Source: an uncultured beta proteobacterium
GTDB lineage: Bacteria; Pseudomonadota; Gammaproteobacteria; Burkholderiales; SG8-41
Assembly (NCBI GenBank): GCA_903933915.1
Contig: CAIZLW010000070.1
Coordinates: forward strand, 1 to 32,080
Length of the DNA: 32,080 nt
Direction: 5' to 3'
Under the pieces are notes generated by a model. It worked only from the letters and a program-made list of their open reading frames with translations. It did no database searches and was not told where the DNA came from. A program made the translations under genes and the position numbers. Below are positions 1 to 32,080 of this stretch, piece after piece (within the stretch, counting starts at the first letter, position 1; every line of letters begins with the position of its first letter).

Positions 1-1
1 G

Positions 2-1453
2 CAGTACGATCTCAAGCAAAACGGCAAATTCGCCACGCTGATTCTCATCGCCGGCGTCGAAGGCGCGGGCAAGGGCGAGATGGTCAATCTGCTCAACGAG
101 TGGATGGATCCGCGGCATATCGAGGTCCATGGATTTTCCGAGCCCTCGGACGAGGAAAGCGAACGGCCGCGCGTCTGGCGTTACTGGCGCGCGCTGCCGC
201 CCAAGGGCAAAATCGGCGTGTTTTTCGGCGCTTGGCATACCCAGCCTATCGTCAACCGTGCGATGGGACTGAGCAGCGAGGGCCAGTTCGACCAGGAAAT
301 CAGCGAGATTCTCCGTCTTGAACGCATGCTGGTCGACGAGGGCGTGCTGCTGCTGAAGTTCTGGTTTCATCTGTCACGGCCGCAGCAGAAAAAACGGCTG
401 CATGAACTGGAGAAGGATCCGGTGACGAGCTGGCGGGTCACCAAAAACGACTGGATACTGTTCAAGAACTACGACAGTTTCGCCAGGGTGTGCGAACCGT
501 TTGTGCGCAAGACCAGCACCGCCGAGGCGCCGTGGCTGGTGGTGTCCGGCGCCGACGCGCGCTACCGCAGCCTGACCGTAGGCCGTACGCTGCTCGCGGC
601 GATGCGCGAACGGCTGGACGACAAGGTGGCACCACAACTGCCCGACCGTACGCCGCCGTTGCTGCCGGCGATCGACAAGCTCAATGTGCTGCGCGCGCTG
701 CAATTGGATCAGACGCTGTCGAAAAGCGCATATATCAAACAGCTGGAGGAATGGCAGGGCCGGCTGAACCGGCTGTTCCGTGATCCGCGGATGAAACAGA
801 TGTCTGTTGTGGGCGTGTTTGAGGGCAACGATGCGGCTGGCAAGGGCGGCGCCATTCGCCGCATCACCAGTGCGCTCGATGCCCGTGCTTACCAGACGAT
901 CTCCGTGGCCGCACCGACCGAGGAGGAACGCGCGCAGCCGTACCTGTGGCGGTTTTGGCGGCATATCCCGCGCCGTGGCCGCTTCGCGATTTTTGACCGG
1001 TCCTGGTATGGCCGCGTGCTGGTTGAACGCGTCGAGGGCTTCTGCAAGGAGGCCGACTGGATGCGCGCTTATCCGGAAATCAACGATTTCGAACAGCAGC
1101 TCATGCAGCACAATGTGCTGGTGGTGAAGTTCTGGTTGGCGACCAGCAAGGAAGAGCAATACCAGCGCTTCAAGGCGCGCGAGAAAGTCGCGTTCAAGCG
1201 CTTCAAGATCACCGACGAAGACTGGCGCAACCGCAAGAAGTGGGACCAGTATGAAACGGCGGTCTGCGACATGGTCGACCGCACGTCGACGAATATCGCG
1301 CCGTGGACCCTGGTGGAGGCCAACAACAAGTATTACGCGCGGCTCAAGGTGTTGCGCACGATGGCGGATGCCGTCGAAGCCGCGCTGGCGCGTATCGAAA
1401 ATCCGAAACAGAGCAGGGCCAAAAAAGACAAGGCGAAGAACGGCCGCAAGTGA
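2..1453 (+). CDS. pap: polyphosphate:AMP phosphotransferase, two-domain PPK2 family (5' partial)
   Basis: The frame is open from base 2, so the gene starts upstream of the window; 483 codons are visible. Two PPK2-type kinase domains are fused. The first has a Walker A-like GVEGAGKGE that lies before the first in-frame ATG, which shows that ATG (position 80) is not the true start. The second has FEGNDAAGKGG, followed by FDRSWYGRVLVERVEG, the Walker B/lid segment of active PPK2 enzymes. At the matching place the first domain has FFGAWHTQPI, so it lacks the DRSWY motif and is probably non-catalytic, as is usual for two-domain PPK2 proteins. Family role: transfer of phosphate from polyphosphate to AMP, giving ADP, in the cytoplasm. 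The lysine-rich tail is typical. It converges on ppx with a 21 bp gap, placing polyP use and polyP hydrolysis side by side. AMP rather than ADP or GDP as acceptor is inferred from the two-domain layout. Confidence 0.92.
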   Translation, partial: QYDLKQNGKFATLILIAGVEGAGKGEMVNLLNEWMDPRHIEVHGFSEPSDEESERPRVWRYWRALPPKGKIGVFFGAWHTQPIVNRAMGLSSEGQFDQEISEILRLERMLVDEGVLLLKFWFHLSRPQQKKRLHELEKDPVTSWRVTKNDWILFKNYDSFARVCEPFVRKTSTAEAPWLVVSGADARYRSLTVGRTLLAAMRERLDDKVAPQLPDRTPPLLPAIDKLNVLRALQLDQTLSKSAYIKQLEEWQGRLNRLFRDPRMKQMSVVGVFEGNDAAGKGGAIRRITSALDARAYQTISVAAPTEEERAQPYLWRFWRHIPRRGRFAIFDRSWYGRVLVERVEGFCKEADWMRAYPEINDFEQQLMQHNVLVVKFWLATSKEEQYQRFKAREKVAFKRFKITDEDWRNRKKWDQYETAVCDMVDRTSTNIAPWTLVEANNKYYARLKVLRTMADAVEAALARIENPKQSRAKKDKAKNGRK

Positions 1454-1474
1454 CCGGTTTCCCTCGCTGAGGAT

Positions 1475-2989
1475 TCAGTCGGCGAGCGCCGGCTCCTGTG
1501 CCAGCACGATGTCGTCCAGTCCGGGCACGCGGATTTCGTGGCCGATGCGGGTCCATTCGGCGATTTCTTCGCGCAGCGCTGTTGCTGTCAACGGGTTGGA
1601 TTCCAGCCATGCCGCATCAAACGCCAGCCGCAGCCGCTCACCCTGAGTCTTGATTTCCAGCGGGGGAAACGGCGTGTCCCGCCGTGCGCGGCATAACACC
1701 ACGGCCAGCCGCAGCGCCAGCACGATGGCGCGATCCTGCTCCGGCAATATTTCCCAGGATTTTTTCAGCGAGCGGCGGTGACTCAGCACCAGCGCCGCGA
1801 GGCGTTCCTGTTCCTCGCGTGAAAACCCCGGCATGTCTGCGTTGCTGATGATGTACGCCGAGTGCTTGTGATAGCCGCTGTAGGCAACCGGAATGCCGAT
1901 TTCATGCAACCGGGCAGCCCAGCCGAGCTGCTGTGGCGCATCTTCAATGGCTGCACTGCCGGAGAGTTTTTCATACAGCGTTGTGGCAAAGGTCCCGACC
2001 CGCCGCGCCTGATGCGCATCGACGTGGTAACGCTGCATGAACTGGGTCACCGTGACATCGCGCATGTCGTGGTTGTGGAAACGGCCGAGCATGTCGTAGA
2101 GGATGCCCTGGCGCATCGCGCCGGTGGCCGGCGTCATTTCATCGATGTTCAGTTCGTCGAGCACCGCATAAAGAATCGCCAGGCCGCCGATCAGCACCGG
2201 CTGGCGGTCGGGGCGCAGGCCGGGCAATTCGATGGACGCCATGTCGCCGGCGCGCAGCAACTGGGTGCGCAGGCGGTCAAGGCCGGCAAGCGTGATCGAT
2301 CCACCGGTATATCCGCAAAGCTGCAGGATTTCGGCGAGCGCGCGTATGGTGCCCGACGAGCCGACGGCATGCTGCCAGTTGCCGCGGATGTAGCTGCCGA
2401 CAATCGGTTCGAGTTCGGCGCGCGCGGCGAGGTCGGCTTCCTTCAGCGCGGATTTGGTGATGCGGCCGTCGCGGAAGTAGCGCAGGCTGTAAGACACGCA
2501 GCCCATGAACAGGCTTTCCAGCTTCAGCGGCTTGTAGCCGGTGCCGATGATGCACTCGGTCGAGCCGCCGCCGATGTCGATGACCAGGCGTTTGTCGCGC
2601 GACGCCGGCAGGCTGTGCGAGACGCCGAGGTAAATCAGCCGCGCTTCTTCACGCCCGGCGACCACTTCAATCGGGAATCCCAGCGCGGTGCGGGCGCGGC
2701 GCAGGAACTGCTTGCTGTTCTTGGCGACACGCAGCGTGTTGGTGCCGATGGCGCGCACGCCGTGCGGGTCAAGGCCGCGCAGTCGCTCACCGAAGCGGGC
2801 GAGACAGGCCAGCGCGCGTTCCTGCGATTCATCGTCAAGCTTTTTGTCCTTGCTGAGGCCCGCGCCGAGGCGTACCGGTTCGCGCAACGAGTCGAGCGGA
2901 AAGAACTGATCGCCGGTGACGCGGGCGATCTGGCAATGAAAGGAATTCGAACCCAGATCGATGGCGGCAATGGTGGATTGCTCTGCCAT
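1475..2989 (-). CDS. ppx: exopolyphosphatase, Ppx/GppA family
   Basis: A 504-residue protein of normal Ppx length. The N-terminus AAIDLGSNSFH is the phosphate-1 loop of the ASKHA (actin-like ATPase) fold, and VIDIGGGSTE is the second phosphate-binding loop. The C-terminal half is the helical HD-like region typical of long Ppx enzymes. The enzyme removes terminal phosphate from polyphosphate chains; pppGpp hydrolysis (GppA activity) is the alternative, and the two cannot be separated by eye. Start: ATG at 2989 with AGGGA about 11 nt upstream. It is the last gene of a leftward rpiA-phoU-ppx run, 90 bp after phoU. The phoU neighbour and the convergent polyP:AMP phosphotransferase favour the exopolyphosphatase role. 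Confidence 0.93.
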   Translation of the reverse strand: MAEQSTIAAIDLGSNSFHCQIARVTGDQFFPLDSLREPVRLGAGLSKDKKLDDESQERALACLARFGERLRGLDPHGVRAIGTNTLRVAKNSKQFLRRARTALGFPIEVVAGREEARLIYLGVSHSLPASRDKRLVIDIGGGSTECIIGTGYKPLKLESLFMGCVSYSLRYFRDGRITKSALKEADLAARAELEPIVGSYIRGNWQHAVGSSGTIRALAEILQLCGYTGGSITLAGLDRLRTQLLRAGDMASIELPGLRPDRQPVLIGGLAILYAVLDELNIDEMTPATGAMRQGILYDMLGRFHNHDMRDVTVTQFMQRYHVDAHQARRVGTFATTLYEKLSGSAAIEDAPQQLGWAARLHEIGIPVAYSGYHKHSAYIISNADMPGFSREEQERLAALVLSHRRSLKKSWEILPEQDRAIVLALRLAVVLCRARRDTPFPPLEIKTQGERLRLAFDAAWLESNPLTATALREEIAEWTRIGHEIRVPGLDDIVLAQEPALAD

Positions 2990-3079
2990 TTCAGTGTGTT
3001 CCCTGCCGGATGGCCGGCTGACTTTTCCGCATTATTGACTCGATTCGACTGATGCGAACGAGTGTACCACGCGATTTTT

Positions 3080-3781
3080 CTAGCTGAGCGCTTCGCGTTC
3101 GAGCGCTTCCACGCTGGTATGGCGTACGTCTTTGCCTTTGACCAGGTAAACGACATATTCGGACATGTTCTTCGAATGATCGCCGATGCGCTCGATCGAC
3201 TTGGCGATGAACAGGATGTCGAGGGCGTGAGAGATCGTCCGCGGATCTTCCATCATGTAGGTGATCAGCTGGCGCAGGATGGACTTGAACTCGGAATCGA
3301 CCTGCTCGTCCTGACGCACCACTTTGGCGGCGACGGCGAGGTCAAGACGCGCGAAGGCGTCCAGTGCGTTGCGCAGCATGCCGAGGGCAATGTCGGCGAC
3401 ATGCTGGATTTCGGCGGCGCGCGGCACGGTCGGCCGGTCGTTGCTGTAAAGCGACAGCGTCATGCGGGCAATTTTAGCCGCCTCGTCGCCGATGCGCTCA
3501 AGGTCGGTGATGGTTTTGACCACAGTCATGATCATGCGCAGATCCTTCGCCGCCGGCTGGCGGCGCGCAATGACCGTGCTGCATTCCTCGTCGATGGCCA
3601 CTTCCAGCGCGTTGACTCGGTGATCGTTGTCGATCACTTCGCGTGCGATTCTGACGTGGCCGTTGGTCAGCGCCTCGATGGCGCGAATGATTTGCTGCTC
3701 AACGAGACCGCCCATTTGCAGAACCTGTGAGCGGATTGCTTCCAGCTCGGTGTCAAACTGCTTGAGGGTATGTTCGGGCAT
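3080..3781 (-). CDS. phoU: phosphate signalling regulator PhoU
   Basis: A 233-residue all-helical protein with the two PhoU repeats. Metal-binding-type acidic segments are visible (ERIGDEAAKIAR in the first repeat, ERIGDHSKNMSEYVVYLVKG in the second). The opening HTLKQFDTELEAIRSQVLQMGG is typical of PhoU. Family role: negative control of the PhoR-PhoB phosphate response together with the Pst transporter, at the inner face of the membrane. No pst genes lie in this window; PhoU sits instead between rpiA and ppx, tying it to polyphosphate turnover. Start ATG at 3781 is supported by GGAG 7 nt upstream. It is 40 bp from rpiA and 90 bp from ppx, probably one transcript. Confidence 0.96.
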   Translation of the reverse strand: MPEHTLKQFDTELEAIRSQVLQMGGLVEQQIIRAIEALTNGHVRIAREVIDNDHRVNALEVAIDEECSTVIARRQPAAKDLRMIMTVVKTITDLERIGDEAAKIARMTLSLYSNDRPTVPRAAEIQHVADIALGMLRNALDAFARLDLAVAAKVVRQDEQVDSEFKSILRQLITYMMEDPRTISHALDILFIAKSIERIGDHSKNMSEYVVYLVKGKDVRHTSVEALEREALS

Positions 3782-3821
3782 GGCAGGCTCCGCGGCGAAA
3801 AGGGTTCTTTATAGCGCTAAA

Positions 3822-4502
3822 TTATGACAGTTTCATGGCTGCGGCCGGGCGCAGGGTTTCCACGCCGTTTTTTCCGGCCAGCAACAGCACGTCGGCAGGC
3901 CGGCGCGCAAACAGGCCGTTGGTGACCACGCCGGTGATCTGGTTCAGGCGTGTTTCGAGATCCGGCGGGTTGACGATGGTCAGGTTGCGCACATCAAGGA
4001 TGATGTTGCCGTTGTCAGTGACGAAATTGCTGCGCCATTCCGGCTGCCCGCCGAGTTTGACGATTTCGCGGGCGACGTAGGAGCGCGCCATCGGAATCAC
4101 CTCCACCGGCAGCGGGAATTTCCCGAGTACGTCCACCAGCTTGGAAGCGTCGGCGATGCAGATGAACTGCTTCGCCACCGCGGCGACGATTTTCTCGCGG
4201 GTGAGTGCGCCGCCGCCGCCCTTGATCATCATCAGGTGCCGCGTCACTTCGTCGGCGCCGTCAACATAAACCGGCAACTCGCGCACGCCGTTGAGGTCGA
4301 AAACGGGAATGCCGGCGGCTTTCATGCGCTGGGCGCTGGCTTCGGAACTGGAAACGGCGCCTTCGATACGGTTTTTCATGCGCGCCAGTTCGTCGATGAA
4401 GAAATTCACCGTGGAGCCGGTGCCGACGCCGACGATGGCGCCCTCGGGCACCAGCGCCGCCGCTGCCTTCGCCGCCGCTTGTTTCAATGCGTCCTGACTC
4501 AT
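3822..4502 (-). CDS. rpiA: ribose-5-phosphate isomerase A
   Basis: A 226-residue protein of full RpiA length. Family motifs are present: VGVGTGSTV (phosphate-binding loop), VDGADEV (catalytic acid region) and [12 protein letters not shown]. It interconverts ribulose-5-phosphate and ribose-5-phosphate in the non-oxidative pentose phosphate pathway. Start ATG at 4502 is supported by GGAG 6 nt upstream. It is the first gene of the leftward rpiA-phoU-ppx group and is divergent from ilvA across 157 bp. Confidence 0.97.
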
Positions 4503-4530
4503 CTACTGCTCCATATTGCTGGTTCAATCG

Positions 4531-4536
4531 ACTATA
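4531..4536 (-). promoter_or_regulatory. possible -10 box for rpiA-phoU-ppx
   Basis: On the minus strand the hexamer TATAGT (5 of 6 to TATAAT) lies 28 nt before the rpiA ATG, which would give a leader of about 22 nt. No convincing -35 was found at the expected spacing. The rest of the 157 bp rpiA/ilvA divergent spacer shows no clear ilvA promoter or leader-peptide attenuator. Confidence 0.35.
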
Positions 4537-4659
4537 CATGATATCGCTGCGCAGCCTTGTTTCCTCTCCTTATTTGTCCTTCAAGCATCGCCTGCGGGCG
4601 GCATTCCTGATAACCTTTCAAGGATGAAAATCTGCTGGTAAATCAAAGCTAAAAAGCGC

Positions 4660-6174
4660 ATGGCCAAAACCGATTATCTGGAACGCATCCTCAACGCGCG
4701 CGTGTACGACGTGGCGATCGAGACGCCGCTGGAACCTGCGCCGAACCTGTCGCGGCGCACGCACAACCGCATCCTGCTCAAGCGCGAGGATATGCAGCCG
4801 GTGTTCTCGTTCAAGCTGCGCGGCGCCTACAACAAGATGGTGCACCTCAAGCCGGATGCGCTGGCCCGCGGCGTGATTGCGGCCTCGGCCGGCAACCATG
4901 CCCAGGGCGTGGCGCTGGCGGCGCAGAAGCTGGGTTGCACGGCGACCATCGTCATGCCGGTGACCACCCCCGACATCAAGGTCAATGCGGTGCGCTCGCG
5001 CGGCGCCAAAGTGGTGCTGCACGGTGATTCGTACGCCGAAGCTGCGGAACATGCGCGCGTGCTGGAAAAACGCCATGGCATGACTTACGTCCATCCCTAC
5101 GATGACCCGGACGTGATTGCCGGCCAGGGCACCATCGCGATGGAAATCCTGCGCCAGCATCCGGAGCCGATCGATGCGATTTTTGTCGCCATCGGCGGCG
5201 GCGGGCTGATTGCCGGGATTGCCGCCTACGTCAAGCGCCTGCGCCCGGACATCAAGATCATCGGCGTGCAGCCGGTGGATTCGGACGCGATGTACCAGTC
5301 GATCAAGGCCGGTCGCCGCGTCAAGCTGGCCCAGGTCGGCCTGTTTGCCGACGGCGTCGCAGTGAAACAGGTCGGCAAGGAGACCTTCCGCCTGTGCCGC
5401 ATGCTGGTCGATGAAATCGTTCGCGTCGACACCGATGCGATGTGCGCGGCGATCAAGGACGTGTTCGAAGACACCCGCGCCATTCTCGAGCCCGCGGGCG
5501 CGCTGGCCATCGCCGGCGCCAAGGCCTGGGCGGCCCGCCGTCGTGTGCGCAATGCGACGCTGGTGGCGGTAGCCTGCGGCGCCAACATGAATTTCGACCG
5601 GCTGCGCTTTGTCGCGGAAGAAGCCGAACTCGGCGAACACCGCGAAGCCATTCTGGCGGTGACCATTCCCGAAAAACCCGGCAGTTTCAAGACGTTCTGC
5701 GAACTGCTGGGTCCGCGCAATGTCACCGAATTCAATTATCGTTTTGACGATCCGCAGAAGGCGCGGGTGTTTGTCGGCGTGCAGGTGCGCAACCGCAAGG
5801 AAACGCTGCAGCTGGTCAGAGCGCTGCGCCGCCGCGGCCTGCAGACGCTGGACTTGAGCGACAACGAACTGGCCAAGCTGCATGTGCGCCACATGGTCGG
5901 CGGCCATGCGCCAGGTGCGAAAAACGAAATCCTCTATCGCTTCGAGTTTCCGGAAAAACCGGGCGCGCTGATGCGTTTCCTGACCAGCATGAGCCACGGC
6001 TGGAACATCAGCCTGTTCCATTACCGCAATCACGGCGCCGACTACGGTCGCGTGCTGGTCGGCATGGAAGTGCCGCCGGCGGACAAGGCCAAGTTCAAGG
6101 CCTTCCTGGCGCAGGTCGGCTATCCCTGTGCCGATGAGTCGCGGAATCCGGCTTATCGCCTGTTCCTGTCATGA
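4660..6174 (+). CDS. ilvA: threonine ammonia-lyase, biosynthetic (threonine dehydratase)
   Basis: A 504-residue protein, close to the length of long biosynthetic IlvA. The N-terminal fold-type II PLP domain has the cofactor lysine in SFKLRGAYNK (Lys52), AGNHAQGVA and the phosphate-binding AIGGGGLIAG. The C-terminal third carries two ACT-like regulatory modules (starting near ILAVTIPEKPGSFK and YRFEFPEKPGALM), as expected for isoleucine-inhibited, valine-activated enzymes. It deaminates threonine to 2-oxobutanoate, the first step of isoleucine synthesis. The ribosome binding site before ATG 4660 is weak. No ilv or leu genes are adjacent. Confidence 0.96.
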   Translation: MAKTDYLERILNARVYDVAIETPLEPAPNLSRRTHNRILLKREDMQPVFSFKLRGAYNKMVHLKPDALARGVIAASAGNHAQGVALAAQKLGCTATIVMPVTTPDIKVNAVRSRGAKVVLHGDSYAEAAEHARVLEKRHGMTYVHPYDDPDVIAGQGTIAMEILRQHPEPIDAIFVAIGGGGLIAGIAAYVKRLRPDIKIIGVQPVDSDAMYQSIKAGRRVKLAQVGLFADGVAVKQVGKETFRLCRMLVDEIVRVDTDAMCAAIKDVFEDTRAILEPAGALAIAGAKAWAARRRVRNATLVAVACGANMNFDRLRFVAEEAELGEHREAILAVTIPEKPGSFKTFCELLGPRNVTEFNYRFDDPQKARVFVGVQVRNRKETLQLVRALRRRGLQTLDLSDNELAKLHVRHMVGGHAPGAKNEILYRFEFPEKPGALMRFLTSMSHGWNISLFHYRNHGADYGRVLVGMEVPPADKAKFKAFLAQVGYPCADESRNPAYRLFLS

Positions 6175-6182
6175 AAACGATT

Positions 6183-6188
6183 TATAAT
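6183..6188 (+). promoter_or_regulatory. -10 box (TATAAT) before the lytic transglycosylase gene
   Basis: A perfect TATAAT begins 9 nt after the ilvA stop codon. The -35 region (near 6160-6165, CTGTTC) is poor. Transcription would begin near 6195, leaving only about 14 nt of leader before ATG 6209, where no Shine-Dalgarno is visible. Confidence 0.4.
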
Positions 6189-6208
6189 CAAATAGTTATG
6201 ATGTATCG

Positions 6209-8188
6209 ATGGCAAGATCGCGGCAACCGATGGGCATAATGCACGCTCGCTTCGCGGCGCTGATGATGGCCGCTGCTGCAACGGTTCTGTTGTCAGCCGT
6301 GCCGGCTGCTGCGCAGAACACAGCTGCGCTGGATGACGCTTTTCTCGCAGCGAAAGACGCAGCACGTACCGGCGACAGCAAAAAACTCGATCAGCTTGCG
6401 CCGCGTTTCCAGGGCCATGTGCTCGAACCCTATGTGCAGTACTGGCGGCTGAAAATCCGTTTTGAAGCGCGCGAATCCGAAGAAATTCGCCGCTATATCT
6501 ACACCAATCGCGACACCCCGTTGTCCGACAACGTGCGCCGCGACTGGCTGAAAACGCTGGGCAAAAACGCGCAATGGGAAACCTTCAACACGGAACTTCC
6601 CGCGCTGGTGGGCGAAGACACCGATGTGACCTGCTATGCCTTGCAGGCGCGTTTGCGCGTCGACAGCCTGGCGCTGCGCGAGGCACGGCCGCTGTGGTTT
6701 GTCGCCCGCGACCTGCCCGACAGCTGCAATTCCCTGTTCGATGCGCTGCTCGAGTCGCGGCAGTTGTCCGAGGAGGATGTCTGGACGCGGGTGCGGCTGG
6801 CACTGGAGGCCGGGCAGGTCGGACTGGCCAATCGTGTCGCTGCTTGGTTGCCGAAAGGCCAGGCGCCCGATACGCGGTTGCTGACGAGCATTTCCGGCAA
6901 TCCCGCCGCGCATCTGACTGATCTGCGTTCCGACCTGAAGTCGCGGGCGTCCCGCGAGACCGCGATGTTCGCGGTGTACCGGCTGGCGCGCAGCTCGCCG
7001 CAGCAAGCCGCAACCCACTGGACCAGACTGGCGCCGCGGTTTTCCGAGGAAGAGCGCGCCTATGTCTGGGGCATGCTCGGCTATTTCGGCGCGATGCGTC
7101 ATGATCCGGCTGCGCTCGACTGGTATGCCCGCGCGGCCGGCATGAGCGATCTGCAGCTGGGGTGGAAGGCGCGCGCGGCGCTGCGCGCGAAACGCTGGCC
7201 CGAAGTGCAGGCGGCGATTGATGCAATGACGCCGAAAGAAGCGGAAGACCCGGCCTGGCGCTACTGGAAGGCGCGGACGTTGAAAGTCACCGGCCGTGAA
7301 GCCGAAGCGGTCGCGCTGCTCAAACCGCTGTCAGCCGAGTTCAATTTTTACGGCCAGCTGGCGACCGAGGACCTGGGCGGCGGCGTACAGGCACCGCCGC
7401 AGTCGTACAAGCCGACCGAGCAGGAAGTGGTCGCGATTGCCGCGCGTCCGGGCATCCAGCGCGCGTTGACGCTGTACCGGCTGGATTTACGGCTTGAAGC
7501 GGTGCGCGAGTGGCTGTGGGCCATTCGCGGCATGACCGATCGCGAGCTTCTCGCCGCCGCCGAAGTGGCACGCCGCAATACCGTGTATGACCGGGCGATC
7601 AATACCGCCGACCGTACGGTGTTCGAACACGATTTCGGACTACGTTATCTCGCGCCGTACCGGGACCAGCTGAAGGCTGCGGCGCGGCAGGTTGATCTTG
7701 ACGAAGCCTGGGTCAACGGACTGATCCGCCAGGAAAGCCGTTTTATCGCACAGGCCAAATCGCGGGTTGGCGCCGGCGGGTTGATGCAACTGATGCCGGC
7801 CACGGCGAAATGGGTTGCGGGGAAAATCGGCCTGAAGGACTGGCATTGGTCGCAGGTCAATGACGTGGATACCAATCTCAGTCTCGGCACCTACTACCTG
7901 CGCCATGTGCTCGACACCCTCGACGGCAGCCCGGTGCTGGCCTCGGCGGCGTACAACGCCGGCCCCGGCCGCGCCCGCACGTGGCGTGCCGACCAGACGA
8001 TGGAAGCGGCGATTTATGCCGAGAGCATCCCGTTCAACGAGACGCGGGATTACGTGAAGAAGGTGATGGCCAATTCCAGTTATTACGCCAGCAACTTCAG
8101 CCAGCAGATGCAGTCGCTGAAAGCGCGCATCGGTGTCATCGAACCACGAACGCGCGACCGCGAAAAACCGCTTGGTGATACGCCCTGA
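6209..8188 (+). CDS. slt: soluble lytic murein transglycosylase (Slt70-like)
   Basis: A 659-residue exported protein. A signal peptide is visible (hydrophobic stretch through ALMMAAAATVLLSAVPAAAQ, cleavage likely after AAAQ). A long helical superhelix region of repeat-like pairs follows, then a C-terminal SLT domain. Catalytic Glu is in LIRQESRF (Glu509), followed by GAGGLMQLMPATA and SAAYNAGPGRARTW, the classic SLT motifs. Family role: cleaves peptidoglycan between MurNAc and GlcNAc in the periplasm with formation of 1,6-anhydro-MurNAc. Start choice is uncertain: ATG at 6209, 6230 and 6239 are in frame and none has a good ribosome binding site; the later ones give a more compact signal peptide. 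Confidence 0.93.
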   Translation: MARSRQPMGIMHARFAALMMAAAATVLLSAVPAAAQNTAALDDAFLAAKDAARTGDSKKLDQLAPRFQGHVLEPYVQYWRLKIRFEARESEEIRRYIYTNRDTPLSDNVRRDWLKTLGKNAQWETFNTELPALVGEDTDVTCYALQARLRVDSLALREARPLWFVARDLPDSCNSLFDALLESRQLSEEDVWTRVRLALEAGQVGLANRVAAWLPKGQAPDTRLLTSISGNPAAHLTDLRSDLKSRASRETAMFAVYRLARSSPQQAATHWTRLAPRFSEEERAYVWGMLGYFGAMRHDPAALDWYARAAGMSDLQLGWKARAALRAKRWPEVQAAIDAMTPKEAEDPAWRYWKARTLKVTGREAEAVALLKPLSAEFNFYGQLATEDLGGGVQAPPQSYKPTEQEVVAIAARPGIQRALTLYRLDLRLEAVREWLWAIRGMTDRELLAAAEVARRNTVYDRAINTADRTVFEHDFGLRYLAPYRDQLKAAARQVDLDEAWVNGLIRQESRFIAQAKSRVGAGGLMQLMPATAKWVAGKIGLKDWHWSQVNDVDTNLSLGTYYLRHVLDTLDGSPVLASAAYNAGPGRARTWRADQTMEAAIYAESIPFNETRDYVKKVMANSSYYASNFSQQMQSLKARIGVIEPRTRDREKPLGDTP

Positions 8189-8224
8189 TACCGGCGAACC
8201 AGCAGAACAACGGAGAAATTCCAC

Positions 8225-9163
8225 ATGATCATTGAAAAAGTCTGTGTCATCGGCGGCTCGGGTTTTGTCGGCCGCCATTTGTGCCAGCAACTGGCGGCGC
8301 GCGGCATGCGCATGGTGGTGCCGACGCGGGACCGTGAGCGCGCCAAGGCGTTGATCCTGCTGCCGACCGTGGATGTGGTGGAGGCGGACGTGCATTCTCC
8401 GGCGGCCCTGGCGCAGGTGGTTGCCGGTTGTGACGCGGTGATCAATCTCGTCGGTGTATTGCATGAGGGCGGCGGCCCCCGCGGTTTTCGCGCCGCCCAT
8501 GTTGAACTCGCGCGCAACGTGGTCGAGGCCTGCCGGGCCGGCGGCGTCAAACGGCTGCTGCAGATGAGCGCGATCGGTGCCGCGGTCGATGGCCCCAGCG
8601 CGTACCTGCGCAGCAAGGGCGAAGCCGAGCGTGTCGTTCTCGAATCGGGACTGGATGTCACGATATTCCGGCCCTCGGTGATTTTCGGTCCTGACGACCG
8701 CTTTCTGAACCTGTTCGCCGGGCTCGCTCGTGTGCTGCCGGTGCTGGTGCTGGCGCGGCCCGACGCGCGTTTCCAGCCGGTGTATGTCGGTGATGTTGCC
8801 GCGGCCTTTGTTCATGCATTGACCGATATCACCACGCATGGCCGCAACTATGATCTGTGCGGCCCGCAGCGTTACACCCTGCGCGAACTGGTGGCGTGGG
8901 TGGCGCGCAATATTGGCTGTCCGCGTCCGATCATCGGACTCAATCGTTCACTGTCCTACTGCCAGGCGTTTGCGATGGAGTGGCTGCCGGTAAAACTGAT
9001 GTCGCGTGACAATATCCGCTCGATGGACATCGACAGCGTGACGGATTCGGTGTTCCCCTTCGGCATCCGGCCGCAGGCGCTGGAGGCGCTGGCGCCGTCC
9101 TGGCTGGCGACCGACACGCCGCGCGCGCATTACGACCGCATGCGCAGCCGCGCCGGCCGCTGA
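8225..9163 (+). CDS. NAD(P)-binding SDR protein, complex I NDUFA9-like family
   Basis: A 312-residue extended/atypical short-chain dehydrogenase. The Rossmann glycine motif GGSGFVGRHL is at the N-terminus, with DVVEADVHSP and AVINLVGVLHEGG as expected for NDUFA9-like proteins. A Tyr-x3-Lys pair is present in AYLRSKGEAE. Bacterial members have no proven reaction; their mitochondrial relative is an accessory subunit of NADH dehydrogenase, and other relatives act on quinones or sugars. The start ATG at 8225 has GGAGA about 9 nt upstream. It lies 36 bp after the transglycosylase gene and 8 bp before cca, so it is probably cotranscribed with cca. The function is not deducible here. Confidence 0.88.
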   Translation: MIIEKVCVIGGSGFVGRHLCQQLAARGMRMVVPTRDRERAKALILLPTVDVVEADVHSPAALAQVVAGCDAVINLVGVLHEGGGPRGFRAAHVELARNVVEACRAGGVKRLLQMSAIGAAVDGPSAYLRSKGEAERVVLESGLDVTIFRPSVIFGPDDRFLNLFAGLARVLPVLVLARPDARFQPVYVGDVAAAFVHALTDITTHGRNYDLCGPQRYTLRELVAWVARNIGCPRPIIGLNRSLSYCQAFAMEWLPVKLMSRDNIRSMDIDSVTDSVFPFGIRPQALEALAPSWLATDTPRAHYDRMRSRAGR

Positions 9164-9171
9164 GGCCGTTC

Positions 9172-10266
9172 ATGGAAATCTACGTTGTCGGCGGTGCGGT
9201 GCGTGACGAGATGCTCGGCCTGCCGGTGCAGGACCGCGATTACGTCGTCGTCGGCGCCACACCCGAAGAGATGGTGAAGCAGGGCTTCCGCCCGGTCGGC
9301 CGCGATTTTCCGGTGTTCCTGCATCCGCAGACCCATGAGGAATATGCGCTGGCGCGCACCGAACGCAAGACCGCGCCCGGTTATCACGGCTTTAACTTTC
9401 ACGCCGCACCTGACGTCACGCTGGAACAGGATCTGCAGCGCCGTGACCTGACCATCAATGCGATGGCCCGTGCCGACAGCGGCCGGTTGATCGACCCTTA
9501 TCACGGCGCGGACGACCTTGGCGAAGGCATGCTGCGTCACGTCAGTCCGGCGTTTGCCGAAGATCCGGTGCGCATCCTGCGCGTCGCGCGGTTTGCCGCG
9601 CGCTTCGATTTCACCGTCGCGCCGGAAACGCAGGCGTTGATGGTGCAGATGGTGCAGGACGGCGAAGCCAACGCGCTGGTGGCCGAGCGGGTGTGGCAGG
9701 AACTGGCGAAGGGTTTGATGGAAAAAACACCGTCGGCGATGTTTGCAATTCTGCGCGACTGTGGCGCGTTGGCGCGCGTGCTGCCGCAACTCGATGCACT
9801 TTATGACGAGGGCCTGGCCGGTGAAGCGTTGGCGGCGCTGGATGCCGCTGCACCGACGGCGCTGGATGTGCGTTTTGCCGCGCTGATGCGCGCGCTGGAG
9901 CCTGAAGCTGTAGAGGCGTTGTGCGCCAGGCTGCGTGCACCCGCGAATTGCCGCGATCTGGCGCTGCTCGCGGCACGCCATGGCAACGCCCTGGCTGACG
10001 GCGCGGAACTGACCGCGGAAGAACTGGCGCAGGTCCTGGATGCCTGCGATGCCTGGCGGCGCCCTGAGCGCTTTCGCGATCTGGTTGATGCGGCGCTGGC
10101 GGGGGTTGCCGGTGCAGATGCGGCGCGCAAACGGTTGCGTTGCGCGCATGACGCCGCGCTGGCGGTGGATGCGGGTGCCGTGGCGCGCACGCAAAAGTCA
10201 CCCGACGGCATCAAGTCTGCGGTGGCCGATGCGCGCCTCGCTGCCATTCGCAACGCAATTCAATAA
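9172..10266 (+). CDS. cca: CCA-adding tRNA nucleotidyltransferase, HD motif lost
   Basis: A 364-residue class II nucleotidyltransferase that adds or repairs the 3' CCA of tRNAs. N-terminal motifs are intact: YVVGGAVRDEMLG, the catalytic DRDYVVVGATPEEM, ALARTERKT and the base-selecting RRDLTINAMA. The protein is shorter than the usual roughly 410-residue proteobacterial enzyme with an HD domain. Around residues 233-250 it reads VRFAALMRALEPEAVEALCA, where relatives have a VRFAAL(T/V)HDLGK segment followed by a PRHxGH segment. The HD metal-binding residues and the stretch between the two motifs are therefore missing. Nucleotidyl transfer should remain; phosphodiesterase and phosphatase activities of the HD domain are probably gone. 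The gene starts 8 bp after the SDR gene. Confidence 0.93.
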   Translation: MEIYVVGGAVRDEMLGLPVQDRDYVVVGATPEEMVKQGFRPVGRDFPVFLHPQTHEEYALARTERKTAPGYHGFNFHAAPDVTLEQDLQRRDLTINAMARADSGRLIDPYHGADDLGEGMLRHVSPAFAEDPVRILRVARFAARFDFTVAPETQALMVQMVQDGEANALVAERVWQELAKGLMEKTPSAMFAILRDCGALARVLPQLDALYDEGLAGEALAALDAAAPTALDVRFAALMRALEPEAVEALCARLRAPANCRDLALLAARHGNALADGAELTAEELAQVLDACDAWRRPERFRDLVDAALAGVAGADAARKRLRCAHDAALAVDAGAVARTQKSPDGIKSAVADARLAAIRNAIQ

Positions 10267-10299
10267 TCAATTAAAACAATTATTAACGGAGAGACTTTG

Positions 10300-10923
10300 A
10301 TGATTGATTTTTACACCTGGACCACGCCGAACGGCCGCAAGATTTCGATCATGCTGGAAGAATGCGGATTGCCGTACCGGACCCATGCGATCAACATCGG
10401 CAAGGGCGATCAGTTCAAACCCGAATTCGTTGCGATCAATCCCAACAGCAAGATTCCGGCGATTGTCGACCCCGAAGGTCCGGACGGTCAGCCGATAGCG
10501 CTGATGGAGTCCGGGGCAATTCTGATCTATCTCGCCGGCAAGACCGGCAAATTTCTGCCGCAACCAATGCGGGATCGCTACGATGTATTGCAGTGGCTGA
10601 TGTTCCAGATGGGCGGTGTCGGCCCGATGTTCGGCCAGGTGCATCATTTCCTGCGTGCGGCGAAAGAACCGGTGCCGTATGCGATCGAGCGTTATGTCAC
10701 GGAAACGCGCCGGCTTTACGGTGTGCTTGATGCGCATCTGGCGAATCACCAATGGCTGGCCGGCGGCGAATACACCATCGCCGAAATGGCGACCTATCCG
10801 TGGATTGCCCGCCATGAGTGGCACAAGACCGATCTCAATGATTTTCCGCATGTGAAGCGCTGGTACGACTGCATTTCGGCGCGGCCTGCCGTGCAGCGCG
10901 GCATGGCGGTGCCCAAGATCTGA
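10300..10923 (+). CDS. glutathione S-transferase family protein (YfcG/Ure2p-like)
   Basis: A 207-residue protein. The N-terminal thioredoxin-like domain begins MIDFYTWTTPNGRK and contains NPNSKIPAIVD (cis-Pro loop) and LMESGAILIYLAGKTGKFLP, the glutathione-binding ES motif. The C-terminal helical domain has the N-capping-type segment YTIAEMATYPWI. The opening TxPNGxK and the helical domain resemble the YfcG/YghU group of disulfide-bond reductases that use glutathione. The substrate is unknown. An ATG at 10300 preceded by ACGGAGAG is chosen over the TTG one codon earlier. It is 33 bp after cca and 7 bp before the dioxygenase-like gene. Confidence 0.9.
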   Translation: MIDFYTWTTPNGRKISIMLEECGLPYRTHAINIGKGDQFKPEFVAINPNSKIPAIVDPEGPDGQPIALMESGAILIYLAGKTGKFLPQPMRDRYDVLQWLMFQMGGVGPMFGQVHHFLRAAKEPVPYAIERYVTETRRLYGVLDAHLANHQWLAGGEYTIAEMATYPWIARHEWHKTDLNDFPHVKRWYDCISARPAVQRGMAVPKI

Positions 10924-10930
10924 TGTAGCC

Positions 10931-11482
10931 ATGCGTGTCACGCGCCGCCGCCTGGTTCTGACTGCTGCCGGTGCGCTGCTTGCTCCGGTCCAGGCCATGG
11001 CGCTGTGCCGGCCGACGCCAAAAGACGCGCTGGGGCCGTTTTATAAATCCGACACGCCTGCAGTCGCAGAGTTGTGTGCCGTATCCGGCAAGGGTGGACA
11101 ACGGCTAAGCGTCAGCGGCCGTATCACAGCAATGCCGGACTGCCGTCCGCTGCCGGGCGCACGCGTCGAAGTCTGGCAGGCCGATGCGCAAGGCGATTAC
11201 ACGAGGGTGGGCGGTACGCGCGATGATCCACGTTGTCTGCTGCGCGCGACGCTGACCAGCGACCGCGAGGGGCGTTATCAATACACCACGATATTGCCCG
11301 GGGATTATCCGGGGCGGTCGCGGCATATCCACTACCGGGTGACGCATGCGGATCATGTTGAGCTGGTGACCCAGCTCTATTTCGATACCGGACGCGGCAT
11401 TGCGCCGCTGCTGGTGGCGGCTCTGAAACGCGACGGCGACAACTGGCAGGCTGCGTTCGACATCACGCTGGCCCGACGTTAG
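10931..11482 (+). CDS. exported intradiol ring-cleavage dioxygenase-like protein
   Basis: A 183-residue protein. The N-terminus MRVTRRRLVLTAAGALLA has a twin-arginine-like TRRRLVL followed by a hydrophobic core and an Ala-x-Ala site (AMA), suggesting Tat or Sec export. The remainder is the beta-sandwich dioxygenase core: RVEVWQADAQGDYTRV, GRYQYTTILPGDYP and SRHIHYRV. Two Tyr (in GDYTR and GDYPG) and two His (HIH) match the four non-haem Fe(III) ligands of catechol/protocatechuate dioxygenases. Aromatic ring cleavage is the family reaction, but no catabolic genes are nearby and the protein is single-domain and exported, so the substrate is unknown. Its stop overlaps the stop of the cytochrome gene on the opposite strand by 4 bp. 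Confidence 0.85.
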   Translation: MRVTRRRLVLTAAGALLAPVQAMALCRPTPKDALGPFYKSDTPAVAELCAVSGKGGQRLSVSGRITAMPDCRPLPGARVEVWQADAQGDYTRVGGTRDDPRCLLRATLTSDREGRYQYTTILPGDYPGRSRHIHYRVTHADHVELVTQLYFDTGRGIAPLLVAALKRDGDNWQAAFDITLARR

Positions 11483-12159
11483 CGGTTGCCGTCGCGGCGC
11501 GCGTGCCGCTGCAACAGGCGCACGATTTCCGCGGTATCGAGTTCCGGATTGGTGCGCAGTTCGCGCACGCCGACGATGGTGGTGGCCCAGGCCATGTGCT
11601 CCTGCATGCGTTTGACGACGCCGGGCCATTCGCCGGCGGTGTGCCGTTGCGGGTCCGGTAACGCATGACATTGCGAACACGCCAGACTGTACATCTGGCC
11701 GGCGCCGGTCTGCAGCGCGGGGTGTTTCGGATCGATTTCGCGCTGCGCATGTTTGCGCAGGTAAGCGGCGAGTGCGGCGACTTCAGGGTCGGCGGGCGCG
11801 GCGACGCTGGCCATCATGTCTTTCATCAGCGCGCCCATATTGCCCTGGCCCCGCATGCGCCACACCATGCGTTCGACCACGGACTGCCAGCGCGCGGCGG
11901 CGTGCATCTGTGGACTGGGCAGATGGTGGCATTGCACGCAGTAACGCGACATCAGCCGCGCACCCTCGGTATGGGGTTCCGGCAACTGTTGCGGTTCAAC
12001 GGCCGGCGGCAGGATGCGTTCGAGCATGCGGCCATGGGGACTTTGCGCCCACAGCTTGCGGGCCTGCGCGGTTTCCGGCGATTCAGCGGCATGGCCATGG
12101 ACGCCGATCAGCAGCGACACGACCCAGAATATGACGACCGGTAACCATGGCCGGGCCAT
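11479..12159 (-). CDS. periplasmic diheme cytochrome c
   Basis: A 226-residue protein with an N-terminal signal peptide (VVIFWVVSLLIGVHGHAA). Two covalent haem sites are visible, CVQCH in the middle and CSQCH in the second half, each followed by a similar segment (W-x2-VV-x-RM: WQSVVERMVWRM and WPGVVKRMQEHM). The two halves look like a tandem duplication of one haem domain. The Met-rich stretch GNMGALMKDMMA may give an axial ligand. It is presumably a periplasmic electron carrier; the partner is unknown. It follows the midA-like gene by 23 bp on the same strand and overlaps the dioxygenase gene stop by 4 bp. No good ribosome binding site precedes ATG 12159. Confidence 0.88.
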   Translation of the reverse strand: MARPWLPVVIFWVVSLLIGVHGHAAESPETAQARKLWAQSPHGRMLERILPPAVEPQQLPEPHTEGARLMSRYCVQCHHLPSPQMHAAARWQSVVERMVWRMRGQGNMGALMKDMMASVAAPADPEVAALAAYLRKHAQREIDPKHPALQTGAGQMYSLACSQCHALPDPQRHTAGEWPGVVKRMQEHMAWATTIVGVRELRTNPELDTAEIVRLLQRHARRDGNR

Positions 12160-12182
12160 GATAGCGGAATGACGCGGCCCGG

Positions 12183-13343
12183 CTAAAGCGAGTGGGATTT
12201 GTCGCCGCGGCTGAAACCCGACAGCGGTGAGGCGATGCCGCGGCCGAAGGCGATGACCTTGAACAGTTCGCCCATCTCCGCCGGCGACAGCAGTTGTTGC
12301 GCCTGCGCGGCGAGCGGCGCGTAACGCGCGACATCCGAGGCCGGCGTTTCGGCGAGCAGTGCAGTGATGCCGCAGTTGATCAGGAATTGCGCCTGATTGA
12401 CGTAACCGAGCAGATCGAGCGCCGCGCCGGCCTGCGCGATGGCGCTGAAATCAATATGCGCGGTGATGTCCTGCAGGCCCGGCCATAGAAACGGGTCGGC
12501 ATGCGCATGATGGCGGTAATGGCACATCAGCGTGCCGCGGTTGCGCTGCGGATGGAAAAACTCGCGCGCCGGGAAACCATAATCGATGAACAGCAATGCA
12601 CCGCGGTCGAGGCGTCGCGCAAGATCGGTCACCAGCGCCGGCGCGGCGAGGTTGATCTCGGTTTCGTAATCGTCGGGCAATGACAGTTGACGGGCGGCTG
12701 CGGCGACCGCGCCGGCCGCCGGCCGTGTCGCCCAGGCGTATCCGCCGCCGTCGGTCGCGACGCCGATCTCCCCGGCATCGCCGCTGTGCCAGTGGATACG
12801 ATGCACCGGCAGGGCGTCGAGGACTTCGTTGGCGATGACGACGGCGTCGATGCGCTCCGGCAGACGATCCAGCCATTCAATGCGCGACACATGCTGCGGC
12901 ACGCACGCCCGCAGTCGTTGTTGTTGCCGTTCGCGCAGATCGGCGCTGACCTCGAGGATGCGGTAGCGCTGCGGCAGCCGGCCCAGGGCGGCGAGTTCTT
13001 CAAGCAGCACGGCGGCGAGCGCGCCGCTGCCGGCGCCGAGTTCGATGATGTCGGGAACACCTTGCGCCAGCAGTTCGGCGAGCTGGCGTGCCAGCGTGCG
13101 GCCGAACAACGGTGACAGTTCCGGCGCGGTGACAAAATCACCGGCCGCGCCGAGCTTGCGGCTGCCGGCGCTGTAATAACCCAGGCCCGGCGCATACAGC
13201 GCGAGTTCCATGTAGCGCGCGAAACTGATCCAGCCGTTATTGCGTCCGATTTCGGCATTGATCAGCGTCTGAAGCTGCTGACTGACCGCCAGGGCATCGG
13301 CCGACGGCTGTGGCAGCGCGTTATTCTCTTGCGAAAAAGTCAC
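12183..13343 (-). CDS. SAM-dependent methyltransferase, MidA/NDUFAF7 family
   Basis: About 386 residues from the GTG at 13343 (an upstream TTG at 13370 is also in frame). Family features: ISFARYMELALYAPGLGYYSAG, FVTAPELSPLFGRTLARQL, and the SAM-binding glycine motif DIIELGAGSGALAAVLLEEL. IANEVLDALPV and the late segment LFIDYGFPAREFFHPQRNRGTL are also typical. The mitochondrial relative NDUFAF7 methylates an arginine of complex I; bacterial members are poorly characterised. It is first in a leftward pair with the diheme cytochrome c gene. On the minus strand a TATTAT lies just upstream of the GTG, so the leader could be very short; neither start has a convincing Shine-Dalgarno. Confidence 0.88.
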   Translation of the reverse strand: MTFSQENNALPQPSADALAVSQQLQTLINAEIGRNNGWISFARYMELALYAPGLGYYSAGSRKLGAAGDFVTAPELSPLFGRTLARQLAELLAQGVPDIIELGAGSGALAAVLLEELAALGRLPQRYRILEVSADLRERQQQRLRACVPQHVSRIEWLDRLPERIDAVVIANEVLDALPVHRIHWHSGDAGEIGVATDGGGYAWATRPAAGAVAAAARQLSLPDDYETEINLAAPALVTDLARRLDRGALLFIDYGFPAREFFHPQRNRGTLMCHYRHHAHADPFLWPGLQDITAHIDFSAIAQAGAALDLLGYVNQAQFLINCGITALLAETPASDVARYAPLAAQAQQLLSPAEMGELFKVIAFGRGIASPLSGFSRGDKSHSL

Positions 13344-13406
13344 GGCGGGATAATACGCTAAAATAAACAATCATTTACGTCGGTTTGCCTGACTGGAATT
13401 GCTCGC

Positions 13407-14156
13407 ATGAGCGGATTACTGAACGACAAGACTGCGCTGGTTACCGGTGGCGCGCGCCGCGTTGGCGCGGCGATCTGCCGACGCCTGCATGGCGCCGGTG
13501 CGAATATCGTCGTGCATTGCAATCAATCGCTGCACGAAGCGCAGGCGCTGGTGCATGAACTCAACGGACAGCGACCGGGGTCGGCAATAGTGATGCAGGC
13601 CGACTTGCTGGAAGCCGGCGCGCTGCCCGCGCTGGTGCAGCGGACGGTGTCGGTATTTGGCGGCCTGGATGTGCTGGTCAACAACGCTTCCAGTTTTTAC
13701 GCGACGCCCATAGGGGCAATCGATGAGCGGGCCTGGGATGACTTGATGGGTACCAACCTGAAGGCGCCGCTGTTTCTGGCGCAGGCTGCAGCGCCGGAAT
13801 TGCGGCGCACCCAGGGCTGCATCGTCAACATTATCGACATTCATGCCGAACGGCCGCTGGCGGATCACATGGTCTATACCGCGGCCAAGGGCGGATTGCT
13901 GGCGCTGACCCGTTCGCTGGCACTGGAACTCGGACCCGAGGTACGGGTTAATGGGGTATCTCCAGGTGCGATCATGTGGCCAGACGGGCCCGAATGGCAG
14001 AATGAGGACGAACGGCAACGCATCATCGATCACACGCTGCTCAAGCGCATCGGGGAGCCCGAGGATATTGCCGGTGCGGTCGAATTTCTCGCCACAGCGC
14101 CTTATGTCACAGGGCAGATCATTGCGATCGATGGTGGCCGCAGCATCATGTTGTGA
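13407..14156 (+). CDS. pteridine reductase (SDR family, FolM/PTR1-like)
   Basis: A 249-residue classical-fold short-chain dehydrogenase. The N-terminal TGGARRVGAAICRRL carries the TG-x3-R-x-G form of the NADPH motif typical of pteridine reductases, in place of TG-x3-G-x-G. NNASSFY marks the NN(A/S) element, and VYTAAKGGLLALTRSLALEL contains the catalytic Tyr-x3-Lys. The C-terminus ends with TGQIIAIDGGRSIML. Family role: NADPH-dependent reduction of dihydropterins/dihydrofolate to tetrahydro forms. It is 81 bp upstream of ttcA, a pairing common in betaproteobacteria, and is divergent from the midA-like gene across about 60 bp. Confidence 0.9.
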   Translation: MSGLLNDKTALVTGGARRVGAAICRRLHGAGANIVVHCNQSLHEAQALVHELNGQRPGSAIVMQADLLEAGALPALVQRTVSVFGGLDVLVNNASSFYATPIGAIDERAWDDLMGTNLKAPLFLAQAAAPELRRTQGCIVNIIDIHAERPLADHMVYTAAKGGLLALTRSLALELGPEVRVNGVSPGAIMWPDGPEWQNEDERQRIIDHTLLKRIGEPEDIAGAVEFLATAPYVTGQIIAIDGGRSIML

Positions 14157-14237
14157 TGACCGACTCGAATCGATACGAATAGAAATACGAAAAGACGAAT
14201 CAACAGGCACGGGTGAACCGCGCCGGAGCAGAAAACC

Positions 14238-15107
14238 ATGGAACCCCAGGTCATCAACATTACGCCGCGCAGCAACCGCGAACGCCGCGATCATTACGAG
14301 TCGAACAAGCTGGTCAAACGCCTGCGCCGGCAGGCAGGACAGGCGATCGCCGATTTCGACATGATCCGTGAAGGCGACAAGGTCATGGCCTGCCTGTCCG
14401 GCGGCAAGGACAGCTACGCGCTGCTCGATATTCTGCTGCATCTGCGCAGCCACGCGCCGATTGCCTTCGATATCGTCGCCGTCAATCTGGATCAGAAGCA
14501 GCCGGGGTTTCCGGAGCATGTGTTGCCGGAGTATCTGACCAAACTCGGTGTGCCTTTTCACATCGAAAACCAGGATACCTACAGCATCGTTAAGCGGGTG
14601 ATCCCCGAAGGCAAAACCATGTGCTCGCTGTGTTCGCGGCTGCGCCGTGGCGTGCTGTATCGCGTGGCGCAGGAGCTGGGCGCGACCAAAATCGCGCTGG
14701 GGCATCATCGCGACGACATTCTGGAGACGTTCCTGCTGAACATGTTCTACGGCGGCAAGCTGAAATCGATGCCGCCCAAGCTGGTCTCGGACGACGGTCG
14801 CAATGTGGTGATCCGCCCGCTGGCTTATTGCGAGGAGAGCGATCTCGAAGCGTATGCGGCGCTGCGCCAGTTTCCGATCATTCCCTGCACCTTGTGCGGA
14901 TCACAGGTAAACCTCAAGCGCAAGGAAATGAAGGCAATGCTGCGTGAATGGGAAAAGCGCCAGCCCGGTCGCGTGGAAACGATCCTGACCAGTCTGCAGA
15001 ACGTGCGGCCGTCGCATCTGATGGACCGCACGCTGTTTGATTTTGCCGCGGTGAGTGCGACGGGTGCGCCGGTCGCTGACGGCGATACGGCGTTCGACCG
15101 CGAATAA
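14238..15107 (+). CDS. ttcA: tRNA 2-thiocytidine(32) synthetase TtcA
   Basis: A 289-residue PP-loop ATPase. [13 protein letters not shown] (PP-loop, residues 54-59) activates C32 of tRNA by adenylation. CSLC (Cys129, Cys132) and CTLC (Cys217, Cys220) supply the cysteines that in the family bind a [4Fe-4S] cluster and carry sulfur. [19 protein letters not shown] is the conserved second half motif of TtcA. The product is s2C32 in certain tRNAs. The start ATG at 14238 has GGAG about 9 nt upstream. Confidence 0.97.
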
Positions 15108-15151
15108 AGCGGGGCAGGGCAGTTGCGTGCTGCACCCGCCCTGAATGACGG

Positions 15152-16123
15152 TTAAAAGTCCGGCTGGATGTTGTATTCCTTGACCGCCTTGCTCCAGCGC
15201 GCAATTTCCTGGCGCGTGAATTTGTCGAATTCCGCGGGTGTCGTCGGTACCGGTTCATAACCGCGGTCGCGCAGCAGCTTGCCGGTGTCGCCGTTCAGTA
15301 CCGTGGTCACCGCCTTGTTGAGCACGGTGACGGCTTCCTTCGGCATCTTCACCGGGCCCATCAGGCCGTACCAGCCGCTGATGGCGAAACCCTTGAACCC
15401 CGATTCGCCCAGCGTCGGAATTTCCGGCAGCTGCGGCGTGCGTTTGGCGGTGGTCACCGCGAGGCCGCGCAATTTGCCGGCTTTGATCTGCGGAATCGCC
15501 GCGCCGGGTCCGGAAAACAGCGTCTGTACTTCGCCGCCGACTGCCGCGGCCACTGAGGGTCCCGAGCCGCGATAGGGAATATGCGTCAGCTTGATCTTCG
15601 CGGCCTGGAAGAAGGCTTCCTGGGCGACATGCGCGGTGACGTTGCCCGAACCGAAATTCATCGAGTTGGGCTTGCTCTGTGCGAGTTTGATGAACTCCTG
15701 CAGCGTTTTTGCCTGCACGCTCGGATGCACGGTCATGATGTACGGCTGTTCGATCAGCTGGCTGATGCCGACAAAATCCTTGGCGACGTCAAAGCTGAGT
15801 TTGGACATCAGCGCCGGCGCTACGGCGGTGGCGCCGATTTCCGAGATCACCACGGTATAACCGTCGGCATTGGCGGTGGCGGCGATTGCCGTGCCGAGCG
15901 TGCCCTGGGCGCCGCCGCGGTTGTCGAGCAGGATCTGCTGGCCCAGTTCCGCGGTGAGCGCAGGCTGCATGATCCGCGACACCAGATCGGTGCCGCCGCC
16001 TGGCGGGAACGGTACGATCAGGCGGATCGGCTTGTTGGGATAGGCATTGCCCTGGGCGGCCATGGCAGGCGCTGCCAGTGCCAAGCACGCAGCAGTCAGC
16101 GGCAGGCAAAGAAGTCGGTTCAT
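15152..16123 (-). CDS. Bug/TctC-family periplasmic solute-binding protein
   Basis: A 323-residue protein starting at the ATG at 16123, chosen because GAGGAG lies 8 nt upstream and it begins a clean signal peptide (MNRLLCLPLTAACLALAAP, cleavage near AMA). The mature start AYPNKPIRLIVPFPPGGGTD is the family hallmark (the ligand-binding PGGGTD loop). Family members bind carboxylates, amino acids or related small acids for tripartite tricarboxylate transporters, but most genomic copies are orphans, as here: no tctA or tctB lies in the window. The ligand is unknown. It faces ttcA convergently and is divergent from the HTH-aminotransferase gene. Confidence 0.93.
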   Translation of the reverse strand: MNRLLCLPLTAACLALAAPAMAAQGNAYPNKPIRLIVPFPPGGGTDLVSRIMQPALTAELGQQILLDNRGGAQGTLGTAIAATANADGYTVVISEIGATAVAPALMSKLSFDVAKDFVGISQLIEQPYIMTVHPSVQAKTLQEFIKLAQSKPNSMNFGSGNVTAHVAQEAFFQAAKIKLTHIPYRGSGPSVAAAVGGEVQTLFSGPGAAIPQIKAGKLRGLAVTTAKRTPQLPEIPTLGESGFKGFAISGWYGLMGPVKMPKEAVTVLNKAVTTVLNGDTGKLLRDRGYEPVPTTPAEFDKFTRQEIARWSKAVKEYNIQPDF

Positions 16124-16274
16124 CAGCGGGGCTCCTCGTTGTCGATATTCTTGAAGTTGAAGCGCCACGTTATCATGACTTGGTGACGCAAAACATGGCG
16201 GGGTAGATGTCGATATAGATATAAATATACAATAAAAACATATGGTTACGGATGAATTTGGCGATAATATAGTC

Positions 16275-16303
16275 TTGTCAAAGTAATTTTGCCATGTTAA
16301 ATT
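16275..16303 (+). promoter_or_regulatory. candidate promoter of the HTH-aminotransferase gene
   Basis: TTGTCA (16275-16280, 5 of 6 to the -35 consensus) is followed after 17 bp by TAAATT (16298-16303, 4 of 6 to the -10 consensus). The start site would fall near 16310. The surrounding divergent spacer is strikingly AT-rich for this window, especially 16210-16245. The promoter of the leftward TctC gene was not resolved. Confidence 0.45.
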
Positions 16304-16326
16304 ACGGCCTGTTTCCGTTTACGGCC
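16302..16326 (+). promoter_or_regulatory. direct repeat TTACGGCC, possible operator
   Basis: TTACGGCC occurs at 16302-16309 and again at 16319-16326, 17 bp apart. The first copy overlaps the right end of the candidate -10 box and the second lies just after the predicted start site. This is where an autorepressor would bind, and the downstream gene begins with a Cro-like helix-turn-helix. Binding is an inference. Confidence 0.35.
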
Positions 16327-16352
16327 CATTGCGGCTTATCCAGTTGCCGAAC

Positions 16353-17873
16353 ATGAATTGCGCCACCCGCCTCGTTGATCTTTTTGGCAGTCAGGCCGAA
16401 GTCGCCCGCCGATTCCGGCTCGACCGTGCGGTGGTCAATCACTGGGTCAAGTCGGGCTATGTGCCGGCACGCTGGGCGATGGAAGTCGAGCAGGTTACCG
16501 GTGGCGAGATTGCCGCCGTTGAAGTGCTTAACGAAGCCACTGCGCGCAAGCCGCTGAAGATGAAGTCGCGGCCGGACGGAGAAAATTTTTCAGCCAACGC
16601 TACTGCAGGGAGTGAATTCAACATGGACAAATACGCGCCGAGCAAACGCATCAATTCGTTCCACCCGCCGCAACGCACGTTGATGGGCCCCGGCCCGACG
16701 GAAATTCATCCGCGCGTGCTGACCACGATGAGCCAACCGGCCATCGGCTACCTCGACCCGGTGTTCGTCGAGATGATGGAAGAGCTGAAATCGCTGCTGC
16801 GCTACACCTACCAGACCAAGAATCCGCTGACCTTCCCGATCTCGGGTCCGGGCTCGGTGGGTATGGAATTCTGCTTCGTCAACCTGGTGAGTCCCGGCGA
16901 CAAGGTCATTGTCTGCCGCAATGGTGTGTTCGGCGGCCGCATGATCGAAAACGTCGAACGCTGCGGCGGCACGCCGATCATCGTCGAAGACGCCTGGGGC
17001 GAACCGGTTTCCCCGCAGAAACTCGAAGACGCGCTGAAGAAAAATCCCGATGTGCGCCTGGTCGCTTTCGTGCACGCTGAAACCTCCACCGGCGTATTGT
17101 CCGACGCCAAGACCCTGGTCGAGATCGCGCACAAGTACAACGCGCTGACCATCGTTGACACGGTGACTTCGCTGGCCGGCTCGCCGGTGCTGGTCGACGA
17201 ATGGAAAATCGACGCCGCTTACTCCGCCAGCCAGAAATGCCTGTCGTGCACCCCGGGCCTGTCGCCGGTGACGTTCTCCGAGCGCGTGGTCGAGCGGGTC
17301 AAGTCACGCAAGGACAAGATTCATTCCTGGTTCATGGACATGAATCTGCTGCTCGGCTACTGGGGCGAAACCACCCGCACCTATCACCACACCGCGCCGA
17401 CCAACTCGCTGTTTGCGCTGCACGAAGCGCTGCTGCTGATCCGCGAAGAAGGCCTGGAGAATGCGTGGGCGCGTGTCGATCGTCATCACACCGCGCTCAA
17501 AGCCGGACTCGAAGCGATGGGGCTCAAGTTCCTGGTCAAAGAACCGTACCAGGCGCCGCAGATGAACGCAGTGCTGTGTCCCGAAGGCGTCAACGAGGCC
17601 GAAGTGCGCAAGATGCTGCTCTCCGAGTTCGGCCTGGAAATCGGCGCCGGCCTCGGACCGCTCGCCGGCAAGATCTGGCGTTTTGGCCTGATGGGTTACT
17701 CCTGCCGTCCGGACAACGTCATGCTGTGCCTGTCGGCGCTGGGTTCGGTGCTGGAAGACATGGGTTATGCCGTGCACGTGGGTGATGCCGAAGCCGCTGC
17801 GCATGCCGCGTATGCAGCAATGCATGCCACCGCCGCGCAAGCGAAAAAGCGCAAGCCGGCGAAAGCGGCTTGA
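16353..17873 (+). CDS. Cro/YdaS-like HTH domain fused to class V aminotransferase (alanine/serine-glyoxylate type)
   Basis: An uninterrupted frame of 506 residues from ATG 16353. Residues 1-90 are not part of any aminotransferase. LVDLFGSQAEVARRFRLD followed by AVVNHWVKSGYVPARWAMEV is a Cro/YdaS-type DNA-binding helix-turn-helix. From the internal Met at 16623 (MDKYAPSKRINSF, preceded by AGGGAG about 10 nt upstream) a complete 416-residue fold-type I class V aminotransferase begins. It has LMGPGPTEIHPRV, SGPGSVGMEF, HAETSTGVL, VDTVTSLAG and the PLP-lysine segment SASQKCLSCTPGLSPV. The WFMDMNLLLGYWG and TYHHTAPTNSLFALHEAL stretches resemble alanine-glyoxylate and ureidoglycine-glyoxylate aminotransferases. 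Reading: either a true fusion, or a repressor and an enzyme in one frame with two translation starts. The tail is alanine/lysine-rich. A perfect bidirectional terminator follows. Confidence 0.85.
   Translation: MNCATRLVDLFGSQAEVARRFRLDRAVVNHWVKSGYVPARWAMEVEQVTGGEIAAVEVLNEATARKPLKMKSRPDGENFSANATAGSEFNMDKYAPSKRINSFHPPQRTLMGPGPTEIHPRVLTTMSQPAIGYLDPVFVEMMEELKSLLRYTYQTKNPLTFPISGPGSVGMEFCFVNLVSPGDKVIVCRNGVFGGRMIENVERCGGTPIIVEDAWGEPVSPQKLEDALKKNPDVRLVAFVHAETSTGVLSDAKTLVEIAHKYNALTIVDTVTSLAGSPVLVDEWKIDAAYSASQKCLSCTPGLSPVTFSERVVERVKSRKDKIHSWFMDMNLLLGYWGETTRTYHHTAPTNSLFALHEALLLIREEGLENAWARVDRHHTALKAGLEAMGLKFLVKEPYQAPQMNAVLCPEGVNEAEVRKMLLSEFGLEIGAGLGPLAGKIWRFGLMGYSCRPDNVMLCLSALGSVLEDMGYAVHVGDAEAAAHAAYAAMHATAAQAKKRKPAKAA
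16608..16625 (+). promoter_or_regulatory. internal ribosome binding site and ATG for the aminotransferase domain
   Basis: AGGGAG lies about 10 nt before the ATG at 16623, inside the continuous HTH-aminotransferase frame. The ATG sits exactly at the domain border, so a separate 416-residue enzyme could be made from it. The upstream ATG at 16353 has no comparable Shine-Dalgarno. Confidence 0.5.
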
Positions 17874-17885
17874 AGGTTCAAATGC

Positions 17886-17926
17886 CCCAGTAAAAAGGCC
17901 GCCTCCGGGGCGGCCTTTTTACTGGG
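17886..17926. terminator. perfect bidirectional intrinsic terminator
   Basis: An 18 bp perfect inverted repeat (left arm 17886-17903, right arm 17909-17926, loop TCCGG). Each arm contains an A5/T5 run next to GGCCGCC/GGCGGCC, so on either strand the GC-rich stem is followed by a T run. It separates the convergent aminotransferase (+) and mgtE (-) genes and should terminate both. Confidence 0.92.
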
Positions 17927-17936
17927 CGTGCGCGCT

Positions 17937-19169
17937 TCAGACCAGCAGGGTGGCGAGACCGAGCAGCAATCCCATGCTGACGACATCGGTAGCCGTGGTC
18001 AGGAATATGCTTGAGGCCGTGGCCGGATCGAAGCCAAAACGTTTCAGCGTCAGCGGCACCATCGCACCCGATATGCCGCTGGCGACGCAACTGCCAACCA
18101 GCGCGATCCACACCACGAAGCTGAGGACCAGCGCATTGGGATTGTGCTGGTAGCTGGCGACGATAAACATGCCCAGCGCAGCGACCAAACCGGTAAAAGC
18201 GCCGTTCAGCGCACCCAGAGAGGCTTCTTTCAACACCAGTGCGCGTTCTGCGCCGGCCTTGAGCTCACCCAAAGTCATCCCGCGCAGCGTGACCGCCAGC
18301 GCCTGGCATCCGGTATTGCCCGACTGGCCTGCCAGCACCGGCAGGAACAGCGCGAGGATGACGAGGCGATCCACCGTGTCCTGGAAAACGGCGACGACGG
18401 CCCCGGCGACAAATGCCGTGGCCAGATTGATCTGCAGCCAGGGGTGGCGGAATTTGAAACTGGTGTTCAACGGCGTCGCCAGCCGTTCCTCCTTCTCGAC
18501 ACCGACCATGCTGCCGACCTGTGCGGTGATCTCGAAGGCCTGTTCTTCGAACAGGGTCTGTCCGCGAACCATCCCCAGCAGCTTGCCGTTATCGTCGCAC
18601 ACCGGGTACACCGGATAGTGCCGGCCCAGCACGAGCCGCATCGCGTCGGCGAGGGGCAGCCCCGGTTTCAGGTAGAACGCGTTGTGCAGCATCACGGATT
18701 CGAGGGGCATGTGATCCTCGGCGAACAACAGATCACGCATGGTCACTATGCCGAGCAGTTTTCCGGCGCTGTCGATGACGTAGCCGTAAGTGATGATCGC
18801 CGTGCGCACCAGCGGCCGCAGTTGCTCTATGGTGTCGCGCACCGTGATGTCGGGGAGAAACACCGCACGAGCCGGGGTCATCATCCGGCCGATCGTGCCC
18901 TGGGCAAACTGCGCGTTGGTGCGCCACTGCGCAACCACTTCCGGCGGTGCGGCATGCATCACGCCATCGACCAGACCGCCGGGGAGCTCGGCGATGATGT
19001 CCTGGGTCAGTGCCGGTGTGAGGTCCTGCAATACCGTGGCGATGACTGCAGCCGGATGTTCCGCCAGCAGTTCGGCGGCTTCTTTCGGCGATCGCGCTTT
19101 TGCGGCGAGCACCAGTTCGCGGTGTTCGTGGTTTGCTGTTGCGGCAGCCTGATGCTGTTTTTGTTCCAT
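17937..19169 (-). CDS. mgtE: MgtE-type magnesium transporter
   Basis: About 410 residues. The ATG at 19169 is chosen because GGGGAG lies 8 nt upstream; a GTG 24 bp earlier is also in frame. Order of parts: an N-terminal helical MgtE domain (KEAAELLAEHPAAVIATVLQ), a two-CBS-domain region (IGRMMTPARAVFLPDITVRD, YGYVIDSAGKLLGIVTMRDL, YPVYPVCDDNGKLLGMVRGQ), then five membrane helices. The pore signature is LPVLAGQSGNTGCQALAVTLRG, and the acidic FGFDPATASS segment occurs before the last helix. Family role: Mg2+-gated Mg2+ channel in the inner membrane, closed by Mg2+ bound to the cytosolic domain. It is slightly shorter than typical MgtE. No riboswitch was recognised upstream. Confidence 0.94.
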   Translation of the reverse strand: MEQKQHQAAATANHEHRELVLAAKARSPKEAAELLAEHPAAVIATVLQDLTPALTQDIIAELPGGLVDGVMHAAPPEVVAQWRTNAQFAQGTIGRMMTPARAVFLPDITVRDTIEQLRPLVRTAIITYGYVIDSAGKLLGIVTMRDLLFAEDHMPLESVMLHNAFYLKPGLPLADAMRLVLGRHYPVYPVCDDNGKLLGMVRGQTLFEEQAFEITAQVGSMVGVEKEERLATPLNTSFKFRHPWLQINLATAFVAGAVVAVFQDTVDRLVILALFLPVLAGQSGNTGCQALAVTLRGMTLGELKAGAERALVLKEASLGALNGAFTGLVAALGMFIVASYQHNPNALVLSFVVWIALVGSCVASGISGAMVPLTLKRFGFDPATASSIFLTTATDVVSMGLLLGLATLLV

Positions 19170-19261
19170 CGCAGTATCTCCCCGGTCAGCCACAGGCCCG
19201 ACTGTGCCTGCGGGAGGAGTATAGCGAGGGTTCGCGCCGGGTGGCGCGACTTAGGGGCTTT

Positions 19262-20107
19262 TTACAGGCCCAGGCGCTGCCAGATCGTGATGGTCGGTCC
19301 GGCCTGATTCATGGTGTAGAAGTGCAGGCCGGGCGCGCCCGCGGCAAGCAGGTCGTCACAGAGCCGGGTGACGACATCGAGGCCGAAGGCACGGATCGAA
19401 TCGGAATCGTCGCCGTAGCCTTCAAATTTGCGACGCATCCAGCGCGGGATTTCCGCGCCGCAGGCATCGGAGAACCGCGCGAGTTGGGAGAATTTGCCGA
19501 TGGGCATGATGCCCGGAACAATGGGCAGGTTAAGTCCCATCGCTTCGCATTCGTCGACAAAATGAAAGTAACAGTCAGCGTTGTAGAAATACTGGGTAAT
19601 CGCGGAATGCGCACCGGCCTCGACCTTGCGCTTGAAGTTGAGCAGATCGTCCTGTGCGCTTTTCGCCTGCGGGTGGTACTCCGGATAGGCGGCGACTTCA
19701 ATATGGAAATGGTCGCCGAACTCGCTGCGGATGAATGCAACCAGTTCGTTGGCGTAATGGAACTCTCCAGCGGTCGCGGTACCCGAGGGCAGGTCGCCGC
19801 GCAGGGCGACGAGATGGCGGATGCCGTTTTCACGGTAGCCGCGCAGGATGTCGCGAATGTCGTCGCGCGAAGAACCGATGCAGGAGATATGCGGTGCCGC
19901 GGCGTAACCGGCAGCCCGCAGATCAAGCACGGCGCGCAGCGTGCGTTCGCGGGTCGAGCCGCCGGCGCCGTAAGTCACCGAAAAGAATTTCGGATTCAGC
20001 GGTGCCAGTTGTTTGGCGGTCTGGGCGAGCTTGTCCAATCCTTCCGGCGTGTTCGGCGGGAAGAACTCGAAGCTGAAAGTGCGCGGGAGTTTTTTCTGTG
20101 ATTGCAT
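19262..20107 (-). CDS. metF: 5,10-methylenetetrahydrofolate reductase
   Basis: A 281-residue TIM-barrel flavoprotein of normal MetF length. FSFEFFPPNTPEG has the catalytic Glu, VTYGAGGSTR is the NADH/folate signature, and RGDLP, YPEYHP, and ITQYFYNADCYFHFVD are further family motifs. It reduces methylene-THF to methyl-THF, the methyl donor for methionine synthesis. It is second in the ahcY-metF operon, 60 bp after ahcY, and therefore falls under the SAH-responsive leader upstream. No clear Shine-Dalgarno precedes ATG 20107. Confidence 0.97.
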   Translation of the reverse strand: MQSQKKLPRTFSFEFFPPNTPEGLDKLAQTAKQLAPLNPKFFSVTYGAGGSTRERTLRAVLDLRAAGYAAAPHISCIGSSRDDIRDILRGYRENGIRHLVALRGDLPSGTATAGEFHYANELVAFIRSEFGDHFHIEVAAYPEYHPQAKSAQDDLLNFKRKVEAGAHSAITQYFYNADCYFHFVDECEAMGLNLPIVPGIMPIGKFSQLARFSDACGAEIPRWMRRKFEGYGDDSDSIRAFGLDVVTRLCDDLLAAGAPGLHFYTMNQAGPTITIWQRLGL

Positions 20108-20125
20108 GGCTTGTTGGAGGTTGGT

Positions 20126-20152
20126 GCGCCGGGGATTTTTACGCCCCGGCGC
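20126..20152 (-). repeat. intercistronic hairpin between ahcY and metF
   Basis: A perfect 9 bp inverted repeat, GCGCCGGGG / CCCCGGCGC, with a 9 nt AT-rich loop, fills most of the 60 bp ahcY-metF spacer. On the transcribed (minus) strand it is not followed by a T run, so it is more likely a pause, processing or mRNA-stability element than a full terminator. It ends about 18 nt before the metF ATG. Confidence 0.55.
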
Positions 20153-20167
20153 GCGCTGCTTCCTCGA

Positions 20168-21571
<1,404 letters not shown>

Positions 21572-21594
21572 GTCTTACTCCTGGATAGGTAGTC

Positions 21595-21676
21595 GGGCGC
21601 CGTTACCAGCATGCCGTCCGAGCCTGGCCGGTGTGCGGGTTAAACCTTCGACCCGCCCGGTCGCAGCGCCCCTCGG
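21595..21676 (-). ncRNA. SAH riboswitch, proximal copy (ahcY leader)
   Basis: On the minus strand the leader reads CCGAGGGGCGCTGCGACCGG, then CCGGCCAGGCTCGG, the conserved SAH riboswitch core. P1 pairs CCGAG (21676-21672) with CTCGG (21622-21618). P2 pairs the two CCGG elements, extended by GCGGGT:ACCCGC. The pseudoknot pairs GGGCGC (21671-21666) with GCGCCC (21600-21595). The element ends about 12 nt before the ahcY AGGAG. A CTGG at its 3' side could pair with CCAG at the ribosome binding site when the pseudoknot is open, which would fit SAH-on control of translation. Aptamer identity is seen directly; the mechanism is inferred. Confidence 0.92.
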
Positions 21677-21710
21677 GGGCACGTTTTAGTTGATGCGAAA
21701 TCGTTGCTAC

Positions 21711-21747
21711 AAAAGCAAAGCGCCCGCCCCGTTTCCGGTGCGAGCGC
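21711..21747 (-). terminator. terminator-like hairpin between the two SAH aptamers
   Basis: On the minus strand GCGCTCGC (21747-21740) can pair with GCGGGCGC (21727-21720; 8 pairs, one G-U), followed by TTTGCTTTT. The 5' arm includes GCGCTC (21747-21742), which is also the 3' pseudoknot strand of the distal aptamer. The two structures are therefore mutually exclusive, as in an SAH-controlled antitermination switch. It could also act as the end of the metK transcript. Confidence 0.6.
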
Positions 21748-21818
21748 CGTTGATATCTTTGCTGAGCCTGGCCGGTAAATGTGGCTTAAACCCCACCCGG
21801 TCGCAACGCTCCTCAGCG
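21742..21818 (-). ncRNA. SAH riboswitch, distal copy (first in the ahcY leader)
   Basis: A second complete aptamer on the minus strand: GCTGAGGAGCGTTGCGACCGG, then CCGGCCAGGCTCAGC. P1 pairs GCTGAG (21817-21812) with CTCAGC (21766-21761). P2 pairs CCGG with CCGG, extended by GTGG:CCAC. The pseudoknot pairs GAGCGT (21811-21806) with GCGCTC (21747-21742, one G-U). P1 and the P2 extension differ from the proximal copy with pairing kept, while the core bases are the same, which argues for two working aptamers rather than a decayed duplicate. It starts about 20 bp after the metK stop. Confidence 0.9.
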
Positions 21819-21824
21819 GGGCAA

Positions 21825-21830
21825 ATTATA
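21825..21830 (-). promoter_or_regulatory. -10 box (TATAAT) of the ahcY-metF operon
   Basis: A perfect TATAAT on the minus strand, 8 nt after the metK stop codon. Transcription would begin at about 21818, exactly at the 5' side of the distal aptamer. No good -35 was found inside the metK 3' end. The position fits an independent ahcY-metF promoter. Confidence 0.6.
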
Positions 21831-21837
21831 CGCCTTT

Positions 21838-23004
21838 TTATTTGATGCCCGCGTCCGCCTTGAGGGCTGCTGCCTTGTCGGTGTGCTCCCAGGTGAATTC
21901 CGGCTCGTCGCGGCCGAAATGGCCATGGGCAGCGGTCTTGGTGTAGATCGGGCGCAGCAGGTCCAGCGACTGGATGATGCCTTTCGGGCGCAGGTCGAAG
22001 TGTTTCTCGACCAGTGCCGCGATTTTGTCGTCAGAAATTTTCCCGGTGCCGAAGGTATCAACCAGCACGCTGACCGGACGCGCGACGCCGATGGCGTAGG
22101 CGACCTGGATTTCGCACTTGGTGGCGAGGCCTGCGGCCACAATGTTTTTCGCGACATAACGCGCGGCGTAGGCGGCCGAGCGGTCAACCTTCGACGGATC
22201 TTTGCCCGAGAACGCGCCGCCGCCGTGGCGCGAGTAGCCGCCGTAGGTGTCGACGATGATCTTGCGCCCGGTCAGTCCGGTGTCGCCCTGCGGGCCGCCG
22301 ATGACGAAGCGGCCGGTCGGGTTGATCAGGAACTTGGTGTCCTGGGTGACCATGTTCTTCGGCAGCACGGGCTTCACTACCTGCTCGATGATCGCTTCTG
22401 TCAGTTCCTTGTGGCCGATGTCTTCACGATGCTGCGTCGAAATGACCACGGTGTCGATGTGGTGCGGCTTGCCGTCGACATAGCGTACGGAAACCTGCGA
22501 CTTCGCGTCGGGGCGTGCCCACGGCAGGCGGCCATCGCGGCGCAACTCGGCATGACGTTCCATCAGGCGGTGCGAGTAATAGATCGGCATCGGCATCAGC
22601 TGCGGCGTTTCGTCGCAGGCGAAACCGAACATCAGGCCCTGGTCGCCGGCCCCCTGGTCGAGGTCGAGGCCCTTGCCTTCGTCCACGCCCTGCGCGATGT
22701 CCGGTGACTGTTCGTCGTAGCACACCATGACGCCGCAGCTCTTGTAGTCGAAACCGATTTCGGAATCGTCATAACCGATCTGCTTGATGATCTGGCGCGC
22801 AACCTTGGCGTAATCGACGCGGGCAGTCGTTGTTACCTGGCCCGCGAGCACTACAAGGCCGGTATGCGTCAGTGTTTCGGCAGCGACGCGGCCGTTTTTA
22901 TCCTGGGCAAGAATGGCGTCGAGTACGGCATCTGAAATCTGGTCGGCGATTTTGTCGGGATGGCCTTCGGAAACCGATTCGGAAGTGAACAGGAAATTGC
23001 TCAT
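21838..23004 (-). CDS. metK: S-adenosylmethionine synthetase
   Basis: A 388-residue protein from the ATG at 23004 ([20 protein letters not shown]); the frame stays open further upstream but the family N-terminus fixes this start. [33 protein letters not shown] and [22 protein letters not shown] are the catalytic ATP/methionine and metal/K+ motifs. It makes SAM from methionine and ATP. It lies upstream of ahcY-metF on the same strand, so the window holds SAM synthesis, SAH removal and methyl-folate supply together. No SAM riboswitch was recognised in the 120 bp spacer before it. Confidence 0.98.
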
Positions 23005-23041
23005 GGCTTGGTGTGTGATCGCAGGAAAGTTAATCAGGGAT

Positions 23042-23077
23042 GCGGCAAAAAGGCCGCAAGGTTCGGCAAAAAGGCCG
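23042..23077. repeat. two copies of CGGCAAAAAGGCCG in the metK/lpxL divergent spacer
   Basis: CGGCAAAAAGGCCG occurs at 23043-23056 and 23064-23077, a 21 bp period (two helical turns). Each copy is itself an inverted repeat (GCGGC/GCCGC in the first, CGGC/GCCG in the second) around A5G. On the minus strand the copies are downstream of, or overlap, the likely metK start site. They could be protein-binding sites or small hairpins in the metK leader. Confidence 0.6.
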
Positions 23078-23079
23078 TT

Positions 23080-23085
23080 AGAATA
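23080..23085 (-). promoter_or_regulatory. possible extended -10 of metK
   Basis: On the minus strand TGCTATTCT gives an extended -10 (TGN plus TATTCT). A TTAATA lies 17 bp upstream as a weak -35. The start site would be near 23073, leaving a leader of about 70 nt that contains the first CGGCAAAAAGGCCG hairpin. Confidence 0.4.
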
Positions 23086-23124
23086 GCACATAACCCTCGA
23101 TTTATTAACGGATTTCCCGGTCTG

Positions 23125-23982
23125 ATGCCCCTGTTGTCCGCATTGATGCGCCTCGGCGCACGTATGCCCTTGGCGGCGCTGCATTTTTTCGGCGCCGGAC
23201 TGGGCTGGCTGGTCTATGGACTGTCAGCGACGTATCGCCGCCGCTGTCGCGAAAACCTGCGTGCCAGCGCACTTTGTGCCGACGAGGCGGCTTACCGCAG
23301 CACGCTGCATGCCACGGTGGCGGAGACCGGCAAGAGCATCACTGAATTGTGCCGCGTCTGGTTTGGCGACGATGACGAGATCGACCGCATCGTGCGTTGC
23401 GACGACTGGGCGGTGGTGGATGCAGCGCTCGGCAAGGGCAAGGGACTGATTTTTCTGACGCCGCATCTGGGCTGTTTTGAAATTTCCGCGCTGTACAGCG
23501 CCCGCCGTCTGCCGCTGACCGTGCTCTATCGCCCGCCGAAACGCGCCGGACTCGAAGCCTTGATGCAGGCCGGCCGCCAGCGTGCGCAGGCGCGGCTGGC
23601 ACCGGCCAATTTGCTGGGGGTGCGCTTGCTGATCAAGGCGCTGCGCCGCGGCGAGGCGATCGGCATATTGCCGGACCAGGCGCCGGGCGTCGGCGAGGGC
23701 GAGTGGGTGGATTTTTTCGGCCGCCCCGCGTACACCATGACGCTGGTGTCGCGGCTGCAGGCGTCCACGGGTGCCGCGGTGGTGATGGTCTTTGCTGAAC
23801 GCTTGCCGCAAGGCGCAGGCTACCGCATGCATCTGGAACGGGTGTCAGCCGATCCGCTCGATCCTGCCGCGCTTAATCGCGCAGTCGAGCGGGTGATTGG
23901 CCGCTGCCCCGCGCAATACCTCTGGGGTTACAACCGTTACAAGGTGCCGGCCGGTGCCGAACCGCCGGCTGCTGCTGCATGA
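23125..23982 (+). CDS. lysophospholipid/lipid A acyltransferase, LpxL/HtrB family (copy 1)
   Basis: About 285 residues from ATG 23125 (weak upstream CGGA; the frame extends further 5' into metK but that part is antisense to metK). An N-terminal membrane anchor ([20 protein letters not shown]) precedes the acyltransferase core. The catalytic H-x4-E is in [11 protein letters not shown] (His114, Glu119). [18 protein letters not shown] and GYNRYKVP are the later LpxL motifs. Family role: transfer of a secondary acyl chain from acyl-ACP to Kdo-lipid A precursor at the inner membrane. It overlaps the next gene by 4 bp, and the pair is a paralogous tandem common upstream of dapF in betaproteobacteria. 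Which of the two acts first is not determinable. Confidence 0.9.
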
Positions 23983-24848
23983 TGACGCGGCTCGGACTCG
24001 GGCTGATCTGGTTGCTGCACTGGCTGCCGCTGGCTCTGCTGGCGCCGCTGGGCCGTGCCGCGGGCCTGCTGCTGTATGCGCTGGCGGGAGAACGGCGGCG
24101 CGTGGTGCTGACCAATCTGCGGCTGTGTTTTCCCGATTTGCGCGAACAGCAACGGGTGCAGCTTGCGCGCAATCACTTTGCGGTATTCACGCGCAGCCTG
24201 CTCGAGCACGGCATCCTGTGGTGGGGCAGCCGCGAACGCGTGCTGCGCATGGTGCGTGTCGAGGGCCTGGAGCACTGGCTTGCGGTACGCGAGCGGCCGG
24301 TGATCTGGCTGTCGCCGCATTTTGTCGGACTCGACATGGGCGGCATCCGGCTGACCGCGGAATTTCCGCTGGTGTCGGTGTACAGCAAACAGAAAAATCC
24401 GGTGTTCGATGCGGTGCTGCTGCACGGCCGCACGCGACTGGGCCCGACCGAGCTGTATTCACGCCAGGACGGCATCCGGCCGGTGGCGAAAGCGATTAAA
24501 AAAGGGTTGCCGTTTTATTACCTGCCAGACATGGACTTCGGCGAACGCGATTCGATGTTCGTGCCGTTTTTCGGCGTTCCCGCCGCGACCATCACCGGGC
24601 TTGCGCGCATTGCGGCGATGACCGGCGCGGTGGTGGTGCCGGCGGTGACCACCCAACTGCCGGGCGGCGACGGCTATGTGCTGCGCTTTTATCGCGCCTG
24701 GGACCACTATCCCAGTGGCGATCTGGCGGCGGACACGCGGCGCATGAATGCTTTCATCGAGGAGCGCGTGCGCGAAATGCCGGAACAGTATTACTGGCTG
24801 CACAAACGCTTCAAGACGCGGCCGGCCGGCGAGGAAAGGATTTATTAA
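23979..24848 (+). CDS. lysophospholipid/lipid A acyltransferase, LpxL/HtrB family (copy 2)
   Basis: 289 residues from ATG 23979, whose codon overlaps the previous stop (ATGA); an adjacent ATG at 23982 is equally possible. An N-terminal membrane helix (LGLIWLLHWLPLALLAPLG) is followed by the catalytic H-x4-D in LSPHFVGLDMGG (His114, Asp119). YLPDMDFGERDSMFVPFFG and YYWLHKRFKTRP are the later family motifs. It is clearly a paralog of the preceding gene but differs at the catalytic acid (Asp against Glu). It probably adds the other secondary acyl chain of lipid A. The palindromic repeat at 24850-24937 follows directly. Confidence 0.92.
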   Translation: MMTRLGLGLIWLLHWLPLALLAPLGRAAGLLLYALAGERRRVVLTNLRLCFPDLREQQRVQLARNHFAVFTRSLLEHGILWWGSRERVLRMVRVEGLEHWLAVRERPVIWLSPHFVGLDMGGIRLTAEFPLVSVYSKQKNPVFDAVLLHGRTRLGPTELYSRQDGIRPVAKAIKKGLPFYYLPDMDFGERDSMFVPFFGVPAATITGLARIAAMTGAVVVPAVTTQLPGGDGYVLRFYRAWDHYPSGDLAADTRRMNAFIEERVREMPEQYYWLHKRFKTRPAGEERIY

Positions 24849-24849
24849 T

Positions 24850-24937
24850 TTAACAGGATGGACAGGATTTACAGGATTGAAGCCTAGTGCTGGTGATTGC
24901 TTTTGATTCATCCTGCTTATCCTGTCCATCCTGTTAA
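24850..24937. repeat. long palindromic repeat of 9 bp AGGAT-type units
   Basis: TTAACAGGATGGACAGGAT (24850-24868) is perfectly inverted at 24919-24937, a 19 bp stem around a roughly 50 nt middle. Each arm is built of three 9 bp units (ACAGGATGG, ACAGGATTT, ACAGGATTG on the left; CATCCTGCT, TATCCTGTC, CATCCTGTT on the right). It begins 2 bp after the acyltransferase stop and fills most of the 141 bp spacer. It looks like a dispersed intergenic palindromic element rather than a CRISPR or an IS end. As RNA it would form a strong hairpin. Confidence 0.8.
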
Positions 24938-24975
24938 TTGGTCTTCAGGCAGTCTATTTGGCGCCGATTGCCCGA

Positions 24976-24981
24976 TATAAT
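24976..24981 (+). promoter_or_regulatory. -10 box (TATAAT) of the CoA-binding protein gene
   Basis: A perfect TATAAT ends 8 nt before the ATG at 24990. The start of transcription would be about 24988, so the mRNA could be nearly leaderless. No Shine-Dalgarno is present. The -35 region is not recognisable. Confidence 0.45.
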
Positions 24982-24989
24982 CACTCCAC

Positions 24990-25403
24990 ATGTTCAAGAA
25001 TCCTGATGCTGGAGCGCGCTGCGCGCTGCTGAAAACAATCAAGACCATTGCCGTCGTTGGCCTGTCGCCGAACGCGGCGCGGCCGAGTTACGGCGTGGCG
25101 AAGGCCATGCAGGAATTCGGCTTTCGCGTGATTCCCGTGCATCCCGCGGCGACAGAAATTCTCGGCGAGAAGGTGTACCCGTCGCTGAAAGACATTCCCG
25201 AAGCGGTCGATCTGGTCGATGTGTTTCGCAGCGCCGAGTTCATCGACGACGTTGTCGATGAGTGCCTGGCGCTGGGGCTGAAGGCGATCTGGATCCAGGA
25301 AGGCATTGTCAATGAACCGGCCGCGGCGCGTGCCCAGGCCGGCGGCATGACCGTGGTGATGGACCGCTGCATCTACCGTGATTACCGGGATTATTGCCGC
25401 TGA
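24990..25403 (+). CDS. CoA-binding domain protein (YccU-like)
   Basis: A 137-residue single-domain Rossmann-fold protein. TIAVVGLSPNAARPSYGVAKAMQ is the CoA/nucleotide-binding loop and helix, PVHPAATEILGEKVYPSLKDIP the second strand region, and IWIQEGIVNEPAAARAQAGG the third. C-terminus MDRCIYRDY carries the conserved D-x-C. Family members bind CoA; the cellular role is unknown. It starts immediately after a TATAAT box and is followed by dapF, whose GTG start lies 27 bp after this stop. Confidence 0.9.
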   Translation: MFKNPDAGARCALLKTIKTIAVVGLSPNAARPSYGVAKAMQEFGFRVIPVHPAATEILGEKVYPSLKDIPEAVDLVDVFRSAEFIDDVVDECLALGLKAIWIQEGIVNEPAAARAQAGGMTVVMDRCIYRDYRDYCR

Positions 25404-25430
25404 ATGCGGTCGGCGAGATGGAATGAAACC

Positions 25431-26267
25431 GTGAAAATAAAATTCACCAAAATGCACGGCCTCGGCAACGACTTTGTCGTGCTGGATGCGACAGCGGCGC
25501 CGATGGTGTTGACGGCCGCGCAGCTGCGTTTCATCGCCGATCGTCATTTCGGCGTCGGTTGCGACCAGTTGCTGATGGTCGAGCCGGCGCGCACGCCCGA
25601 TACCGATTTTCACTATCGCATTTTCAATGCCGACGGCGGCGAAGTGGAGCAGTGCGGCAACGGCGCGCGCTGTTTCGTGCGTTTTGTGCACGACCGCGGA
25701 CTGACCGCAAAACGCGTCATCCGCGTCGGTACCCTGGGCGGCGTCATCGAGCCGCGACTCGAAGCCGACGGCCAGGTGACGGTGAACATGGGCGTGCCGC
25801 AGTTCGAGCCTGCGCGCATCCCTTTTGATGCGCCGGCCGCGGCGCCGCTTTATGATCTGGTCGTTGCAGAAAAAACCATTAAAATCAATGTTTTATCTAT
25901 GGGCAATCCGCACGCGGTGCAGCTTGTGGCGGATGTTGATACGGCCCCGGTGACAACGCAGGGTCCGCTGATTGAGGTGCATCCGCGGTTTCCGCAGCGC
26001 GTGAACGCCGGTTATCTGCAGGTGTTGGATCGCGCGCATGTCCGTCTGCGCGTGTACGAGCGCGGCGCCGGCGAAACGCTGGCCTGCGGCACCGGCGCCT
26101 GCGCGGCAGTGGTGTCCGGCATCCTGCGCGGACTGCTCGATGCGCGCGTCACGGTGGCGACGCGCGGCGGCGACCTCGTTATAGTATGGGCGGGCGCCGG
26201 CCAGCCGGTGCTGATGACCGGGCCTGCAGTACATGTATTCGACGGCGAAATTGAAGTACCCCACTGA
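25431..26267 (+). CDS. dapF: diaminopimelate epimerase
   Basis: 278 residues from a GTG at 25431 ([19 protein letters not shown]), chosen because the family begins here; an ATG 27 bp earlier is in frame but adds unrelated residues. The two active-site cysteines are in [10 protein letters not shown] and [11 protein letters not shown]. It interconverts LL- and meso-diaminopimelate for lysine and peptidoglycan synthesis. It is followed by DUF484 and xerC, the standard proteobacterial order. Confidence 0.96.
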
Positions 26268-26291
26268 CCAGCAAGCAAGGAATACCGACTG

Positions 26292-26942
26292 ATGAATCCC
26301 AGCGACGTTGCGGCCTATCTGAAGGAACACCCGGACTTTTTCGAGAATTATGCCGACGTTGTCGCTGACGTGATGATTCCGCATCCGCATGGCGGCCGCG
26401 CCATTTCGATCAGCGAGCGCCAGATTCTGACGCTGCGCGACCGCGCCAAGCAGCTCGAAGCCAAACTCAGCGAACTGATCCAGTTCGGCGAGGAAAACGA
26501 CGCGATCAGCGAAAAAGTGCATCGCCTGACGCTGGCGATGATCGCCACGCGTGACCTGCCGGCACTGCTGCATGCCGCCGCCTACAACCTGCGCGAGGAT
26601 TTCGCGGTGCCGCACGTTGCACTGCGCATCTGGCACCCGGGTGCTGCTACCGATGCGCCGCAGTCTGCGGCATCGGAAGCCACCCGCAGTTTTGCCGCCG
26701 GCCTGCTGCATCCGCATTGCGGCCCGCTGGCAATGGCCGATACGGCCGGGCTGTTCGGCGAGGCTGCGCCCCTGATCAAGTCCTGGGCCTATGTCGCCTT
26801 GCGCGGCAAAGAAACCTTCGGCCTGCTGGCGCTGGCGAGCGAGGATGCGCAGCGTTTTTATCCCGAAATGGGCACGCTGTACCTGACGCGCATCGGTGAA
26901 GTGGCCGCGGCCTGCCTGTTGCGGTATCTGGAACCGGCGTGA
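26292..26942 (+). CDS. DUF484 family protein
   Basis: A 216-residue protein: MNPSDVAAYLKEHPDFFENYADVVADVMIPHPHGG is the DUF484 hallmark, followed by a coiled-coil-like segment (RDRAKQLEAKLSELIQFGEEN) and a GAF-like domain to the end. Function is unknown. It has AAGGA about 10 nt before the ATG at 26292 and overlaps xerC by 4 bp (GTGA). The dapF-DUF484-xerC order is widely conserved, so a link with XerC or cell-wall/chromosome processes is often assumed but unproven. Confidence 0.93.
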   Translation: MNPSDVAAYLKEHPDFFENYADVVADVMIPHPHGGRAISISERQILTLRDRAKQLEAKLSELIQFGEENDAISEKVHRLTLAMIATRDLPALLHAAAYNLREDFAVPHVALRIWHPGAATDAPQSAASEATRSFAAGLLHPHCGPLAMADTAGLFGEAAPLIKSWAYVALRGKETFGLLALASEDAQRFYPEMGTLYLTRIGEVAAACLLRYLEPA

Positions 26943-27880
26943 CCGCCCGCGGGCGAAAACAACCGCCGGCGCCGCCGGTTTCCGTTTCAGGCCCTGTCGG
27001 CAAACTGCTGCAGGGTTACATTGAACACCTGATGCATGAGCGCAGGCTGTCGGCGCATACCACCAAAAATTATCAGCGCGACATCACCGCGCTGCTCACG
27101 TTCGCCGGCGACACGCCGCCGGCGAAGCTGACTGCGCACGACATCCGCCGCGCCATTGCGCAGTTGCATGGCCGTGGCCTTGATGGTCGCAGCATTGCGC
27201 GCATGCTGTCGGCATGGCGCGGCTTCTACCACTATCTCGCGCGCGATCACGGTTGTGCACAGAATCCGTGCATCGGCATCCGTGCGCCGAAAAGCGCCAA
27301 GCGCCTGCCCGATGCCTTGTCGCCGGATGACGCGCGGCAACTGGTTGAAGTCGAAGACACCGATGCGCTGGCGGTGCGCGACAGGGCCATGCTCGAACTG
27401 TTTTATTCCTCGGGACTGCGCCTGGCCGAGTTGACCAGCCTGGCACCCGAAGACGTTAATTTTGCCGACGCCACCGTGCGCGTCACCGGCAAAGGCGGCA
27501 AAACGCGCATTATTCCCGTCGGCAGCCACGCCGCCACGGCATTAAACGCCTGGCTGGAGCAGCGCGCGGCATTGCCTGGTGTCGATGCGCAGGCGCTGTT
27601 CGTCAACCGCCAGGGCCGCCGGCTCGGGCAGCGCGCGATCCAGTCCCGCGTCCAGCAGCGCGGGCTGCGCCAGGGCATCGCCGGCCGTGTGCATCCGCAC
27701 ATGCTGCGCCACTCGTTTGCGTCGCACGTAATGCAGTCGAGCAGCGATCTGCGTGCGGTGCAGGAAATGCTCGGGCACGCGAGCATTTCGACGACACAGG
27801 TGTACACGCAACTCGACTTTCAACATCTCGCCAAGATCTACGACGCCGCACACCCGCGCGCGAAACGCAAAGACAAATGA
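26939..27880 (+). CDS. xerC: tyrosine recombinase XerC
   Basis: 313 residues from a GTG that overlaps the DUF484 stop. The N-terminal SAM-like core-binding domain (YIEHLMHERRLSAHTTKNYQ) is followed by the catalytic domain. All catalytic residues are visible: Arg161 in SGLRLAEL, Lys185 in TGKGGKTR, His254-x-x-Arg257 in HMLRHSF, His280 in LGHASIS, Tyr289 in TTQVYTQ. With XerD it resolves chromosome dimers at dif in the cell division zone. No dif site was found in the window. It overlaps the next methyltransferase gene by 4 bp (ATGA). Confidence 0.96.
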   Translation: MTARGRKQPPAPPVSVSGPVGKLLQGYIEHLMHERRLSAHTTKNYQRDITALLTFAGDTPPAKLTAHDIRRAIAQLHGRGLDGRSIARMLSAWRGFYHYLARDHGCAQNPCIGIRAPKSAKRLPDALSPDDARQLVEVEDTDALAVRDRAMLELFYSSGLRLAELTSLAPEDVNFADATVRVTGKGGKTRIIPVGSHAATALNAWLEQRAALPGVDAQALFVNRQGRRLGQRAIQSRVQQRGLRQGIAGRVHPHMLRHSFASHVMQSSSDLRAVQEMLGHASISTTQVYTQLDFQHLAKIYDAAHPRAKRKDK

Positions 27881-29046
27881 ACCGATTGATTCTGAAGCCC
27901 GGCCGCGAGAAATCGCTGAAGCGCCGGCATCCGTGGATATTTTCCGGCGGCATTGCGCGGGTCGAAGGCAAGCCGCAGCTCGGCGACACGGTCGCGGTAC
28001 ATGCCGACGACGGCACGCTGCTGGCGATTGCCGCCTACAGTCCCGAGTCGCAGATCCGCGCGCGGGTCTGGGACTGGATTCAGCGCGACATCGACGCCGC
28101 ATTTTTCCCGCAGCGCATTGCCCAGGCGGCTGCCGCGCGCAGCGGACTGGCGGCCGACGGTGTGCGGCTGGTGCACGGCGAATCGGATGGTCTGCCCGGC
28201 GTGGTGGCTGATCGTTATGGCGACACCGTGGTCGTGCAACTGCTGAGTGCCGGCGCCGAACGCTGGCGCGGTGCGATTGCCGATGCGCTGGCCGCCTTGC
28301 CCGGTGTGCAACGGGTCATCGAACGCTCGGACGCCGACGTGCGCCAGCTTGAGGGTTTGCCGCCGCAGTCCGGGTTGTTGCGCGGCCCGGTTGTGGGCGG
28401 GCCGCTGACGGTGACCGAACACGGACTGCAGTTTGGCGTGGATGCCGAACACGGTCACAAGACCGGCTTTTATCTGGATCAGCGCAACAACCGCCTGTTG
28501 TTGCGCGGCATGGTCAAGGGCAAGACCGTGCTCGACTGTTTTTGTTATGCCGGCGGCTTCGCGCTGAATGCGCTGGCCGGCGGCGCCAGTGCGGTGACGG
28601 CAATCGACAGTTCCGGTCCGGCGCTGGCGGCGGCACAGGCCAATGCGGCACGCAATCATTTGCCCGCTGCCGAATGGATCGAAGCCGACGTGTTCCAGTC
28701 GCTGCGCAAGTTCCGCGACGCCGGCCGCAAGTTCGACGTCATTGTGCTCGACCCGCCGAAATTTGCGCCGACCGCAGCGCATGCTGAAAAGGCAGCGCGT
28801 GCCTACAAGGACATCAACCTGATCGGTTTCAAGCTGCTCAATCCCGGCGGCGCGCTGATGACCTATTCGTGTTCAGGCGGCGTCAGTCCTGACCTGTTCC
28901 AGAAAATCGTCGCCGGCGCAGCGCTGGATGCGGGGGTCGATGCGCGCATCGAGACCTGGCTGCACGCCGCCGCCGATCATCCGGTGGCGCTGAATTTTCC
29001 GGAAGGCGAGTATCTGAAGGGTTTGCTGTGCCGCGTCAGCGTTTGA
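27877..29046 (+). CDS. class I rRNA large subunit methyltransferase, RlmI-like (PUA + SAM domain)
   Basis: A 389-residue protein. The N-terminal PUA-type RNA-binding domain begins [18 protein letters not shown] and [13 protein letters not shown]. The middle domain holds [19 protein letters not shown]. The C-terminal Rossmann methyltransferase has [20 protein letters not shown] (SAM loop), [12 protein letters not shown] (catalytic DPPK-F) and [14 protein letters not shown]. Domain order and length match RlmI, the m5C1962 23S rRNA methyltransferase, or a close paralog. It overlaps xerC by 4 bp and the oppositely oriented yidD by 11 bp at its 3' end. Confidence 0.92.
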
Positions 29047-29260
29047 CGGGGGGCGGTACGTTGTCGACTCCGCCCTCGTGCCAGGGATGGCATTTGCTGA
29101 TTCTGCAGATTGTCAGCCAGGTGCCTTTGAGCGCGCCGTGGGTTTCGATGGCCTCGCGGGCGTAAGCCGAGCAGGTCGGATAAAACCGGCACTGCGTGCC
29201 GAAAAACGGCGACAGCAACAGGCGGTAGCCGTCGATCAGGAATATCAGCAGGGTTTTCAT
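29036..29260 (-). CDS. yidD: membrane protein insertion efficiency factor YidD
   Basis: A 74-residue protein. [29 protein letters not shown] is the family signature with its conserved cysteines, followed by [24 protein letters not shown]. An N-terminal amphipathic/hydrophobic helix is present. The family aids YidC-dependent membrane protein insertion. It normally sits between rnpA and yidC; here it is alone, convergent with the RlmI-like gene and overlapping it by 11 bp. A TATACT -10-like box on the minus strand (29273-29268) is very close to the ATG. Confidence 0.93.
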
Positions 29261-29557
29261 TGATTCCAGTATAAGGTGTAGAGGTCAATTTTTACTTGCA
29301 ACTTTGTTGCGAAAGCAAGCGGTGTCGCTTATGATTGGTAATCCCGTTGTAATCTGAGCAGCAAAATTTGGTAGCCAGTTTAGTGTTGCAAGGGGGGGGG
29401 CGGAATCGCGGCATTACGCAGATCTGGCTTCGAGGTGCGGACTCTGGCCAACAATCATTAAAAATGGATTTAATACTTGTTTTTATTGAATAATGTATCC
29501 GGGCTAACAGTGCTAAGGCACCCGTGTTTAAATCTGGCAATCCGAAGGATTGTTGCC
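29261..29557. other. intergenic region between yidD and the Fur/Zur gene
   Basis: About 297 bp without a supported gene, and more AT-rich than the rest. It contains the palindrome GCAAC-TTT-GTTGC (29298-29310), a run of nine G at 29392-29400, and TTATTGAATAA (perfect 11 bp palindrome) near 29484. No clear sigma-70 promoter for the downstream regulator was recognised. Open frames on the minus strand here lack any recognisable protein features. Confidence 0.6.
29297..29311. promoter_or_regulatory. candidate Zur/Fur-type box, copy A
   Basis: TGCAACTTTGTTGCG contains the perfect inverted repeat GCAAC-TTT-GTTGC. It matches 11 of 15 positions of the palindrome found before the ZIP gene at 30050-30064. 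It lies about 37 bp upstream of yidD (minus) and about 250 bp before the regulator gene, so its target is unclear. Confidence 0.3.
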
Positions 29558-30022
29558 TTGAAAACCAACGCATCTGACATCGCAGAAGAATGCATACGAA
29601 AAACCGGGGCGCGCATGACGCGACCGCGTATTGCCGTTCTCGCTGTATTGTTTGCGGCGGAACGTGCGTTGACGCACACCGAACTTGAGTCACGGTTGCC
29701 GGCATCACTTGGGGTCAACCGAGTGACAATTTACCGTGTGCTGGAGTGGCTGACCGCACAGGGTCTGGCACACAAGATCGCCGGAGACGACCGCGTCTGG
29801 CGTTTCAACGCTGCGGACCACGCACACCGAGGACCGCATGCGCATTTCGAATGCAGTGACTGCGGACAGGTGTTATGTCTGGAACCTGTTGAAGCCAGGC
29901 CCGCGGTGAAACTTCCGGCCGGATTTCGGCAGAAAGCTGTCGAGTTGACGGTGAAAGGCGTGTGCGCGGACTGCGGCCCGACGCAAAACAAGGCGCGGAC
30001 AAGCGGTCGCCACCAGCACTGA
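29558..30022 (+). CDS. zur: Fur-family regulator, probably zinc-responsive (Zur)
   Basis: 154 residues from a TTG at 29558, chosen because AAGGA lies 8 nt upstream; the next in-frame ATG (29615) would cut into the DNA-binding domain. The N-terminal winged helix has RMTRPRIAVLAVLFAAERALTH and VNRVTIYRVLEWLTAQGL (recognition helix). The C-terminal half has His-rich HAHRGPHAHFECSDCG, then CADCG, so two CxxC pairs (Cys99/102, Cys136/139) can form the structural zinc site. Fur, Zur and PerR are hard to split by sequence, but the next genes (ZIP importer, COG0523 GTPase) point to zinc. It presumably represses the operon when zinc is plentiful. Confidence 0.85.
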   Translation: MKTNASDIAEECIRKTGARMTRPRIAVLAVLFAAERALTHTELESRLPASLGVNRVTIYRVLEWLTAQGLAHKIAGDDRVWRFNAADHAHRGPHAHFECSDCGQVLCLEPVEARPAVKLPAGFRQKAVELTVKGVCADCGPTQNKARTSGRHQH

Positions 30023-30040
30023 GTGCAAGCCGTTTTTTTT
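30014..30040 (+). terminator. weak terminator-like element after zur
   Basis: A short GCAC-TGA-GTGC hairpin beginning inside the zur stop region is followed a few bases later by a run of eight T (30033-30040). The stem is only 4 bp, so it would be leaky; it may separate zur from the ZIP promoter. Confidence 0.25.
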
Positions 30041-30049
30041 AAACAATAA

Positions 30050-30064
30050 TGCAACTGAATTGCA
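30050..30064. promoter_or_regulatory. candidate Zur box, copy B, before the ZIP transporter
   Basis: TGCAA-CTGAA-TTGCA is a palindrome with perfect 5 bp arms, ending 4 nt before the GTG at 30069. It shares TGCAACT and TTGC with copy A at 29297-29311. A site here would cover the start of transcription or translation of the transporter gene. Its identity as a Zur site is inferred from context. Confidence 0.4.
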
Positions 30065-30068
30065 AAAA

Positions 30069-30845
30069 GTGACAACCATAGACCCCACTTTGATCTGGAT
30101 AGCGGGCGCAACGATTGTCGGCGGCGCGCTGAGCATGTTGGTTGCCGGTCTGTTGTCGTTTACGTTGTTGGCGCCTTGGGTGTCCTCGATGGTGAGTTAT
30201 GCCGTTGGTGTATTGCTGGCCGCGTCATTCCTGCATTTGCTGCCGGAAGCGTTCATGCAGGCTGAAAACATTGAGGCGCTGTCTGCAACCGCGCTTGCAG
30301 GCCTGATCGGATTTTTTCTGCTTGAAAAAGCAGCCTTATGGCGACATCACCACGAGCCGCTGGACGAGCAGCATGCCCGGATGACACACGGCCGGAGAAC
30401 GGGTTTGCTGATTGTGGTCGGCGACGGCTTTCATAATTTTGTCGATGGCGTCCTGATTGCGGCTGCTTTCATGGCCGACACCAGGCTCGGGATCATGACC
30501 ACTGTTGCAATAGTGGCTCACGAGGTGCCTCAGGAGGTCGGAGACTTCATGATTCTGCTGCATGCCGGTTACAGCCGCCGCCGTGCACTGCTGGTGAATT
30601 TCGGCTCAAGCATGATGTCGCTGATCGGTGGTGTGATTGGATACTTTGCTCTCAACGACGCGAAGGATGCAATTCCATACATCCTGGTTCTGGCGGCTTC
30701 GAGTTTTGTATACATCGCACTGGCTGATCTGATTCCCGATCTGCATCGGCGTAATGACGCGCGCAGCATATTTACCCAGATGCTGTTTGTCGGTGCCGGT
30801 ATTGCCACGATTCTGATTTCACAGGAGTGGCTGCATGGCCACTGA
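30069..30845 (+). CDS. ZIP-family metal (zinc) importer, ZupT/GufA-like
   Basis: About 258 residues from a GTG at 30069; a TTG three codons earlier is also possible and neither has a Shine-Dalgarno. Eight hydrophobic segments are apparent, beginning with LIWIAGATIVGGALSMLVAG. The metal-site signatures of ZIP transporters are present: GFHNFVDGVLIAAAF (HNxxDG) and VAHEVPQEVGDFMILLHAG (HExxxExGD). A His-rich cytoplasmic loop (WRHHHEPLDEQHAR) lies between helices III and IV. It imports Zn2+ and perhaps other divalent metals across the inner membrane. In Cupriavidus metallidurans the ZIP importer ZupT is controlled by the Fur-family protein FurC/Zur, which fits this gene order. It overlaps the next gene by 11 bp. 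Confidence 0.9.
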   Translation: MTTIDPTLIWIAGATIVGGALSMLVAGLLSFTLLAPWVSSMVSYAVGVLLAASFLHLLPEAFMQAENIEALSATALAGLIGFFLLEKAALWRHHHEPLDEQHARMTHGRRTGLLIVVGDGFHNFVDGVLIAAAFMADTRLGIMTTVAIVAHEVPQEVGDFMILLHAGYSRRRALLVNFGSSMMSLIGGVIGYFALNDAKDAIPYILVLAASSFVYIALADLIPDLHRRNDARSIFTQMLFVGAGIATILISQEWLHGH

Positions 30846-31359
30846 TCCTGCAGGGCAGCGTTTATACCATCGTGTTCAGGATGAACGCGGCGGACCTGTT
30901 GCCCGCCGGTATGCAAGGACGCTTCTGTTCTCGCCACGTGGAAGTGAAACTGAGATCACCGGCGGGCAGTGTTTCATGCCGCTGTTCAATAGTGATGGCG
31001 TATTGAATTGCATAGTGCAGCATGCGGACAGCGGTGCAGTACTTTTCTGTGAAACGACGAATCGTGAGGCGTTATCACTGACCCTGCGGAGTGGAATCGC
31101 CCATTTCTGGGCCGCTCATGACCGACGCATATGGCATCGCTGCGAACCAGCGGGGTTCCAACTGCATGTTGTCACCATGCTCGTTGATTGGAAGCAGAAA
31201 AGCCTGTTGTTGCAGGTGCGGGCGACTGGCCCGGTTCCGGCGCAATTTGCACGCCGGATCAACCTCATGCCACCGCCGCGCGACCTCGCTATCACCCTGA
31301 AGCCGAATGGCGCAGCAAGCGCTTCGAACTTTCAACCTGTAACAGGAGTGCGCATATGA
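30835..31359 (+). CDS. HisI-like (phosphoribosyl-AMP cyclohydrolase) paralog without metal ligands
   Basis: A 174-residue protein with AGGAG 7 nt before ATG 30835. The middle aligns with HisI: FNSDGVLNCIVQHADSGAVL, then TTNREALSLTLRSGIAHFW (HisI NREAL-x-LT-x2-TG-x-AHFWS), RRIWHRCEPAG (LWHKGE-x-SG) and LLLQVRATGP. Canonical HisI then has DCDxD (Mg2+ Asp plus a Zn Cys) and CHTGRxSCF (two Zn Cys). Here these positions read DWKQK (118-122) and a cysteine-free PVPAQFARRI, so the Zn cysteines and two of three Asp are gone. It is a zinc-independent paralog or a non-catalytic derivative. It lies in the zur-zip-cobW operon and overlaps both neighbours; no other his genes are near. Confidence 0.75.
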   Translation: MATDPAGQRLYHRVQDERGGPVARRYARTLLFSPRGSETEITGGQCFMPLFNSDGVLNCIVQHADSGAVLFCETTNREALSLTLRSGIAHFWAAHDRRIWHRCEPAGFQLHVVTMLVDWKQKSLLLQVRATGPVPAQFARRINLMPPPRDLAITLKPNGAASASNFQPVTGVRI

Positions 31360-32080
31360 AACGGGAAACCGCAACCCAGATACCAGTGACCATTCTTACC
31401 GGTTTTCTGGGAACGGGTAAAACCACTTTGCTAAACCGTATCCTGCGTGAAGATCATGGTTTGCGCATCGCAGTGATTGAAAACGAGTTTGGCGAAGCAG
31501 GCATTGACAATGAAATCCTGCTGCAGGAGCGTCAGGAGCAAATTGTCGAGATGAACAACGGCTGCATCTGCTGCACCGTCCGAGGGGATCTGGTGCGCAT
31601 TCTTGGTGAGCTGAAATCGAAACGCAGCAGCGGTGTCCTGAAGTTCGACTGGGTGGTGATCGAAACGACGGGGCTGGCGGACCCGGCTCCTGTCGCACAG
31701 ACCTTTTTTGTTGATGAAGAAGTCTCCGGTGATTACCGCCTCGACGCGATCATTACCGTCGTTGACGCAAAACACGGTTCCATGCAGCTTGATGAGCATC
31801 ACGAAGCGCAGGAGCAGGTCGGATTCGCTGACCGTATTCTGCTGTCCAAGACCGATCTGGTGAGCGGCGGAGATGTTGAAGCGCTGCAAAAGCGGCTGCA
31901 TGCAATCAACCCGCGAGCGCCGATTTTGCCGGTAGTGTTCGGCAGCGTTGATGTTGCTGAGGTCCTCGACATCCACGGATTCAGGCTGGACACCATATTG
32001 CAGGTGGATCCGGCTTTTCTGGAGGATGTCACCCACGAGCACGACGATGACATCGGCTCATTCGCATACCGCGATGCCGA
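31356..32080 (+). CDS. CobW/COG0523-family zinc-linked GTPase (3' partial)
   Basis: 241 codons are visible before the window ends. ATG 31356 overlaps the previous stop (ATGA) and has AGGAG 7 nt upstream. The G3E GTPase motifs are in order: Walker A GFLGTGKTT (16-24), the metal-binding GCICC (69-73), IETTGLADP (Walker B/switch region) and SKTD (164-167, the NKxD equivalent). An acidic/His segment (THEHDDDIG) begins near the end, probably the start of the metal-binding linker before the CobW C-terminal domain. The family acts as GTP-dependent metal chaperones; members in Zur regulons deliver zinc to client enzymes under zinc starvation. The client here is unknown, and the C-terminal domain is outside the window. 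Confidence 0.93.
   Translation, partial: MKRETATQIPVTILTGFLGTGKTTLLNRILREDHGLRIAVIENEFGEAGIDNEILLQERQEQIVEMNNGCICCTVRGDLVRILGELKSKRSSGVLKFDWVVIETTGLADPAPVAQTFFVDEEVSGDYRLDAIITVVDAKHGSMQLDEHHEAQEQVGFADRILLSKTDLVSGGDVEALQKRLHAINPRAPILPVVFGSVDVAEVLDIHGFRLDTILQVDPAFLEDVTHEHDDDIGSFAYRDA

Follow-up and report, generated by a model that had tools for sequence, protein, structure and literature searches.

The leader of ahcY, the S-adenosylhomocysteine (SAH) hydrolase gene on the 32,080-nt stretch of DNA from an uncultured beta proteobacterium analyzed here (in the following, the window), is likely to be a tandem riboswitch in which two aptamers for the same ligand, SAH, turn on ahcY and probably also metF. 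On the minus strand, the genes are arranged in the order metK, a gap of 266 nt, ahcY, and metF (Table 1; the metK start codon was picked by eye from its ORF), and this order, together with the common strand, indicates that metF probably shares the operon of ahcY. Behind metF follows a gene for an MgtE-like magnesium transporter (17937-19193, minus strand), the match of which (161.7 of 232.75 bits) is below the curated cut-off. Divergent from metK, two adjacent genes for lysophospholipid/LpxL-type acyltransferases are present (22960-24848, plus strand), the first of which alone passes the curated cut-off (NF006487, 362.8 bits).

A preliminary description of this DNA, made from its letters alone, had proposed two complete SAH aptamers upstream of ahcY. 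The Rfam scan of the minus strand bore this out, as both copies exceed the RF01057 gathering score of 37 bits (Table 1). No other Rfam family was found in the window at its gathering score, a relaxed search added only matches far under the cut-offs of their families, and in the whole assembly these two are the only SAH matches. Both copies contain P1, P2, and the pseudoknot with the conserved core characteristic of RF01057, and SAM-cycle genes (ahcY, then metF) are located downstream. In the accessible sections of a 2022 survey of tandem riboswitches, same-ligand tandems are delimited by the same direction, a gap of at most 300 nt, and no intervening ORF (PMC9481103); here, the two matches are 54 nt apart on one strand, and no minus-strand ORF of at least 80 aa overlaps the gap. 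The copies differ in a way that preserves pairing, as had been described for P1 and the P2 extension: P1 is GCUGAG/CUCAGC in aptamer 1 and CCGAG/CUCGG in aptamer 2, with one compensated pair (U-A vs C-G), one pseudoknot pair is compensated as well (A-U vs G-C), and the P2 extensions, compared by eye, are unlike each other yet paired in both copies.

Table 1. Features of the ahcY leader and its neighboring genes (positions within the window)
Feature	Position	Strand	Basis or remark
metK (SAM synthetase)	21838..23004	-	TIGR01034, 598 bits for 23013-21838
TATAAT, probable -10 of the ahcY promoter	21825..21830	-	7 nt before P1 of aptamer 1
SAH aptamer 1 (distal)	21735..21820	-	RF01057, 54.1 bits
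Aptamer 1 pseudoknot, 5′ strand GAGCGU	21806..21811	-	sequence
Aptamer 1 pseudoknot, 3′ strand GCGCUC (bases 1-6 of the terminator 5′ arm)	21742..21747	-	
Putative intrinsic terminator hairpin with GAAA loop (11 of 12 positions paired)	21720..21747	-	sequence, folding, comparison
U-rich tract of the terminator, TTTGCTTTT	21711..21719	-	sequence
SAH aptamer 2 (proximal)	21588..21680	-	RF01057, 45.8 bits; core conserved in genus
Aptamer 2 pseudoknot, 5′ strand GGGCGC	21666..21671	-	sequence
Aptamer 2 pseudoknot, 3′ strand GCGCCC	21595..21600	-	sequence
Shine-Dalgarno sequence AGGAG	21578..21582	-	12 nt after the aptamer 2 pseudoknot
ahcY (S-adenosylhomocysteine hydrolase), presumed controlled gene	20168..21571	-	TIGR00936, 605 bits
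metF (methylenetetrahydrofolate reductase)	19262..20107	-	TIGR00676, 343.6 bits

Between the aptamers lies a hairpin, GCGCTCGCACCG-GAAA-CGGGGCGGGCGC, followed by TTTGCTTTTG. Its 5′ arm had been reported to hold the 3′ strand of the aptamer 1 pseudoknot, and indeed GCGCUC opens the arm; this overlap stands, but the length does not, the stem being longer than the 8-base arm originally written down. The calculated energy of the window's stem is −20.7 kcal/mol, of which −5.5 kcal/mol remain when the six shared bases are left out together with their partners; across the tandem leaders compiled for comparison, the mean changed from −24.3 to −8.8 kcal/mol once the six shared pairs were removed. The pseudoknot of aptamer 1 and the terminator are mutually exclusive folds.

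The comparison was based on 33 tandem leaders from at least four families: 26 (the window included), another 4, and 3 from a pattern scan of GTDB contigs; one leader (G046) was parsed under a looser rule than the other 32. The pattern scan was strict and its yield is, thus, a lower bound; its 24 stretches comprised 20 leaders already known, three new ones (L081, L092, and L095), and one titled as Akkermansiaceae (L093), which was discarded because its sequence contains no aptamer and resembles a fortuitous hit within a coding region. In 32 of the 33 leaders, ahcY is located downstream; in the remaining one, the contig ends first. Every leader contains a stem of 11-13 pairs, its first bases being the pseudoknot strand of aptamer 1, and at least six T are present in the 10 nt behind this stem; 393 of the 396 cells at stem positions 0-11 are paired. 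Position 9 is C-G in 21, U-A in 6, and U-G in 6 leaders, and position 11 is G-C in 24, U-A in 4, A-U, G-U, and U-G in one each, and unpaired in 2. These include two-sided changes, from C-G to U-A at position 9 (6 leaders) and from G-C to U-A or A-U at position 11 (5 leaders). The third unpaired cell is the window's own A·G mismatch at stem position 8; with this mismatch (stem score 9) and a U tract interrupted by GC, the window's terminator is weaker than the average one. When the 54 nt after the window's pseudoknot strand were shuffled 5000 times with conservation of dinucleotides, 76 shuffles equalled its stem, and 5 did so with at least six T in the next 10 nt. Pooled over the 33 leaders, none of 6600 shuffles attained a stem score of at least 11 with at least six T, which 32 of the 33 real leaders do (the window, with its score of 9, does not). 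A simple terminator scan missed the window's hairpin and reported another, overlapping 6-pair stem at 21731-21716, with two matches in the region versus 1.2 expected.

The hexamer TATAAT, absent from the preliminary description, is separated by only 7 nt each from the metK stop codon and from P1 of aptamer 1; therefore, the RNA probably begins at P1. At a distance of 6-8 nt before P1, a −10-like hexamer with at most one mismatch is found in each of the 33 tandem leaders, 27 of which have an exact TATAAT. A standard promoter scan of the window called no promoter because no recognizable −35 element is present. Judged from these sequence features, aptamer 1 very probably acts as an antiterminator that is induced by SAH and has a promoter of its own. 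Transcription would start at or beside P1, as TATAAT suggests. Without SAH, GCGCUC would pair with the downstream GGGCGC, the terminator would form, and transcription would stop ∼110 nt into the leader. With SAH bound, the pseudoknot would capture GCGCUC, which would leave only a short upper stem and let the polymerase read on. The earlier proposal that an SAH-locked pseudoknot blocks the terminator is, thus, strongly supported by the anatomy of the leader and by the overlap being kept in 33 of 33 cases.

As metK ends just upstream, and RNA reading through from metK would meet the hairpin, the latter could also be a plain metK terminator, with the aptamers acting on translation only. This is very unlikely, however: the hairpin is located downstream of the conserved −10-like hexamer, its 5′ arm opens with the pseudoknot strand in all 33 leaders, many leaders have no metK end directly upstream (as judged by eye, not by annotation), and the same type of hairpin is found directly before the gene in 4 of 49 leaders with a single SAH aptamer. 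These single leaders were picked from the higher-scoring matches and from the family, and are not a random sample. The four (L012, L023, L067, and L112) were counted under a strict rule and the number is low, as L113 and L114 were excluded although they have, by eye, imperfect hairpins with a T-rich tail. They share the aptamer 1 type, the upstream TATAAT, and the pseudoknot-strand terminator, which lies shortly before the start codon, but lack a second aptamer, and look like a one-stage, transcriptional version. Five of the 49 precede a metH-looking gene instead of ahcY, an assignment made from NCBIfam matches of partial proteins for L064 and L066 and by eye from the first residues for L059, L060, and L061. 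In genera g9 and g6, a separate second SAH aptamer precedes a gene with a start like that of methionine synthase MetH (L064:1174-2199 and L066:484-1497, and also L059, L060, and L061).

How widespread the paired arrangement is was assessed at several taxonomic depths. SAH matches were found in 55 of 61 genomes in the search of relatives and in 64 of 74 genomes in that of the family. Adjacent copies occurred in 25 of the 74: in 19 of the 21 genomes from the window's genus, 2 of the 3 from genus g7, 1 of the 5 from g4, and 3 of the 10 from g3, but in none of the 35 from the family's other five genera. The two members of the window's genus without a pair are incomplete assemblies, one without any ahcY match, the other with no more than the last 72 residues of ahcY where a contig ends, and a weak match in another place. 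Thus, the second copy upstream of ahcY, for which a search of relatives had been suggested, is kept in 19 of 19 genomes of the genus that have the ahcY start assembled. In a sample of the order, 335 of 399 genomes had SAH matches and 36 of these had two, which were adjacent in 12; in the others, they were separated by 1.2 kb or more, or did not share a contig. In a sample of the class, 56 of 143 genomes had SAH matches, and none of the 54 SAH-bearing genomes outside the order had an adjacent pair, although these large searches were filtered at the expense of weak matches, so that second copies may be missed. The statement that SAH riboswitches normally occur singly agrees with these frequencies (12 of 335 and 0 of 54). 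The tandem layout is, nevertheless, conserved in the window's genus and present in at least four families.

The two aptamers differ not only within the window. Over a core of 47 nt, the two aptamers of one leader are on average 77% identical, whereas identity between groups is 94.5% among aptamers 1 and 84% among aptamers 2. In all 66 cases, a copy had its nearest match outside its own group in the corresponding copy, never in the other one (with L081 and L095 counted apart from their near relatives in f11). By this measure of sequence identity, aptamers 1 and 2 are separate lineages. Both have kept their pseudoknots (G-U allowed), which are fully paired in 33 of 33 leaders for aptamer 1 and in 32 of 33 for aptamer 2, with one mismatch in G120 and a compensated change in G083 (AGGCGC/GCGCCU). 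The source of the window is fragmented (246 contigs) and has 7.19% contamination, which might raise the suspicion of a duplication introduced by assembly, or of two chance matches. The comparisons across assemblies refute this, and we attach next to no probability to it: the 33 leaders stem from different assemblies, the compensated signatures of the two copies are fixed, and like always matched like. In an ahcY tree of 74 rows, the bootstrap of which had not settled, the tandem state requires 11 changes at best, and at least 8 on branches with good support; therefore, it was repeatedly gained or lost, or ahcY moved. Within genus g3 alone, there are tandem (G022, G079, and G083), first-only (G030, G036, and G082), and second-only (G085) versions, and 3 of 10 genomes have no SAH match. 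This suggests that two modules were joined and were lost separately; we infer the direction of these events.

RNA that has passed the terminator would carry the second aptamer, which lies 12 nt ahead of the Shine-Dalgarno sequence, is conserved, and would most likely serve to sense SAH once more at the ribosome binding site. Sequence identity within the genus is 99% for the aptamer 1 core, 96% for the terminator arms, 93% for the aptamer 2 core, and 32-42% for spacers and P2 loops. As the spacers and the P2 loop surrounding the aptamer 2 core are only 32-38% identical, this core looks selected. That aptamer 1 controls termination and SAH-bound aptamer 2 frees the ribosome binding site is possible, in our estimate just short of an even chance. 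The first copy has its terminator, by anatomy and by conservation, as expected for two such different mechanisms in series, and aptamer 2 ends close to the Shine-Dalgarno sequence without a terminator behind it; no terminator-like hairpin was found after aptamer 2 in any of the 33 leaders, the best stems having at most 9 pairs and at most 4 T.

Folding of the region downstream of aptamer 2 gave different pictures for different groups. The folded segment began at the aptamer 2 pseudoknot strand and extended 20 nt beyond the first base of the AUG. For this segment, the eight tandem leaders from other families (G046, G419, G112, G197, G120, L081, L092, and L095) yielded −11.8 to −16.7 kcal/mol, and several of them paired the strand into the AUGAGCGC start region or close beside the Shine-Dalgarno sequence. 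In addition, the aptamer 2 strand GCGCCC is present in 7 of the 49 single leaders, in five of which (L024, L029, L068, L101, and L103) a CCAUUC/GAAUGG hairpin reaches onto the Shine-Dalgarno sequence. Gating of the ribosome site by aptamer 2 is, thus, plausible in other families, as modelled by folding. The six leaders from g3, g4, and g7 yielded −4.4 to −9.6 kcal/mol, whereas the 19 from the window's genus folded weakly, all of them between −3.6 and −6.9 kcal/mol. There, blocking the strand increased local accessibility of the Shine-Dalgarno sequence by more than 0.2 in a single leader (G018), and no conserved hairpin sequestering the ribosome site after aptamer 2 was found by folding the 19 leaders. 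For the window's genus, the proposed gating of the ribosome binding site by aptamer 2 is, therefore, unsupported.

Folds comprising aptamer 2 and the ribosome site, either free or in a bound-like state (P1 formed, pseudoknot strands blocked), point in the same direction: over the 33 leaders, mean accessibility of the Shine-Dalgarno sequence was 0.42 free and 0.43 bound-like, with changes of more than 0.2 upward in three (G013, G016, and G064) and downward in two (G018 and G026). Accessibility of the start codon, on the other hand, increased by more than 0.5 in two leaders, G008 and G112. The window's small hairpin over the Shine-Dalgarno sequence is indifferent to blocking of the pseudoknot strand (accessibility of 0.04 in either case) and has a non-conserved arm; between pseudoknot and Shine-Dalgarno sequence, 0 of 23 columns are invariant in the genus. 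RNAalifold, applied to the genus leaders around aptamer 2, mainly returned the pseudoknot strands pairing with each other. A CUGG/CCAG pairing of only 4 bp, which joins the Shine-Dalgarno region to the linker of aptamer 2, was seen by eye in 15 of 19 genus leaders, is broken in G002, G005, G008, and G017, and is at most a lead. Pairing of the 5′ strand of aptamer 2 P1 with the Shine-Dalgarno sequence was considered as well and rejected; it was encountered in G013, G005, and G083 and is absent from the window. Aptamer 2 could also bind SAH and act on mRNA stability or Rho-dependent termination rather than on ribosome access. That the core is 93% conserved, while the spacer up to the Shine-Dalgarno sequence offers it no conserved partner, is compatible with such a role, for which nothing positive was found, and we consider it rather unlikely.

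The single leaders behaved differently in the same type of fold: many reached about −16 to −23 kcal/mol, and the Shine-Dalgarno sequence was mostly buried (41 of the 49 had a readable site), but often so even with the strand blocked, which means that this test gauges the presence of a hairpin better than switching. In a number of them (L003, L008, L015, L062, L065, and similar ones), the order GCGCUCACG...CUUUUUU...GAAAGGAG...CGUGAUG recurs, in which the pseudoknot strand and a U run enclose the Shine-Dalgarno sequence and the start codon, a very regular and apparently translational platform.

Compared with the single-copy RF01057 riboswitches before ahcY, aptamer fold, pseudoknot, target gene, and presumed ON direction are the same, but here two copies lie side by side, each of which has its own fixed signature in P1 and in the pseudoknot, and a terminator platform belongs to the first. 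In the portions of the literature at hand, SAH riboswitches are described as located before ahcY, usually with metF, in one or two operons per genome (PMC4239095), and double copies are described for glycine, in contrast to other motifs (PMC3766115). No mention of a tandem SAH riboswitch was found in the available text of PMC2864571 and PMC10907184. No paper describing one emerged from the literature search, the coverage of which is thin for subscription papers and which is no proof of absence. The tandem survey, in its accessible sections, discusses why some classes are without tandem layouts and lists SAH in Table 3 among the classes not found in tandem (PMC9481103). As far as described there, the bi-mechanism SAM-II/SAM-V tandem likewise has its first copy before an intrinsic terminator and its second near the ribosome binding site, with a related ligand, but combines two classes and shuts expression down, whereas the ahcY leader uses one class, is presumably ON, and has a putative second stage. 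Also in those sections, the pseudo-cooperative tandems (TPP, glutamine, lysine, and others) likewise consist of two independent sensors of the same class in series, for which a steeper response is expected; in many of them the second copy has a terminator, however, which the second copy here lacks (PMC9481103). For two equal, independent switches in series, the calculated 10-90% span shrinks from 81-fold to 40-fold; the steeper response from two SAH sensors is arithmetic, not evidence.

A further scenario is an AND gate for a single ligand, in which two modules of separate evolutionary origin were joined, one of promoter and antiterminator and one formerly translational. In the window's genus, the second module would have lost its ribosome-site hairpin but kept the aptamer, the bound pseudoknot of which, 12 nt ahead of the Shine-Dalgarno sequence, would turn expression on platform-free, via the ribosome or the fate of the mRNA. 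We offer it tentatively and consider it rather unlikely as a whole.

A conserved tandem SAH riboswitch in at least four families is a counterexample to the list of classes not found in tandem, which, in the form given in the accessible part of the survey, needs correcting (PMC9481103). As genus g3 has the tandem, the first-only, and the second-only version, it constitutes a natural test series for what the second sensor adds. SAH inhibits methyltransferases, and a sharp ON switch for SAH hydrolase would, therefore, make physiological sense.
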